Source of the DNA: Bacteroidia bacterium
GTDB lineage: Bacteria; Bacteroidota; Bacteroidia; J057
NCBI GenBank assembly: GCA_030430205.1
Contig: JAUIGE010000008.1
Coordinates: forward strand, 124,001 to 188,000
DNA length: 64,000 nucleotides
Direction: 5' to 3'
Part shown: positions 1-64,000 of the stretch, in pieces
Layout: each line of letters starts with the position of its first letter
How positions within the stretch are numbered: the first letter of the stretch is position 1
Notes under the pieces: model-generated
Told to the model about the DNA's origin: nothing
The model's input: only the letters and a program-made list of their open reading frames with translations
Database searches by the model: none
Made by a program: the position numbers and the translations under genes

Positions 1-3000
1 GGGTCTTCCAGGCTATTGTTATTGAGGTATGCTGAATTAGACCAACTATACTGAATCGAAGAAGATGGCGGGGTAAAACGATAGGCATCCGGCGAACTGG
101 ATGAAACCACCCAACTTTGGGCATTTCTCCCTGTTACCGGCATCCCGTTTTGCCCATTGGGGCTTTCGATCCCCTGCGTTGCCAGGTCTCCGCTGCCATC
201 TACTCTTTGGTTATGAATTTCGATTATGTTGCTTCCTTCGTATAGCACAATTTGTACATAAACCCTGTCACTTCCGCCGATCAATCTGTAAAAAACCAGG
301 TCCTCATATTTCACCACAAATCTTCTGTTGGGAGCTGTTCCAAGACGTTGGTAGCTGATCCGGGGATTATAGGAACTCGCAGTACGCTGCTTCAGATTTT
401 CCCAAACTGCTGCTATCATCCCATCTGGTGTGGTAGCAGAAGGAATGGAGCTGCTGCTATTATTACCGCTTGTTGCACTAAAGGAAATAAAGCCATCTTC
501 TGCCACCCGAACACTGTTAAAGGTGTTACAATAATATTCGAAGTCAAAGCCCAAAGAAATAGGACTGCTAATATCATTTGTGGCTATGCTCAAACTTGTA
601 CCTGTTCCCGATTGCCAACTGTAAGGAATGGCAGTACGGGTATATGCGTTGCAATCTACCACTGGCGGAGGCCCAACATAGGTACCATCCAGGATGGCTG
701 TATCTCCATAATTAATGTAGTGGTCTGGCCCGGCATCTACATAGGCGACATTTACACTTAATGGGGTGGTAGTCACGCAATTGCCGGAAGTATCAGAAAC
801 AATTGCATGATAGGTGGTATTTGCAGAAGGGGTAACAGATAATATATCTCCAGAGCCAATATTTGTCCCAAGCGGTGACTGCCAATTCACGGCATAGCTT
901 CCTGGCGTAGCTGCTAAAGAGAAGCGATAGGCATCGTTAATGCTATTCCAGGTGCTGGCGTTGCGCCCGGCTACAGTGAGTCCCCGGATCCCTGTTCCAT
1001 CTTCTATACCCTGGGTCATGGTGCCAGAAACCCCATGATTATCTACCCGGGTATTGTGAAACTCAATGGCATTGGTGCCCTCCTCCAGGATGATCTGCAT
1101 GCTGACAAGACAGAAGCTACAACTATAATGAGGTACATTGGCAAGTTTGAGAACAAACCTCCGGTTGGGTGCAGAGCCCATGGTGAAGTATTCCATGGTA
1201 CCGCCGGAGGCGGGATCGAGGTCATCCCAGGCAAATGCAATGATTGCATTGGGGCTATTTGCATTGGGAATACTTGATGTAACATATTGAGGGTCAGAAG
1301 CAGACAAGCTAGAGAAGGTCAACCAGCCATTGGAAGAAACATATAATGATGTGTATGAGCTACAATAAAAATCAAAAGAAAAACCGATGGGGAGTGCGTT
1401 ACTTACGCTTTCATCTCCCAGGCTGAGCCTGGTTCCACTCCCGCTTGCCGGCCGGTATGGAATACTCTGAACTGAGTAACCCGTACAGGAGGCGCCAGCA
1501 ACATTGGCAAAAAGACTTACTGGTTGGCCCGCACAATACTGAGAAGCAGAACTGCTTGGCACAGCCACCAATTCATTTTGAGAAACATTGACGTCTATGG
1601 AGTCAATTGTAACACAACCCGTTGCCGGATCTGTGACTTCAACTTTGTAAACGGTGCTTACTGAGGGGCTCGCCGTTGGGAAAGGCGTGATGGTCGAGTT
1701 AAGGCTCGATGCAGGTGACCAATGGTATGAATACGCTCCAGCAGGGCTGGCAATAGCACTGAGTGGCACAGAAGCACCTTCGCATACACCCGTATCTGCT
1801 GACATCGCCAGGCTAAAGCCTGGGATCAAACTGACTTGAATCGTATCTATCGGATTGCAGGGAAGGTTTCCAGTGACCTCATAAGTCGTGCTGACACTGG
1901 GATTCGCCATAGGCGAGGAGCAATTGGTACAACTCAGGCTGCCCATATCACCGCTGATGACGCGCCATGTATGGACCGTACCTCCACTCACTTGCAGTTG
2001 GGTTCCGCCACCAGATCCACAGATGACCTTGTCAGGCCCGGCACTTACTCCGTCCCGAACCTGAACTTCAATCGCCAGGGCAGTTCTCCCAAATAAAGGG
2101 CAACCATCATCTTCCAGATTAATCACAAAAGTATTGCTACCAGCATGTGCCAAAGTAGGTGTCCAACTAAACGTACCACTTACTGGATTGCTACCTGAAC
2201 CTGCAACGAAACTGGCGCCCGGTATCCCACTATTCCAGTTCATGGTTAGATTTTGAAGCAGATCCAGGTCAGTACCTGGAATGGTAAAAGAAATGGGGGT
2301 ATTGGCACAAACCTCTATCGCCTGAGGCCCCAGGAGGACACCGCCAGTCAGGTTGGTTATCGCGCCGATAATCGGCGTCTGGTTGCTGCAATTGAGGACT
2401 GTAACCTGCATATCCCGGGTTACAGAGCCGATCAGGACCCCGTTTCGGTATTCCGAAACACGTACTGCCATCACTCCCACAGCCAAAGCTGTAGGGTTCA
2501 TCGTCACATTACCATTGGCCATGTCAATGGCCACCGAAGGAGTAGAAGGCATGGGATTGTTCCCATTAAAGGTACTCAGGTAGGTCACTGGTATGCCCTG
2601 TCCATGCAAGGCTGTCACCAAAGAATAAACCAGGGAATCTCCCTGGGCATCAACAGCTCCATGGTTGTAGACATAAGGCTGATTTAGGCATACAAAAGGG
2701 GTTGGGATATTAAAAAAGGTAGGAGAATCATTACAACTTACATCCAGGTTGTTGAGCACAGACTCTACGTACAGATAGGTGGAACCTGGCTTATCCAGGG
2801 TGGTAATAGAATTATTACGGTAGTTTTCTTTGAACCCAAAGGTCCAGTCCCGGCAGGCGTAGGGCAAAGTTAAAGTGCCTTTATACACGTATTGCTGTAC
2901 GCCAGGAAGATTACCGCCATTACATTCACTAAAAGGTAATTGGGAAGGGCAAAGAGGGGAAACATCAATAGGATAACCAGACTGGAGAGTCACAACCAGA

Positions 3001-3221
3001 TTTGAAGTATAACTACAAGAACTGGAATAGACTGACAAAGAATAACTGGTCAGGGGTAATACACCGGCACAATCCCGATAAAATGACAAAGTGATCTGAT
3101 AGGAGTTTCCGGTGATGCATTCGTAGGTTATCTCAGCCCCCATCGCATGCGTAGCGTAGGTTTTGGGCGTGATACAGATAACACACAAAAGACTTACAAG
3201 TGCAAGTATTGCGTTTTTCAT
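1..3221 (-). CDS. Large secreted adhesin-like protein, 5' part (runs off left edge)
   Basis: An open minus-strand frame starts at ATG 3221 and stays open to position 1, giving at least 1073 residues without the C-terminus. Residues 1-23 form a signal peptide (MKNAILALVSLLCVICI, cleaved after a TYA-type site). The mature start, THAMGAEITYECITGNSYQI followed by a FYRDCAG motif, is the N-terminal module common on large Bacteroidota surface proteins. Further on are Ig/PKD-like segments and two copies of a module with the pattern GFxFxxYC...F.S..V...G.xxF, about 300 residues apart, at roughly 1450-1330 and 600-470 on the DNA. I infer a cell-surface or extracellular protein exported by Sec and then T9SS. 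The expected C-terminal sorting or gliding-type domain would lie left of the window. The ligand is unknown. A 563-bp AT-rich gap precedes it. Confidence 0.8.
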   Translation of the reverse strand, partial: MKNAILALVSLLCVICITPKTYATHAMGAEITYECITGNSYQITLSFYRDCAGVLPLTSYSLSVYSSSCSYTSNLVVTLQSGYPIDVSPLCPSQLPFSECNGGNLPGVQQYVYKGTLTLPYACRDWTFGFKENYRNNSITTLDKPGSTYLYVESVLNNLDVSCNDSPTFFNIPTPFVCLNQPYVYNHGAVDAQGDSLVYSLVTALHGQGIPVTYLSTFNGNNPMPSTPSVAIDMANGNVTMNPTALAVGVMAVRVSEYRNGVLIGSVTRDMQVTVLNCSNQTPIIGAITNLTGGVLLGPQAIEVCANTPISFTIPGTDLDLLQNLTMNWNSGIPGASFVAGSGSNPVSGTFSWTPTLAHAGSNTFVINLEDDGCPLFGRTALAIEVQVRDGVSAGPDKVICGSGGGTQLQVSGGTVHTWRVISGDMGSLSCTNCSSPMANPSVSTTYEVTGNLPCNPIDTIQVSLIPGFSLAMSADTGVCEGASVPLSAIASPAGAYSYHWSPASSLNSTITPFPTASPSVSTVYKVEVTDPATGCVTIDSIDVNVSQNELVAVPSSSASQYCAGQPVSLFANVAGASCTGYSVQSIPYRPASGSGTRLSLGDESVSNALPIGFSFDFYCSSYTSLYVSSNGWLTFSSLSASDPQYVTSSIPNANSPNAIIAFAWDDLDPASGGTMEYFTMGSAPNRRFVLKLANVPHYSCSFCLVSMQIILEEGTNAIEFHNTRVDNHGVSGTMTQGIEDGTGIRGLTVAGRNASTWNSINDAYRFSLAATPGSYAVNWQSPLGTNIGSGDILSVTPSANTTYHAIVSDTSGNCVTTTPLSVNVAYVDAGPDHYINYGDTAILDGTYVGPPPVVDCNAYTRTAIPYSWQSGTGTSLSIATNDISSPISLGFDFEYYCNTFNSVRVAEDGFISFSATSGNNSSSSIPSATTPDGMIAAVWENLKQRTASSYNPRISYQRLGTAPNRRFVVKYEDLVFYRLIGGSDRVYVQIVLYEGSNIIEIHNQRVDGSGDLATQGIESPNGQNGMPVTGRNAQSWVVSSSSPDAYRFTPPSSSIQYSWSNSAYLNNNSLED

Positions 3222-3784
3222 ACTGCCAAAATAATTAAGGGGGTACTCGCCAGGGGACAAGTACAATTCAAGCATTCATACAGAAATTGGCTTTAAGGCA
3301 AATCAAACAGGCGAAAAACAACGTTATGAAGCATTCTCTCGATATAAATCTAGTCAGCAAGCTCCACAGTTCAAAATATTATTCCGTATAAAAAATTAAA
3401 CAAGTGTATGCTATTGTTGTCAAAGGAAACTTTTTAACAGCTTAAAAATTCCATTGAAGATGCCCTAAAAAGAAAACACTCATTGCCGTTTTTTTGACAA
3501 ATAAAAATGCAAGCCGTTTTCCAAAAAAGTAAGGAAAAAGGGTATGATGCCCGGGGCAATTTAAATATGTCTCTCGTGTTGTGTAGAAGAAGGATATCGA
3601 CAATAAGAGTACGATTTGGGGGGTACATTTATTGCCATCTATTCCGGCTAAATTGTTTAATAAAAGGGACAATATCAATTTTTTCACCTTAAAAATCGGC
3701 CAAATAATTGTACCTATTATTGGACAATTATTTTTCCCCATTTAAGCAGCTAAGCCTACACTTTGGTTTAAAATTTGTTCTCTT
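3222..3784. other. AT-rich intergenic region between divergent genes
   Basis: This 563-bp gap separates the divergent starts of the surface protein and the propeller-SPOR gene. It should contain both promoters, but I find no convincing TTG-N19-TAnnTTTG pair. An inverted repeat TAATTGT (3705-3711) / ACAATTA (3724-3730), with a 12-nt spacer, lies about 55 bp before the propeller gene and could be an operator. Short frames here have biased, low-complexity translations and are not called. Confidence 0.5.
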
Positions 3785-5287
3785 TTGCTCTTCGCCTTTA
3801 ACTCTATTATCCCATTGAATAGGTTTTCAATTATATTATTCCTGTATGGATTCCTTATAATCCCCTGCACGGATGTTTTTTCTCAGGCTGCAAAGGCAGA
3901 TACAGGCCTGGTACACCAAAAAACCATCACTGGCGCCATTCGCCCCAAATCTGTGGTGCATAACAATAAGGGCTTGTTTTTCGCCCAAAACATGATGTAC
4001 CGTCACAGCATCACAGTGTACAAACGGGATTTTTCTTTGGTGAAAACGATCTCAGATGAAATTTCCTTCAAGGATTTTGGTAAAAAAGGCTTTCAGGGGA
4101 AGCACCAGGGTTCTCCTGTAGAAGCGGCTTTTTCGCCTGATGGCCGTTTCGCCTGGGTAAGCAATTACCAGATGTTTGGCGAGGGATTTGATAATCCCGG
4201 CTCAGACAATTGCAAGAGAAGCAGTGCTTTTGACAAAAGCTACCTCTACAAAATTGATACAGATCAATTGCGGATCACGACCATCCTGCAGGCAGGATGT
4301 GTCCCCAAACACCTCGCTTGCAGCCCTGACGGGCGCTTTTTGCTTGTCAGCAACTGGTGCAGCGGTGACCTCAGCATCTTTGATGCCCGGGTCGACACCC
4401 TCCTCCGGAGCCTTGCGCTCGGCAATTATCCGCGAGGCGTAGCCATCGACAGCAAATCGCGATTTGCATACATCGCTGTCATGGGCGCATACAAAATCGC
4501 ACGGGTAGACCTCCAAAATTTTTCCATCCGATTTATGGAAAAAGTCGGACGCACGCCCAGACATATTTGCCTCAGCCCTGATGACCGATTTCTCTATGTA
4601 AGCCTCAATGCCGAAGGCAAAGTGTTGAAATACGATTTGAAAACCCTCAAACTGATTAAGGCAAAAAGTATTGGCACAACTCCCCGCAGCATGGTCCTAT
4701 CAGCTGACGGCAGCTTTTTATATGTCGTCAACTATAAAGACAACCAAATGAGTAAGCTCAGAACCTCAGATATGGCTGTCGTTCAGCGAGTTAAAACGAA
4801 TAACAAACCTATTGGAATCACCCTGGATTCGGAGGAAAATACCCTGTGGGTAGCCTGTTATACGGGCAGCATCATGATCTTCAAAGATCATGGCATGAAG
4901 AGCCAGCCTTTGCTGGCTGAAGCGCCTGAGCTCCCGCTCCAACAAGGCTATTTCCCTTTTTTCTATGCCCAACCACCTTTCCGGTTGGGAGAAGAGTGGA
5001 ATACGATTCCTACCCAAAGTAAGGAAGAAAAATTGCCCGAGCCACCTCCCGAAATACAGGAAACACCGCCTGTCCAGGCAGCCTATTGCATCATTTTGGG
5101 TAGTTTTCAGGATGAAGCAAATGCAGACAAAGCAAAAAAAGACCTGGCCGATAAGGGCGTAGAAACGCGGATTTTGGTTCATGAAAGAGGTAAACGCCTG
5201 GCTTACGGTGCCTTTTCAGATAGAGAGTCGGCGGAAAGCGCACTCAGCGGACTTGGACAAAGCGGCTGGGTTCTCAAACTGGAATGA
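3785..5287 (+). CDS. YVTN/YncE-like beta-propeller protein with C-terminal SPOR domain
   Basis: The start is uncertain. No in-frame ATG precedes the signal peptide, so translation begins at TTG 3785 or TTG 3815; the latter gives a tidier signal peptide (MNRFSIILFLYGFLIIP...FSQA). The central part, about residues 130-380, contains repeated blades with SPDGRF/SPDDRFLYVS-type motifs, as in YVTN-repeat propellers. A Pro/Glu-rich linker leads to about residues 425-500, which look like a SPOR domain (YCIILGSF...A...L...G...AYGAFSDRESAESAL). SPOR domains bind denuded glycan in septal peptidoglycan, so a periplasmic, peptidoglycan-associated propeller is inferred. The 3' end overlaps the convergent kinase gene by 14 bp. 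The propeller ligand is unknown. Confidence 0.8.
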   Translation: MLFAFNSIIPLNRFSIILFLYGFLIIPCTDVFSQAAKADTGLVHQKTITGAIRPKSVVHNNKGLFFAQNMMYRHSITVYKRDFSLVKTISDEISFKDFGKKGFQGKHQGSPVEAAFSPDGRFAWVSNYQMFGEGFDNPGSDNCKRSSAFDKSYLYKIDTDQLRITTILQAGCVPKHLACSPDGRFLLVSNWCSGDLSIFDARVDTLLRSLALGNYPRGVAIDSKSRFAYIAVMGAYKIARVDLQNFSIRFMEKVGRTPRHICLSPDDRFLYVSLNAEGKVLKYDLKTLKLIKAKSIGTTPRSMVLSADGSFLYVVNYKDNQMSKLRTSDMAVVQRVKTNNKPIGITLDSEENTLWVACYTGSIMIFKDHGMKSQPLLAEAPELPLQQGYFPFFYAQPPFRLGEEWNTIPTQSKEEKLPEPPPEIQETPPVQAAYCIILGSFQDEANADKAKKDLADKGVETRILVHERGKRLAYGAFSDRESAESALSGLGQSGWVLKLE

Positions 5288-6611
5288 GGATGCGAAAGCA
5301 ACTCCCCTCTCCCGGCGTAGACCGCACATCCAATTCTCCCCCCAGCATCTGTACTATCTGTCGTGAAATGCTCAGGCCTATTCCGCTGCCTTCTTTTTTA
5401 CTGGAAAAAAAAGGGATAAAAATCTGTTCCAGCATTTCCTCGTCAATGCCCGTTCCGCTGTCCTCAACAGCAATTTCAATGACTCCTGGGCTTTGACGGG
5501 CAGAAAGTATCAAATCCCGCCTGCTGGCGCCTTCCATGGCATGCATGCCATTGATGAGGAGGTTGAGCAGTACCTGCTCAAGGAGTTGTGGATCACTGAT
5601 CAACTCCAGTTTTTCGGGCTCTATTTTCAGGTGAAAAGCAATCTCCTCTTCCTCTATTTGCTTTTTGAGCAAAGTAGCGAGGTCCTCAAATACCTTTTGC
5701 AGGGAAAGCAATTGAAAGTGAGGTTGAGGAATACGGCTCAGGTTGCGGTAGCTATCCACAAATTGAAGTAAACCTTCGCTTCGCTGCTGAATCAATGCCA
5801 TGGCATTCCGCGCATCCAGCTGATCCTCAGGAGATAACTTCTCTCCTGTATACACTTCTTTTTTGAAAAAAAGGCCTCTGAGTGCTATCGCCAAAGTCGA
5901 AATGGAGGTGACAGAATTCATGATTTCATGTGTCATCACCCGAATCAATTTCTGCCAGGCTTGCTGCTCTGTGCGGTCTATTTCAGCCCGGATATTCTGA
6001 AAAGAAACCAGCCGGAAAGGCCGGTTGGCCAGTTTGAATTCCGTGAGTAAAAGCACCAATTGCAAATTGGAAAGGCCTTGATCGAGCTTGACAACGCGTT
6101 TTTCGCCATGGCGCATATTCCGGATTTCCGCCTGTAGCACAGGCGGTAAGTCACCCAAATGCTTCATTTGGGGAGCGTGGAAAAGCCGCTTCGCGGATTG
6201 ATTGGCGAGGTTGATGTTCTCATTTGCTTCAAATGAAATCATGGCGACACCTGCATGCTGGATCACCTGATCCAGGTAGCGATAGCCCTGCTCCCGCTCC
6301 GAGCGAATATCCCGGAAGCGTTCCATCACTTCGTTCATCACCTCCTCCAGAGCTGCAAATGACTTTCCTTCACTTTCTGCACTGAGATGCAGACTGAAAT
6401 CGTCATAGTGAAAAGCAGCAAAAAAGCGCTTGAGCATCACATTGGTTTGCTCCACAAACCGAATCATGCTAACAGCCTGAACCACAGACACTATGCCCAC
6501 AAATAAAGTCGCCGCAACCAGCTCAGTTCCCAACCACATAAAGGCCAGCAGACAAAGGCTGACAAATAAAAGGACAATTCGAATGATCAGATTTAACCGA
6601 AAATACCTCAT
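5274..6611 (-). CDS. NtrY-like membrane sensor histidine kinase
   Basis: This 445-residue protein has two N-terminal membrane helices (about 8-25 and 30-50), a coiled linker, a PAS-like region (about 112-215), a dimerisation/phosphoacceptor helix with MTHEIMNSVTSI (His near 230), and a HATPase domain with an N-box (LLNLLINGMHAM), G1 (DSGTGID) and G2 (GSGIGLSI). It should autophosphorylate and pass phosphate to the sigma-54 activator encoded just upstream on the same strand. The two genes are 100 bp apart, and that spacer is filled by a heptanucleotide array. There is almost no periplasmic loop between the helices, so the stimulus is probably sensed in the membrane or cytoplasm. Confidence 0.9.
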   Translation of the reverse strand: MRYFRLNLIIRIVLLFVSLCLLAFMWLGTELVAATLFVGIVSVVQAVSMIRFVEQTNVMLKRFFAAFHYDDFSLHLSAESEGKSFAALEEVMNEVMERFRDIRSEREQGYRYLDQVIQHAGVAMISFEANENINLANQSAKRLFHAPQMKHLGDLPPVLQAEIRNMRHGEKRVVKLDQGLSNLQLVLLLTEFKLANRPFRLVSFQNIRAEIDRTEQQAWQKLIRVMTHEIMNSVTSISTLAIALRGLFFKKEVYTGEKLSPEDQLDARNAMALIQQRSEGLLQFVDSYRNLSRIPQPHFQLLSLQKVFEDLATLLKKQIEEEEIAFHLKIEPEKLELISDPQLLEQVLLNLLINGMHAMEGASRRDLILSARQSPGVIEIAVEDSGTGIDEEMLEQIFIPFFSSKKEGSGIGLSISRQIVQMLGGELDVRSTPGEGSCFRILIPV

Positions 6612-6623
6612 AAAAAATTCCCA

Positions 6624-6714
6624 TTTCTCTTATCTCTTATCTCTTATCTCTTATCTCTTATCTCTTATCTCTTTTCTCTTTTCTCTTATCTCTTTTCTCG
6701 CCTCCCGCCTCTCA
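6624..6714 (-). repeat. Heptanucleotide tandem array A (TATCTCT unit)
   Basis: On the + strand, positions 6631-6700 are ten consecutive 7-bp units: TATCTCT six times, TTTCTCT twice, TATCTCT, then TTTCTCG. One further TTTCTCT unit lies at 6624-6630 and two degenerate units at 6701-6714. The last unit contains the stop codon of the sigma-54 activator (6712-6714), and the array ends 12 bp before the kinase start. The transcribed strand reads as a purine-rich AGAGATA repeat. Confidence 0.95.
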
Positions 6715-8073
6715 AATCCCATACTTCTCAATCCTCCTATACAAGCTCGTCCGGGTAAGCCCCAACTCCTTGGCTGCCAGGCTGATATTTCCGCCATGCT
6801 TGCTGATGACTTTCCGAATAACGAGTTTTTCGACTTCTTCAAGTTGGTAAGTATCCATCTCGAGGCTGTCGTGTGTGACCGAAGCAGGGGAAAAATAGAA
6901 ATCTTCCGGCTGAAGGACTTCAGAATCTGTCATGATAACAGCCCGCTCGATGGCGTGTTCCAGCTCCCGGACATTGCCGGGCCAGGTGTATTTTTCCATT
7001 CGGCGAATGGCAGCCTGGCTGATGGCCTTCATCTGTTTTTTGTATTTGGCGGCGTATCGCCTGAGAAAATGGCTTGCGAGCAAGGCTATGTCTTCTTTGC
7101 GGTCACGCAAAGCGGGTAGCCTGATTTCTACCGTATTGATGCGGTAGAGCAGGTCTTGCCGAAATTGCTTCTCCTGCACCATCTGGTGGATGGGCATATT
7201 GGTGGCGCTGATCAGACGGATGTCGATGGAAATGGGGCGATTTTCGCCCAGACGCACAAGCGTCCGATTTTGCAAAGCTGTAAGCAGCTTTGCCTGTAAA
7301 GCGAGGGAAAGATTCCCGATTTCATCGAGAAAAAGCGTGCCTTTATCGGCCAGCTCGAATCGTCCGATTCGATTTTCATGCGCATCTGTGAATGCGCCTT
7401 TGGCGTGACCAAAGAGTTCGCTTTCAAACAATCCTTCGTGGATTGCGCCCATATCTACAGCCACAAAAGGCTTCTTTGCCCGCAAAGATTGGCGGTGTAA
7501 GGCTCTGGCTACGAGCTCCTTGCCCGTTCCATTTTCTCCCAGAAGCAGGACATTGGCGTCGGTCGCGGCTACTTTTCGGATTTGCTCAAAAAGCTTTTGC
7601 ATGGAAGAGCTGCCGCCGATGATTTCAGGCGTCTGGTCACTGAGTTGTTGATGCTGAATGGCTTGCAGCCTGCCGACTTCCCTTTGGGAGTGGCTGAGCT
7701 TCAGCGCAGCGGAGAGGGTGGCAAGCAGCTTTTCTGTCTTCCAGGGTTTCTGGACAAAGTCTGTTGCGCCTCTTTTGATCGCCTGTATGGCGAGCTCCAC
7801 ATCGCCGTAGGCGGTGATCATGATCACGATGGCGGATGGATCCGCCTCCAATACCTGATCTAACCAATAAAAGCCTTCTTTTCCCCTGTTCGCTCCCTTG
7901 CTGAAATTCATGTCCAGCAAAATCAGGTCATACTGCTTGTTTTTTAGCAATTGTGGCAGAAATACGGGCTGCTCTTCCGTGTCCACATCATAGCCATGCT
8001 GCTTCAAAAACATGCGCGTCGCGACCAAAACGTCGCGATCATCATCTATCATCAATATCTTAGAATCACTCAT
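6712..8073 (-). CDS. Sigma-54-dependent NtrC-family response regulator
   Basis: This 453-residue protein has a receiver domain (about 1-120, phospho-Asp in LILLDMNFS), an AAA+ sigma-54 activation domain with Walker A (GENGTGKE) and Walker B (GTLFLDEIG), and a Fis-type C-terminal helix-turn-helix (ISLAAKELGLTRTSLYRRI). The sigma-54 contact loop reads GAFTDA rather than the consensus GAFTGA. It pairs with the downstream kinase in the same transcription unit and is divergent from the permease-hydrolase-permease cluster, its likely target. A 16-bp palindrome lies 3 bp before the start codon. Assignment as a bacterial enhancer-binding protein is firm; the target is inferred. Confidence 0.93.
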   Translation of the reverse strand: MSDSKILMIDDDRDVLVATRMFLKQHGYDVDTEEQPVFLPQLLKNKQYDLILLDMNFSKGANRGKEGFYWLDQVLEADPSAIVIMITAYGDVELAIQAIKRGATDFVQKPWKTEKLLATLSAALKLSHSQREVGRLQAIQHQQLSDQTPEIIGGSSSMQKLFEQIRKVAATDANVLLLGENGTGKELVARALHRQSLRAKKPFVAVDMGAIHEGLFESELFGHAKGAFTDAHENRIGRFELADKGTLFLDEIGNLSLALQAKLLTALQNRTLVRLGENRPISIDIRLISATNMPIHQMVQEKQFRQDLLYRINTVEIRLPALRDRKEDIALLASHFLRRYAAKYKKQMKAISQAAIRRMEKYTWPGNVRELEHAIERAVIMTDSEVLQPEDFYFSPASVTHDSLEMDTYQLEEVEKLVIRKVISKHGGNISLAAKELGLTRTSLYRRIEKYGI

Positions 8074-8076
8074 AAC

Positions 8077-8092
8077 TGTACGCCAGCGTACA
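8077..8092. promoter_or_regulatory. Perfect palindrome at the sigma-54 regulator start
   Basis: TGTACGC / GCGTACA with a 2-nt spacer lies 3 bp upstream of the regulator's ATG (8073). It could be an autoregulatory operator or an mRNA hairpin over the translation start. The sequence shows only the symmetry. Confidence 0.5.
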
Positions 8093-8176
8093 CCTCTCGT
8101 CCCATAAACGGGCAGTTTGGCAGCTGTTTTTTCAAATCTTTTTTTTCAAATATCTGACTATCAAAGGATTGATAAA

Positions 8177-8192
8177 AGGAATAAAGGTTGCA
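8177..8192 (+). promoter_or_regulatory. Candidate sigma-54 promoter (-24/-12) for the permease operon
   Basis: AGGAATAAAGGTTGCA contains the invariant GG (8178-8179) and GC (8190-8191) separated by 10 nt, with a TTGCA -12 element. Transcription would start near 8203, about 50 nt before the permease ATG. The rest of the -24 element is poor. Support comes mainly from the adjacent divergent sigma-54 activator gene. Confidence 0.35.
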
Positions 8193-8255
8193 GATAATTA
8201 GAAGATTGGCAGATGGAGAAAATTAGCAGATTAACCAGAAATCAACTTATTCCGC

Positions 8256-10670
8256 ATGTTTAGTAACTATTTCAACATAGCGCTTCGCAATTTATGGCGT
8301 AACCGTGTCAGTTCCACCATCAACCTCCTGGGCCTCGCCCTGGGGATAGCCTGCTGTCTGATCATTTCGCTTTATGTGAAAGATGAATTGAGCTATGATA
8401 CTTTTCATACACATAAAGATCGCATTTTTCGCCTTTCCAATACCCTCACCCTCTCCAATTCGGAAGATATCGCCCTGGTCGGGATGAATGTAGCTCCCAC
8501 CCTCTATCAGGAATATCCTGAAATTGAGGCGTATTGCCGCTTTTTTTCCGTGGGTGGAAATGTGACCATGACCTATGAGGACAAGATGTTCAATGAAAGC
8601 CTTGTCTATATGGCTGACTCCACAGTCTTCGATATCTTCAGTTATGAGCTCAAACGAGGCAATCCCAAAACTGTCCTGAGCAGGCCCCGAACAGCTGTGT
8701 TTCCGGAAAGTCTTGCCCAAAAGTATTTTGGTACGGAAGATCCTATGGGCAAGCAGATCCATATAGGTCAAAACGATTATGAAATCACCGGCATCATGGC
8801 CGATGTGCCGCTTAACAGCGATTTTCGCTTCCATGCCCTGCTGTCTCTCAGCAGTTTTCCTGCTCAGGCAAAAGCTGTCTATGACCAGGATTGGATGCGC
8901 ATGTGCAACTATACCTATTTTCTTTTTAAGGAAAATGCTACTTCAGCAGGCTTCCAGGACAAACTGGACCAATTTGCCGATAAATTTGTCCAGCCCTGGC
9001 TGGATCAGAATGATGTCAAAGGCTCCATGGCTTACCGCATTCACCCGCTCAGCGAGATGCACTTTGACAACAGCCTCAGCTACGATACTCCCAAGGGCAA
9101 TCGCGAATACCTCTATATCTTTTCGCTGGTAGCGGTATTTATCCTGCTGATTGCCTGCATCAATTATATCAACCTCTCCATTGCCCAATCCTCCAGGCGA
9201 AGCATGGAGGTAGGTATCCGCAAAACGGCAGGCGCTACGCGCAGCCAACTTATGCGACAGTTCATGGGTGAGTCGCTGATTATCAGCATCCTGGGGCTGG
9301 GATTGGCGATCATCCTGGTGGAATTAGCCATTCCGGTATTTAACCAGCTATCCGAAAAGCAATTCGGTTTTGGAGAAATCTTCGAGCCGACGATGGTGGG
9401 GATGATGTTGGTCATTGTGCTATTTATAGGGCTCGTGGCAGGCAGTTATCCTGCGGTTTACCTCGCTTCCCTAAAGCCGGTGGCAGTCCTGAAAGGAGAA
9501 AAAAAACGCAGCGGAGGCAGTGGATTGCGCAAGTTTTTGGTGGTGCTTCAGTTCACCATTTCCATCGCGATGATCATATCATCGCTGGTGATCGCCAGCC
9601 AGATGCGCTATTTGCGCAACTACCAGCTGGGCTTCGACCAGGATCAGATGATGGTCCTGGAGGTGGGCTATGACACCTCCATGGTGCGAAAATTTCCGCA
9701 GATCAAGGAAAGCCTCAAGCAGCATCCTGCTGTGCTCAAAGTAGCTACAGCCAACGGGAACTCCGTTCCCGGAAAGCGCCCCGGCACCTTGCTTTTCCGC
9801 GCCGAAAACACAGAAGGCCTGCTGGAAGAAAAAGGCTTTCACTTTATCATGATAGATGAAGATTACCTCCATACCCTGGACATCCCCATTCTGCAGGGCA
9901 GAAATTTTGAGCTGAGCAGGCAGACAGATCGGGGGCAGGCATTTTTGGTCAATGAACAAATGGTCGCTTACCAGGGATGGGATGATCCCATCGGCAAGCG
10001 CATACAATGGGGCTTACAGCCGAATGATTCGGCGACTTATGACGGCCATGTCATCGGCGTAGTGGAAGATTTTCATTTCACCTCTCTGCACAACAGCCTG
10101 GAACCCATGCTCGTGGTATTCAACCAGGGATTTCCAGGGCGTTTATTTGTCAAAATTGACAAACATAAGCTGAGGGAAGGGATTGAATTTGTGAAAGAAA
10201 AATGGCAGGAATACGACCCCAATCATCCCCTCGCCTACTCCTTTCTGGATGAGACCTTCGCCGCCCAATACCGGGATGAAGGAAAGCGCATGACGATTTT
10301 TGGCTATTTCACCCTGCTTACCATTTTCATTGCCTGCATGGGCTTATTTGGCCTTTCGGCTTATATCACCCAGCAACGCACCAAAGAAATCGGAATCCGA
10401 AAGGTCATGGGAGCAGAGCTTCCACAGATTATTTACCTCCTGACAAAAGATTTTGCTATCCTCGTTGTGATCGCACTTGTCATCGCTTCTGCCATAGCGG
10501 GCTACAGCATGAATAGCTGGTTGCAAGAGTTTGCCTACCACGAACCGCTTTCAGCAGGGTATTTTTTCCTTTCGGGAATTGTAGCCCTCCTGATTGCATT
10601 TTTCACCATAAGCTACCACACCATACAGGCCGGACGCTCCAATCCCATCGATGCGCTGCGCCATGAATAG
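8256..10670 (+). CDS. FtsX/MacB-like ABC-type permease (first copy)
   Basis: This 804-residue membrane protein has the double MacB_PCD-FtsX layout common in Bacteroidota: an N-terminal helix after NLWRNRVSSTINLLGLALGI, a periplasmic domain, three helices (about 285-430) with the EVGIRKTAGA motif, a linker helix (about 430-450), a second periplasmic domain, and three C-terminal helices with TKEIGIRKVMGA. Such permeases transmit force across the inner membrane in efflux or envelope remodelling. No ATPase gene is adjacent, so the partner must be encoded elsewhere or absent. It leads a collinear cluster with the PDZ-hydrolase (46-bp gap) and a second permease, probably under the divergent sigma-54 regulator. 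The substrate is unknown. Confidence 0.88.
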   Translation: MFSNYFNIALRNLWRNRVSSTINLLGLALGIACCLIISLYVKDELSYDTFHTHKDRIFRLSNTLTLSNSEDIALVGMNVAPTLYQEYPEIEAYCRFFSVGGNVTMTYEDKMFNESLVYMADSTVFDIFSYELKRGNPKTVLSRPRTAVFPESLAQKYFGTEDPMGKQIHIGQNDYEITGIMADVPLNSDFRFHALLSLSSFPAQAKAVYDQDWMRMCNYTYFLFKENATSAGFQDKLDQFADKFVQPWLDQNDVKGSMAYRIHPLSEMHFDNSLSYDTPKGNREYLYIFSLVAVFILLIACINYINLSIAQSSRRSMEVGIRKTAGATRSQLMRQFMGESLIISILGLGLAIILVELAIPVFNQLSEKQFGFGEIFEPTMVGMMLVIVLFIGLVAGSYPAVYLASLKPVAVLKGEKKRSGGSGLRKFLVVLQFTISIAMIISSLVIASQMRYLRNYQLGFDQDQMMVLEVGYDTSMVRKFPQIKESLKQHPAVLKVATANGNSVPGKRPGTLLFRAENTEGLLEEKGFHFIMIDEDYLHTLDIPILQGRNFELSRQTDRGQAFLVNEQMVAYQGWDDPIGKRIQWGLQPNDSATYDGHVIGVVEDFHFTSLHNSLEPMLVVFNQGFPGRLFVKIDKHKLREGIEFVKEKWQEYDPNHPLAYSFLDETFAAQYRDEGKRMTIFGYFTLLTIFIACMGLFGLSAYITQQRTKEIGIRKVMGAELPQIIYLLTKDFAILVVIALVIASAIAGYSMNSWLQEFAYHEPLSAGYFFLSGIVALLIAFFTISYHTIQAGRSNPIDALRHE

Positions 10671-10716
10671 CAATTTTGCCTCTATCGAATTTGACAACAA
10701 TTTATGTTTTTAGGGT

Positions 10717-12078
10717 ATGAAAAAAATCATTTTATTTTTCCTGATCAGCTGCCTGATTCTTCCTCTCAGCGCCCAGCAAAGCCTTCGCCGCAAGGCATCC
10801 ATCGGCATCAGGCCCGAGCCTTTGTCGCAGGAGATGAGTGAAAAAACTGCCTATGGCCTCAGCGTCAACCAGGTTTTTCCGGCTACCACAGCTGAAGCTG
10901 CCGGCTTACAGGCCGGTGATATACTGCTCGCCATCAATGGCGAAAAGATGACAGGCATGCCTGTGCTATTTGGCATCTCGCAGGAACTGCGGGCAGGCGA
11001 CGAAGTCCAGATGAAAATCCTGCGTGGCGGGAAGGAAAAAATGCTGAAAGCAAAAGCAGTGGGAAGGCCCCTGGAGGAATCCGAATGGGGTGAAGTGATT
11101 TATGACGAAATTCCTTTTCAGGAAGGTATCCTCAGAAGCATTGTCAATAAGCCTAAAGAAGCAGGGAAAAGGCCTGCGATCCTCTTTATTCCGGGTTATC
11201 CCTGCGCTTCCTATGATGGCATGAGCCCTATACATCCCTACCGCAAATTGATCGATGATTTTGTGCAAAAAGGCTATGTGGTGATGCGGGTTGAAAAGCC
11301 GGGCATGGGCGATGGCCTATTTCCGACGCCCTGTGACCAATTGAGCATAGAGACAGAAAACGATGCCTTTGAAGCGGGCTACCATACCCTCGCGAAATAT
11401 GAATTTGTGGATAGCGAAAACATCTTTGTTTTTGGGCATTCGCTCGGGGGACTGAGCGCTCCGGAAATAGCCAGCCGTGTGCAGCCCAAAGGCGTAATCG
11501 TCTACGGAACAGCTTATGAGCCCTGGTGGGAATACCTGATGCGCATGCTGCGCGTCCAGAATCCCCTCTTTGGGATAGATTTCGTCGAAAACGAAAAAGA
11601 CATGCGGCTGTACCATCACCTGCTGTACAAGCAGTATGTGTTGAAGCAAAGCCCCAAAGATTTGGCTGCAGAAAATGAAGAATATGGCCGCCTGCTCAGG
11701 CGTGATTTTCAATGGGATGGCGAAGAGATGATCTTCGGACGTCACTACAGTTTTTGGAACAGCGTCAACGACCTGCCCATGACGGAGATATGGAAAAACA
11801 CTTCCTGTCACGTCCTCTCCATCTATGGAGAGGCTGATGTCGAGGCCCTCGACCCGGTCAATCACCAGACCATCGTTGACATCGTCAACCATTACCATCC
11901 CGGCAAAGCACGCTTTGCCCTGCTCGAAGGCACCAATCATAGCATGATTGAGGTCGGTAGCATGAAAGAGGGCGTAGCCCTGCGCAATTCCCCGCAAATG
12001 CGGGACTACCTCATGAATAACTTTAGCCATAAGCTCACTGAGCTTTGTGATGAGTGGATGAGGGGATTAGGAGATTAG
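10717..12078 (+). CDS. Secreted PDZ-domain alpha/beta hydrolase
   Basis: This 453-residue protein starts with a Sec signal peptide (MKKIILFFLISCLILPLSAQ). Residues 44-115 form a PDZ-like domain (AAGLQAGDILLAINGEKM). An alpha/beta-hydrolase fold follows, with the nucleophile elbow GHSLGG (Ser242), a candidate acid in IYGEADVEALD and a candidate His in GTNHSMIE. It is therefore a periplasmic or surface serine esterase or peptidase whose PDZ domain may recruit C-terminal peptides. It lies between two FtsX-like permeases (46 bp after the first, 34 bp before the second), which suggests a joint role in envelope processing or export. The exact substrate cannot be read from the sequence. Confidence 0.85.
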   Translation: MKKIILFFLISCLILPLSAQQSLRRKASIGIRPEPLSQEMSEKTAYGLSVNQVFPATTAEAAGLQAGDILLAINGEKMTGMPVLFGISQELRAGDEVQMKILRGGKEKMLKAKAVGRPLEESEWGEVIYDEIPFQEGILRSIVNKPKEAGKRPAILFIPGYPCASYDGMSPIHPYRKLIDDFVQKGYVVMRVEKPGMGDGLFPTPCDQLSIETENDAFEAGYHTLAKYEFVDSENIFVFGHSLGGLSAPEIASRVQPKGVIVYGTAYEPWWEYLMRMLRVQNPLFGIDFVENEKDMRLYHHLLYKQYVLKQSPKDLAAENEEYGRLLRRDFQWDGEEMIFGRHYSFWNSVNDLPMTEIWKNTSCHVLSIYGEADVEALDPVNHQTIVDIVNHYHPGKARFALLEGTNHSMIEVGSMKEGVALRNSPQMRDYLMNNFSHKLTELCDEWMRGLGD

Positions 12079-12112
12079 CAGATGAGAGGATTAGCAGATT
12101 TAAGAAAATATT

Positions 12113-14497
12113 ATGATCAATTTTAAGCTTGCGTTCAGGAATTTATTGAAGAATAAAGGGCTTTCCTTTATCAATGTAGTGGGATTGGCCATAGGCATTG
12201 CCTGCTGCATTTTGATCTTTTTGTATGTCAGCTATGAGCGATCCTATGATCGCTGGCATGCGGATGCTGACCGCATCTGCAGGGTGCTGACCATAGATAA
12301 AGCACTGGGTGTGAGCAGCAACCTGGTGGGCATCACTTTGCCAGCTCTTGGCCCTGCCATGGTGGAGAACATTCCGGAAGTGGAAGAGAGGCTGCGCATG
12401 CAAAGTAGCGGAAGAAACCTCCTGACATTTGAGGAAAACAATATCTATTCAGAGAATTTGCATTATGCGGAAAAGACCCTTTTTACCCTTTTTGATTTTG
12501 GGCTGAAAGTAGGAGAAAAAGGAGAAGTCCTGAAGCGCCCCAATACCGCTGTATTGAGCGAAAACATGGCGAAGCGCGTTTTTGGCGGGGAAAATCCTAT
12601 CGGGAAAAGCTTTACCCTGGATAATGATACCGAGATAGAAGTGGTGGGCATCATGGATGAAATCAGCCAGCCTTCACACCTCCAGATGGACGTCGTGATA
12701 GCGATGGTTCCTACGGAGCAGGACAGCAACTTCAACCAGTACCTGCAATCCTGGAATTCCATTTCCATGACAACCTATGTTCGGCTGAATGATATTTCGC
12801 AGGAAGAAGCTGTGGAGGAAAAAATGGAAAGCCTGATCCGGGATAATGGCGTAGGGGAAAACTTTTCCGTCACCCTCCAACCCTTGACAGAAGCCCATCT
12901 GAACTCCTCCGGCATTCTTTTCGACGGAGCCAATCTGAATAAGGGCGACCTGACCTATGTGAAAACCCTTTCCATCATTGCTCTGTTTGTGATCCTGATT
13001 GCCTCATTCAATTTCATGAATCTCAGCACCGCCCGCTCTACCAAACGGGCCATGGAAGTGGGCATTCGAAAAGTATTAGGTGCAGTCAAACCCCAATTGA
13101 TTCGCCAATTTTTGATTGAAGCGGTAGTCATGGTGTTCATTTCCATGGTTCTGGCTTTGTTTCTGGTAAGCTTTGCCGGTGCAGTGATGGACTTCCCCAT
13201 GGGAGGGGATTTGGCCCTTCAGATGGTTTTGGATGGGGAAAGGCTGGGCATTTTGCTGGGTTTTACGCTTTTGCTGGGCTTGTTGGCTGGCAGCTATCCA
13301 GCCTTCATGCTCTCCTCCTTTTTACCTGTAAAAGTGTTGAAAGGAAAATTTGGCTCCACGAGCAAAGGCATCTGGCTGCGCCGGATTTTGGTGGTCACGC
13401 AGTTTGCGGCTTCTATCGCCATGATTATCGGAACGGTGATTATTTATCAGCAGATAGGGCACCTCAAAAACAAAGACAAAGGCTTTGATCCTGAGCAGGT
13501 TGTGAATATTTCGCTGGGTGATCGCGAGCTTCAGGAAAGAGCCGAAGCCCTTCAGGAAGAAATGCTGAAAGACCCCAATGTCCTGGCCATTGGGACAAGT
13601 TCTTCCATGCCTGGAAGAGGCTTTGGTCGCCGGGGCATCCGCCCCGAGGGGGCGGCGGAAGATGACGTATGGATCGTCAGTGTGATGTCCATGAATGAGC
13701 ATTATATGCAACTCATGGGCATGGAGATGGTCGCGGGGCGCGAATTTTCGGCAGAATTTGGGACCGAAGGTCAGCGGGCTGTACTGATCAATCAGGCCAT
13801 GGCTGATGCCCTGGGATGGGAAGATCCCATCGGCAAAAACATCCGCATGGGACCCGCCGAAAGCGAACCTTTTCAGGTCGTGGGTCTGGTAAAAGACTTT
13901 CATTTTGCCAATATGCGGCACAAAATTGAGCCCATGATGATGTTTTACCGGCAAGGTGCCAATGGGGTACTTTCCGTTCGCATCAACACCGATAATTTGG
14001 CAGAAACCCTGGCGCATCTGGAAAAATCATGGGAAAAAGTCAATCCCAGCACGCCTTATGAATATACCTTCTTCGATGAAGAATTTGCGCAGCAATACGA
14101 AAGCGACGAACGCTTTGGCAGCCTGGCCATGAGCTTTACCTGGCTGGCCATTTTTGTGGCCTGCCTCGGCCTGTTTGGGCTTTCAGCATTTACTGCTGAG
14201 CAGCGCACCAAAGAAATCAGCATACGCAAGATCATGGGCGCTCCGACCGCTAAGTTGATTGGGCTTCTTTCCAAAGAATTTGCTTTGCTGGTAGGCCTGG
14301 CGGCTGTCCTTGCGATCCCTATCGCATATATCGGAATGAAAGACTGGCTGGAAAGCTTTGCTTACAGCATTCCTCTGCACTGGTCTGTATTTGCACTTTC
14401 GGGCTTATTGGCTTTTGCTATCGCACTCATGACCACCAGCTATCACGCGATCAAAACGGCCCAGGCGAATCCTGTGGAGGCTTTGAGGTATGAATAA
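12113..14497 (+). CDS. FtsX/MacB-like ABC-type permease (second copy)
   Basis: This 794-residue paralogue of the permease at 8256 has the same order: an N-terminal NLLKNKGLSFINVVGLAIGI helix, a periplasmic domain, a three-helix FtsX block with AMEVGIRKVLGA, a second periplasmic domain, and a C-terminal FtsX block with TKEISIRKIMGA. Divergence is greatest in the periplasmic domains, so the two copies may form a heterodimer or act on different partners. It ends 3 bp from the convergent kinase-cyclase gene. The spacer before it carries two copies of the GATTRGCAGAT motif. No ATP-binding subunit is nearby. Confidence 0.88.
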   Translation: MINFKLAFRNLLKNKGLSFINVVGLAIGIACCILIFLYVSYERSYDRWHADADRICRVLTIDKALGVSSNLVGITLPALGPAMVENIPEVEERLRMQSSGRNLLTFEENNIYSENLHYAEKTLFTLFDFGLKVGEKGEVLKRPNTAVLSENMAKRVFGGENPIGKSFTLDNDTEIEVVGIMDEISQPSHLQMDVVIAMVPTEQDSNFNQYLQSWNSISMTTYVRLNDISQEEAVEEKMESLIRDNGVGENFSVTLQPLTEAHLNSSGILFDGANLNKGDLTYVKTLSIIALFVILIASFNFMNLSTARSTKRAMEVGIRKVLGAVKPQLIRQFLIEAVVMVFISMVLALFLVSFAGAVMDFPMGGDLALQMVLDGERLGILLGFTLLLGLLAGSYPAFMLSSFLPVKVLKGKFGSTSKGIWLRRILVVTQFAASIAMIIGTVIIYQQIGHLKNKDKGFDPEQVVNISLGDRELQERAEALQEEMLKDPNVLAIGTSSSMPGRGFGRRGIRPEGAAEDDVWIVSVMSMNEHYMQLMGMEMVAGREFSAEFGTEGQRAVLINQAMADALGWEDPIGKNIRMGPAESEPFQVVGLVKDFHFANMRHKIEPMMMFYRQGANGVLSVRINTDNLAETLAHLEKSWEKVNPSTPYEYTFFDEEFAQQYESDERFGSLAMSFTWLAIFVACLGLFGLSAFTAEQRTKEISIRKIMGAPTAKLIGLLSKEFALLVGLAAVLAIPIAYIGMKDWLESFAYSIPLHWSVFALSGLLAFAIALMTTSYHAIKTAQANPVEALRYE

Positions 14498-14500
14498 ACA

Positions 14501-17446
14501 TTATTTCATGTCCATCCGCTCCACTCCGTCCCAATCTGCCGGAATGCCTTTCTCAAGCAGTTCTCTGCATTTGTAAAGGTATTGCTGCGCAGGTCTGTCG
14601 TCCGGATTTTTGTTCAACACATGCGCAAATGCTTGTTCTGCATCGGAAAAGGATTTTTCATAAAAGGCTCTCAAGCCATCTTCAAACTCAGCTTTGGTTT
14701 GGGTCTTCAGATTCCTGACAGCCTCTGTTTCTCCATCGAAAAACTCATATACGCCAATGGCGGTTTTCTTCCCTTTTACCTGGATTTTTCCCAAATACCG
14801 ATGTGAAAAAAGCAGGGGATCTTCCAGCGCGCTGAGGGTAGCTTCACTTGCCAAAATGTTGGCACCATAGTATTTGGTAAGTCCCTCCATACGGGAGGCC
14901 GTATTCACGCTGTCAGAGACCACCGTGGCATCCATCTGCAGCCGATCTCCAATGATTCCCATCACCAGCGGTCCTGTGTGCATGCCCATGCCTACACGTA
15001 TGCCGCGTCTTCTTTTGGTTTTGCGCTCAATATTGTAGGCCAGCAGGCGATGCTGCATGGCAATGGATGCCTTAATCGCATCATCGGCTGATTTCAGAAA
15101 TAAGGCCATGATCCCATCTCCCATAAACTGGTTGATAAAACCGTTATTCTCCTGGATCACAGGCCCAACCCTGCCCAGATAGGCATTGAGAAAACCAAAA
15201 TTCTCCTTGGGACTCATGCCCTCAGACATGGAGGTGTAATCCCGTATATCGGAAAAAAATACCGTCACTTCCCGCTCTACCTCATCGCCCAATTTGACAT
15301 CCAAAATGGTGTCGTGGCCCAGATTTCGCAGAAATTCATGCGGCACAAACCGGCCAGAGGCCGCATTGATCCGGGAGAGATTCAGGTGGGTTTTCACCCG
15401 CGCCAGAAACTCCTGTTTGGAGAAAGGCTTGGCGATATAGTCATTGGCCCCAAAGGCCAGGCCCTCCACCAGGTCTTTGACCTGGTTTTTGGCCGTGATC
15501 ATGATCACGGGAAGTTCAGAAGGAAGGTGCTTTTCCCTGATTCGCTGACACAGCTCATAGCCTGACATGCGGGGCATCATGATGTCAAGCAACACCATGT
15601 CAAAGCGTTTTCCCTTTTCCATGGCTGCCAGGGCCTCCTCCCCACTGAGGGCAGTTGTGATGTCATACAGGCTGTCAGCGAGGTGGTGCCGGAGGACCTG
15701 CAGGTTGATCGGTTCGTCATCCACGAGGAGGATGTTGATTTTCTCGACGCCAGTCGGCAGAATGGGAGAAACAGGTGTGAGCTCTGTCTCTATCGCAGCC
15801 TGACTAAGATCCAGATGAGGTCGGGAAATACTTTCTCTGTGATTTTTATTCTGCTCTGCTGCCTTCTGATCAGATATGGGCAAAGAAAAGTAAAAGCTGC
15901 TGCCTTTTCCCTCCTCTGACTCCAGCCAGATTTTCCCTCCATGCAATTCCACCAAACTTTGCGAGATCGCCAGCCCCAAGCCTGTCCCGCTGTAATTTCG
16001 GTCTGTTGAACCATCACCCTGTTCAAACTCCCGAAATACATGGGCCTGTTTTTCCTTTGGAATACCAATGCCCGTATCTGCAACGCAGAGGGTGAGCATG
16101 CCGTTTTGGGTTGTGCCGCTGATGCGGATGCTTCCCTTTTGGGTAAATTTGATGGCATTGCCGATCAGGTTGTGGAGGATCTGTTGCAGGCGATTTTCAT
16201 CGCCCAGGACAGGAGAAAACTTCTCCGGGAGATCATTGATGAGTTTCAAATCCCTTCCTCTCAGGGAACTTTCATTCATTCTGATAACTACCTCAACCAG
16301 AGATTTGATATCTACCGATTTGAGATTGAGGGTCAACTCGGCATTGCGGAGTTTGGAGAAATCCAAAATATCATCCACGAGGCTACTCAGCCTTTGTCCG
16401 GAGGAGATAATCATGCCGAGGTTATCGCGCCGCTCAGGCAGGGACAGCTCTTCAGCACGGTCATGGAGCGCTTCTGCCAGGCCGATGATGCCATTGAGCG
16501 GGGTGCGCAATTCGTGTGACGTATTAGCCAGAAACTGGTCTTTGAGGCGGTCTATCTGAGCAAGCTGCTCTGCCCGCTCCTGCTCAAAACGCGCCTGCTT
16601 GCGCTGTTGCAAATAATGATAGCGTTGCCAGAGGCCAAACAAGAGCAGTAAGACCAAAACACCCAGGCCGATAAATACATTTTGTCTTGCGCGGGTTTGG
16701 TTAAGTTCAAGGGCTTGTTGAGCCGCTTTCATTTCGGTAGTGGCTTTTTCCCTTTCGAGCTCAGCTCTTTGCTGAGCGAGGGCCGCCGCTTCCATTTCAA
16801 GTTTGGCTATCTCGGCTTCCTTGCGCAGCAGGTTTTCCCGCTGTTTTTGTAGCTGGCTCATGACCTGCTCTTTTCCCTGCTGAGCCTGAATGGCCCTGTC
16901 TTTCAATCCTTCGATGGTTACTCCCGTTTGCTCCTGCATCATGCTGTCGCGCAATACAACGGCCATTTCCTGGTATTCCAGGGCCTTTTTATTCCGCTTT
17001 TGGCTTTGATATAATTTGCTCAGGAGCATATATGACTCCAACTGCTCGTCGGGCAGGGACAGGCCCTGGAGCAACTCCTCACAGCGCAAAAGCGCCCGGA
17101 TGCTCCGCTGGACATGGTCCAGGGTAAAGTGAATCCTGCCGAGCTCAAGCCAGGCAAGTGCCTGGGAAGATCTATTCCCCAATTTTTCACCCAGTTCAAT
17201 GGCCTCTTCGGCATAGGCGATCGCAGCATCGGGTTCAAAAGCGCGAGCCGCCTTTGCTATCTGAATCAAGGCTTCCAGCCTCTCAACGTCATTATCGATC
17301 TTTTCAAGCGAACTCTTTAGCTCTGCATAGTCAAAATCCTGAGCTTGTAGGGGCAAAAAGGCCAGGAGCCAAAAGATGAGCAAGCATGGAAAAACTAAAT
17401 TCCTGCACATAATTTTCAGGTAGTGATGCTTAAGGTTTGAATACAT
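14501..17446 (-). CDS. TPR hybrid histidine kinase-receiver-class III nucleotidyl cyclase
   Basis: This 981-residue protein starts at ATG 17446 or possibly ATG 17410. A signal peptide (about 14-36) is followed by TPR-like helices (40-170), a long coiled coil (180-250) and one membrane helix (256-276). The kinase core has phospho-His311 in NTSHELRTPLNG and a HATPase domain (about 415-522). A receiver domain (570-690) has Asp621. A class III cyclase domain (725-875) keeps the metal Asp733 and Asp777 and the transition-state Asn848 and Arg852, but carries Gln773 where adenylyl cyclases have Lys and guanylyl cyclases Glu. A TPR-like tail ends the protein. It should couple a periplasmic signal, through phosphorelay, to a cyclic nucleotide. 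It lies 31 bp downstream of its paralogue and is probably cotranscribed. Confidence 0.92.
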   Translation of the reverse strand: MYSNLKHHYLKIMCRNLVFPCLLIFWLLAFLPLQAQDFDYAELKSSLEKIDNDVERLEALIQIAKAARAFEPDAAIAYAEEAIELGEKLGNRSSQALAWLELGRIHFTLDHVQRSIRALLRCEELLQGLSLPDEQLESYMLLSKLYQSQKRNKKALEYQEMAVVLRDSMMQEQTGVTIEGLKDRAIQAQQGKEQVMSQLQKQRENLLRKEAEIAKLEMEAAALAQQRAELEREKATTEMKAAQQALELNQTRARQNVFIGLGVLVLLLLFGLWQRYHYLQQRKQARFEQERAEQLAQIDRLKDQFLANTSHELRTPLNGIIGLAEALHDRAEELSLPERRDNLGMIISSGQRLSSLVDDILDFSKLRNAELTLNLKSVDIKSLVEVVIRMNESSLRGRDLKLINDLPEKFSPVLGDENRLQQILHNLIGNAIKFTQKGSIRISGTTQNGMLTLCVADTGIGIPKEKQAHVFREFEQGDGSTDRNYSGTGLGLAISQSLVELHGGKIWLESEEGKGSSFYFSLPISDQKAAEQNKNHRESISRPHLDLSQAAIETELTPVSPILPTGVEKINILLVDDEPINLQVLRHHLADSLYDITTALSGEEALAAMEKGKRFDMVLLDIMMPRMSGYELCQRIREKHLPSELPVIMITAKNQVKDLVEGLAFGANDYIAKPFSKQEFLARVKTHLNLSRINAASGRFVPHEFLRNLGHDTILDVKLGDEVEREVTVFFSDIRDYTSMSEGMSPKENFGFLNAYLGRVGPVIQENNGFINQFMGDGIMALFLKSADDAIKASIAMQHRLLAYNIERKTKRRRGIRVGMGMHTGPLVMGIIGDRLQMDATVVSDSVNTASRMEGLTKYYGANILASEATLSALEDPLLFSHRYLGKIQVKGKKTAIGVYEFFDGETEAVRNLKTQTKAEFEDGLRAFYEKSFSDAEQAFAHVLNKNPDDRPAQQYLYKCRELLEKGIPADWDGVERMDMK

Positions 17447-17477
17447 CTCATAGCAAGATAATCAATTCTATCTGCTT

Positions 17478-20795
<3,318 letters not shown>

Positions 20796-20798
20796 TTC

Positions 20799-21488
20799 CT
20801 ATTGGGTTTCTCGAAAATTTTCCGCTTTAAGCTGCCTGTGCTTGAGGTAGGGCGCGATTTTATAGCGGCTATCGCCGCTGTCTTCTGCCATTCGTAGCAG
20901 CACCTCATAGATGTGCCTGGGTCCGATCTGATCGGCCCATTCGAATGGGCCACCGGGATAATTAACTCCCAGGCGCATCGCCTGGTCTATGCCAGCTACG
21001 CTGGCAGTGCCTTCCTGCACCGTGAAGCAGGCTTCATTGATAATCATCGCCACGATCCGTGGCGTGACCATGCCCACCCTGTCTGCCACAAAGTGGCAGC
21101 CGATCTCCCAGGCTTTCAGCCTGTCTGTGACAGCTTCTTTCAGCTCTTCTTTCCACACGGAAAGTTCCCAGTCCTTTTTTTTCAAAAAAGTAGGTAAAGC
21201 ATTGATGCCGGCGAGGCGGCATTGAAGAGGCATGTCGATGGCGGCAGCCATCTCTGCGAGGGAACGCCTGACGGCTCCGCCGATCACAAGCAGATGCGCC
21301 TGTGGCGCGTAGTGGGCGAGGCGGGCCGGATATTCATCCAGGCAGAGGTCAAAAACCAGCTTAAAGTCCTGAAGATCAGGAATTATTTCATCATTTTCTA
21401 TCAGGTGAAAGGAGCTGCTAAACTGAGCTGTCCGGCTACGAAAATCTTCTATCCGGCGGCTGTCTCCGATTACAAGGGTAGTATCCAT
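20799..21488 (-). CDS. Degenerate 3-hydroxyacyl-CoA dehydrogenase-like protein
   Basis: The chosen start is ATG 21488 (229 residues, MDTTLVIGD...). An upstream in-frame ATG at 21581 would overlap the divergent gene. The C-terminal half (about 130-220) matches the helical 3HCDH C-terminal domain (GMVTPRIVAMIINEACFTVQ, GIDQAMRLGVNYPGGPFEWA). The N-terminal half is short and lacks a clear GxGxxG nucleotide loop, so NAD binding and catalysis are doubtful. It is the first gene of the operon carrying the two kinase-cyclases. A role in sensing or acyl-CoA metabolism linked to that signalling is speculation. Confidence 0.7.
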   Translation of the reverse strand: MDTTLVIGDSRRIEDFRSRTAQFSSSFHLIENDEIIPDLQDFKLVFDLCLDEYPARLAHYAPQAHLLVIGGAVRRSLAEMAAAIDMPLQCRLAGINALPTFLKKKDWELSVWKEELKEAVTDRLKAWEIGCHFVADRVGMVTPRIVAMIINEACFTVQEGTASVAGIDQAMRLGVNYPGGPFEWADQIGPRHIYEVLLRMAEDSGDSRYKIAPYLKHRQLKAENFRETQ

Positions 21489-21579
21489 AGCCGAAGATAA
21501 GGCAGAAATTGGATTAATACATAGCTGGGGTAAGAGCATTCCCAAATTTTCCCTACTTTTAAAAAAAGCACTCAACAAC

Positions 21580-22110
21580 ATGGATACGATATATCAAAAA
21601 GAAAGCATCAACAGCGCCCTGGCAGCCATTTTTGCAGAAACTGCTGAGGCCATTGCCCATATATCTGAAGCGGATTTCGTCGCATCGCGTGAGCCCAAAT
21701 GGTCTGTTGCCGAGATTTTCGATCACCTGATTCGCTCTTCCAAACCTGTGGCCAGTGGCCTCAAAATGCCCAAAGTGGTTTTTCGAAACTTCGGAAAGCC
21801 CAACCGTCCGTCACGGACGTATGACGCACTTGTTATGCGCTATAAAGAGCGCCTGGCGGAGGGGGGCCGCTCTACCGGCCCATATTCTCCCAAAGCAGGC
21901 ACCATCTTCAACAAAGAAGCCATGCTTCTGGAATGGCAGGAAACGGGAGAAAAGCTAGTCAGGAGACTGGAAAAGCATTGGGAGGAGGATAAAATGGATG
22001 AGTACCTGGTGCCTCATCCCCTCCTGGGGAAACTGACGATCCGTGAAATCATGTTTTTCACTATCTACCATACCCATCACCACCTGGCGCAAATCCGCCA
22101 TGGACAGTAG
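21580..22110 (+). CDS. DinB-superfamily protein
   Basis: This 176-residue protein has the four-helix DinB_2 layout. It has an early DHLIRSSK motif and a late HTHHHLAQIRH motif, which supply the histidines expected to bind a divalent metal. Family members include thiol-dependent transferases such as bacillithiol S-transferases, and many uncharacterised metal proteins. It is transcribed away from the dehydrogenase-like gene across a 91-bp gap and converges on the OstA-like gene with 15 bp between stops. A second DinB gene lies at 62875. Confidence 0.8.
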   Translation: MDTIYQKESINSALAAIFAETAEAIAHISEADFVASREPKWSVAEIFDHLIRSSKPVASGLKMPKVVFRNFGKPNRPSRTYDALVMRYKERLAEGGRSTGPYSPKAGTIFNKEAMLLEWQETGEKLVRRLEKHWEEDKMDEYLVPHPLLGKLTIREIMFFTIYHTHHHLAQIRHGQ

Positions 22111-22125
22111 GGTCATCTCATAAAA

Positions 22126-23790
22126 TCAGGGTTTGATATTTTCTACCCCCTGCAATCCGCCGCGACCTGCTTGAGGTAATTTGCTTTCGGAAGGAGCTGG
22201 ACTCGCTTCCTGGGGGGGCAAACTCACAGGGGGTGCTTTCATCTCCACTCCGGCGTATTTCACGGCAAAAGCCCGTGGGCTTTGGGGTTTCCGGGGGCGC
22301 TCTGCGCCCCGCCAGACCATGCCTTCCAGTTTGTTTTCATCAAACATGATCTTCCAATAAGGATCAAGCTGGGCCTGAACCCCTTTGATATTTTTGACCC
22401 TGACGACTTCATTGTCCTCAAAGAGGATTTCCATCTTATCTGAACTGGATTTGCTTTTCGCCATATAGGTGTCTGTCTCATCGTCTTTGGCGAAATAAAT
22501 GGTCTCGCTATTGCCTGTGACAAGCAGGCGGTGGAGCTTGTTTTCGCGAAACTGCGCCTCCATATCGCGCCCTTTTATCTGGTTAAAACCAGTGCTGTCT
22601 GCCATGGTGATGACAAAACAGTTTTTGGAGAGGCTCATGGAATCGGCCTTGCCGTCGGCCATGTACACCCAGATGGTATCTGCGGAAATCTGGCTGCTAT
22701 CTGACCAGAGGACAGGTTTGCCTGTCAGCACAATCAGCGAATCGCTGAAGAGATATTCCATCGAATCGGCACGACCCTGCAGGTCATTCATAAAGAAAAA
22801 GACATGGTGATAGGCCCGGAACGTCCGGTTTTCCGCTGTATCTTCAAAGCTATAAAGCGTGTCTGCTGTCACATAGAGGGTATCTTCCTCAAAGTATTGA
22901 ACAGCAACAGCCGTATCTGTTACATAGCTTTTATTATTTTCCCTGTCAAATTCCCCATAATCCCCCTCAATTCTCAGCGAGCTGTCCTTGGGTTCGATAA
23001 CCACATGCCCATAGGCGTAGCCCATTTTTGTTTCATTGTCAAAATCCAGTTTATCTCCCCAAACCGTGTAATCTTCATTCTCAATTTTATTGCCTGCAAA
23101 TAATTCGATTTTGTTGGTTTCGGTATTGTAATTCCCTTTGCTTGTTTCAAGTATTCCATCTTTATTTTCAATGCGGGTATAAGCTTGGAAAATGGCGATT
23201 TTACGCTCTGTGTCATACCCCAGGGTATCCGTTGTCAACTTATAATCAGGGTTGCGCAGTACTACATCCTTGCGGAAATAGGCCATTTTTTCATTGGGAT
23301 AATAATAGCCTTTTTTACTTGTCAGGGTATCATCTCCATTGATAAGTTTACCACCATTCATGTATTCTCCATAGGACTCATTCCGATAGTATTTGATATC
23401 GTTGGTTTTCAGGTTTGTAGCCCCATCGGTCAGCAAAATATTGCGTTTTGCCTCCGCTATGCGGGTATTTCCATCGTAAAAAAGCCGCTTGCATTTGAGG
23501 GTAAGGCTATCAGACATAATGACCCGGATGCGGTCAAATGCCTGAATCCGGTTGGTTTGTTCAAAGAGGTAAACACTATCACAATAGATGAGGGTCGAAT
23601 CATGTTTGAGAATCACATTGCCGACCAGGCGAATACCGGACATGGAGTCCGTTTGGAAGGGCCGCAGGAAGTGAGATTGAATGATTTCAATTTTTTGGGG
23701 GGTGGTGTCCTCCCCCAGGTTTTGAGCCTGAAGGCCCATCAGTCCTATCCCCAGGAGGCCCAAAAGTAATATGTAGGTAAAAAGCTTCAA
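22126..23790 (-). CDS. OstA/LptD N-terminal-like exported protein
   Basis: This 554-residue protein has a signal peptide (KLFTYILLLGLLGIGLMGLQ), then a long run of beta-rich repeats of the OstA_2 type (GNVILKHDSTLIYCDSVYLF, DTLTSKKGYYYP, AYGHVVIEPKDSSLRIEG). These resemble the LptA/LptD jelly-roll that carries lipopolysaccharide across the periplasm. A Pro-rich tail (about 505-554) follows. The translation start reads TTG at 23790, because an in-frame stop lies immediately upstream and no ATG precedes the signal peptide. It is divergent from argS across 112 bp. A role in outer-membrane lipid transport is inferred from the family. It lacks the LptD barrel, so it is not itself a complete LptD. 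Confidence 0.8.
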   Translation of the reverse strand: MKLFTYILLLGLLGIGLMGLQAQNLGEDTTPQKIEIIQSHFLRPFQTDSMSGIRLVGNVILKHDSTLIYCDSVYLFEQTNRIQAFDRIRVIMSDSLTLKCKRLFYDGNTRIAEAKRNILLTDGATNLKTNDIKYYRNESYGEYMNGGKLINGDDTLTSKKGYYYPNEKMAYFRKDVVLRNPDYKLTTDTLGYDTERKIAIFQAYTRIENKDGILETSKGNYNTETNKIELFAGNKIENEDYTVWGDKLDFDNETKMGYAYGHVVIEPKDSSLRIEGDYGEFDRENNKSYVTDTAVAVQYFEEDTLYVTADTLYSFEDTAENRTFRAYHHVFFFMNDLQGRADSMEYLFSDSLIVLTGKPVLWSDSSQISADTIWVYMADGKADSMSLSKNCFVITMADSTGFNQIKGRDMEAQFRENKLHRLLVTGNSETIYFAKDDETDTYMAKSKSSSDKMEILFEDNEVVRVKNIKGVQAQLDPYWKIMFDENKLEGMVWRGAERPRKPQSPRAFAVKYAGVEMKAPPVSLPPQEASPAPSESKLPQAGRGGLQGVENIKP

Positions 23791-23902
23791 TTTTTATTTG
23801 ATTATGGCTAAGTAAACCGATTAATCAGCACTTCTGCAACGGAAAACCAGAAAAAATTACCAAATTGGCGGTCTCAAAAAGCGAAGAAAATTTTAACAAA
23901 TC

Positions 23903-25696
23903 GTGGACGTAACTACAAACATACAGCAAGCCGCAGCCGCAGCAGTCAAAGATCATTATGGGGTCGAAATTGACCCACAAATCTTGCAGGTGCAAGAAAC
24001 CCGCAAAGATTTTGAGGGAGATTTTACCCTGGTCGTATTTCCCCTCGCCAAATACCGCCTGGGCGCTCCTCATATTGTAGGCGAAGCTTTGGGGAAATTA
24101 TTGGTAGAACGTCTCGATTTCATTTCATCATACAATGTGATCAAAGGTTTTTTGAACCTGAGTCTGACGGATGCTTTTTGGGTAAACTTCCTCTCCACTT
24201 CGCATCAGAACCCTGCTTTTCTTCAAAATACAGAGGGAAAAGGGCAGTCTATCGTGGTGGAATTTTGCTCCCCCAACACCAACAAACCCCTCCACCTGGG
24301 TCATTTGCGCAATATTGTGCTGGGCAACTCGCTCAGCCACATACTCGAAGCCAATGGCTTCGAGGTGCATCCTGTCTGCCTCTACAATGACAGAGGCACT
24401 GCCATCTGCAAATCCATGTACGCATGGCAGCTAGCTGGCAAAAATGACAGCCCGGCTTCTACGGGCAAAAAGGGCGACCTTTTCGTGGGCGATTATTATG
24501 TCGCTTTCTCCGACATGCTCAAAAAACAAAAAGCTGAGCTTATGGCTCAGGGCATGGACGAAAAAGCTGCCGAAAAGGCTGCCGAATGTAGCCAGGCAAT
24601 CAACGAAATGTTGATCCAATGGGAGGCCGGTGACCCGGGAATAAGAGCACTTTGGAAACAGATGAATGACTATGTCTATGAAGCACATGCAAATACATTT
24701 AAGCGCCTGGGGGTCACCTTCGAAAAATTCTACTACGAGTCGGAGGAGTATGAAAAAGGCAAAGATGCTGTACTGAAAGGACTGGAAGAGGGTCTGTTTT
24801 ATCGCAAGGAGGACAACTCAGTCTGGGTTGATCTGGAAGAAGCCAAGTTGGATCAGAAGCTCCTCCTTCGTTCCAATGGAACCTCCATATATATCACCCA
24901 GGACCTGGGCGTAGCTGACCAAAAGCATGCGGATTTCAATATGCAAAAGTCCGTATATGTCGTCGGAAGCGAGCAGGATTACCATTTTAAGGTACTTTTC
25001 GAGCTTTTGAAAAAAATGGAAAAGCCCTATTCTGATGGATTATTTCATTTGTCTTATGGCCTCGTGGAGTTGCCTGATGGTCGGATGAAATCCCGTGAAG
25101 GAACGGTAGTCGAAACAGATGACCTGATCGAAGAGGTGAGGGAAACGGTGGCGAAAGTAACCGGAGAATCTGAAAAAATAGACGGCCTTTCCGATGAGGA
25201 ACTCACCGTTTTGCTGGACCAATTGGCGCTGGGCGCCATCAAATTCTTCCTGATAAAGGTAGATCCCAGGAAGGGGATGATTTTCAACCCGGAAGAATCT
25301 GTACAGCTCCAGGGCCATACGGGCCCTTATGTCCAATACGCGCATGCGCGTACGAGAAGCCTGATCCAGAAAGCAGCAGATAATGAGCTGCCGGCATTTC
25401 AGGCTGGGGCACAGTTGGAGGAGCCTCTCCATACATCTGAAAGAGAATTGCTTCTCAAGCTTTTTGGGTACAAGCATGCCCTGGCTGAAGCTGCCCGAAA
25501 CTACAATCCTGCGGAAATCGCTAACTATGTCTACGAATTGGCACAAAGTTACAGCAGTTTCTTTGCCAACTGCCGCGTTATTCAGCAGGACAAACCTCAT
25601 ACAAGCAGCTTTAGGCTAGCTTTGTCGACTTTTACAGGTGTGGTGATGAAAGCTTCTTTAAAGCTTTTAGGTATTGAGGCGCCGGAGAAGATGTAG
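23903..25696 (+). CDS. argS: Arginine--tRNA ligase
   Basis: This 597-residue class I aminoacyl-tRNA synthetase charges tRNA-Arg with arginine in the cytoplasm. Visible features are an N-terminal additional domain (about 1-110), the HIGH-like signature HLGH at 131-134 after FCSPNTNKP, the GRMKSREGTVV motif in place of KMSKS (typical of ArgRS), and an anticodon-binding DALR-type helical domain at the C-terminus (NYVYELAQSYSSFF). The length matches the family. The start is GTG at 23903; no ATG gives a complete N-terminus. The stop is followed directly by a degenerate heptamer spacer leading to the PASTA gene. Confidence 0.97.
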   Translation: MDVTTNIQQAAAAAVKDHYGVEIDPQILQVQETRKDFEGDFTLVVFPLAKYRLGAPHIVGEALGKLLVERLDFISSYNVIKGFLNLSLTDAFWVNFLSTSHQNPAFLQNTEGKGQSIVVEFCSPNTNKPLHLGHLRNIVLGNSLSHILEANGFEVHPVCLYNDRGTAICKSMYAWQLAGKNDSPASTGKKGDLFVGDYYVAFSDMLKKQKAELMAQGMDEKAAEKAAECSQAINEMLIQWEAGDPGIRALWKQMNDYVYEAHANTFKRLGVTFEKFYYESEEYEKGKDAVLKGLEEGLFYRKEDNSVWVDLEEAKLDQKLLLRSNGTSIYITQDLGVADQKHADFNMQKSVYVVGSEQDYHFKVLFELLKKMEKPYSDGLFHLSYGLVELPDGRMKSREGTVVETDDLIEEVRETVAKVTGESEKIDGLSDEELTVLLDQLALGAIKFFLIKVDPRKGMIFNPEESVQLQGHTGPYVQYAHARTRSLIQKAADNELPAFQAGAQLEEPLHTSERELLLKLFGYKHALAEAARNYNPAEIANYVYELAQSYSSFFANCRVIQQDKPHTSSFRLALSTFTGVVMKASLKLLGIEAPEKM

Positions 25697-25752
25697 GGAA
25701 GCGAGATGCGGGAAGCGGGACTTAAAACGAAGAACAAAAAACGAACAAATAA
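25697..25752 (+). repeat. Degenerate heptanucleotide spacer F (GGAAGCG-like units)
   Basis: The whole spacer between the argS stop and the PASTA ATG can be read as eight 7-bp units. Units 1 and 3 are GGAAGCG, unit 2 is AGATGCG, units 5 and 7 are AAACGAA and unit 6 is GAACAAA. It is much more degenerate than the arrays at 6.6, 41.9, 43.6 and 56.0 kb, so this call rests on analogy with them. Confidence 0.55.
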
Positions 25753-25755
25753 ACC

Positions 25756-26586
25756 ATGTTGAAATACTTTATCAGTCGCGAGTTTTTATTCACCCTACTT
25801 GGGCTTTTCGGCCTGGGGATAGTGCTGTATCTCCTGATCTTTTTGTGGGTAGTGCCTGCCTATACCCGCCACGGTGATGGGGTTTTGGTGCCCAATGTAC
25901 AGCGGATGAGTTTTGAGGAAGCTTCTCAAAACCTCAAAAAAGCGAAGCTTCGCTTTGAGGTAAAAGACTCTTCCTATCAGCAGGATTTTGATCCGCTGAC
26001 AGTTTTGGATCAATACCCTTCTCCCCTCAGCCGGGTCAAACCTGGAAGGAAAGTATTTCTTACCCTGAACAGAAGGAGCGTTCCCATGGTGAAAATGCCT
26101 ATTCCTGACCCCAAAGATGGAGAATCCATCTCTCTTTACCAGGCGAGAACCATGCTGGAAAGCTGGAATCTGAATGTGGGAGAAGTCAGCTCAAAGGCTT
26201 CTGATTACTATGCAAATTATGTAGTCGAAGTCCGATACAATGGAATGGTTATTACAGAAGGGAAACCTGTACCACAGGGAGCCAAAATTGACCTCGTGGT
26301 CAGTAAAGGAACAACCAAAAATGTGGCTTTGCCAGACCTGATGGGCTTAAGCCTCGAAGAGGCTCTGGAGATTGTGAGAAGCTATGATTTGGCAATTGGC
26401 TCCATGAGCTATAAAACCGGAGTTGATCCATTCAAAGATGGCCTGATCATCATGCAATCTCCTGATCCACGTAGGAGAGACTCTATTGGGACTGGCGAAA
26501 GCATCAACGTGATAATTCAGGGTCAGCCAAAGGAAAACCTGGAGGCACCTACGGGTGAGACGCTTTCGGATGAGGCGGAGGGATAG
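25756..26586 (+). CDS. Membrane-anchored PASTA-domain protein
   Basis: This 276-residue protein has a short cytoplasmic N-terminus, one membrane helix (about 12-35, LLGLFGLGIVLYLLIFLWVV) and three PASTA domains (about 42-108, 110-182 and 185-255, each with a V/LPDLxGxSxxEAxxxL-like start). PASTA domains bind muropeptides or lipid II. There is no kinase or transpeptidase domain attached. In Bacteroidota such stand-alone proteins are common and probably monitor or support peptidoglycan assembly. It follows argS by 59 bp. The acidic C-terminal tail (ETLSDEAEG) is unstructured. Confidence 0.88.
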   Translation: MLKYFISREFLFTLLGLFGLGIVLYLLIFLWVVPAYTRHGDGVLVPNVQRMSFEEASQNLKKAKLRFEVKDSSYQQDFDPLTVLDQYPSPLSRVKPGRKVFLTLNRRSVPMVKMPIPDPKDGESISLYQARTMLESWNLNVGEVSSKASDYYANYVVEVRYNGMVITEGKPVPQGAKIDLVVSKGTTKNVALPDLMGLSLEEALEIVRSYDLAIGSMSYKTGVDPFKDGLIIMQSPDPRRRDSIGTGESINVIIQGQPKENLEAPTGETLSDEAEG

Positions 26587-26591
26587 AAGAA

Positions 26592-26623
26592 GAAAAAGGC
26601 GGTCACCCGTGATGGGAGCCGCC
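26592..26623 (-). terminator. Rho-independent terminator of rpoD
   Basis: On the minus strand a GGCGG...CCGCC stem with an inner CCC/GGG segment (26598-26623) is followed by a T-rich run (26592-26597 and beyond). It lies 30 bp after the rpoD stop, in the convergent gap with the PASTA gene. Confidence 0.75.
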
Positions 26624-26652
26624 ATTAAACTAAACCAGTCAAAAACAAACGC

Positions 26653-27519
26653 TTATCCTAAATAAGTTTTTAATCCTTTGCTGCGGGAGGTATGACGCAG
26701 GCGCCGTATGGCTTTTTCCTTTATTTGTCTTACGCGCTCCCTGGTGAGGTCGAACTTTTCACCGATTTCTTCCAAAGTAAGTGAATGTTCTACTCCTATC
26801 CCAAAATATAGACGAATAACTTCAGCTTCACGTTGTGTTAAGGTGCTCAAAGCACGTTCAACTTCTTTGCTCAAGCTCTCATTTATCAATTCATTGTCAG
26901 GGTCTGGCTCTGCATCATTTTCCAAAACATCCAGCAGTCGGTTTTCTTCTCCCTGCACAAAGGGGGCGTCTACAGACACATGACGGCCTGAAATTTTCAA
27001 CGTATCAGAAATCTCATCCTCGCTCATACCCTCCAACACCTCAGAGATCTCTTCTGGTGAAGGCTCGCGCTCATATTCCTGTTCGAGCTTGGAAAAAGCC
27101 TTTCCGATTTTATTCAAAGCACCTACCCGGTTGAGCGGCAAACGCACAATCCGTGACTGCTCAGCCAGCGCCTGGAGGATACTCTGGCGAATCCACCAAA
27201 CGGCATAAGAAATGAATTTAAAACCACGGGTTTCGTCAAAACGCTTGGCGGCTTTGATAAGGCCCAGATTGCCCTCATTGATCAAATCACCTAACGAAAG
27301 GCCCTGATTTTGGTACTGTTTAGCAACAGAAACAACAAATCGAAGGTTTGCTTTGGTCAGTTTTTCCAGGGCGAGTTGATCCCCCTGCTTGATACGACGT
27401 GCCAGCTCAACCTCTTCGTCGGGAGTGAGGAGTTCTACTTTTCCAATTTCCTGCAGATATTTATCAAGAGACTGTGACTCTCTGTTGGTTATCTGCTTGC
27501 TAATTTTAAGTTGTCTCAT
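26653..27519 (-). CDS. rpoD: Primary RNA polymerase sigma factor (sigma-70/RpoD)
   Basis: This 288-residue protein has the compact Bacteroidota form without region 1.1. Region 1.2 reads [20 protein letters not shown]. Region 2 contains [20 protein letters not shown] and the -10 recognition helix ([17 protein letters not shown]). Region 3 follows, then region 4 with its helix-turn-helix ([20 protein letters not shown]) for the -35/-33 element. It directs core polymerase to housekeeping promoters, which in this phylum have -33 TTG and -7 TAnnTTTG elements. Its own upstream region carries such a promoter and its 3' end a strong terminator, so it is probably monocistronic. Confidence 0.96.
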
Positions 27520-27564
27520 CTATTGGGAAAATGATTTTGTCTTGTTGTGATTTCTCGTAAACTG

Positions 27565-27594
27565 CGAAATTAGGGCTTTTATCTCAAATTACAA
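27565..27594 (-). promoter_or_regulatory. Bacteroidota-type promoter for rpoD
   Basis: On the minus strand, TTG (27592-27594) is followed by exactly 19 nt and then TAATTTCG (27565-27572), one mismatch from TAnnTTTG. This leaves a leader of about 40 nt before the rpoD ATG at 27519. Spacing and both elements fit the phylum consensus. Confidence 0.55.
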
Positions 27595-27696
27595 TCATCC
27601 TCTTGACGGTGGAGTTGGTTAATTGTAACTTTTTTTTCGAAAAAATTAATGCCTAAGTTAGAAGAAGAAACCATAATTTAACCATAAAGTTTACTT

Positions 27697-28590
27697 ATGA
27701 TCCCTCCCAGCGAATTAATCCTGAATCCGGATGGAAGCATTTATCACCTGAATTTGCTCCCTGAAGAAGTAGCGCCCAAAATTATTTTTGTGGGGGACCC
27801 GGATCGTGTTGAAAAGATTAGCCGTTATTTCAACCTTGTTAGTACGAAGAAACAAAAGCGAGAGTTTGTTATTCATACTGGAAAATTGGATGGGCAGGAG
27901 ATTACGGTTATTTCTACTGGCATTGGCACAGGCAATATCGACATTGTCTGGAATGAATTGGACGCCCTGGCTAATATTGATTTTAAAGAACGGAAAGCGA
28001 AAACGAACAAAAACAGGCTGAAAGTATTGCGGCTGGGGACATGTGGTGGTTTACAGGCCGATGTTCCCTTAGGTCAGATGGTATTAAGCGCCTTTGCTGT
28101 TGGGATGGATAGCCTCATGAATTTTTATCAACAGGAAAAAGCACTTTCGACCGAAAAAATTGCATTGCAGGCAAGCCTTCAACAGCACTTTAGCAGGACT
28201 TTTGAATCCCCCTCCCCTACTTTTTACCTGGGAGAAGCTGCAAAAAGTATCCGTAGCCTGCTCCAAAACCAATACCCGGAAATCCTTCAGGGCATCACCT
28301 GCACAGCCTCTGGCTTCTACGGCCCACAGGGCCGCTACCTCCAAAGAACCAACCTGCGTTGGCCCAACTTCCCCCTCGGCTTGCAGCCGTTTCGCCATGA
28401 GAAATGGAGATTTCTCAATATGGAAATGGAGACTGCTGCCATCCTGGCACTCGGCGAACTATTTGGACATGAAGCGGCTTCGCTTTCGACCATCCTTGCC
28501 AATCGGGGCAAGCAGGAGTTTGCTGCAGATCCTCCCCAACTCGAAAGAGACCTGATCGAAAAAGGATTGGAAATCCTACTCAAATGGTAG
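27697..28590 (+). CDS. Nucleoside phosphorylase (uridine phosphorylase-like)
   Basis: This 297-residue protein of the PNP/UDP phosphorylase superfamily splits nucleosides with phosphate into base and ribose-1-phosphate in pyrimidine or purine salvage. Characteristic stretches are VGDPDRVEKISRYF (phosphate loop), VISTGIGTGNIDIVWNELDAL, RLGTCGGLQ, and FLNMEMETAAILAL (the MEMET-type ribose-binding motif). The N-terminus resembles uridine phosphorylase (LNPDGSIYHLNLLPEEVAPK). The specific nucleoside cannot be assigned with certainty. It is divergent from rpoD (177-bp gap) and ends 1 bp from the convergent LytTR regulator. Confidence 0.9.
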   Translation: MIPPSELILNPDGSIYHLNLLPEEVAPKIIFVGDPDRVEKISRYFNLVSTKKQKREFVIHTGKLDGQEITVISTGIGTGNIDIVWNELDALANIDFKERKAKTNKNRLKVLRLGTCGGLQADVPLGQMVLSAFAVGMDSLMNFYQQEKALSTEKIALQASLQQHFSRTFESPSPTFYLGEAAKSIRSLLQNQYPEILQGITCTASGFYGPQGRYLQRTNLRWPNFPLGLQPFRHEKWRFLNMEMETAAILALGELFGHEAASLSTILANRGKQEFAADPPQLERDLIEKGLEILLKW

Positions 28591-28591
28591 G

Positions 28592-29344
28592 CTACAAGCT
28601 ATTGATAAACTGAACTACATCTGCACGTTTGCGTGTGGAAACAGGTATCTCCGATCCGTCTGTGAGTGCAAGCCATCCGCCATCACCTTTGACAAATTCC
28701 TTCACAAAAGTTCCATTGACCAAATGGGATTGATGCGGGCGGAAAAATTTTTGCTCACTCAGGATTTTATCAAAAGCTTTAAGGGTACGGGTTACCAGAA
28801 GTTGCCGCTTGTCTTTCATGTGAAAAACAGTATAATTACTTGCAGCTTCGCAGCGGACAATATCTTTGAGCCATACTACATGTACTTTTTCGGTGGTATG
28901 AATGGCGATGCGATCCATTTTTTCACCTTCTTTTTTCTTCAGATGGTCCAACAACAAATCCACCTGCTCCTGCTGTCCGGCCTGTTGGTTTTCCTGAACC
29001 TTTTCTACGGCGGCTTTTAGTTCATCTGGATCTATGGGCTTAAGCAGATAATCTACTGCGGAAAATCGAAATGCGCGTATCGCATAAGCATCTGAGGCAG
29101 TTGTGAAAATAACTTTCGCCTTTATGCCACCCATGACTTCCAATAAGTCAAAGCCCGTCCCATCCTGCATCTGGATATCCAGAAAAACAATGTCAGGCTC
29201 TTCCTGGCGGATCACCTTAGCTCCGCTCAATACGCCCTCGGCAGTTCCAACCACCTGTACATCAGGGCAATAGGTAGCCAAATCTTCTTTCAGGCTTATG
29301 ATTGCCTGGGGCATATCGTCAATAATTACTGCATGTAGTTTCAT
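28592..29344 (-). CDS. LytTR-family response regulator
   Basis: This 250-residue protein has a receiver domain (about 1-125, phospho-Asp in PDIVFLDIQMQDGTGFD, the switch Lys in DYLLKPIDP) and a LytTR DNA-binding domain (about 145-248, CEAASNYTVFHMKD, FFRPHQSHLVN). It receives phosphate from the propeller kinase encoded 24 bp upstream in the same operon. LytTR proteins bind direct repeats in target promoters. The targets are not visible here. Confidence 0.94.
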   Translation of the reverse strand: MKLHAVIIDDMPQAIISLKEDLATYCPDVQVVGTAEGVLSGAKVIRQEEPDIVFLDIQMQDGTGFDLLEVMGGIKAKVIFTTASDAYAIRAFRFSAVDYLLKPIDPDELKAAVEKVQENQQAGQQEQVDLLLDHLKKKEGEKMDRIAIHTTEKVHVVWLKDIVRCEAASNYTVFHMKDKRQLLVTRTLKAFDKILSEQKFFRPHQSHLVNGTFVKEFVKGDGGWLALTDGSEIPVSTRKRADVVQFINSL

Positions 29345-29368
29345 ATTGCTATTTTGTGTTTTGTGTTT

Positions 29369-32300
29369 TTACCAATCTTCTACCCAGGGTATCCGGATAA
29401 CAACCTCCGTCCCTTCGGGCTTGCCTGATTTATCATATAAATCTTTGATTTCCAGACCAGAGCTGCCTGCGCCCTTTTTTCCTGCCATCATATTCAATCT
29501 TTCCTGCGTGACCAGCAAAGCGGTAGATTTATGCCCCGGAACACGGTGCTTTTCCACCAATCTTGCCTTTTCGCGGCCAATACCGTTATCCCTGATGGTA
29601 CAAATCAGGCTTTCATTTTCCAGTTCAAAGCGCAACTCAATCCTCCCTTTTCGTTCCTCCAGGTGGTTTATTCCATGGATGATGGCATTTTCAACAAAAG
29701 GCTGGATGAGCATCGGAGGCACAAGGGTTTCATCAGGATTGAGTTTTTCATCTGTTTGAATAACATATTCAAATTTTTCGCCTCCACAAAAGCGTTCCAG
29801 GTCCAGGTAAACCTGCAGGCTTTCGATTTCTCTTTCCAGTGAAATCTGAGCTTCACGGGAGTTTTCCAAAACCCTTCGCATCAATTTGGAAAATTTGGCG
29901 AGGTAATAACGCGCCGCTTTTGTATCCTGAGTGGCTATCAGTCCCTGAATAGAATTCAGGGCATTGAAGATGAAGTGGGGATTCATCTGGAGACGCAGGG
30001 CCTTCTGCTCGAGTTCGAGCATGGCATTTTCCAACTCCAGCCGCTGCTGCTGAGCGCGGGCTTTGCTCCTCACCTGGTTGATTCGAAATCGGATAAAAAG
30101 AGAAATAAGCAGAATCGCCAGCCCAATGAGGGCCATGATAAACCACCATTCCTGCCAGAAGGGATGAGATATTTCAACGATGGGGGTGCTTTGAACTTGT
30201 GACCAAATACCATCTTCATTGACCGCTTTGAGTTGAAAGCGGTAGGAGCCCGGCGGCAGGTTGCTGTAAGTTGCACTCGTTTTATCAGAAGCGGGAGACC
30301 ATTTGGGCTCGATCCCCAAAAGCCGCCATTGATACCGGACCTGCTCGGGATTGGGGTGGTTGATGCCTATAAAATCAAAACCCAAATGGTTTTGGTGGTA
30401 CGGCAAGCGCAGGTCTTGGCTGAGGCCATGCTCCACATCTGCCCAATTCCGATAGGGCCCCGCAGCCAGGGGCTCATAGAATAAATTGACATTTCGGATC
30501 GAGACAATGGGAGCGATAGAATTTTGCAGTCCCTGCCCCAGATTAAAGCGCATCAAGCCCTTGATCGTCCCAAAATATAAGTTGCCTTCCCGGTCCTGGG
30601 TAACTGCATTTTGACAGCTTTCTGTCCCAATAAAGCCCTCTGATTTTCCAAAATGCTTGATTTCAATGATGTCAGCATTTTCATCCAGCGTAGCCCTGTC
30701 TACCCCCCTGTTATTGCCAATCCACAAATATCCCATGGCATCCACTTCCAGGAAATAGGTAGGCCCAATGGTCAAATTATCTTTGAAAATTTTGCGGGGA
30801 AAAGTATCCGAAGGCGCATATATATCCAGCCTAACGACACCTCCGCCTTCTGTCCCGACCCAAAGATGCCCCTGCTCATCTTCTGTCAGTGACCGGATGG
30901 TTTGTAAATTTCCATCATTTCCCAGGTCGATAAAAACAAGGATAGAATCTGACCGGATATAGCCCAGACCTTGTCTGACGGAACCAAACCACAGGCGATT
31001 CCATTTGTCTACATGCAGGCTATTGATGCGATCAGGACAGTTCAGGGTTTCCGTATATCGCTTATAGCGATAGATGTATTGGTTGGTGTCGACTGGCGTC
31101 ATGCGGCAGATGCCTCCGCCTGCGGTGGCTACATATAGCTTGCCGGAGGCATCTTCTTCCATGTCACGGATCCAATTGCTGCCAAGGCCATCACTGGCTG
31201 AAAAATTCAGCAGGCTATCGCTATCATAGCGAAAAAGCCCCCCTCCATCTGTCCCTATCCAGATTTGTCCCTTCCTGTCTTCAAAGAGTTGCTTGACCTT
31301 CAGGTCTCTGAATCCATTTTTTCTGTTTAAAAAAAATACCGTATCAGGACCGATCACAGTCAGGCCTTTGTTGGAATTTCCCACCCACAGCCGACAATCT
31401 TTGTCTTCAAGCACAGAATAAGCCTGTTCCGAAATCCCCTGATTGGGGCCATACTGCACAAATTGCTGTCCAGCATATTTACTGAGGCCGCCTCCGGATG
31501 TTCCGCACCACAGTATCCCCCAGCGATCTTCAAGTAGGCAGCGCACATGGTCATTGGCGAGGCCATCATTTTTACTCAGCAAAGTCAGCACACTGTCTTT
31601 TCCGTTCCAGCGTGCCAGCCCCTTATTTTGGGTGGCTAACCACAATTTGCCCTCTTTATCAAAGAGCAAATCAAAATAGAGTGCGCCATTGAGTGCGACC
31701 TCTTCCTGAAGGACCCTACGGAATTTGCTTCCATTGTAGAGATACAGGCCGCTATTGTAGGTTGAAATCCAGATTTGGCCGAGGCTGTCCTCAGCAAAGC
31801 CTGTGAGTTGGGCTCTGCCCAGACTTCCGAAAAGGGAGGGATTCATCCAGCCGTCCTTTTCTTTGACCATCAAACCTCTTGGTAACGCAATCCACAGGCG
31901 CTCAGATTGGTCTGAAAACAGGAAGTTCGCTGCCTGGTTCATCTGAGAGTCTACCTCCAGCCATTGGTCCTTTTTTCTGCAAAAAATGCTTTTGTTGCTT
32001 GCTACCCAGAGCCTGTCTTCCTTGTCCAGGCTAAGGCTGGTAATGCTTAACTTGCCTTGCTGAGGCAAAGATACGGGCTGGCATTTCCGACCATCAAACA
32101 AGTCAAGACCACTACGGGTTGCGATCCAGATATCGCCTTCCTCATCTTCCAACAAGGCGTTGATGTGGTTGTCAGAAAGACCTTGTCGGGTGGAAAAGTT
32201 TTCGAATTTTTGACCATCAAAACGGCTGAGCCCCCCGCCATTGGTACCCAACCAAAGGAAGCCTCTTTGGTCTTCGAGCATGGTATATACCTGGGACTGG

Positions 32301-32407
32301 GCAAGTCCTTCACTTACAGAATAATTCTGAAAAGAGTATTGTTGGGCATGTAGGGGAAACCACATGCACAGGGATACAAGGAGGAAAAATGTGAGTTGTT
32401 TAAGCAA
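29369..32407 (-). CDS. Propeller/Y_Y_Y LytS-type sensor histidine kinase
   Basis: This 1012-residue protein has a signal peptide (LKQLTFFLLVSLCMWFPLHA), a large periplasmic sensor of about 13 two-component-regulator propeller repeats (GLWxGTxGGGLxRF-type, residues about 30-640), a Y_Y_Y-like domain (about 680-750, YRWRLLGIEPKWSP), one membrane helix (about 755-775), a coiled coil, and a His_kinase domain with MNPHFIFNALNSIQG and a HATPase with DNGIGREKA. It is close to SusR/HTCS sensors but lacks the fused regulator. Its partner is the LytTR protein 24 bp downstream. The start codon is TTG at 32407, six bases after a perfect inverted repeat. Many such sensors detect polysaccharide fragments; that is inference here. 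Confidence 0.92.
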   Translation of the reverse strand: MLKQLTFFLLVSLCMWFPLHAQQYSFQNYSVSEGLAQSQVYTMLEDQRGFLWLGTNGGGLSRFDGQKFENFSTRQGLSDNHINALLEDEEGDIWIATRSGLDLFDGRKCQPVSLPQQGKLSITSLSLDKEDRLWVASNKSIFCRKKDQWLEVDSQMNQAANFLFSDQSERLWIALPRGLMVKEKDGWMNPSLFGSLGRAQLTGFAEDSLGQIWISTYNSGLYLYNGSKFRRVLQEEVALNGALYFDLLFDKEGKLWLATQNKGLARWNGKDSVLTLLSKNDGLANDHVRCLLEDRWGILWCGTSGGGLSKYAGQQFVQYGPNQGISEQAYSVLEDKDCRLWVGNSNKGLTVIGPDTVFFLNRKNGFRDLKVKQLFEDRKGQIWIGTDGGGLFRYDSDSLLNFSASDGLGSNWIRDMEEDASGKLYVATAGGGICRMTPVDTNQYIYRYKRYTETLNCPDRINSLHVDKWNRLWFGSVRQGLGYIRSDSILVFIDLGNDGNLQTIRSLTEDEQGHLWVGTEGGGVVRLDIYAPSDTFPRKIFKDNLTIGPTYFLEVDAMGYLWIGNNRGVDRATLDENADIIEIKHFGKSEGFIGTESCQNAVTQDREGNLYFGTIKGLMRFNLGQGLQNSIAPIVSIRNVNLFYEPLAAGPYRNWADVEHGLSQDLRLPYHQNHLGFDFIGINHPNPEQVRYQWRLLGIEPKWSPASDKTSATYSNLPPGSYRFQLKAVNEDGIWSQVQSTPIVEISHPFWQEWWFIMALIGLAILLISLFIRFRINQVRSKARAQQQRLELENAMLELEQKALRLQMNPHFIFNALNSIQGLIATQDTKAARYYLAKFSKLMRRVLENSREAQISLEREIESLQVYLDLERFCGGEKFEYVIQTDEKLNPDETLVPPMLIQPFVENAIIHGINHLEERKGRIELRFELENESLICTIRDNGIGREKARLVEKHRVPGHKSTALLVTQERLNMMAGKKGAGSSGLEIKDLYDKSGKPEGTEVVIRIPWVEDW

Positions 32408-32412
32408 AAGCG

Positions 32413-32440
32413 TAGGACTTTATTCAAAAGTAAAGTCCTA
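32413..32440. promoter_or_regulatory. Perfect 10-bp inverted repeat before the propeller kinase start
   Basis: TAGGACTTTA (32413-32422) and TAAAGTCCTA (32431-32440), with an 8-nt spacer, end 5 bp from the TTG start of the propeller kinase. It is either an operator or an mRNA hairpin that would cover the start. It is a poor terminator for the preceding thioredoxin gene because no T-run follows on the minus strand. Confidence 0.6.
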
Positions 32441-32473
32441 ATTTGAAAAAAAGAAACTTCCTGTCCAAAGGAC

Positions 32474-33100
32474 TTAGTCACCATAGCAAGCCTGAAGTTT
32501 CTTTTTCAATTCCTCCCGGGTAAGATTTTTCCCGATTACCTTCCTTTCTTCATCCAATAAATAAGTCGTAGGCGTTTGGTTGACATCAAACCTTTGAGAT
32601 ATAGGCGAGGCAAATCCCTGAAGATCAGACACATGTATCCATGGAAGGTGAAGGCTTTCGATGCCATTGATCCATTGGCGATGGTCTTCATCGACGGATA
32701 TGGCGAATATTTCAAATCCTCTTTCTTTATAAATATCATACAGTGGCAAAAGGTCATTGCAGTTTTTTTCGCTGCAGATATTGCACCAGGAGGCCCAAAA
32801 CTCCACCAAAACGACTTTGCCCTTTAAGTCAGATAAGGCACGGCTTTCTCCCTGTGGGCTTTGCATGACAATATTCGGAAAGGTCTGATCTCTTTCTATA
32901 GGGGAGAAACCCTTCCCTGGCCAAAGAGCCACAGCCGAAAACAGCACCAACAGCAGCATAGCTCCTGATATCAACCAGCCTCTACCCATCGATGGAGGAG
33001 TAGAAAGGCTGGCCTTCAGGCGATCCCACATGCCGTCATGGGGGTCTTCCCTATCAAAATCGGCCTTATTTTCGCGAAATAATTGCTCTATCCTGTCCAT
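32474..33100 (-). CDS. Membrane-anchored TlpA-like thioredoxin with anti-sigma-like N-terminus
   Basis: This 208-residue protein has a cytoplasmic N-terminus (1-40), one membrane helix (about 42-60, WLISGAMLLLVLFSAVALW) and a periplasmic TlpA/ResA-type thioredoxin domain (about 70-205) with the active site Cys106-Asn-Ile-Cys109. The N-terminal stretch MDRIEQLFRENKADFD...DPHDGMWDRL resembles the short sigma-binding N-termini of Bacteroidota ECF anti-sigma factors (FDxxxPxxGHxxRF). The start overlaps the ECF sigma gene by 35 bp, implying translational coupling. I infer a redox-responsive anti-sigma or coregulator. A plain disulfide reductase or cytochrome-maturation role is the alternative. Confidence 0.85.
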   Translation of the reverse strand: MDRIEQLFRENKADFDREDPHDGMWDRLKASLSTPPSMGRGWLISGAMLLLVLFSAVALWPGKGFSPIERDQTFPNIVMQSPQGESRALSDLKGKVVLVEFWASWCNICSEKNCNDLLPLYDIYKERGFEIFAISVDEDHRQWINGIESLHLPWIHVSDLQGFASPISQRFDVNQTPTTYLLDEERKVIGKNLTREELKKKLQACYGD

Positions 33101-33647
33101 GCCCTTGCTTATTTTTCATGATTGTTTGAAGCCGCTTTTTTGCGCGGTTGTACTGGGAAATAGAGGTCGAAACACTGATTCCCAAAATTTCTGCTATCTC
33201 TTTATGGTCGTAGCCTTCCAGCATATAGAGAGAAAAGACGCTGCGATAGCCATCGGAAAGTTGGTGCAGGGCTTCATAGGCATCCTGTACACTATATGGC
33301 CTTTCAGTATCCTGCCAGTCATTTTTTTGTTCCCATTCCAATTGGGATTTTTCGTCCCAGGGAACAGCCTCATCTTTTCTTTTTTTGAGAATATTGATTG
33401 ACTGATTGACCACGATGCGTTTAAGCCAGGCACCAAAACTGGATTCGCCACGAAAGCTATTTAAGCTTCCAAAAGCCTTCAGGAAGGCCTCCTGAACAGC
33501 ATCTTCGGCGTCTTCGCGGTTGTTCAGGATGCGAAAACTGCTGTTGAGCATCGCTTTTACATAGCGCTTATACAGCACTTCCTGTGCAGAGAGGTCTCCC
33601 TTTTTACAGGCTGAAACCAAACTTTGCCATGTAGATCGTTCTTCCAT
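33066..33647 (-). CDS. ECF-type RNA polymerase sigma factor
   Basis: This 193-residue sigma-70 family protein has region 2 (about 20-95: AEDAVQEAFLKAFGSLNSF, GAWLKRIVVNQSINILKKRK) and region 4 (about 125-185: YRSVFSLYMLEGYDHKEIAE, then a helix-turn-helix ending ISQYNRAKKRL). Regions 1 and 3 are absent, as in ECF factors. Such factors are usually held by a membrane-bound anti-sigma factor encoded next to them. Here that position is occupied by the overlapping thioredoxin gene. The target regulon is unknown. A TATATTTC-like element lies upstream but without a well-spaced -33. Confidence 0.92.
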   Translation of the reverse strand: MEERSTWQSLVSACKKGDLSAQEVLYKRYVKAMLNSSFRILNNREDAEDAVQEAFLKAFGSLNSFRGESSFGAWLKRIVVNQSINILKKRKDEAVPWDEKSQLEWEQKNDWQDTERPYSVQDAYEALHQLSDGYRSVFSLYMLEGYDHKEIAEILGISVSTSISQYNRAKKRLQTIMKNKQGHGQDRAIISRK

Positions 33648-33712
33648 TTGCTACCCTAATGACAGGACAGAAATATAAATATTGCACAAAGAGGGAAAAA
33701 TATAGGAATGGG

Positions 33713-34261
33713 CTAATAATTTATGACTTCGGGATAAGTCAGGGTAGCTTCATTGACCAGTACACTATCTCCCATGATGATGCTCCAAATAAAGGTTGCG
33801 GTGGAGATCAGCGATAAAAAGAGGAAAAGCCGTAGCGCCCATGCATGGGTTTGGGTGGTTTCACTTACAAAAACGACGAGGGGAATAAAATAGAGCCAAA
33901 TACTTACCCAAAAAGGAAGAAAGGAGCGGTGATAGGTAAGTGAATATTTTTTTTCATCTGAAGAAAGGTTCAGTATCCTTCCATCCAGTCTGCTGCGCTG
34001 CATGGTCAGCATATCTTTCTCTTCAAAGGAATGATAAATTCTTTCTGGTACCGAAAAGTGATGTCCATTTATCTTAAAAAAATAAGAAACATCCATATTT
34101 ATATCATCTTCTATGTGCCTTTTCCCCTGATCGCAATAGGGTTTAGCTTCCAGCTGAACTTCCTGTGTACGAACAGGAAACAAGCCGTGGGCAAACTGGG
34201 CAAGCCCAACGAGAGCTGAAACTATTGCAAAAAAATAAGTGGTTTTTTTGAGTAAAATCAT
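33713..34261 (-). CDS. Uncharacterised membrane protein
   Basis: I do not recognise this 182-residue protein. It has an N-terminal hydrophobic segment (about 6-27, possibly a signal anchor), a soluble middle (about 30-112) with one Cys and several charged residues, and two further membrane helices (about 115-133 and 142-163), then a short tail. The middle part probably faces the periplasm. It lies 65 bp upstream of the ECF sigma gene on the same strand and might share its transcript. It is divergent from the methyltransferase gene across 126 bp. Amino-acid composition is normal for a real gene. Confidence 0.65.
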   Translation of the reverse strand: MILLKKTTYFFAIVSALVGLAQFAHGLFPVRTQEVQLEAKPYCDQGKRHIEDDINMDVSYFFKINGHHFSVPERIYHSFEEKDMLTMQRSRLDGRILNLSSDEKKYSLTYHRSFLPFWVSIWLYFIPLVVFVSETTQTHAWALRLFLFLSLISTATFIWSIIMGDSVLVNEATLTYPEVINY

Positions 34262-34387
34262 AAGTACCCGGAAAATTTACCCTTAGTACGCAATCGAAAA
34301 GTATCCGTTTGCCCGGGAATTGAAATAGGTAGCCTCAGCCCGAAAAATAGAGAAAATAGCCTACCTTCGCTTTTCAATTTTTCGACT

Positions 34388-35104
34388 ATGACCTCAAATA
34401 TTACCGCCATTTTTAACGCATTGTATGCAAAATTAAACCAGAAATGGCCCTTAAGCTCCATCCAACAATCGCTCTCTCAGGAAAGCTTCGAATTGTTTTA
34501 CATCCATGATGTAGATACGCTTCTGGACGAACTGATCGCCAAAGGTGAGGAGCATCCGGATATGGTAGACGAGCGGGTGCCCTATTGGGCAGATTTGTGG
34601 GCGTCAGCTATAGGGCTGGCTCGTTTTGTAATTGAAAACAGGGCATTTGTTCAAGGGAAAAAAATATTGGAAATCGGCTGTGGGATTGGCCTTCCCGGCA
34701 TAGCTGCCGGGCGCTGTGGGGCAGAAGTCTGCCTTACGGATTATCTGGATGATGCCTTGCAACTGGCAAGGCTCAACTGGCTGCATAATATGCAGCAGGA
34801 AGGGCAATTTGAGTTGCTGGACTGGCGCCAGCCCAGGTCTGAGCTTCAGGCAGATATACTGTTGGCATCAGATGTTGCCTATGAAGAGCGGGCATTTATG
34901 CCCTTGAGACAGGCCTTCCCGGCGCTTGTGCGCCCCGGTGGAGAGCTATGGCTCAGTGAGCCCAACAGGGCCTGGGCGAAGCCCTTCTTTGCTTCCCTGC
35001 GTCAGCAGGGGGAGATCATAAGTTCCCAAAACTACATTATCCGGCAGGAGAGTCTCACAAGCAATGTCAGTGTCTACAGGATCAAACCTGGGTCAGAGAC
35101 ATAA
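34388..35104 (+). CDS. Class I SAM-dependent methyltransferase (Methyltransf_16-like)
   Basis: This 238-residue protein has a Rossmann methyltransferase fold with the SAM loop ILEIGCGIGLPGIAAGRCGA (about 94-113), an acidic second strand (CLTDYLDDALQLARLNWLHN) and a DILLASDVAYEE motif, as in the lysine/nicotinamide N-methyltransferase-like families. The N-terminal VPYWADLWASAIGLARF is also typical of that group. The substrate, probably a protein lysine or small molecule, is not defined by sequence. It overlaps the convergent neighbour by 23 bp. Confidence 0.82.
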   Translation: MTSNITAIFNALYAKLNQKWPLSSIQQSLSQESFELFYIHDVDTLLDELIAKGEEHPDMVDERVPYWADLWASAIGLARFVIENRAFVQGKKILEIGCGIGLPGIAAGRCGAEVCLTDYLDDALQLARLNWLHNMQQEGQFELLDWRQPRSELQADILLASDVAYEERAFMPLRQAFPALVRPGGELWLSEPNRAWAKPFFASLRQQGEIISSQNYIIRQESLTSNVSVYRIKPGSET

Positions 35105-36281
35105 AGAAGTTATGTGAGGAAACCTGCTTAAGGGCAATATCCAGGGCCTTCTGCTGGCGAAAAAAGGCAGCGAAAGACTTAAAGTCGTAGATGAGGTTGG
35201 AGCGGGAATTGTCCACCAATTCTACCAAATCATTTGAGTGCGCAACTCGGTTGCGGAGCAGATTGATGGTATTGGGGTGCTTGATCGGCGTGTAGGGCAG
35301 CTCTTCGCCCTCCCGCGTATAGTTATACAAAACCAGCAGGGTTTTGAGGTAAAACTTCTCCAGATCATGATGTTTGAGTAAGGCATCACCATCCCCGCCT
35401 TTGCGATCTGTCAGGTTTTTCACCTCCTTGTCGGGAATGGGAGGTGGCTCAAATTGATGTATCCTCCATATATCTTTTACCTGTAACTTCCTGGTCATAA
35501 GGGCTTTAATCATCTCTCGCTCCAGGTGGTGAAGGCGTTTGAATGTATCTGTAAATACCGGAAGGCTATTATAATCGGAGAAATGTACCATGCCGATGCG
35601 CGCGCCGTGGTCCATTACATACAGCAAAGAGTTATACCTGAGTTTTTCGTAAACATCTTCCTTAAAAATGCTCTCCTGAGGGCTCACCACTTTGAGTTTA
35701 TCTACCCATTCCCGCCGGGTCCTGAATACGAGGATAGGGGTAATGGCATAAATGATATCTGAATCAATCTGATTCAAAAACTTATCCTGAATTTCAGCCC
35801 AGCTTTCGTCTTCAATTTGTCTTGGGAGACGCTTTCTAACCCGCATAAGCAGGTCATCAGCCTGGGTTTTGACAAAAGCGCCGACCAACTCATTTACCAA
35901 TTGGGAGTCTATCAGGCTTTTGATTTTCATCCGATCTTTGATGATCGGCTTGAAACGGTTGCCGGCTGTGATAACCTCTTCGCTGATCATGTTGTAGGTA
36001 TCCATACCCATAAGCTCAGCTGTCAGGTTTCGCAACCGCCGTATCAACTCACCATTTAGTTTATAAATTACATCAGTGACCAACTCTGCCTTTCGGCTGG
36101 GGTCGATCAACTCTCGGCGAGCAAAGGTATCATCCGGCTGGATTTGATAATAAACGAAGTCGTCTTCAACAGACGGCATAAAGTATATTTTCCTTTCTCG
36201 ACAGAACTCAGCGCAGGCTTTCGCGTGAGATGGATCGTAATACACGATCTCTTTGGTCATAATTTCACCTATCGTGAGCAT
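35082..36281 (-). CDS. Unknown protein with CBS-like N-terminus and C-terminal RNRVAH motif
   Basis: This 399-residue soluble protein has no confident family assignment. The first 60 residues (MLTIGEIMTKEIVYYDPSHA...FCRERKIYFMPSVE) read like half of a CBS pair, a nucleotide-sensing module. The centre is helical and charged. The C-terminus (about 300-399) is helical and carries LLRNRVAHSNDL, in which Arg343 and His348 fit the Rx4H motif of HEPN ribonuclease domains. A CBS-regulated HEPN-like RNase is a hypothesis. A non-catalytic HEPN fold or chance motif is possible. It is divergent from the lipoprotein at 36385 (103-bp gap). Confidence 0.65.
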   Translation of the reverse strand: MLTIGEIMTKEIVYYDPSHAKACAEFCRERKIYFMPSVEDDFVYYQIQPDDTFARRELIDPSRKAELVTDVIYKLNGELIRRLRNLTAELMGMDTYNMISEEVITAGNRFKPIIKDRMKIKSLIDSQLVNELVGAFVKTQADDLLMRVRKRLPRQIEDESWAEIQDKFLNQIDSDIIYAITPILVFRTRREWVDKLKVVSPQESIFKEDVYEKLRYNSLLYVMDHGARIGMVHFSDYNSLPVFTDTFKRLHHLEREMIKALMTRKLQVKDIWRIHQFEPPPIPDKEVKNLTDRKGGDGDALLKHHDLEKFYLKTLLVLYNYTREGEELPYTPIKHPNTINLLRNRVAHSNDLVELVDNSRSNLIYDFKSFAAFFRQQKALDIALKQVSSHNFFMSLTQV

Positions 36282-36384
36282 AAAAAGGGGAAAAAGTCTT
36301 AAAAATTAAACAAATTGGGTAATTTGGACGCAATGACTCAATAGATTCGCAAAAAATTAAGCTAATATTCGAATTTTTGTTAAC

Positions 36385-37089
36385 ATGCAAAAATCCTACC
36401 TCTATTTCCTGGCAATAATGATCACCCTTTTGGTGATAGCTTGTGATACAAATATCACAAAAGACGGCAATGATCCGATAAAAAATAGTCAGGGAATCAT
36501 TATGCCCGATACTATTTTTTCAGATAATTACGGATATGCCCTCAGCGAGAATGACAAAAAATGCCTCGCAGACAGCCAGAACCTCATTTGTGAGTTTGGA
36601 CTTGCAAATATTGCGATGCTGGGATTTCCAATGGATGAGCTGGATTTACCTGCGGAGTTGATGGTACAGGACACCCTTTATACACAGGGGGGATACCAGT
36701 GGAGGGGAAAAGAATTATTTTTTTCAGATAGTGGAAAAATCTTTTTAGAAGGAAATTTTGTGCAGGAGGGCGACCCCACCAATCAATTGCCAATCAGCAA
36801 CATCAATCGGATAAGGGTAGAAACTTCTTTGTTTCAAACCACAGAAGGAATCAGGGTAGGCCAAACTTTTGGTGAATTGAAAAGCATATTGAAGGCAGCA
36901 AAATTTGAGGCTATTTATATTCCTTCTGAAAAAATGGTAGATCTAACGGTATCAGAGCTAACAGGGCTTCATTTCAACTTGCGGTTATCTTTGGAAGTGG
37001 AAATGCAGGAAGGCTTTCTGGGAAAAGAAATAGAAAGCAGCCTGATTCCTGATGAAACCCGGCTTCATTCTATCGTAGTGGCTTTCTAA
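36385..37089 (+). CDS. Uncharacterised lipoprotein
   Basis: This 234-residue protein has a lipoprotein signal (QKSYLYFLAIMITLLVIAC, with acylated Cys at about 20). The mature part is acidic, with two other Cys residues (KKCLADSQNLICEFG). It reads as a compact beta-rich domain of the kind that reports no recognised motif. It should be membrane-anchored facing the periplasm or cell surface. It overlaps the convergent gene at 37086 by 4 bp. No function can be assigned. Confidence 0.7.
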   Translation: MQKSYLYFLAIMITLLVIACDTNITKDGNDPIKNSQGIIMPDTIFSDNYGYALSENDKKCLADSQNLICEFGLANIAMLGFPMDELDLPAELMVQDTLYTQGGYQWRGKELFFSDSGKIFLEGNFVQEGDPTNQLPISNINRIRVETSLFQTTEGIRVGQTFGELKSILKAAKFEAIYIPSEKMVDLTVSELTGLHFNLRLSLEVEMQEGFLGKEIESSLIPDETRLHSIVVAF

Positions 37090-37553
37090 TTCAAAACAGG
37101 AAACTTCCATCCTTTGTATTCTTTATAATAGAACCCCCAACTATCCCGATAGCGATAGCCCTCAGCTACTGTATTGGCCGAAAGTTGTGGAAGCAGGAAA
37201 TTCAAAGCCTCTAGCAATTCCGTCCGAAAATCTCTTTCCTCCAACAAATCTGCCGGGACCCACTCTTTCAGCCTGCTTCCGATGTCATAGGCTCTTCTGA
37301 CAAAGTCTTTAAAATAAAAACACTGATAATTGGCTTCGCCTTCCAGCGGCACTGATATAAATACAACCAGGTCCAGGATGTCCTTTTTATCAGTATAGAA
37401 AAAAGACAAAATCAAAGCGTCCTCGCCATGCTCCTGCAAGCTGTCAAGTACGTGCATCCTTCGGGCAATGCGCATCACTTTGCTGTCTTCTTCAGCATAA
37501 AAACAAAAATCATCCAGTTTGTAATTGAAATCTGCTAATGTAGGTGGCACCAT
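37086..37553 (-). CDS. Uncharacterised small cytoplasmic protein
   Basis: This 155-residue protein has no signal peptide or membrane helix. It is rich in aromatic and acidic residues (FNYKLDDFCFYAEEDSKVMR, YRYRDSWGFYYKEYKGWKFP). I do not recognise a family. A perfect -7-like TATATTTG (37570-37577, minus strand) lies just upstream, which supports this start. It converges on the lipoprotein gene and is divergent from the L,D-transpeptidase gene (146-bp gap). Confidence 0.6.
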   Translation of the reverse strand: MVPPTLADFNYKLDDFCFYAEEDSKVMRIARRMHVLDSLQEHGEDALILSFFYTDKKDILDLVVFISVPLEGEANYQCFYFKDFVRRAYDIGSRLKEWVPADLLEERDFRTELLEALNFLLPQLSANTVAEGYRYRDSWGFYYKEYKGWKFPVLN

Positions 37554-37569
37554 TGCGAAAGGTTTTATA

Positions 37570-37577
37570 CAAATATA
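37570..37577 (-). promoter_or_regulatory. -7 promoter element candidate
   Basis: TATATTTG on the minus strand is an exact TAnnTTTG match 17 bp before ATG 37553. No clear -33 TTG lies at the right distance, and the leader would be only about 10 nt. Confidence 0.3.
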
Positions 37578-37651
37578 TGGATTGCTCTCTTTTATTACTA
37601 AATAAATTGGTATTATTTCTGGTTTTTTTCGGAAAATACTAAGGGGATTTC

Positions 37652-37670
37652 TTTACCTTAATGAGGTAAA
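37652..37670. promoter_or_regulatory. Inverted repeat upstream of the L,D-transpeptidase
   Basis: TTTACCT / AGGTAAA with a 5-nt spacer is centred about 39 bp before the ATG at 37700, in a promoter-proximal position. It looks like a dimeric repressor or activator site. The protein that would bind is unknown. Confidence 0.45.
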
Positions 37671-37699
37671 AAGACCAACAACTCAAACCCTCATTCTTT

Positions 37700-38473
37700 A
37701 TGAATATGATTCGCAAAACATACCCCAATTATTACATATCCCTATGTATTTTTAGTTTGATGCTGGGGACTATCAACTGCTCTTCGCAGGAGGAGAAGGT
37801 AATCCAGGCGCTTGATAGCCAGCAATTGCTTGTGGTAAAAACGCCGCATTGGGATGCGGTAGAAGGCCTTCTGATCCGTTATGAGGGGGATGGCAACAAT
37901 TGGAAACAAACAGGCGCAGGCATTCCCATCAATGTGGGGAAAAATGGCATGTATTGGGGCAAAGGCCTCGAAAATTTTGGGATGGATCATCCCGAGATGT
38001 CCAAAAGAGAAGGGGACGGCCGCTCTCCTGCGGGCATTTTTCCTTTAATTTCTGCCTTTGGCTATGCTCATCCCGATAGCCTGAAAGGCCTGGGATTTCC
38101 GTATGAGCATGTAGATGCATTCACTCAATGCATAGAAGACACAGGCTCAGCATTTTACAATCAAATCATTGATGCCCAGGAAACCCCTTCGGATTGGACC
38201 AGCGCCGATCACATGCTTCGCAAAGATGATCTCTATGAATGGGGTGTCCTGGTGGGGCACAATTATGGAAAATCAAGACAGGCAGGAGATGGTTCCTGCA
38301 TTTTTCTGCATGCCTGGCGAAAAGCAGGCAGCGGTACAGCGGGATGTACAGCTATGGAGAAAAAACAGATGCGGGAAATTGTCTTTTGGCTGGATGCTGC
38401 AAAAAAACCTTTTCTGGTCCAGGCACCGGAAGGCGAATATGCTCAGTTAAAAATGAAATTTCATCTTCCTTAA
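37700..38473 (+). CDS. L,D-transpeptidase (YkuD-like) family lipoprotein or exported protein
   Basis: This 257-residue protein has an N-terminal export signal ending near Cys27 (LMLGTINCSSQ, a weak lipobox). The catalytic domain (about 40-255) carries His204 in GSCIFLHAW and the nucleophile Cys216 in GSGTAGCTAM, the YkuD-type active site. It should act on peptidoglycan tetrapeptide stems in the periplasm by 3-3 cross-linking, lipoprotein attachment or hydrolysis; which one is not visible. It ends 2 bp from the convergent sigma-54 regulator. A 19-bp inverted repeat lies upstream. Confidence 0.85.
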   Translation: MNMIRKTYPNYYISLCIFSLMLGTINCSSQEEKVIQALDSQQLLVVKTPHWDAVEGLLIRYEGDGNNWKQTGAGIPINVGKNGMYWGKGLENFGMDHPEMSKREGDGRSPAGIFPLISAFGYAHPDSLKGLGFPYEHVDAFTQCIEDTGSAFYNQIIDAQETPSDWTSADHMLRKDDLYEWGVLVGHNYGKSRQAGDGSCIFLHAWRKAGSGTAGCTAMEKKQMREIVFWLDAAKKPFLVQAPEGEYAQLKMKFHLP

Positions 38474-38475
38474 GC

Positions 38476-39822
38476 TTACTCCTTCATTTCTTTCAACATC
38501 CGGTAGATAGTAGACTGGCCGATGTCCAATTGCTGGGCGACGATCTTGATGTCATTGTCATATTTTTTCAAATAGAGGTCAATGATGCGGTGGTTGTACT
38601 CGCGCAGGGTCATCTCCTGGGTGAGAATATCGGGCAGGGCATCATTGGTGCCAAAGGAAATTTCGTCCTCGGTGATTTCGCTATCATAAGCCATGACGGC
38701 TGCCAATTCAACCACAGATTTGAGCTCACGGACGTTTCCGGGATAATTATATGCCAACAGCTTTTTCTGGGCTCCCGTGCTGAGTGAAAGATCTGGCAAT
38801 TCATTTTCCTTACAAAAGGATTTAAGGAAGGATTTGGCCAGAATCAGGATGTCGTTGCCGCGATCGCGGAGAGGGGGCAGCTCTATAGGCAAACCAAAAA
38901 GGCGATAATACAGGTCTTCGCGAAATTTTCCGGCTTTCACTTCCTCCATCAGGTTTCTGTGCGTAGCAACGATGATGCGGCAATCCGTTTTAACGGTTTG
39001 GTTTCCGCCAATTCTGACGATCTCCTTTTCCTGCAGGGCCCGCAGCAATTTCACCTGCATACTCAGGTCCATATCGCCGATTTCATCCAAAAAGAGGGTC
39101 CCTTTGTGAGCCTGTTCAAACTTACCTATGCGGCGAATATTCGCGCCTGTAAAGGCTCCTTTTTCGTGGCCAAAAAGTTCGCTTTCCACAAGATCCTTGG
39201 GAATTGCCGCTACATTCACAGGCACAAAAGGTTGATCTCTTTTTTTAGAATTAAAATGTATTGCCTTGGCTACCAGCTCCTTACCCGTTCCTGTTTCCCC
39301 TGTTACCGTTACGGTAATATTGGTAATTGTGGCTTTTTCCAGCAGAGCAAAGACACGCTTAATAGCAGAACTTTGCCCTATGATGCTTTTCTCAAAACTG
39401 TATTTTTGCCCAACCTCTTTCTGTAGATCGTCCAGACGGGTTTTGAGGGAAGCATTTTTACGGATATTGTTGACCACATTGAGCAGACGGTCGCGGATGT
39501 CTTTGGCCTTGACCAGGTAATCGTATGCACCTTGCTTGAGCAGCCCTACGGCCGTCTCTATGTTGTCCTGTTCAGAAATGATGATGACCTCTATTTGGTC
39601 ATTAAAATCCTTCACCCGACGAAGCACTTCATCTCCTTCCATATCTGGCAGGCGGTAATCCAGAGTGATTACATCCGGCTGCTCATGCAAGGCAGCCAGG
39701 CATTCGGTAGCAGTACCAAATTTTTTGATCTCATAGTCGGGGTTGAGTTCCAGGTTGTAGCCCAACAGTTCACGATACCACTCATCGTCTTCTACAACAA
39801 AAATTTTAAACGCCTGATCCAT
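38476..39822 (-). CDS. Sigma-54-dependent response regulator (second)
   Basis: This 448-residue NtrC-family protein has a receiver (about 1-125, phospho-Asp in DVITLDYRLPDMEGDE), an AAA+ activation domain with Walker A GETGTGKE, the canonical GAFTGA loop and Walker B GTLFLDEIG, and a Fis-type helix-turn-helix (IKIVAQQLDIGQSTIYRML). No partner kinase is adjacent, so it is an orphan regulator in this window. It differs from the regulator at 6712, whose loop reads GAFTDA. It is divergent from coaX across 84 bp. Confidence 0.94.
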   Translation of the reverse strand: MDQAFKIFVVEDDEWYRELLGYNLELNPDYEIKKFGTATECLAALHEQPDVITLDYRLPDMEGDEVLRRVKDFNDQIEVIIISEQDNIETAVGLLKQGAYDYLVKAKDIRDRLLNVVNNIRKNASLKTRLDDLQKEVGQKYSFEKSIIGQSSAIKRVFALLEKATITNITVTVTGETGTGKELVAKAIHFNSKKRDQPFVPVNVAAIPKDLVESELFGHEKGAFTGANIRRIGKFEQAHKGTLFLDEIGDMDLSMQVKLLRALQEKEIVRIGGNQTVKTDCRIIVATHRNLMEEVKAGKFREDLYYRLFGLPIELPPLRDRGNDILILAKSFLKSFCKENELPDLSLSTGAQKKLLAYNYPGNVRELKSVVELAAVMAYDSEITEDEISFGTNDALPDILTQEMTLREYNHRIIDLYLKKYDNDIKIVAQQLDIGQSTIYRMLKEMKE

Positions 39823-39906
39823 ATATTTTTTTCAAACTAGCTAATCATTTGTTGAAATTAACAATATTCCCCTTATTCCTGAACAGAATCCAGAAATTGA
39901 ATCCTT

Positions 39907-40683
39907 ATGCAGGCAATCTATCCTCTTCTCATCCTCGATATAGGCAATACCGATACCACTTTTGCATGGCATGATGGCCTTCAGTGGGTTTCTCAGTGGC
40001 GGATTCCGTCCCTGGATGATGGTTTTTTGGCTGAAACTTTTTTTCAACAACTCAAAAAAAATGGAAAAGAGCCCGATCAGCTCAAAACCATCCTCATCAG
40101 CAGCGTAGTTCCTCAGCTGACTCCCCTCTGGAAAGAAATTTTAAGCAATAATGCCTCCGCCTTCCTCCATACCGTCGGACCGTCCCTATACAGCAAACTG
40201 CCGATCGGCATCCCTTCTCCCGAAGAAATCGGGACAGACCTCGTAGCCAATGCCCTGGCTGCTTTCCTTCGCTTCAAGCAAGCCTGTATCATTGTCGATT
40301 TTGGGACGGCTTTGACATTTACAGCCTTGGATGAAGGGGGAAATATCCTGGGCGTAGCTATCGCCCCTGGCCTAAAAACAGCGATGTATGCCCTCTTTCA
40401 AAAAGCAGCACAACTGCCAGAGGTACCTTTGGAAGTACCGGAGTCAGCTTTGGGCAGAAACACCACCCATGCGCTGCAAGCAGGGATTTTGTTGGGTTAT
40501 GAAGGTCTGGTAAAAGGCCTCCTTGGCAAAATAAAAGCGGAAATGACAGCTCCGGTGCAAGTTATTGCTACTGGAGGGCTTTCTGCCGTCATCACAAGTC
40601 TCTATACAGAATTTGATGAAATAGACAGGAATTTGACCCTGGAGGGTTTGAGGCTCATGGCGGAGGCAGTTGGCAGTGTGTAG
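39907..40683 (+). CDS. coaX: Type III pantothenate kinase
   Basis: This 258-residue ASKHA-fold kinase catalyses the first step of coenzyme A synthesis, phosphorylating pantothenate in the cytoplasm. Visible motifs are the N-terminal phosphate loop LDIGNTDTTFAW, GTDLVANALAAF (pantothenate/dimer region), IIVDFGTALTFTAL, GVAIAPGLKTAMYALFQKAA and VIATGGLSAVI. The length is normal. The final codons and stop lie inside one arm of a long inverted repeat built from heptamers shared with the prfB 3' side. Confidence 0.94.
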   Translation: MQAIYPLLILDIGNTDTTFAWHDGLQWVSQWRIPSLDDGFLAETFFQQLKKNGKEPDQLKTILISSVVPQLTPLWKEILSNNASAFLHTVGPSLYSKLPIGIPSPEEIGTDLVANALAAFLRFKQACIIVDFGTALTFTALDEGGNILGVAIAPGLKTAMYALFQKAAQLPEVPLEVPESALGRNTTHALQAGILLGYEGLVKGLLGKIKAEMTAPVQVIATGGLSAVITSLYTEFDEIDRNLTLEGLRLMAEAVGSV

Positions 40684-40745
40684 TTGATGCTGGAAATCAG
40701 CATGGGTACTTACTGCCAACTGCATACTACAAACTGTTTACTTTC
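40666..40745. repeat. Heptamer-based inverted repeat between coaX and prfB
   Basis: GCAGTTGGCAG (40666-40676, inside the coaX 3' end) pairs perfectly with CTGCCAACTGC (40713-40723). A nested ATGCTG/CAGCAT stem (40687-40702) lies between them. The right arm continues in 7-bp steps, TACTGCC, AACTGCA, TACTACA, AACTGTT, TACTTTC (40711-40745), up to the prfB stop. It may act as a bidirectional terminator for these convergent genes, although there is no strong T-run. Confidence 0.75.
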
Positions 40746-41837
40746 TAGGCTTTCTTCCCGGAAGTCTGCATCAAATAAGACTTGATAAACTCATCCAGTC
40801 CACCATCTAAAACGGCATCCGGATTGGTGCTTTCGTGATTAGAACGCAGGTCTTTGACCAGTTTATAGGGGAAAAGCACATAGTTGCGGATCTGTGAGCC
40901 AAAGGCAATAGCCGTTTTGGTGCCTTCAATTTCATCGGATGCTTCCTGTCGTCTTTGGATTTCCGCCTGGTAGAGGCGGCTTTTCAGCATTTCGAGGGCG
41001 CGCTCATAGTTTCGGAGCTGGCTCCGTTCCATCTGGCAGGTCACCACGATTCCCGAGGGAATATGGGTTAAGCGAACGGCTGTTTCAACCTTGTTCACAT
41101 TCTGTCCTCCTTTTCCACTGGAGTGATAAGTCTGTCGGTCTATCTCGCTGTCGTTCAGTTGGATATCTATGGTATCATCCACTTTTGGATAAACATAAAC
41201 AGAGGCAAAAGAGGTGTGCCTCCTGCCGCTGGAGTCATAGGGACTTACACGAACGAGGCGATGTACGCCGGATTCTCCTTTGAGATAGCCAAAGGCGAAC
41301 TCGCCATTGATTTCCAGCTCACAGCTTTTGATGCCTGCGGCATCACCGGGCGTTTCGGCGAGCAGGCTCCACTTCATGCCATGCTGCTCGGCATAGCGCA
41401 CATACATGCGCTTGATCATCTCGGCCCAGTCCTGGGCTTCTGTACCTCCTGCGCCGGAGTTGATCACCATGGTGCAATCCAGGCGGTCTTCTTCGCCTGA
41501 AAGCATGTTTTTGAACTCCAGTTCCTCCACAGCTTCCAAAGCTTTTTCATAAGCTGCTTCTACCTCCTCCTCGGAGGCTTCATCCATTTTGTAGAAATCA
41601 TAATAGACTTCTACCTCGCCGATAACCTCTTCTACCTCTTTATAGGCATCTGTCCAAATTTTGAGTGATGAAATCTCCCGCATTACCTTCTGGGCGGCAT
41701 CTGGATTTTCCCAAAAATCGGGCTGGTGTGAAATGGCTTCTTTTTCTTCGATTAATTCAAGCTTTCGAGCCACGTCAAAGATAGTTCCCCAGAGCCACTT
41801 TCCGCTCCTGGAGATCCTTTAGTTGGTCATTTGTCAT
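40745..41837 (-). CDS. prfB: Peptide chain release factor 2, with programmed +1 frameshift
   Basis: RF2 ends translation at UGA and UAA. The gene starts at ATG 41837 (MTNDQLKDLQERKVALGNYL, 20 codons) and meets an in-frame TGA at 41775-41777 in the context TATCTTTGAC, the canonical autoregulatory slippery site. After a +1 shift (skipping T 41777) it continues as DVARKLELIEEKE for a total of about 363 residues. The GGQ motif that enters the peptidyl-transferase centre is present (SGKGGQNVNKVETAVR). The codon-recognition tripeptide, normally SPF, reads SPY here. It is downstream of nuoN, separated by heptamer array B. Confidence 0.96.
41774..41784 (-). promoter_or_regulatory. RF2 programmed frameshift site
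   Basis: The minus strand reads CTATCTTTGAC: the slippery CTT (41778-41780), the in-frame TGA (41775-41777) and a following C, as in most bacterial prfB genes. When RF2 is scarce, ribosomes shift +1 on CUU and make full-length RF2. Confidence 0.95.
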
Positions 41838-41860
41838 ACATGATGGGTTTTAAAAGTTTC

Positions 41861-41967
41861 GAGTTTGGGGTTTGGGGTTTTGGGTTTCGAGTTTCGAGTT
41901 TCGAGTTTCGAGTTTCGGGTTTCAATCGAGTCCCGGAACCCGGAACCCGGAACCCGGAACCCGAAAC
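41861..41967 (-). repeat. Heptanucleotide array B with two opposed arms
   Basis: On the + strand, nine 7-bp units at 41861-41923 read GAGTTTG, GGGTTTG, GGGTTTT, GGGTTTC, four GAGTTTC, then GGGTTTC. After 9 nt, five units at 41933-41967 read CCGGAAC four times and CCGAAAC. The second arm is nearly the reverse complement of the first (GGTTCC versus GGTTTC), so the spacer can fold into a long imperfect hairpin. It lies between the nuoN stop (41972) and the prfB start. Confidence 0.95.
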
Positions 41968-41971
41968 ATCC

Positions 41972-43501
41972 CTAAACCTCCAGCGGATTCATCAGCATAG
42001 ATGGGAAAATACCATACAGCACGATGAGTATTACCAATACCGCTGCTGCGATGATTGGGCCTGTTCCAAATTTCAATTCGAGTTGAGAGTCTTCTTTGCT
42101 GAAGAACATGGTAACCACCACCTTGAGGTAGTAATAAGCTCCGATAACGGAGCTGAGAATACCAATAATGGCCAGGAGCGTCAATCCTGCGTTGATCGCA
42201 GAAATAAACACCAGGTACTTGGCCATAAAACCCGCCAGGGGCGGTATGCCTGCAAGCGAAAGCATAAAGATTGCCAAAGCACCTGCAAACAAAGGAGCTT
42301 TGTTACCAATACCCCGCCAACTTTCGAGCCTGGTATCGGGATAATCCTTTTCAGCCATACCGACGAGGCCAAAGGCCCCGATATTCATGAGCAGGTATAT
42401 GAACATATAGAAAATGGCCGCTTTAAAACCGGCTTCGCCGGCGCAAAGCCCCAGCAATACATAGCCCGAGTGGGCAATGCTGGAGTAAGCGAGCATTCGC
42501 TTGATGTTGTCTTGCCGGGCGGCAACGATGTTGCCGTAGACCATCGTGAGCAGGGCCACGCTGGCGAGCAGCCATTTCATCTTGGTGCCATCTATCAATC
42601 CCTCGGGATTCAGAAATCCCAAATCCAGCATCACATGTCCCAGGGCTACAAAAGCAGCCAATTTGCTGCCGGTGGCCATAAAACCTGCCAAAGGCGTGGG
42701 AGCACCTTCATATACATCGGGTGTCCAGTTATGAAAAGGGAATGCAGCTACTTTGAAAAAGAAGCCTACCATGATAAGGGCTGCGCCGATCAATAAGACG
42801 ATCTGACGATCTCCCAAAGCCATCTTCAGGCTCAGGCCCTGATTGTACAAATCCTGGATAGCAGCCAGTTGTGTTCTGATTCCTTCAAACTGTGTTGTTC
42901 CACCAACAAGCATCTCCTTCCCATCTTGTGTGGCATAGGCATATCCACTGGCTCCGTAAATGAGGGCTATCCCAAAAAGCATAAAAGCTGAAGCGAAAGA
43001 ACCCAACAGAAAATATTTCAGGCCAGACTCATTGGATTTGGGGTCCATCTTGTAGAGTGAGGCAAAAATGTAAAGGCACATCGACATGGTCTCCAGACCG
43101 ATGAAAGTCATCAGCAAATCTTTGGCATTTGCCAAAAGGACCATGCCCAGGACAGCAAAGACAATCAAAGCATATACATCACTGATTTTCCGGCCATGCC
43201 TGCCAAAATAATCTTTCACAAAAAAGATGGTGAAAATGCCTGATATACACAGAAACAGATGCACATAAGAAGCCATTTGCCCCACGTCCAACATGCCGAA
43301 AAAGACAAGATCACCGCCTTCAGGCTGTCCCATTATAGCCCATGCGCCAGATATAATCAGGCCAACACCAGCCACCCAGGGCAAAAGCTGCCGCTGCTTA
43401 AATGCATCCAACATCATCAATACCAAACCGGTCAGCAGCAAAACCAAAACCGGCAAGCTGCTCATCGTGGACTGACTAAGACCTTCAAGCGTAAAATTCA
43501 T
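41972..43501 (-). CDS. nuoN: NADH-quinone oxidoreductase subunit N
   Basis: This 509-residue, about 14-helix membrane subunit of respiratory complex I belongs to the proton-pumping Mrp-antiporter-like family. Diagnostic NuoN stretches are FHNWTPDVYEGAPTPLAGFM, the discontinuous-helix region with conserved Lys residues (GSKLAAF), and LAYSSIAHSGYVLLGL. It is normally the last gene of the nuo operon. Here nuoM is not next to it; the upstream neighbour is an unrelated TPR-like gene. It is flanked by heptamer arrays on both sides. Confidence 0.95.
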   Translation of the reverse strand: MNFTLEGLSQSTMSSLPVLVLLLTGLVLMMLDAFKQRQLLPWVAGVGLIISGAWAIMGQPEGGDLVFFGMLDVGQMASYVHLFLCISGIFTIFFVKDYFGRHGRKISDVYALIVFAVLGMVLLANAKDLLMTFIGLETMSMCLYIFASLYKMDPKSNESGLKYFLLGSFASAFMLFGIALIYGASGYAYATQDGKEMLVGGTTQFEGIRTQLAAIQDLYNQGLSLKMALGDRQIVLLIGAALIMVGFFFKVAAFPFHNWTPDVYEGAPTPLAGFMATGSKLAAFVALGHVMLDLGFLNPEGLIDGTKMKWLLASVALLTMVYGNIVAARQDNIKRMLAYSSIAHSGYVLLGLCAGEAGFKAAIFYMFIYLLMNIGAFGLVGMAEKDYPDTRLESWRGIGNKAPLFAGALAIFMLSLAGIPPLAGFMAKYLVFISAINAGLTLLAIIGILSSVIGAYYYLKVVVTMFFSKEDSQLELKFGTGPIIAAAVLVILIVLYGIFPSMLMNPLEV

Positions 43502-43529
43502 ATTCCTAAAAAATTATTATCTTATTCTT

Positions 43530-43668
43530 AAGTCCCGCCTCTCGCTTCTCTCCTCTCGCTTCTCTCCTCTCTCCTCTCGGTTCTCTCCTCTCGGTTCTCT
43601 CCTCTCGGTTCTCTCCTCTCGGTTCTCTCCTCTCGGTTCTCTCCTCTCCCTTCTCTCCTCCCGCATCT
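43530..43668 (-). repeat. Heptamer/14-bp tandem array C
   Basis: This is a pyrimidine-rich + strand tract. Its core is at least five copies of a 14-bp unit made of two heptamers (TCTCGGT + TCTCTCC), flanked by variants with TCTCGCT and TCTCCCT. On the transcribed strand it reads GAGAGGA/GAGAACC. It lies between the stop of the TPR-like gene (43713) and the nuoN start (43501). A frame through it gives only Arg/Glu repeats and is not a gene. Confidence 0.93.
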
Positions 43669-43712
43669 ATAAAGGGCGAAATTAGTGCGAAAGCCCAAAG
43701 AATCAAAACACA

Positions 43713-46148
43713 TCACAAATAATACTTCAGTCTGTCGCACCGATTGACGATATATGCTCTTTCCGGCATAAAGTCGCTTTTCAATTGTTTGAAATACGGA
43801 TTTCTGCCAACCGGCAGTATGCTTTCTTCTCTCTTCTTGTCTCTATTTTGCCAGGCAAAATAATGCTCCTCGCAACGTGCCAGAAGCAATAAAAGGCGGG
43901 CCTTTTGCTCGCGATCCTGCGAAAGCTCAAAAGCTTTCAGGTATTGGGCTTTTGCACGGCTACAGCCGTAGTAGGCTGCGGCAAAGTCTTCATTTCCCGA
44001 AGGGGCATAACTGCCTTCCTCCGTCATCGACTTCCAGCAACGGGTCAAAATCCAATGATTTCCATGATAGGAAAGGTTATAGTAAGCATTTCCCAACTGC
44101 TCCAGGGCTGTTACCTGTGCGGGGCCGCTTTGAGCGGCCTGGGTTTGCAATGCCATCATTTGCTCCAGACTTTGGACAGGCAAATGAACTTCCTTCGCCT
44201 TTTTTACAGGCTTTAAAGGGAGCGGATGCTCAAAGGGATCATTTTCCCAAAACTCCTTATATATGTCTGATTGCCAGCTTGTTGGGCTTACTTTCTGAAA
44301 GGCTGTGCGGGCTTTGCTTAGGCGATCTTCCCGTATATACATGCGGCCCAGGGAAAAATACAGCCTGTCTTTTGTCTGAATAATCTGCTTCAAAAAATAA
44401 TTTTCCCAGGCTGCCTTATTGGGTTTTTCGGCCCATATCAGGAGCTTTTCTACCGTTGCGGCAGACGCATTCTCCTCCAGGTACATATAGTGATTGAAAA
44501 AACCATGCAGCATATAATTGATGTTTCCATACATATAGGCAGGTTTTCGAAAAAAAGGAACATGCAGAGCCCAAGGATCCTCATGCAGTTGAGGGTTTAC
44601 TTTCGCGATAAAAATAGCAGCCAGGTCATATTTGCCTTCCGCCTCCATCCGTTGGGCAAGGCCCAGCATGCAGTGTCCATAGGTTTTTGCAAGGGGGCTG
44701 ACGAAATAGGGACTTTCCCGCAACTCTCTCTCATAGTTGAGATGGGTTTCTATCTTCTGAATCAAAGGATAAAGGCGCTGCAACAGTTGATGATCTGTTT
44801 CCCCTTTTAGGCGGACAAAAGACAGCAAGGCTGTTAGTTTTGCCTGCTCCTTCAAGGAAAAGGATGGATTTTTCAAGCCTTCAAAAGCCCGGATCCAACG
44901 CTGGCTTCCGGAAAAATCTTCCCGAATCAGAGCCAGATGCGCAGCACCTAATATCCAAATGCCATTCTCTGCCATTTTACCGGATTGTATGACACTTTCC
45001 ACCCATTTCAGGACTTCTTCTGCATATAAAAGGTCTTTCTTCCGGTTTAAAGCATAATAATCTTCTGTCCTTCTTTCCCCATAATTTTCCCAATAATCAG
45101 CAATATGTCCGTTTTCATAGCCTGAAAAACGAGGCGTAAGCACCCAATCCTCCAGTTTGTTGATTTCTCTGATAAGCAAAAAATTGAGCATCTCATGCTT
45201 GGGACTGAGGGCGTGAATTTGCTGAAGCAAAGGCAAGATCGGGCCCGGATTTTTTAGCCCTTGCATCGCAAGCATGATGGTTTGGTCATGCGGCGATAGC
45301 ATGGGAGTAGAAAGGCTGTCAGCCTTTCCTGCATCAAAGCCCAAAAATGCGCGCGCCCTGCGCCCGGGGCAATTTTCAAAAACCTCCGCAAAAGCCAGGT
45401 TGGCCTCAGCAAGGCGGTCAAGCCGCGCCAGGGCAGCGGCTTTGTGCAGCAAAGCCAACCAGCGAATCTGGGAAGATTGCGGCTGGGGCGCGAGCTGCTC
45501 GTCATAAATGCGGATGCATTGGCTGTATTCTTTGATATAGCGACTCAGCATCACCATTTGGTATGCGTAGCGCATTTTGAGCAGCGGGTCGGAGACCCGC
45601 TTGTAGGTAGCCTGCATCTCGGCGATCAGGTTTTTGACAGCGGATTCGTTGATCCTGAATCCCTTCCAGGATTTGGGGTCATTTTGGGGATTGACGAGCC
45701 GCTCGGCAGCTTTTGCGAAAAAGAAGTAGGCAAGGACCTCATTTTCCTCATTATCAATCAGATAGCGCGCGACAGGAGAAATGCGGTAGAGGTCTGTCGT
45801 ACGGAAAAAATCTTTTTCAAAAACGTAGGAACTCGCTTTGTCAAAGTCGCTATAAGGAATATCGCTGAGAAAATGGTCTATTTCATTTCGCTTAACGATA
45901 TGCCCCAGGCAGCCTTCCCACTCGGTGAGATTTTGCTCCCAAAAAAGGTCTCTCCGCTTTCCTCCATCATAATCATAGAGAAAATGGCGGGTGTAAAAAA
46001 AAGGTTCATAGCCCATTTGGCTCATAAGATCTGGGCCAAAAACGCTTACGCGTACATCCTCGGGCATGGGAAACCAGCCACATGCCTGAGCATGTGGGGC
46101 AAAAATGGCATTAGTCAAAAACAGAAAAAACAGTTTCCAGGTCTTCAT
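43713..46148 (-). CDS. Large exported TPR-like protein of unknown function
   Basis: The chosen start is ATG 46148 (811 residues), because it begins a good signal peptide (KTWKLFFLFLTNAIFAPHAQA). An in-frame ATG at 46241 would add 31 residues without signal character. The mature N-terminus has a Cys-containing ACGWFPMPEDVRVS segment. Most of the protein is helical with TPR-like spacing (RIYDEQLAPQPQSSQIRWLA, LSKARTAFQKVSP, EQLGNAYYNLSYHGNHWILT). It overlaps the upstream lipoprotein gene by 38 bp, so the two are translationally coupled and probably work together at the envelope. I recognise no catalytic motif. Confidence 0.75.
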   Translation of the reverse strand: MKTWKLFFLFLTNAIFAPHAQACGWFPMPEDVRVSVFGPDLMSQMGYEPFFYTRHFLYDYDGGKRRDLFWEQNLTEWEGCLGHIVKRNEIDHFLSDIPYSDFDKASSYVFEKDFFRTTDLYRISPVARYLIDNEENEVLAYFFFAKAAERLVNPQNDPKSWKGFRINESAVKNLIAEMQATYKRVSDPLLKMRYAYQMVMLSRYIKEYSQCIRIYDEQLAPQPQSSQIRWLALLHKAAALARLDRLAEANLAFAEVFENCPGRRARAFLGFDAGKADSLSTPMLSPHDQTIMLAMQGLKNPGPILPLLQQIHALSPKHEMLNFLLIREINKLEDWVLTPRFSGYENGHIADYWENYGERRTEDYYALNRKKDLLYAEEVLKWVESVIQSGKMAENGIWILGAAHLALIREDFSGSQRWIRAFEGLKNPSFSLKEQAKLTALLSFVRLKGETDHQLLQRLYPLIQKIETHLNYERELRESPYFVSPLAKTYGHCMLGLAQRMEAEGKYDLAAIFIAKVNPQLHEDPWALHVPFFRKPAYMYGNINYMLHGFFNHYMYLEENASAATVEKLLIWAEKPNKAAWENYFLKQIIQTKDRLYFSLGRMYIREDRLSKARTAFQKVSPTSWQSDIYKEFWENDPFEHPLPLKPVKKAKEVHLPVQSLEQMMALQTQAAQSGPAQVTALEQLGNAYYNLSYHGNHWILTRCWKSMTEEGSYAPSGNEDFAAAYYGCSRAKAQYLKAFELSQDREQKARLLLLLARCEEHYFAWQNRDKKREESILPVGRNPYFKQLKSDFMPERAYIVNRCDRLKYYL

Positions 46149-47193
46149 CAGCAAGGGAGCTAAAATTGGGCGCATTCCATTGAAAAAAAGAGACAGTTCC
46201 ACCGGATCGGTCTCGCAAAGGTGCAGTGAGGCGGGCAGCACTCAGGAGGTTCGAATCAGAGATGGCTTCGATCCGAAGATGGTCTCCCTCACGGAAGAAT
46301 TTAGCGCGCCATACTGTGTCTTTCCTACAGAGATATATGTTGGGCGCAAAGCTACTAAAAAAGCCGCTCGCTTCTACAATATCCCCATTAAAATCGCCCA
46401 TTAATCCCAAAAATTGACTATTTCTGAATATCACTCCCCAACTGAATGCTGGCAGCGCTATGTCCAGGGGAAGCGGATAGGTAGCCGCTGGATCAACATA
46501 GGTGCGCGCTATTTCATTGTTCAAAATAGAGTTGGTTTCCTGAATAGATTTTAGCTCTCCCATATTGTAAAACATGAGCATCGCCCGGTCCACAGGGGGC
46601 ACGCCCATCTTCTCGGGATAGCGAAAAGGATACAGCCGCAAAGTGACGGAAAAAACCTGTTCCGCATAGCGGGACTTCAACTCATTCAACAAGTTGAAGT
46701 AGCGATCCTGTGTGCTTTCTGTCCAGTCACAATCAATTTGAATTTCTTTTTGGGGCCCTCCCCTACCTATCTGCCACAGTTCGTCCAGTTTTTCCTGGAT
46801 GCGTGCCGCCAGCCATTCTATCTCATCTGCCTGCAATTTGAGCAGGCAATCATTGGTAATATAAATCACGGGAATGATTTCCAGCTTTTCGGGAAAAGGC
46901 GTCTGTACGTCCAGGACAGCCACGGGCTGTGCCCGCAGGGCCGGGCTAAACTCCACGTCAAAAAATTTGACGTAGAGGCGATCTATAGCCAGGCTATCAG
47001 CCTTTTGCTGATCTGCCAACTGCCACTGAAAAGTGGATTGCCAATAATATACCGCCCGTTGGGGCGGGATGGAGCTTGTTTTAGTCGAACAAGCAGAAAT
47101 GAAAACACTCAGGATAAGACCTAAAAATGTCCCCATTTGAACAGGGAAGCGCCTTCTCAGGCCAGTTTTAATAAGCAAGCATCTTTTTTGCAT
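46111..47193 (-). CDS. Lipoprotein, possible TIM-barrel (glycosidase-like) fold
   Basis: The chosen start is ATG 47193 (360 residues); a TTG two codons upstream is possible. The lipoprotein signal ends FLGLILSVFISAC. The body has alternating hydrophobic strands and helices and stretches such as KEIQIDCDWTESTQDRYFNL and VDRAMLMFYNMGEL, which suggest a TIM-barrel with acidic residues at strand ends, as in glycosidase-like proteins. The family is not certain. It precedes and overlaps the TPR-like gene. It is divergent from the TetR gene with only 54 bp between starts. Confidence 0.68.
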   Translation of the reverse strand: MQKRCLLIKTGLRRRFPVQMGTFLGLILSVFISACSTKTSSIPPQRAVYYWQSTFQWQLADQQKADSLAIDRLYVKFFDVEFSPALRAQPVAVLDVQTPFPEKLEIIPVIYITNDCLLKLQADEIEWLAARIQEKLDELWQIGRGGPQKEIQIDCDWTESTQDRYFNLLNELKSRYAEQVFSVTLRLYPFRYPEKMGVPPVDRAMLMFYNMGELKSIQETNSILNNEIARTYVDPAATYPLPLDIALPAFSWGVIFRNSQFLGLMGDFNGDIVEASGFFSSFAPNIYLCRKDTVWRAKFFREGDHLRIEAISDSNLLSAARLTAPLRDRSGGTVSFFQWNAPNFSSLADEDLETVFSVFD

Positions 47194-47247
47194 GTTCAAA
47201 TTTCTAAAATTTCAGCCTAACTTAAGGGGCGAAAAGAAAAATCGAAA

Positions 47248-47841
47248 ATGATATTACCTGAAATAAAGCCGCTGAGTGAGCGAAAGGAAGAAATATTGAC
47301 CCAGGCACGCATTCTTTTTTGTGAAAAAGGCTATGCTACGGCTTCCATGAGAGATCTCGCAAAGCGGTTGGAAATACAGGCAGCAAGCCTTTACAGCAAC
47401 TTCAACTCTAAGGAAGATATGTTATGGGAGATCGCCCTTCGCTGCGCAAAGGATTTTTTTGAAAAAATTGATCCCATTTGCCAGACAAATCTCCCACCCG
47501 ATGAAAAACTTCAGGCCATGCTTGAAACACATATCGAGGTCATTATCGAAAACAGGGATGCCTCCACCATTTTTTTTGACCAATGGAAATACCTGAGTGC
47601 AGAAAAGCGGAAACAATATGCTGCCTTTCAACATGCCTATGAGCAGCGTTTTGTGGATATACTCAGAGAAGGCCAGGATGCAGGATTGTTTCAGGACATG
47701 CACAGCCGGTTTGTTAGTTTGAGTATTTTGTCTGCCTTAAACTGGATATCGCGCTGGTATCGCCCGGAGGGCAAAATGCAGGTGCATGAGATCAAGCAGG
47801 AGCTGCTTCAGCTTTTGATGCAGGGCATCAAACAGCGCTGA
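47248..47841 (+). CDS. TetR/AcrR-family transcriptional regulator
   Basis: This 197-residue protein has the N-terminal TetR helix-turn-helix (about 10-60: ILTQARILFCEKGYATASMR, LAKRLEIQAASLYSNFNSKE) followed by an all-helical ligand-binding domain. TetR proteins are usually repressors released by a small ligand, often of efflux or lipid genes. The close divergent start of the lipoprotein/TPR pair (54 bp) makes that pair a candidate target. pbpC follows on the same strand with a gap of about 97 bp. Confidence 0.9.
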   Translation: MILPEIKPLSERKEEILTQARILFCEKGYATASMRDLAKRLEIQAASLYSNFNSKEDMLWEIALRCAKDFFEKIDPICQTNLPPDEKLQAMLETHIEVIIENRDASTIFFDQWKYLSAEKRKQYAAFQHAYEQRFVDILREGQDAGLFQDMHSRFVSLSILSALNWISRWYRPEGKMQVHEIKQELLQLLMQGIKQR

Positions 47842-47938
47842 TTTCATTTACTCAGAGGCTTATCCCCTTTTGGAAGGGTATGCCCTCAATTACTTTGAAT
47901 GCCCCTTTCCTTATGTCATCTCCCTGCTTCTTGCAGTT

Positions 47939-50308
47939 ATGAAAAGTTTTTGGAAAAACATACTGAAAAGACATCCACGCAAGCTGATCGTACTTGCGGT
48001 TTTGGGTATTGCCTACTATTTCTGCCTGCCAGAACCATTGTTTCATGACCCATTTTGTACGGTGCTCAGCAGCAGGGAAAATAAATTGCTGGGAGCGCGT
48101 ATCGCCAACGATGGCCAATGGCGTTTTCCTCCAGCTGACAGCGTGCCTGAAAAATTCAGCAAAGCGATCATCGCTTTTGAGGATAAGCGTTTCTACCGCC
48201 ATATAGGCGTAGACCCACTGGCCACAGGCCGTGCCCTCCGCCTCAACCTGCAGGCAGGTGAGGTTGTCAGCGGCGGCAGCACGCTGAGCATGCAAGTGAT
48301 CCGGCTTGCCCGCAAGGGCAAGTCACGCTCCTACTTCGAAAAAATCATCGAGATGATTTTGGCCACGCGCCTCGAGGCGCGCTACAGCAAGGCTGAGATC
48401 CTTGCACTATATGCCTCCTATGCCCCCTTTGGCGGCAATGTCGTGGGCATAGATGCCGCCGCCTGGAAGTACTTTGGGCGCTCAGCACATCAGCTGAGCT
48501 GGGCAGAGAGCGCCACCCTGGCAGTATTGCCCAATGCTCCCAGCCTCATACATCCCGGCAGAAACCGGGATGCTCTGAAGCGCAAGCGCGATGATCTGCT
48601 CCTGAAATTGGCCGAAACCGGCATCGTAGATAGCCTGACGGCTGCGCTTGCGCAGTATGAACCTCTCCCGCAAAAGCCGCTGGCTTTGCCGGCACATGCT
48701 CCTCACCTGCTGGAGCAGGTGCGCCAGCAAGAGATAGAAGCGAAAAGTATTTTTCGCTCAAGCCTGAATTTTAGCCTGCAAAAACAAGCCAACCGCATTC
48801 TTGCACACCATCACCACCTTTTGTCCCAAAATGATATCCACAATGCTGCCGCAATCATCGCTGATATAGAAACAGGACAGGTTTTGGCTTATGTGGGCAA
48901 TACCCCCTGCGACGAAAAGGAGCACGGATGTACCGTCGATGTCATCCCCGCCCGGCGGAGTACAGGGAGTATTCTCAAACCCTTCCTATATGCTGCCATG
49001 ATCGATGATGGCGTTATCTTGCCCAATACGCTCGTTCCCGATGTACCCTCCCGCTATGGTGGCTACCACCCCAAAAATTATGACAGGGACTATGACGGAG
49101 CTGTACCTGCCCATCGGGCGCTTTCGCGCTCGCTCAATGTACCGGCAGTACACATGCTCAATCAATATGGGCTTGCCCGTTTTCACACCCGTTTGCAGCA
49201 ATACGGCATGACAACCCTGGATTATGCTCCCGATCATTATGGATTGACGCTGGTATTGGGAGGGGCAGAAGCTTCGCTTTGGGACCTGGCAGGCATGTAT
49301 GCCAGCATGGCCCGTACGCTCAACCATTATAGCTTGTATCATGGCAAATATGACAAAGGTGATTTTCATCCGCTTGTTTTACAGCAACAGGCAAGTTCCC
49401 GCGCCAAGCTCCAGGATCATGGCGTATTGAGCACCGCGGCCTGTTTTCAGACATTCGAAGCCATGAGCAAGGTGAATCGCCCTGAGGAAGACCGCAACTG
49501 GCAGACATTTGCTTCGGCGGGCAAAGTTGCCTGGAAGACGGGCACCAGCTATGGCTTCCGGGATGCCTGGGCCATAGGCGTGACGCCTCGCTATGTGGTA
49601 GCAGTCTGGGTCGGCAATGCCGATGGAGAAGGCCGCCCTGGCCTTGTGGGGGTGGAGGCCGCTGCTCCTGTGATGTTTGACCTTTTTGATGCCCTGGGCA
49701 GGCAGCAGAGTTGGTTTGCAGCGCCTTTTGGCGAACTGGTGATGAGCCCTGTGTGCCGCCTCAGCGGCCACCAGCCGGGGCCCTACTGTCCGATAGACAG
49801 CATGATGATATACCGGCAGGGCCAGCAAAGCGGCCCATGTCCCTATCACAAGCGCATCCATTTGGATGCGGAGGGACATTTTCGCGTCGATGACGCCTGC
49901 TATTCGCCTCAGGATATGACGCATAAGGCATACTTTGTTCTGCCTCCGATACAGGAATCCTATTACCAAAGCAGGAATCCGGATTTTATTCCGATGCCTC
50001 CTATCCATCCGGAATGCCAGGAACTCGCAGGGGAGGAAAAGGCGATGGAGTTGGTTTACCCTAAATTCAGAACCAAAATTTACATTCCGATCGACCTGGA
50101 TGGTCTGGCCTCCAAAACCGTTTTTGAGGTGACTCATAGAGATTCTGAAGCCATCATTTATTGGCATTTGGACGACTATTACCTGGGACAAACCCAGGGA
50201 ATACATGAAATGGCGCTACAGCCTACTTCAGGCCTTCACAGATTGAGTCTGGTAGATATGAATGGGGAGCGGTTAGAAAGAAAATTTGAAATTTTGGACA
50301 AAAAGTGA
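47939..50308 (+). CDS. pbpC: Penicillin-binding protein 1C
   Basis: This 789-residue protein starts at ATG 47939 (MKSFWKNILKRHP). A TTG 23 codons upstream would delay the membrane anchor. After one membrane helix (about 16-32) come a GT51 transglycosylase domain (AIIAFEDKRFYRHIGVDP, GGSTLSMQVIRL), a transpeptidase domain with Ser-Ile-Leu-Lys (SxxK), Ser-Leu-Asn (SxN) and KTGTS (KTG) motifs, and a C-terminal BiPBP_C-like domain. It polymerises and cross-links peptidoglycan. The alpha-2-macroglobulin gene often next to pbpC is absent. A strong terminator follows. Confidence 0.93.
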   Translation: MKSFWKNILKRHPRKLIVLAVLGIAYYFCLPEPLFHDPFCTVLSSRENKLLGARIANDGQWRFPPADSVPEKFSKAIIAFEDKRFYRHIGVDPLATGRALRLNLQAGEVVSGGSTLSMQVIRLARKGKSRSYFEKIIEMILATRLEARYSKAEILALYASYAPFGGNVVGIDAAAWKYFGRSAHQLSWAESATLAVLPNAPSLIHPGRNRDALKRKRDDLLLKLAETGIVDSLTAALAQYEPLPQKPLALPAHAPHLLEQVRQQEIEAKSIFRSSLNFSLQKQANRILAHHHHLLSQNDIHNAAAIIADIETGQVLAYVGNTPCDEKEHGCTVDVIPARRSTGSILKPFLYAAMIDDGVILPNTLVPDVPSRYGGYHPKNYDRDYDGAVPAHRALSRSLNVPAVHMLNQYGLARFHTRLQQYGMTTLDYAPDHYGLTLVLGGAEASLWDLAGMYASMARTLNHYSLYHGKYDKGDFHPLVLQQQASSRAKLQDHGVLSTAACFQTFEAMSKVNRPEEDRNWQTFASAGKVAWKTGTSYGFRDAWAIGVTPRYVVAVWVGNADGEGRPGLVGVEAAAPVMFDLFDALGRQQSWFAAPFGELVMSPVCRLSGHQPGPYCPIDSMMIYRQGQQSGPCPYHKRIHLDAEGHFRVDDACYSPQDMTHKAYFVLPPIQESYYQSRNPDFIPMPPIHPECQELAGEEKAMELVYPKFRTKIYIPIDLDGLASKTVFEVTHRDSEAIIYWHLDDYYLGQTQGIHEMALQPTSGLHRLSLVDMNGERLERKFEILDKK

Positions 50309-50377
50309 TGTTTTAAGTATTTGAAACTCTCGCTTCAGGATTTGAATCTGTAAGAATGGGCCCATCAGAAAAACAGG

Positions 50378-50415
50378 AATGCTAGCTTATGCAAAAGGCT
50401 AGCATTTTCTTTTTG
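50378..50415 (+). terminator. Rho-independent terminator after pbpC
   Basis: AATGCTAGC (50378-50386) and GCTAGCATT (50398-50406) form a perfect 9-bp stem with an 11-nt loop. A T-rich tract (TTCTTTTT) follows, about 70 bp after the pbpC stop. Confidence 0.85.
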
Positions 50416-50986
50416 CCCCAAAAGTTGTATGCTATTGTAGTCAATGCGTAGATTAAAGTATCCACTTGACTGTTTTTCGGGGCTTATTTATAAAAATACT
50501 TATATGAGCAGAATAAAACAGGTAATGAAACACAATTACATTGCTGATAAATTCCATTTCAGAAAATGTCAAAATAATCCCCATCCATGATATTTGAGCC
50601 TATTTCGAAAGTCGAATTAATTTAATTACACATAAAATAAATGTAATATTTTATACTTTTTTTAGCGAAAAAGATTGTTCGATTTTCAAATTATTCATCA
50701 AATAAATGTGGAATGGGCCAAAAATTCAGGTCAAAATGCTTTGTTGGATACCTTTTTGAAAAATGACTTGTAGAAACAGTAGTCTCTATATTCTGGCAGT
50801 ATGTCCTGCCAAAGTGCTCTTTGTAAGACATTATCCTGGGAAAAAAATCATCCCACCTTCTTTTTACACCAAATGGAAAATAATTACTATGTAAGAATTG
50901 AGAAAACTATCACAGAAAAGCTTCCTGAATAATGTATAACTATGCATCAGGATATTAAAGGTAGTCAAAAAGCTAGTTTAGTCTAA

Positions 50987-51047
50987 AGGTTAGGTATTTA
51001 GAGATAATACCAGGTTAGGTACTTTTAAGGTTAGGTACATTTAGGTA
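50987..51047 (+). repeat. Direct repeats AGGTTAGGTA upstream of DUF1800 gene
   Basis: Exact AGGTTAGGTA occurs at 50987-50996, 51012-51021 and 51028-51037, and a partial TTAGGTA at 51041-51047. The start-to-start distances of the full copies are 25 and 16 bp. The block ends about 50 bp before the DUF1800 start, where a multimeric activator site or an untranslated-leader element could lie. Confidence 0.8.
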
Positions 51048-51099
51048 AGTAGAATCAGAATTAACACATTTTTCAATTGAAAATCGCTGGTCATGCAAG

Positions 51100-52809
51100 A
51101 TGACCGGGCTGACGTTTTCATGGCAAATTTTTACACAACACATTATGCCCTCTCTAGCTCCACATTCCGGAACTCTCGGCAAGCGGTTGGCAGCTCATCT
51201 GCTTAGGAGAGTAACTTTTGGCCCCAGCAGGGCTGAAATTGATTCTTTCAAAACAATGACAGCCGCTCAGGCTGTTGATGCTGTAACCAACGCTGCGGGC
51301 TTTGCTCCGCCGCCAGATCCACGGGACCCTGCCAATGGCAGTACCTGGGTCTGGGGAAATGACAATACCAAAAACAGCCAATCCTCGGGAAGTGGCGATT
51401 ATTTGCGCCATACCTACCTGACAGGTTGGTGGGTAGATGAGGCTTTCGAATCGAAACCTCCACATATAGCCCAAAAGATGGTCTTTTTCCTTCATACCAT
51501 TTTTGCGACGGATCATCACGCAAAAAGGTCGGAGAATCAATACCACCAAATGGCACTTTTTAGAAAATATGCAAATGGTTCTGTGAAGACCGTCGCCCGC
51601 AAAATCATCATGGATAACGCCATGATCGAGTTTTTGGATAGCAATTCAAATACCCTCTTTGCACCAAATGAAAACTTTTCAAGGGAGATTCTCGAATTGT
51701 TCACTATCCTGAAAGGTCCCCAAATAGGTCCCGGTAATTATACCAATTATACGGAGTATGATGTGCAGCAGGCTGCAAAAATATTTACCGGAATCAAACA
51801 GGAAAACCGTTGGGATAGCGCTACAAACCGGGATCCGGATACAGGCCTTTCCCGTGGAAAAATTTACACCCCTCACCATGATAGCGGGAATAAAACCTTC
51901 AGCAGTGCTTTTAATGGCAAAACAATCACAGGGAGCAATACAGAAGCCGGCATCCATCAGGAATTTGATGCCTTTATCAATATGGTTTTTGACCAATTAG
52001 CCACAGCTCAATCCTATGTCAGGAGAATCTATCGCTTCTTTCTTCACTACGACATCACCCCTGACATCGAGCAGGACATCATCCAACCACTGGCTACGGA
52101 GTTATTGAATAATGGATATAACATGATGGCCATCATCAAGAAACTGCTGAAAAGCCAGCATTTTTATGATGCCGACGACAGTGACGCTTCTGATAATGTA
52201 ATAGGTGGTATCGTTTCTTCTCCTCTTGAATTTTTTGTTAAGACCCTACGATTTTTTCACATCAATCCTCCGAGCGAAACAGCAAATGCATACACGCATT
52301 ATCACGATTTTTACCGCGATACGGTCCTGCGATACATTTTGCTCAATATGAATATGGATGTTTGGAGCCCTCCTTCAGTAGCGGGCTACAATGCCTACCA
52401 CCAGGCGCCCTCCTACTCCAAGGCCTGGATCAGCGCCAATACATTGCCATTCCGCTACAAATTTGTGGATATGCTCTATTCTGGCAGCAAACTCCTGACC
52501 TGGGGAAGTATCCAGATAAGCTTCAATGTGATGGATTTTGTCAACAGTACAAATCCAGTCAATATATCAGACCCCAGGACACCTTCTACCCTTGTGCAGG
52601 AAATAGTGGAGTATGCTTTCCCTGAAGCACTTCCTGCCGACAGATTCAGCTATTTCAAAAATGATATCCTCCTGGGTAGTTATTCCGACCTCGAATGGGC
52701 TGATGAATGGGACGACTACCTCCTTACTGGTGACGATACAGTAGTCAAATCGCGGATAGAGAAGTTGATTCGCGCCATCATCCAGTCTCCGGAGTTTCAA
52801 TTAATGTAA
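51100..52809 (+). CDS. DUF1800 domain-containing protein
   Basis: This protein has 569 residues from ATG 51100; ATG 51145 (MPSLAPHSGTLGKRLAAHLL) is equally plausible. It matches DUF1800 along its whole length: the LLRRVTFGPSRAEIDSF start, WWVDEAF, MVFFLHTIFATDHHA, FSREILELFTI and the PPSVAGYNAYHQAP region. There is no obvious signal peptide. DUF1800 proteins are almost always paired with DUF1501 proteins, as here (18-bp gap). The biochemical role is unknown; links to secreted or surface polymer handling have been proposed for the pair. Confidence 0.9.
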   Translation: MTGLTFSWQIFTQHIMPSLAPHSGTLGKRLAAHLLRRVTFGPSRAEIDSFKTMTAAQAVDAVTNAAGFAPPPDPRDPANGSTWVWGNDNTKNSQSSGSGDYLRHTYLTGWWVDEAFESKPPHIAQKMVFFLHTIFATDHHAKRSENQYHQMALFRKYANGSVKTVARKIIMDNAMIEFLDSNSNTLFAPNENFSREILELFTILKGPQIGPGNYTNYTEYDVQQAAKIFTGIKQENRWDSATNRDPDTGLSRGKIYTPHHDSGNKTFSSAFNGKTITGSNTEAGIHQEFDAFINMVFDQLATAQSYVRRIYRFFLHYDITPDIEQDIIQPLATELLNNGYNMMAIIKKLLKSQHFYDADDSDASDNVIGGIVSSPLEFFVKTLRFFHINPPSETANAYTHYHDFYRDTVLRYILLNMNMDVWSPPSVAGYNAYHQAPSYSKAWISANTLPFRYKFVDMLYSGSKLLTWGSIQISFNVMDFVNSTNPVNISDPRTPSTLVQEIVEYAFPEALPADRFSYFKNDILLGSYSDLEWADEWDDYLLTGDDTVVKSRIEKLIRAIIQSPEFQLM

Positions 52810-52827
52810 CCACAAAACAAGAAAATC

Positions 52828-54801
52828 ATGACTTTGAATAGACGCTCTTTTATGAAGAGCATGCTCACAGTGAGCGCTGCCCCTTTGCTAGTCAATGGCA
52901 TTCCTGTCAGGAGCCTGGCTACTCCCATGATGACCCAACTGACGTGTCAGGAAGTGAATGATCGGATCATTGTTTTGATTCAACTTCACGGAGGAAATGA
53001 CGGCCTGAATACCGTTATTCCTGTTGACCAATATAGCACCTATGCAAACTACCGCCCGACCATCAAAATTCCGGATAGCGGTAGCCGAAAATACCTTTCG
53101 GTGACTCCCAGTGTAGGTCTTCACCCAGATATGACGGGGATTAAATCCCTTTATGACAACGGCTGGGCGACGATTGTTCAGGATGTGGGCTATGATGAAA
53201 TCAATCGCTCTCACTTCAAAGGATCAGACCTTTGGCTTACGGGAGGGGACTCCTCCCCAGCAGGCCAGACCATTCATTCTGGATGGGTAGGCCGTTATCT
53301 GGATGAGCGTTTTCCCAATTATCCTTTTGCTTATCCTAACCCCACAACACCTGATCCCATCGCATTGGAATTTGGAAACAGAAGCCTTTCATTGGCTTTC
53401 CACAGGGAAACGGGCTCGCCCATAGGCATGTCAATCGCGGATGATCCGCAGGATTTTTACAACCTGATTACAGGTGTAGGCGGCGCTTTGCCCTCTTCTT
53501 CGCCTAGCTCTCATTATGGAGAAATGCTGCAATTTATCATGGATACACAGTCCAGCAGCAATGATTACGCTCAGCGGATTTACTCTGCATACAATACAGG
53601 AAATAATTCCGGTAGCGCAGTCTATCCAACCACCTATCCTGGAAATCCAGGAAACAATGTGAATAATGAGCTGGGGCCACAGCTCAAGACCGTAGCCCGT
53701 CTTATCAATGGTGGTTTGCAGACCCGGGTATATATGGTTCGCCTCACAGGCTTTGATACGCATAGCAGCCAGATCACCCCAGGAAACCCTACGGAAGGAA
53801 ATCACGCTGCGCTGCTGTATTACCTTTCCAGCTCTGTAAAGGCATTCTTTGATGATCTCAATGCCAACAACAATGCAGACAAAGTGATGGCTGTCACTTT
53901 CTCTGAGTTTGGAAGGCAGATCGGACAAAATGGCTCGGCTGGTACAGACCATGGCACCCTGGCTCCGATGATGATCTTTGGAAAAGGTGTCAATGGTGGG
54001 GTCATGGGAAATACGCCTGACCTCAGTTCTGTTTCAAATAATATCCTGACTAACAAGCAGTTTGACTACCGTCAGGTATTGACCACCCTGCTTCAGGATT
54101 GGTTGGGTGCGGGTAACGATACCCTTTCAGAGACGCAATTCAGCCAGTGGCAAAATCAGAAACTGGGCATCATAGATCCCAATTTTGTCGCACCTCCGAG
54201 TTGCTATATAGCAGCATTCCCGGTCGGGTTGACCTACTTCGATGCAATAGTGGAAAACAACAGTGTTGTTCGCCTCAATTGGCAAACCGCCACAGAAACC
54301 AACAATTCGCATTTTGAGATACAACGCTCACATGACGGCATTGTATTCGAACGCCTGGAGCAGATGCCCGGAGCTGGCAACAGCAGCCGGGAAAGGACTT
54401 ACACTACCCTTGATCCCAAACCCTACAAAGGCTTGTCGTATTACCGGCTAAAGCAGGTGGATTTTGACGGAAATTTCGCTTTCTCAGACATCGTTACCGT
54501 CATGATAAGCCCAACAGGCAGCGTCGAGATCAAGGTCGAAAACTACCCCAACCCAGCCAGTGATGTGCTATACCTCAACATCAATTCTACTGAAATACTC
54601 GAAGCGGAATTGAATTTCATGAATACCGTAGGCCAGCGTGTAAGGCAGGAAAAACTCAGCCTGAGCAATGGCCTCAATAAAATAAAATTGGACATAAGCG
54701 AGTTGATTCCTGGCTATTACTATGCAGAAATCAATGCGCAGGTCCCCGGAAGTATTGAAAGAAAGCACCTGAAAAGTTTCAAACAGGTGATTAGAAGATA
54801 A
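52828..54801 (+). CDS. DUF1501 protein with Tat-like signal and T9SS sorting domain
   Basis: This 657-residue protein has a twin-arginine-like signal (NRRSFMK, then a hydrophobic TVSAAPLLV core). The DUF1501 sulfatase-like domain covers about residues 40-445 (IVLIQLHGGNDGLNTVIPVD, FDTHSSQ, VMAVTFSEFGRQI, GTDHGTLAPMMIFG). A linker domain follows (WQTATETNNSHFEIQRS, the fibronectin-like segment common before sorting signals), then a C-terminal type A sorting domain (about 570-657, VENYPNPASDVLYLNI). It should end up secreted or at the cell surface. It is cotranscribed with DUF1800 and followed by a terminator. Confidence 0.92.
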   Translation: MTLNRRSFMKSMLTVSAAPLLVNGIPVRSLATPMMTQLTCQEVNDRIIVLIQLHGGNDGLNTVIPVDQYSTYANYRPTIKIPDSGSRKYLSVTPSVGLHPDMTGIKSLYDNGWATIVQDVGYDEINRSHFKGSDLWLTGGDSSPAGQTIHSGWVGRYLDERFPNYPFAYPNPTTPDPIALEFGNRSLSLAFHRETGSPIGMSIADDPQDFYNLITGVGGALPSSSPSSHYGEMLQFIMDTQSSSNDYAQRIYSAYNTGNNSGSAVYPTTYPGNPGNNVNNELGPQLKTVARLINGGLQTRVYMVRLTGFDTHSSQITPGNPTEGNHAALLYYLSSSVKAFFDDLNANNNADKVMAVTFSEFGRQIGQNGSAGTDHGTLAPMMIFGKGVNGGVMGNTPDLSSVSNNILTNKQFDYRQVLTTLLQDWLGAGNDTLSETQFSQWQNQKLGIIDPNFVAPPSCYIAAFPVGLTYFDAIVENNSVVRLNWQTATETNNSHFEIQRSHDGIVFERLEQMPGAGNSSRERTYTTLDPKPYKGLSYYRLKQVDFDGNFAFSDIVTVMISPTGSVEIKVENYPNPASDVLYLNINSTEILEAELNFMNTVGQRVRQEKLSLSNGLNKIKLDISELIPGYYYAEINAQVPGSIERKHLKSFKQVIRR

Positions 54802-54855
54802 ATTTATTCTATCTATTTATCTATTCTCATTTTCCATTTACACCTTTAGTAATTG

Positions 54856-54888
54856 CGCTCCTTTTCACTATTGAGAAGGAGCGTTTTT
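54856..54888 (+). terminator. Rho-independent terminator after the DUF1501 gene
   Basis: CGCTCCTTTTCA (54856-54867) and TGAGAAGGAGCG (54872-54883) form a 12-bp stem with one G-T pair and a 4-nt loop, followed by five T. It ends the DUF1800-DUF1501 transcript and lies before the convergent DUF1415 gene. Confidence 0.85.
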
Positions 54889-54914
54889 AAGTAAAGGCTT
54901 GAATAGATGTCAGG

Positions 54915-55463
54915 TCAATTCTTTAAGTTTTCGAGCTTTTTTTCCAAAATACTTTTCCCTAACTCTCTTAACTTTTTCACATTTTCAACAGGAATTTTAT
55001 CGATATCCGGGTGAGTATCAACGGCTTGACTGATGCTCTCTTCCCGAAGAATATGAATCAAAGGAAATGGCGAGCGATTGGTATAATGAGAGGCATCTGC
55101 CGGATCTTCTTCTCCAAAAAGATAATCAGGATGAAAACCTACCAGTTGAAAAACACCTGTTAAGCCTGCTTCGTCCAACAACTCTTCTGCGATTTCTAAA
55201 AAGTCCCAATAATCTTCCCACTTTTTCAGGCAATGAGGATGAACCAACAGGCTCGTCTCCCAGACGGAGGGTTCCGCATCATATAAAAACAAAAATTCAG
55301 TCAATAAGTCCCGGACAAGCTGGTTTTCGTCCTGTGCTTCACTGAGCACAAATCTGATCCGCCCCTGCTGGAAGGGATGACGGGCAAAAGGGCAAAGGTT
55401 CAGCCCTATGACAAATTTTTCGACCCATTGACGGGTAGCTTTCAGGTAAGGATTTTCACTCAT
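54915..55463 (-). CDS. DUF1415 domain-containing protein
   Basis: This 182-residue cytoplasmic protein has the DUF1415 pattern: an N-terminal WVEKFVIGLNLCPFARHP with one conserved Cys, then LLVHPHCL, FHPDYLFG, and NRSPFPLIHILREESISQAV. No enzymatic activity is established for the family. The start overlaps the YjjX-like gene by 8 bp, so they are translationally coupled. The C-terminus is charged and coiled. Confidence 0.88.
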   Translation of the reverse strand: MSENPYLKATRQWVEKFVIGLNLCPFARHPFQQGRIRFVLSEAQDENQLVRDLLTEFLFLYDAEPSVWETSLLVHPHCLKKWEDYWDFLEIAEELLDEAGLTGVFQLVGFHPDYLFGEEDPADASHYTNRSPFPLIHILREESISQAVDTHPDIDKIPVENVKKLRELGKSILEKKLENLKN

Positions 55464-55989
55464 GGAAATACAGTTCAGGATTTTTAAAAGGAATTAAGGC
55501 CATTATGATGGCGGGTTTGTACAATTCGTGCCGGGTAAGCACATCCCGGGTCAACAGACCCAGGGCACCTGTCTTCTGCTTCGAGTTCGAAGCGCCAAAA
55601 ACGATGTCGTCGGCATCGCCCAGCTCATAGCCCTGCTGCACAAGTTCAGCAACCCTTGGAGGCAGGAAAAATCCTGCCGTTCGTGCATGGCCCTGGCCAT
55701 GCTTTCCGAGGACTACCATCCAGGCGAAAGTCTCCATTTCGCCACGATTCAGGGCGATACCGCCCTCTATCCCCACCCAAAAATCGGCCTCAGGCCGAGC
55801 TTCTTTCGCGCCACGGGCGCGGTTCAAAGCGCCACGATATGTCTCCTCATCCCCAAGGGGCTGGTCAGGTACGCCCGATGGAATAGAAATTCCTTCTGCT
55901 TCACATGCCTTTCCAAAAAAAGACTCAAAAGCATCCTTCCCCGCCTGTACCTTGACAGGATTCATCGAGGCAATTACAATTTTTTGCAT
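55456..55989 (-). CDS. yjjX: Inosine/xanthosine triphosphatase (YjjX-like)
   Basis: This 177-residue protein is of the NTPase_I-T/YjjX family, which hydrolyses non-canonical ITP and XTP to keep them out of nucleic acids. Visible motifs are the N-terminal IASMNPVKVQAGKDAFESFF, GDEETYRGALNRARGAKE, DFWVGIEGGIA and FGASNSKQKTGALGLLTRDV. The length fits the family. It lies downstream of the OmpA-family gene, separated by heptamer array D, and overlaps DUF1415 by 8 bp. Assignment is good; substrate preference is family knowledge. Confidence 0.88.
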   Translation of the reverse strand: MQKIVIASMNPVKVQAGKDAFESFFGKACEAEGISIPSGVPDQPLGDEETYRGALNRARGAKEARPEADFWVGIEGGIALNRGEMETFAWMVVLGKHGQGHARTAGFFLPPRVAELVQQGYELGDADDIVFGASNSKQKTGALGLLTRDVLTRHELYKPAIIMALIPFKNPELYFHE

Positions 55990-56016
55990 AAATAACTTTT
56001 AGAACTGCTTACCACC

Positions 56017-56079
56017 CACTGCCCACTGCCTACTGCCTACTGCCCACTGCCCACTGCCCACTGCCCACTGCCTACTCAT
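56017..56079 (-). repeat. Heptanucleotide tandem array D (CACTGCC unit)
   Basis: On the + strand, eight consecutive units at 56017-56072 read CACTGCC twice, TACTGCC twice, then CACTGCC four times, followed by a degenerate TACTCAT. The OmpA-family stop codon (56072-56074) lies in the array. It ends 28 bp before the YjjX start. The unit is close to that in the coaX/prfB spacer (TACTGCC, AACTGCA). Confidence 0.95.
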
Positions 56080-58612
56080 TCCTCGTCCGGAAGGAAATAT
56101 CCACCCTCCGGTTAAGTTGACGCCCAGCGGGCGTAATATTGGAAGCAGCAGGCAGGCTTTCTCCATAGTAGAAAGCAGCAATCTGGACAGGGTTCACCCC
56201 CAGTGAAAGCAGGTATTTTTCCGCCTGGGTGGCGCGGCGATCTGAAAGACCTACATTGGCGCGCTCTGTACCCGAGTTGTCGGTATGTCCGGCAAGGATG
56301 ACGCCTGCCTGGGGATTTTCCTTCAGGTAATCAGCGACTTCTCCCAATACGCGCTTGGATTTGGGGCGCAGCTCCGATTCTGCCACATCAAAATACAGAC
56401 TTTTGAATACATCCTCTTTCAGATAGCCTTCTTCCACTTCAGGACAACCCTCATTCAGAGGGCTCCCCGGAATATCCGGGCAGTCATCGTCCACATTGGG
56501 AACACCGTCTTTATCCAAATCCGCATAAGGCATCAGGCGCAGCATTTCTCCCCGGCTGTAAATCGGTACATAAGGTTCCAATTCGGTGGGTTCTGGAGGC
56601 ATGCGCAGCTCTCTGAGCCTCAGCTGGCGGAGTTGAATCCGCTCTTTTTCGAGCGTTGGCGCAGCTAATCGCGGAGACCATTCCAGTGTTATATCTGCCA
56701 ATTCCATGGGCTGACGGCCGAGGGGTTGGGAAGTTTCGGGTTGGGAAGTTTCGGGTTTCGGGTTTGGAGTTTCGGGTTTCGGGTTTTGAGTTTCGGGTTT
56801 TGGGTTTGGCACAACTGCTACTTCAGCAGGTTTTTCAACTACAACCTCAACTGGTTTTTCAACTACAACCTCAACTGGTTTTTCAACTACGACCTCAGCT
56901 GGTTTTTCAACAACGACTTCAACAGGTTTTTCAACTACGACTTCGATCGGTGTTGGCTCCGGTTTAGAAGCAGCTACTTTTGCCCGAATTTGGCCGATGT
57001 TGAGATTGTCTGCTTTTGCCACATAAAAAGCGTAATCGGGTGGCTCCGGGGCAGGCAACGCAATGGCTATAACAGGCATCAGCTCTTCTGTGGCTTCGTC
57101 ACGACAACCTTGAAGAGATTCGATACCTGCAATTTCGGGGCAATTGTCATAAAAATTAGGAATGCCATCATGGTCTTTGTCTTTGGGTTTTCCATAAGGA
57201 ATACCGAACCTGACAGCTGCATATACATTGGCACCTCGCACAAACTCCTTCTGGGTAAGGGAAAATAAATTATCAGAACCCACGATCACGGGCCCCACTC
57301 GGGCCATAAGCCCCAAAGCGCTTTCTTTTCCCGAGCCGAAGCTCACCGGCAAGGTGAGGCCAAGCCACTTGGTATCCCAGCGCAGGCTGAGGCTGTTGTT
57401 GCTCATGATATACACCCGCTGGGCGATGCCATCGCGCCTGAATCCCCAAAAAGGCGTGAAGTTCACAGCCCAATGCTCCGCGAAGCGGTAGTCGAGCTGG
57501 AGGCTGGCTGCCGTAGGCAGCGGCATGCGAAATTCTGCCTGCGCTCCGCTGGAAAGATTGAAATTATTGTCAATAATTCGATCCAAATCCAGCGCCCCAT
57601 CCGGAATAAGGCGATTGACAGAATAGTCAATCATATCACCACTGAAATCGCCGCTCATGGGATCTTTTGGAAAAGTTATTCCACCCAGATCCAGCAAGGA
57701 TGCACCTATGCGAAAACGGTATTTATCGCGATCCCGGCGAGCTTCCCGGTACTCCCCTACGCCATAATTGTAGCGCTCCCGATTGGGGCGATATTCGTAA
57801 ACGAAACCTATATCAAGGCCCCAGCCTCTGTTCTTTTCTGTCAGTAAATCATTGACTGTCAACACATCCAGGAGGTCCTGGTAGTCGAGTCCAATATTGG
57901 GAGAATGCCCGTATTCCGCATTCACATTGGTGGCGCTCATCAGGGTATCCTGATCAAACTGGAAGTTCATGCTTTCCGCACGAAAGTAAAACGCGCCGCC
58001 GCCGATCAGGCGTTTGAGGCGGGCACCGCCCTTGAGAAAGTGCTTGTCGTTATCGACCATCACCCGGGCATAAGCCAGGCCCAACTCCATATAGTTCATC
58101 AAACTGCCTTGAAGGCCGTCATTATTGTAGCTTGTTCCCCAAAAATCCGGCTCATTGATTTCATAGTAAAGCTGTCGGGCCAGAATTTCGCTCACATGAT
58201 CCACATTCAAAAAGGTGCGAATCCGGGAGGTAAATGCAATGCTTTGCTTGCGTCCCAGTGAAAGCATGATGGAGGGCAGATGCAAATCCTGCTGCGCATA
58301 GAAAAATTTCTCCCCGTCATTTAATCTTTCAGGGAAAAAAGCCCGGCCATCGGCTGTATTGGAAAGAGAATCCCAATCCATGGCATTTCCCAATAGAAGG
58401 GAAGACTTGATATCGAGGTAATCGTTGTAGAAGCTGGCGCTTCCTCCCAGAAAATTGATGTCAAATCTCAGGCGATTGTCCGCTATGGAAGCGGGTTGCA
58501 AATCTATCCCATAGACACCGGAATAGTTGCTATTCGCCAATCCAAGGAAGTTTTGTGCCCGATAAAAAGAGAAGCTGAGGAATAAAAAAAGGAGGAGGAG
58601 AAGTTTTCTCAT
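56072..58612 (-). CDS. OmpA-family outer-membrane protein with barrel-like N-terminus and calcium-binding repeats
   Basis: The chosen start is ATG 58612 (846 residues), directly before the signal peptide [19 protein letters not shown]. Residues about 25-460 look like a Bacteroidota outer-membrane domain of the DUF5723 type ([20 protein letters not shown]). Two thrombospondin-type-3-like calcium repeats ([16 protein letters not shown] and [16 protein letters not shown]) flank a Pro/Val/Glu-Lys repeat linker (VEVVVEKP-type units) and a NPKPET-type linker coded by a heptanucleotide array. The C-terminal OmpA domain (about 730-846) keeps the peptidoglycan-binding Asp and Arg (GHTDNSG, LSDRRA). 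It probably tethers the outer membrane to the cell wall. Confidence 0.88.
56730..56807 (-). repeat. Heptanucleotide array inside the OmpA-family coding sequence
   Basis: On the + strand, 56752-56807 consists of eight 7-bp units (CGGGTTT four times, interrupted by GGAGTTT, TGAGTTT and TGGGTTT variants), with looser units from 56730. It encodes a NPKPET-type peptide repeat, because 7 nt x 3 gives a 7-residue period. The unit closely matches arm 1 of intergenic array B. Confidence 0.9.
56815..56958 (-). repeat. 24-bp coding repeat (VEVVVEKP) in the OmpA-family gene
   Basis: About six copies of a 24-bp unit encode [16 protein letters not shown] in frame, next to the heptamer array. The unit is a multiple of three, so copy-number change keeps the frame and would only vary linker length between the two calcium-repeat blocks. 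Confidence 0.85.
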
Positions 58613-58681
58613 ATATGCAAAATTGAAAAAATTAAGCATAATTTAAGGACTCCTATAGCAGCAACAAAATTAATTTGTGTA

Positions 58682-61336
58682 TCAGTATCCCCACTGCCTC
58701 TTTATGGAATCATAAAGGGTTATGCCAAATTTAAATTGGGTATCTATGGCGTTATCCAAATTGCTGTAGGAGGTCACAAAGAAAGCACTCACCTTGAAGC
58801 GTTGCATGCGGATGCGAAAGGGAAGTCCCAATCCTGCATATAGCTCCGAATGAAAAAAGTTTCCATCCTGTACAATCAGGGTGCTTGCCCCACCCATGGT
58901 TTGCAGTTTGGTCTTCTTGATTAAAGGAACCTTATTCAGCAAAGCCCCATTGAAATTGTGCATATAGTGACCGGCAAAAAAGGCATTTTCGGTGCTTATG
59001 GTGGGTCCCAGAGATTGAAAATTGTTAAGAGGATCTACAAAAAGGAAGGGGTCCGAACCCCTGAAAAAGGTATAATCAGTGAACCTGATGTTATCAGCCT
59101 GAAGAAATTTCCCCATAAAAACGGACCATTTGCTTGTGCCAAAAGTACCTAACTGCACATCCTGCGTGACATTCAAAGACAGGTAGTCAAAGTTCAAATC
59201 GCTCCCCATCACGCCTGGGAGGGCTTTTTTATAGTGTAGGGTAAAAACGGGAAGCCTGCTGTCCAGATTCACCTTGCGGTGAGGCTCCATGATATACTTC
59301 TGGCCGGGCGTCCAACGAAGGCTAATATCAATCAAAAACTCCCGGTAGAGGTCAAAATTTTGGGGAGCATTGTTGGTTCCAAATAAGTCTTCAGCCCATT
59401 GGGCAAGAGCCAGGTTATCTATGGGTTTGCGATCGGCAAAGTCAATGCTCGCATCGAGCAAAAGGCCATTTACCAACTCAATTCGGTTTCCGATCCCAAA
59501 GTAAACTTTGTTGAGATAATTGCCGCGGCTGAGGATCGCGGTGATGGTTTCGTTGTTGTTGATGAGGCGATATTGATCGCCAAAACGCACCGTAGCGCGC
59601 CCAAAGCGCCGTGGACTGTAGGTAAAGCCAACATTCATATGGCCTTTCAGGTCTTTGTTTACGATGCCATAATCACCATAGGCACTCACCGAAAGGCTTT
59701 TGTAATTTTTCCAGGTCTTGACCACAGTTGTGCTGAGTGAATGGCGATAGCCCCCTACCCCAAAAGGATTGGGCTGCTCCAGCAGAGGCGAAAAGTAAAA
59801 GCGAAGCCGATGTTTGCGGTTTCTAAACTGAATGCCTGTCAGGACAAAATTCCAGATATTCAATTTATTGAAAATCGAATCCTGCTCACTGAGGTATTCA
59901 TCACTCAGGTAAAATGCATTGACGCTGTCCTGCTCCTGTTCAAAACGAATTTCGTTTTCTTCCAGGGCCACCGGCCGCACAGCCGCCCAAAAGGCTTCGC
60001 CTTTTTCGAAGGCATCCTTGTCAGTGCGCCTCAATTCATTTTTGAAAAAATTATTGGGTAGATCAATATTCAATTCATAGTCTCTATGGCGGGCATAATT
60101 GTCGCCATAATAGGTATTGGGACCATCTTTTATCTCATATACATATTGCTCTTCCATCAGAAGCCAGCGCTTATCGGCCGTCTCCTCGTAGTGATGGGTC
60201 ATCTGAAAGCGTTTAAAATAGGGTGTGCCGGAAGGCAACACTTCAAATTCCAGGTATTTGATGGCAAAGACCTTATCGAGGATGATCATTTTCCCTTTAA
60301 AATAAGGGCCGTCCACATTTCTGGGCCAGAAACTGATATGATAATGTACTTTTCCATCCACCATATAAGCAGAGTCCAGATGGTATTTATAGGTAAGCTG
60401 CCAGATGCTGCTGTTGAGCGGAGAGATGAAAGGCCTGTCACCTAGCCTGGGTGCATCAATGAGATTTTGGTAAAAATTAAAGTCCGCATCAGAAACATCC
60501 TGGTAGAAGATATAAGGATTGGTACTTTGGGTCCGGTAGACAGGCATGTCCTCATCTCCCCATCGAACGCCATAGTTGCCGGAGCCTTCTTCTCCCCTCG
60601 CCGCAATATTGCGGTAGGCTCTGACGATGGTCTTAAAGCGGTTGGGCGCATCGAAATAGGTGCTGGACATGGATTCTACCAAAACGATCTTTTTCCTACC
60701 TGGCAGAAGACTATCAGACTGAAGACTGTCTACCTGAAGACTGTCTACCTGAAGACTGTCTACCTGAAGACTGTCGACTGAAACACTGTCAACTGAAACA
60801 CTGTCAACTAAAACACTGTCCTGCGCTTTTTTCTTTTTGCCAAAGGAAATCGTGAAACTGACCTGGTTATTGGCCTGGACTTTTTTCAAGGTATCCCTTT
60901 CAAGAGAAATCTTCATATAGGTATCGCAGCTATAACTATCCAGCTGCTTCAGGTGGTTCTTTTTATAGTCAATAACCTCCTTCATAATGGCATAGGCCGG
61001 ATCCTTTTTGCCTCCTTCTATATCTACTTCCTCCAGTTCAATATCTCTGGGTATCAGTTGAACAGAGATATTTTCATCCTGATTGATTTCTAATGCAAGT
61101 ACTTTTGTATGATAGGCAAGGTGCTGAAACTGAATGCGGTAGCTGCCTTCAGGGATACGAAGGCTAAACTTTCCTTCTTCATCTGTCGTTGCTCCATAGT
61201 TGCTTTCCAAAGCATGAACACGAACATAAGCAATGGGGTTACCATCAGGATCCATCAATTCGCCGCTCAGTTTGAAAGCAAAGGAAAAAGTGATAGAGAA
61301 GAAAAACAGAAGAGATGTAAGAAGGACTTTATTCAT
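58682..61336 (-). CDS. DUF5686/carboxypeptidase-regulatory-like outer-membrane protein
   Basis: This 884-residue protein has a signal peptide (NKVLLTSLLFFFSITFSFA), a CarboxypepD_reg-like beta-sandwich (about 22-105: GELMDPDGNPIAYVRVHALE, EGKFSLRIPEGSYRIQFQHL), a low-complexity VDSLQ/VDSVS repeat (about 178-213), and a long beta-rich domain consistent with an outer-membrane barrel. It ends with a GITLYDSIKRQWGY-type C-terminus with a terminal aromatic residue. It resembles DUF5686 proteins, which have the TonB-receptor-like N-terminal sandwich without a plug. The function is unknown. It lies 69 bp upstream of the OmpA-family gene and may be cotranscribed. Confidence 0.85.
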   Translation of the reverse strand: MNKVLLTSLLFFFSITFSFAFKLSGELMDPDGNPIAYVRVHALESNYGATTDEEGKFSLRIPEGSYRIQFQHLAYHTKVLALEINQDENISVQLIPRDIELEEVDIEGGKKDPAYAIMKEVIDYKKNHLKQLDSYSCDTYMKISLERDTLKKVQANNQVSFTISFGKKKKAQDSVLVDSVSVDSVSVDSLQVDSLQVDSLQVDSLQSDSLLPGRKKIVLVESMSSTYFDAPNRFKTIVRAYRNIAARGEEGSGNYGVRWGDEDMPVYRTQSTNPYIFYQDVSDADFNFYQNLIDAPRLGDRPFISPLNSSIWQLTYKYHLDSAYMVDGKVHYHISFWPRNVDGPYFKGKMIILDKVFAIKYLEFEVLPSGTPYFKRFQMTHHYEETADKRWLLMEEQYVYEIKDGPNTYYGDNYARHRDYELNIDLPNNFFKNELRRTDKDAFEKGEAFWAAVRPVALEENEIRFEQEQDSVNAFYLSDEYLSEQDSIFNKLNIWNFVLTGIQFRNRKHRLRFYFSPLLEQPNPFGVGGYRHSLSTTVVKTWKNYKSLSVSAYGDYGIVNKDLKGHMNVGFTYSPRRFGRATVRFGDQYRLINNNETITAILSRGNYLNKVYFGIGNRIELVNGLLLDASIDFADRKPIDNLALAQWAEDLFGTNNAPQNFDLYREFLIDISLRWTPGQKYIMEPHRKVNLDSRLPVFTLHYKKALPGVMGSDLNFDYLSLNVTQDVQLGTFGTSKWSVFMGKFLQADNIRFTDYTFFRGSDPFLFVDPLNNFQSLGPTISTENAFFAGHYMHNFNGALLNKVPLIKKTKLQTMGGASTLIVQDGNFFHSELYAGLGLPFRIRMQRFKVSAFFVTSYSNLDNAIDTQFKFGITLYDSIKRQWGY
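60708..60822 (-). repeat. 15-bp coding repeat (VDSLQ) in the DUF5686-like gene
   Basis: About seven or eight tandem 15-bp units encode DSVLV/DSVSV/DSLQV pentapeptides. The CTGAAGACTGTCTAC unit is nearly identical in four consecutive copies. The frame is kept at any copy number. The Asp/Ser-rich segment is a flexible linker after the N-terminal sandwich. Confidence 0.9.
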
Positions 61337-61420
61337 ATAAAAATAAGCTTAACAGAAACTTGACGGCTAACGGCATAGTTTGGTTGCATAGGTTAAAGAG
61401 CGAATCTGGAAATGTACTTA

Positions 61421-61447
61421 TTTGCTAATAAAAGACTCTTACATTTG
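61421..61447 (+). promoter_or_regulatory. Promoter candidate for the MATE gene
   Basis: TACATTTG at 61440-61447 is an exact match to the -7 consensus TAnnTTTG. TTTG at 61421-61424 lies upstream, but the 15-nt spacer is shorter than the usual 19. The implied start of transcription near 61454 supports translation from ATG 61491 rather than from codons further upstream. Confidence 0.45.
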
Positions 61448-61490
61448 CACATCATTATTCCACATCTCAGCAAACCCCATATCCTGTTCA

Positions 61491-62858
61491 ATGAGTCAGT
61501 CACAACGAGCTACACTTACAGAAGGACCTATCGGAAAAACACTTTTTCGGCTGACGATCCCTATGATTTTTGGGGTTTTGAGCATGGTAGCTTTCAACCT
61601 GGTTGACTCTTTTTTTGTAGGGAGATTGGGTAAGGACGCTTTGGCAGCGCTTGGCTTTGCCATCCCTATCGTCCTGATTCTCAACGCCATCGGCATGGGT
61701 CTAAGTATGGGGGCGGCTGCGGTTATTTCGAAAGCCATAGGCGAAGGGGACAAAAGCAAAGTGCAGCGACTGACCACAGACAGCCTGGTTCTGGCGGTTA
61801 TTTTCGCCAGTGTCTTTGTTATCCTGGGCTTGATAAGCCTGGAGCCTGTTTTTCGCATGTTGGGCGCTACGCCCGAAGTCATGCCGCTGATCAGGGATTA
61901 TATGCAGATCTGGTATGTGGGAGTCATCTTTGTGATTGTCCCATTTGTGGGAAATTCAGCGATCCGAGCCAATGGAGACACCCGCACCCCGGCATTTATC
62001 ATGGTAAGCATGGTGTTGTTAAATGGGATCCTCGATCCCATTTTGATTTTTGGTTGGGGCCCTATCCCCGCCATGGGGATGCAGGGAGCGGCCATAGCTA
62101 CCGTTTTTGCCCGGGCTGTCAGCCTGGTTCTGGGCCTATACTTTCTGAAATTCAGAGACGATCTGCTGAGTTTGAAGATTCCTTCTTTCAACAATATGAT
62201 GGAATCCTGGAAAGGCATCCTTTTCATCGGTCTGCCAGCTGCCGCCACCAATATGGTGGTGCCTTTTACCACGGCACTGGTCACCGGGATAGCGGCAGGT
62301 TATGGCTCGGCGGCGGTAGCCGCCCTGGGGGTGGCAGCACGTATCGACTTGCTGGCAATAGCGGTCGTGGTCGCTCTGTCGACCATCCTGGGGCCGTTTA
62401 TCGGCCAGAATATGGGAGCCAAAAAGCTCACTCGTCTCCGTGAAGGCGTGCGCCTCAGTATGCTTTTCGCCCTACTTTGGGGACTTTTGATGCTCCTGAT
62501 CATGAGCTCTCTCCGCAGATATATCGCCCCGCTTTTCAATGACAATGAAGATGTGATCCATGCCATCGTTTTATATCTTTCGATCGCCCCGCTCGGCTAT
62601 GCCGCCCGATGTGTATATGCCCTCGGCAATACTGCACTCAACGTTCTCAACAGGCCCTTGCATGCCTCGGCTGTCACCCTGCTCATGATGTTTGGTTTTT
62701 ATATTCCCCTGGCATACCTGGGTTCCTATTTGTATGGGCTGGGAGGCGTTTTTGCGGCCATTCCCATCGCATTTACCTTTGGAGGAGTCATTTCTTATCT
62801 TGCAGTAAAATGGGCTTTGCGGAAGGGAGAGGAGGGGATTGGCAGATCAGAGGATTGA
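61491..62858 (+). CDS. MATE-family efflux transporter
   Basis: The chosen start is ATG 61491 (455 residues, MSQSQRATLTEGPIGKTLFR), which gives the normal MATE N-terminus; an earlier in-frame start would add a 23-residue extension. Twelve membrane helices in two six-helix bundles are visible, with LTEGPIGKTLFRLTIPMIFG and DSFFVGRLGKDALAALGFAI in the first half and ATNMVVPFTTALVTGIAAGY in the second. It should export drugs or metabolites in exchange for Na+ or H+. Its specificity is unknown. A DinB gene follows by 16 bp. Confidence 0.93.
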   Translation: MSQSQRATLTEGPIGKTLFRLTIPMIFGVLSMVAFNLVDSFFVGRLGKDALAALGFAIPIVLILNAIGMGLSMGAAAVISKAIGEGDKSKVQRLTTDSLVLAVIFASVFVILGLISLEPVFRMLGATPEVMPLIRDYMQIWYVGVIFVIVPFVGNSAIRANGDTRTPAFIMVSMVLLNGILDPILIFGWGPIPAMGMQGAAIATVFARAVSLVLGLYFLKFRDDLLSLKIPSFNNMMESWKGILFIGLPAAATNMVVPFTTALVTGIAAGYGSAAVAALGVAARIDLLAIAVVVALSTILGPFIGQNMGAKKLTRLREGVRLSMLFALLWGLLMLLIMSSLRRYIAPLFNDNEDVIHAIVLYLSIAPLGYAARCVYALGNTALNVLNRPLHASAVTLLMMFGFYIPLAYLGSYLYGLGGVFAAIPIAFTFGGVISYLAVKWALRKGEEGIGRSED

Positions 62859-62874
62859 TAAACTTAAAAATATT

Positions 62875-63387
62875 ATGTTTCCACAAAAAGAAGACTATCC
62901 CGCTTACTTTGGCCGTTATCTAAGCCAGATTTCTGCTGATATTCCTTTGAATAGTTATTTGACAGAAAAGCTGGCAGCGCATTTCGAAAAATTTCGGCAA
63001 ATGACTGAAAGTCAGCTCCTCCACCGCTACGCGGCAGGCAAGTGGTCCATCAAAGAGGTGATCGGTCACCTCATAGATACGGAGCGCATCATGGCTTATC
63101 GTGCCCTGCGCTTTGCGCGGGGAGACAAAACCAACCTTCCCGGTTTTGACGAAAACACCTATGTGCCTGCCGGCAAATTTGATGCGCGCAACATCGACAG
63201 CCTGCTCTCTGAATGGCAGGATGTGCGAAACGCAACCATCAGCCTGCTCAACAGCCTGGATGCCGAAGCCCTTGCAAGAGGCGGCACTGCCAATGACCTC
63301 TATTGTACTGCCCATGCCATGCTGTATATTATTGCGGCACATCAGGAGCATCATGTAAATATCGTTAAAGAGCGCTATTTGGCTTAA
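62875..63387 (+). CDS. DinB-superfamily protein (second)
   Basis: The chosen start is ATG 62875 (170 residues, MFPQKEDYPAYFGRYLSQIS). A TTG at 62839 would overlap the MATE 3' end. It has the DinB_2 four-helix layout with WSIKEVIGHLIDTERIMAYR early and IIAAHQEHHVNIVKERYL late, providing three metal-binding His positions. It is probably cotranscribed with the MATE gene, which hints at a detoxification role such as a thiol transferase; this is inference. Confidence 0.85.
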   Translation: MFPQKEDYPAYFGRYLSQISADIPLNSYLTEKLAAHFEKFRQMTESQLLHRYAAGKWSIKEVIGHLIDTERIMAYRALRFARGDKTNLPGFDENTYVPAGKFDARNIDSLLSEWQDVRNATISLLNSLDAEALARGGTANDLYCTAHAMLYIIAAHQEHHVNIVKERYLA

Positions 63388-63469
63388 ATTGATTTCCTGT
63401 TCCCGGTGACAATTTTTATCCTTTTTCATCCAAAAGATATCCTATCAAAAATCTAAGTTGTATTTACTC

Positions 63470-64000
63470 ATGAAAAAAAATCTATTCCTTTTCCTCCTTC
63501 CGGCAATCCTGCTGATCAGTGCCTGTGAAACCCTCAATCAGGTGCTTGAGACCCTGCCTGATCCAGACCCCACCACAGGTGAAATGGCCATGGGCCTGAA
63601 GGAAGCTTTAGGTAATGGCATTTCCTCCGCTGTGACCATACTTGGCCAGGAGGGAGGCTATTTTAACAATCCTCTGGTGAAAATCCCCTTCCCCAAGGAA
63701 GCTGAATTTGCAGCTACAACGCTGAGAGACCTCGGCCTGGGAAAAATCGTAGACGATTTTGAGAAAAAGCTCAATGAAGGAGCTGAAAAAGGCGCACAAA
63801 AGGCCTTGCCTATTTTCAAAAATGCCATCAAAGGCATGACTTTCAACGATGTCAAAGGCATCTTGCTGGGTGGCGAAAATGCCGCAACGGACTATTTCAA
63901 AGCAAGAACAGGCCAGGGTTTGTATGACGCTTTCTCTCCTGAAATCAAATCAACCCTCGACCAGGTAGGAGCTACCCAAATCTGGACCGAACTCACCACC
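63470..64000 (+). CDS. DUF4197 lipoprotein, 5' part (runs off right edge)
   Basis: An open frame starts at ATG 63470 and continues to the window end (177 codons). The lipoprotein signal KKNLFLFLLPAILLISAC places Cys at about residue 19. The mature part matches DUF4197: MGLKEALGNGISSAVTILGQ, GGYFNNPLVKIPFPKEAEF, LRDLGLGKIVDDFEKKLNEG, AIKGMTFNDVKGILLGGENA and ATDYFKARTG. The family is a periplasmic helical domain of unknown function. The 82 bp upstream holds no strong promoter match. Confidence 0.9.
   Translation, partial: MKKNLFLFLLPAILLISACETLNQVLETLPDPDPTTGEMAMGLKEALGNGISSAVTILGQEGGYFNNPLVKIPFPKEAEFAATTLRDLGLGKIVDDFEKKLNEGAEKGAQKALPIFKNAIKGMTFNDVKGILLGGENAATDYFKARTGQGLYDAFSPEIKSTLDQVGATQIWTELTT

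What the first reader, a model, noticed from the sequence alone, without database searches (positions are those of the whole stretch)
32474..33647. ECF sigma factor overlapping a membrane thioredoxin with an anti-sigma-like N-terminus
The sigma gene is followed, with a 35-bp overlap, by a protein having a cytoplasmic FDxxxPxxGxxxRL-type segment, one membrane helix and a periplasmic thioredoxin with a CNIC active site. The place and N-terminus fit an anti-sigma factor, but the sensor would be a redox-active thioredoxin. This could be a single-protein disulfide-stress switch not among the standard anti-sigma classes.
Basis: partly seen in the sequence, partly recalled or inferred. Interest (0 to 1): 0.75.

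Follow-up and report, generated by a model that had tools for sequence, protein, structure and literature searches.

The report
Sigma factor guard with thioredoxin sensor
A bacterial stress-gene switch: the protein that most likely holds a transcription factor captive at the inner membrane carries, on its outer side, a thioredoxin (a disulfide-handling enzyme domain), so it could turn gene expression on or off according to the redox state outside the membrane; this has not been tested in the laboratory.

Summary
On the minus strand an ECF sigma gene (33066-33647) overlaps by 35 bp a 208-aa gene (32474-33100): a two-helix N-terminal segment, one membrane helix, and a ResA/TlpA-like thioredoxin with CNIC. 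A second species of the genus keeps the gene pair, the overlap and all four cysteines. The N-terminal segment is a genuine anti-sigma module: it heads the gene behind 14 of the 19 closest other sigma relatives, and of 96 distinct ORFs collected with it, 95 lie directly behind an ECF sigma gene (the 96th has a miscalled start). No Pfam, NCBIfam or PDB entry matched it above threshold in the proteins scanned. Of the 96 ORFs only the two fusions carry thioredoxin; others have coiled-coil-like, T9SS/PKD, VWA or HEAT-like parts. So a domain swap, seen only in this genus, gave a widespread Bacteroidota anti-sigma design a thioredoxin. Most likely it is a membrane anti-sigma factor whose periplasmic part reports thiol redox state. 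The anti-sigma assignment is strong; redox sensing, its direction and the mode of release are inferred. No regulon beyond probable self-regulation was found, and no sigma complex could be modelled. New variant of a known kind.

The parts
33066..33647 (-). ECF sigma factor, 193 aa (region 2 at 33375-33575, region 4 at 33129-33281)
   Evidence: ORF; Pfam Sigma70_r2 aa 25-91, Sigma70_r4_2 aa 123-173
32474..33100 (-). anti-sigma/thioredoxin fusion, 208 aa; overlaps the sigma gene by 35 bp (33066-33100)
   Evidence: ORF; Pfam; full-length orthologue in second species of genus
32999..33100 (-). N-terminal anti-sigma module, aa 1-34 (helices 2-16 and 24-32; D16, P20, W25)
   Evidence: profile A4; 95 of 96 module ORFs directly behind an ECF sigma gene; secondary structure at pLDDT about 60-80
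32927..32977 (-). membrane helix, aa 42-58
   Evidence: hydropathy peak and model helix 42-58 at pLDDT about 50-60
32477..32887 (-). predicted periplasmic ResA/TlpA-type thioredoxin domain, aa 72-208
   Evidence: Pfam; model pLDDT mostly above 90; VIA Z 21.1 to 3fw2, 19.4 to ResA 1st9
32774..32785 (-). CNIC active site, C106-C109
   Evidence: among 95 distinct thioredoxin domains collected, only the two fusions have I or V before the second Cys
32759..32761 (-). third cysteine C114, five residues after the active site, at or next to the place of the relatives' proline
   Evidence: conserved in the second species; none of the other 93 domains has a Cys within the eight residues after the CxxC
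32486..32488 (-). fourth cysteine C205 in the C-terminal helix
   Evidence: conserved in the second species; helix 195-206
33657..33687 (-). probable ECF-type promoter for autoregulation: GTGCAATATTTA-N9-CCTGTCATTA
   Evidence: same box and spacing before the sigma gene of the second species; only place in the genome with up to 3 mismatches
32413..32440 (-). 10-bp hairpin after the fusion gene, possible end of transcript
   Evidence: z -2.1; 5 of 200 shuffles fold as well; 3 terminator-like sites found against 2.0 expected; weak

Best explanation
A two-gene, probably self-regulated ECF sigma/anti-sigma operon. The second gene product is a single-pass inner-membrane anti-sigma factor: its first ~34 residues, two short helices, bind the sigma factor in the cytoplasm (strongly supported by homology and genome context), and its periplasmic part is a ResA-like thioredoxin that took the place of the coiled-coil-like or other parts found in relatives (shown by comparison). 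The most likely mechanism: the thioredoxin is the input. In the resting state its cysteines are held in one redox state, probably reduced through the DsbD-type reductase that the genome encodes; oxidation of C106-C109, with or without a C114-C205 bridge, or a mixed disulfide with misoxidised envelope proteins, changes the domain and frees the sigma factor, either through the single membrane helix or by stepwise proteolysis ending at an M50 site-2 protease. The sigma factor then transcribes its own operon and targets not yet known. Steps shown: gene pair, domain make-up, module identity, conservation of the cysteines in two species, shared promoter box. Steps inferred: topology, binding, redox input, direction of the switch, release. 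My estimates: anti-sigma factor with a periplasmic thioredoxin 0.88; redox state of the thioredoxin as its signal, given that, about 0.6.
For: Gene pair and overlap conserved in a second species. Of the 19 closest other sigma relatives (140 bits or more), 14 are followed by a gene with the same module. 95 of 96 distinct module ORFs lie directly behind an ECF sigma gene on the same strand; of the 70 loci picked by the module profile alone, 68 give distinct ORFs, all with the sigma gene, and 2 repeat ORFs already counted. Module and sigma distances correlate, Mantel r 0.625, 0 of 5000 permutations as high, 50 pairs. Model: two helices, membrane helix, confident thioredoxin, near 3fw2, 4grf and ResA. 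Trx part 68% identical between the two species against 41% for the module and 24% for the membrane/linker part; four cysteines all kept. CNIC/CNVC and the third Cys set the two fusions apart from 93 other thioredoxin domains. DsbD_TM and M50 proteins present in both genomes. Precedent: OsrA of Bradyrhizobium, where periplasm-exposed Cys179 is needed for the H2O2 response (PMC3420878, passages seen).
Against: No sigma/anti-sigma complex was modelled. No redox-related regulon was found: the promoter box with up to 3 mismatches occurs once in the genome, and weaker hits are not shared by the two species as far as checked. Four of the 19 close sigma relatives have no module gene directly downstream and one runs off its contig. 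Only two species were found with the fusion, so conservation of the cysteines rests on two sequences. The permutation test does not remove shared ancestry. DsbD_TM also rings in 10 and M50 in 14 of 14 control genomes, so their presence says little.
Confidence: 0.55

Rival explanations
1. Anti-sigma factor in which the thioredoxin works as an enzyme that reports its own workload: it reduces or isomerises disulfides of envelope proteins, and being occupied by substrate (mixed disulfide), rather than bulk redox state, frees the sigma factor.
For: A full active site with CxxC and a TPT stretch at the cis-proline place (by eye); best structural neighbours are thiol-disulfide oxidoreductases; the Trx part is the best conserved part between the two species.
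Against: The dipeptide inside CxxC (NI/NV) is unlike that of the 93 other thioredoxin domains collected, 85 of which have xP, which suggests changed chemistry; no substrate known.
Confidence: 0.2
2. Anti-sigma factor whose thioredoxin fold is only a binding platform for a ligand or partner protein; its cysteines are structural (two disulfides), not the signal.
For: Altered active-site dipeptide and two extra cysteines that could make static bridges.
Against: The CxxC, W105 and P177 are invariant in the nine-row alignment of this domain with ordinary relatives.
Confidence: 0.15
3. A membrane-anchored thioredoxin enzyme that merely is co-expressed with a sigma factor; the N-terminal segment is a relic that serves as anchor and no longer binds.
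For: Module 41% identical between the two species, well below the Trx part; thioredoxins with a membrane anchor and no sigma gene beside them exist in another family (L164-L169).
Against: Hallmark positions of the module (D16, P20, W25) are kept in both species while the membrane/linker part has drifted to 24%; no other anti-sigma-like gene follows this sigma gene in the window.
Confidence: 0.08
4. Artefact: wrong start codon or assembly error that joins two genes.
For: None found.
Against: A second species has the same continuous frame and order.
Confidence: 0.01

Closest known systems
Dma family and Reo (anti-sigma factors of Bacteroides/Phocaeicola that reach the outer membrane)
   Same: Bacteroidota; [quoted passage not shown] Reo is paired with the sigma factor EcfO (PMC13114119, passages seen).
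   Different: Dma continues with a long disordered tether and a C-terminal beta-barrel, and Reo is said to span all five compartments up to the cell surface; here the outer part is a compact thioredoxin of ~137 residues. I did not align their N-termini with the module.
Bacteroidota anti-sigma genes with the same module and a coiled-coil-like C-terminus (e.g. L055, L092, L118, L178)
   Same: Same N-terminal module and membrane helix, close sigma relatives.
   Different: Outer part of ~110 residues, no Pfam family above cut-off in those scanned, no CxxC and no thioredoxin. 'Coiled-coil-like' is by eye.
OsrA/EcfF of Bradyrhizobium (DUF1109 anti-sigma factor)
   Same: Membrane anti-sigma factor with a periplasm-exposed cysteine needed for release by H2O2 (PMC3420878, passages).
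   Different: Six membrane helices, DUF1109, two cysteines, no thioredoxin domain.
RsrA/RslA redox-sensitive anti-sigma factors
   Same: Anti-sigma factors that respond to redox stress (PMC4960319, PMC2877774: start of abstracts in a search listing).
   Different: The redox centre is the cytoplasmic, zinc-binding anti-sigma domain (for RslA the zinc is recalled); here the cytoplasmic part has no cysteine at all.
CnrY/NepR, class II anti-sigma domains
   Same: [quoted passage not shown] short helices without zinc (recalled for CnrY), as in the predicted two-helix module here.
   Different: No detectable sequence relation: the module profile finds no anti-sigma chain in the PDB up to E 5.
ResA / TlpA / Bacteroides thioredoxin domains (3fw2, 4grf, 1st9)
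   Same: Same fold and active-site place (Z 21.1, 21.1, 19.4).
   Different: To my knowledge none of these is joined to an anti-sigma module; among the genome domains collected here all but the two fusions lack the NI/NV dipeptide and the third Cys.

Membership tests
ECF sigma factors (Sigma70 region 2 + region 4) | Regions 2 and 4 without regions 1 and 3 | tested here: met
   Pfam r2 2.3e-15 and r4_2 1.1e-14 in a 193-aa protein; TIGR02937 sigma70-ECF 97.6 bits, cut-off 42.9
Bacteroidota modular anti-sigma factors (unnamed module, profile A4) | E..I/F...R...D..EP....W.RI...L module at the N-terminus | tested here: met
   module hit iE 7e-18, E 5.2e-17 in the phylum draw; the profile contains this sequence, so independent support comes from the many module ORFs that are not among its 15 rows
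Bacteroidota modular anti-sigma factors (unnamed module, profile A4) | gene directly behind an ECF sigma gene | tested here: met
   35-bp overlap; 95 of 96 module ORFs likewise
Bacteroidota modular anti-sigma factors (unnamed module, profile A4) | binds and inhibits its sigma factor | not testable with these tools
   no prediction of two-chain complexes offered
Class I anti-sigma domain / ZAS | match to an anti-sigma domain model, or HxxxCxxC zinc site in the cytoplasmic part | tested here: not met
   no anti-sigma model in Pfam or NCBIfam at E<=1 for this protein; first Cys is residue 106. Against: the relative L119 matches NF052375 at E 1.9e-5 (24.8 bits, cut-off 100) and PRK13920 at 0.0041
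Class II anti-sigma domain (CnrY/NepR) | short helices wrapping the outside of the sigma factor | tested here: inconclusive
   two helices 2-16 and 24-32, pLDDT about 60-80; binding mode not modelled; no sequence match
[quoted passage not shown]
   C-terminus is a thioredoxin
Thioredoxin superfamily, ResA/TlpA type | thioredoxin fold with W-C-x-x-C and cis-proline | tested here: met
   (P177 invariant; cis geometry not measured); scores lie below the curated cut-offs of the ResA and TlpA equivalog models of NCBIfam
Thioredoxin superfamily, ResA/TlpA type | thiol-disulfide oxidoreductase activity | not testable with these tools
   needs protein

The most novel reading that the evidence does not exclude
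A one-protein redox switch across the inner membrane: a periplasmic thioredoxin with an altered active site (CNIC plus C114 and C205) is itself the sensor domain of an anti-sigma factor and directly controls an ECF sigma factor, without a separate sensor. In a wider sense, many Bacteroidota anti-sigma factors form a plug-in system in which one short sigma-binding module, without a matching Pfam, NCBIfam or PDB entry so far, is joined to very different periplasmic parts.
Probability: 0.5. Interest if true: 0.75.

Novelty: new variant of a known kind. Interest (0 to 1): 0.6.

Why it matters
The redox-responsive anti-sigma factors that I know of sense with zinc sites or a few cysteines (recalled, and the papers named). 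A thioredoxin as the sensing half would tie gene expression to the disulfide economy of the periplasm in one protein, and gives a ready-made, swappable sensor. The survey also shows a short sigma-linked module, unmatched above cut-off in Pfam, NCBIfam and the PDB, at the head of many Bacteroidota anti-sigma genes. PMC7406223 (passage) notes that only 6% of Bacteroidetes ECFs have a class I partner and names other anti-sigma classes as one possible reason; this module is a candidate for part of that gap, and is directly testable.

Tried and rejected
Gene fault or chance fusion: rejected, second species. Wider spread of the fusion: not found. A combined profile (A3, 395 genomes) did not help, because it reported only the thioredoxin part, even for the window gene; its two predecessors A1 and A2 were misaligned and dropped. 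Ten loci with thioredoxin ORFs of about 170-200 aa from other families (L164-L173) show a membrane anchor or signal peptide (by eye); none passed the module test and none has a sigma match.

Regulon: the promoter box gave one site with up to 3 mismatches; a shorter form with up to 2 gave 6 sites in G000 and 5 in G001, the two sigma promoters included, with 0 and 2 for the reversed control. Two weak G001 sites lie before genes that look thioredoxin-like (by eye), but the likely G000 counterpart of one (L267) shows no such site by eye, and I did not look for the other, so I treat them as chance.

Distance C114-C205: the model's coordinates are not readable here, so a second disulfide is only a suggestion. 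The second structure job was not used. Module against PDB sequences: nothing below E 0.36. The Foldseek and VIA lists are filled by the thioredoxin domain and do not test the N-terminal part.

Literature searches on anti-sigma plus thioredoxin: 1 paper, about OsnR of Corynebacterium, listing only; 0; 0; 153 by two of four terms, 15 listed; one of them, PMC3420878, seen in passages. Within these, no thioredoxin-fused anti-sigma factor turned up; many subscription papers are not in the library, and the 2024 Dma1 paper was not held. Searches looked for Bacteroidota anti-sigma background.

Full report
What is there. The two ORFs are on the minus strand: an ECF sigma gene at 33066-33647 (193 aa) and a 208-aa gene at 32474-33100, sharing 33066-33100, 35 bp. 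Pfam gives sigma regions 2 and 4 for the first and Redoxin/AhpC-TSA/Thioredoxin_8 within aa 71-196 for the second, with nothing on its first 66 residues. There is one hydrophobic peak at aa 41-59.

Same gene elsewhere. Searching 100 relatives with the protein gave one other full-length match among the rows listed, in G001, same genus, 56% identical. There the gene follows its sigma gene with a 47-bp overlap, among different neighbours, so the pair is a self-contained unit. By parts, the two species share 14 of 34 residues in aa 1-34, 9 of 37 in aa 35-71 and 93 of 137 in the thioredoxin; C106, C109, C114 and C205 are all kept and neither protein has another cysteine. In a draw of 395 genomes of the class, again only these two have a full-length match at E 1e-34 or better.

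The N-terminal segment is an anti-sigma module. Of the 21 sigma matches of at least 140 bits in 60 relatives, two are the fusion pairs. Of the other 19, 14 are followed by a gene with the same N-terminal segment, four are not (L093, L094, L097, L125), and one runs off its contig (L124). The profile of 15 such N-termini has D16 invariant and P20 in at least 90%, with W25 in at least 70%. Searching 395 genomes of the phylum with it gave matches at E 0.01 or better in 126. I took 70 loci from that search (30 given with it, and 40 fetched from listed rows with ORFs of about 175-300 aa; other rows were not fetched) and pooled them with the earlier loci. Of 96 distinct ORFs with the module (iE below 0.01), 95 have an ECF sigma gene directly upstream on the same strand (median gap -4 bp, 66 overlapping); the 96th, L061, has a start called inside the upstream gene. 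Part of the pool was chosen through sigma genes, so the fairer figure is that of the loci chosen by module alone: 68 with distinct ORFs, all with a sigma gene, and two more (L174, L175) at the same places as L055 and L091. For the 50 pairs with a strong module (iE below 1e-9; the other 45 were left out), module and sigma distances correlate at r 0.625 against a permutation maximum of 0.271, 0 of 5000. Shared descent of the pair would give this too.

What sits behind the module. Only the two fusions among the 96 ORFs hit a thioredoxin profile, and only they have a CxxC. Ten other module proteins scanned with Pfam have tails without a family above cut-off (several look coiled-coil-like by eye), CHU_C/PKD/SprB (L098), VWA (L099) or a sub-cut-off HEAT match (L189). 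No Pfam or NCBIfam model matches the module above cut-off in the window protein or these ten, and no PDB anti-sigma chain matches the profile. One relative (L119) shows matches to two NCBIfam anti-sigma models far below their cut-offs (NF052375, E 1.9e-5; PRK13920, E 0.0041) over module end and membrane helix, so a remote link to described anti-sigma factors is possible.

The thioredoxin. AlphaFold2 with a seven-row alignment gave mean pLDDT 82.6, helices 2-16 and 24-32 (pLDDT about 60-80), 42-58 (about 50-60), and a thioredoxin with pLDDT mostly above 90. Foldseek and VIA place it with 3fw2 (Z 21.1, rmsd 1.9, 142 aligned), 4grf (Z 21.1) and ResA 1st9 (Z 19.4). Among 95 distinct thioredoxin domains collected here, 85 have proline and 6 threonine before the second cysteine; the two fusions alone have I or V, and alone have a cysteine within the next eight residues. 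That cysteine, C114, stands at or next to the place of the proline of relatives (the aligner puts it in a one-residue insertion); C205 is in the last helix. In thioredoxins the active-site helix and last helix pack on one face (recalled), so a C114-C205 bridge is conceivable but was not measured.

Regulation. Before both sigma genes lies TTTGTGCA(A/T)TATTTA-N9-CCTGTC(A/T)TTA, ending 9 bp before the ATG in the window. Its GTCATTA and spacing resemble the GCAACC/GTC-type boxes before some related sigma genes, such as L092 (my reading by eye). Self-regulation is likely; no shared further target emerged. A 10-bp hairpin follows the fusion gene, at about chance level for such scans.

How it most likely works. 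A membrane anti-sigma factor with a periplasmic thioredoxin as input: redox change of the thioredoxin frees the sigma factor through the membrane helix or by proteolysis. Both genomes have a DsbD-type protein and M50 proteases, which permits but does not show this, as these are common. OsrA of Bradyrhizobium is the nearest functional precedent that I found for periplasmic thiol input (PMC3420878, passages).

Known or new. PMC7406223 (passages) reports that only 6% of Bacteroidetes ECFs have a class I partner. [quoted passage not shown] PMC13114119 (passages) says that Reo spans five compartments. The window protein has the first half of the Dma plan with a thioredoxin in place of tether and barrel; whether the N-terminal parts are homologous was not tested. 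I found no thioredoxin-fused anti-sigma factor in the searches named under Tried and rejected. I file it as a new variant of a known kind: known plan, new sensor, two species.

Noticed in passing
window 28592-32407 (-): Directly downstream, same strand: a 1012-aa protein with two-component-regulator propeller repeats (10 stretches), Y_Y_Y and His_kinase domains, then a LytTR response regulator; 66 bp after the fusion gene. The neighbour is not conserved in G001, so probably unrelated.
   Followed up: partly
window 33713-34261 (-): 182-aa protein directly upstream with only a sub-threshold CD20-like match.
   Followed up: no
G000 whole genome: 39 matches to sigma region 2 in 7.24 Mb; downstream genes are a mix of module anti-sigma genes, FecR-like, TPR-like and other proteins (by eye).
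   Followed up: partly
L099, L098, L189: The same anti-sigma module joined to VWA, T9SS/PKD and HEAT-like parts: a mix-and-match family.
   Followed up: partly
L106, L113, L126, L130, L131, L133: Other genes behind ECF sigma genes seem to have the short helix motif repeated two or more times before the membrane helix (by eye).
   Followed up: no
L272 and L274, upstream of TlpA-like lipoprotein genes: A shared stretch TTTGCAAAAATAACGCCATATTGGC before thioredoxin lipoprotein genes in the two species, possibly another promoter or operator (by eye).
   Followed up: no
L060: An ECF sigma gene overlaps a mechanosensitive-channel-like gene instead of an anti-sigma gene (by eye).
   Followed up: no
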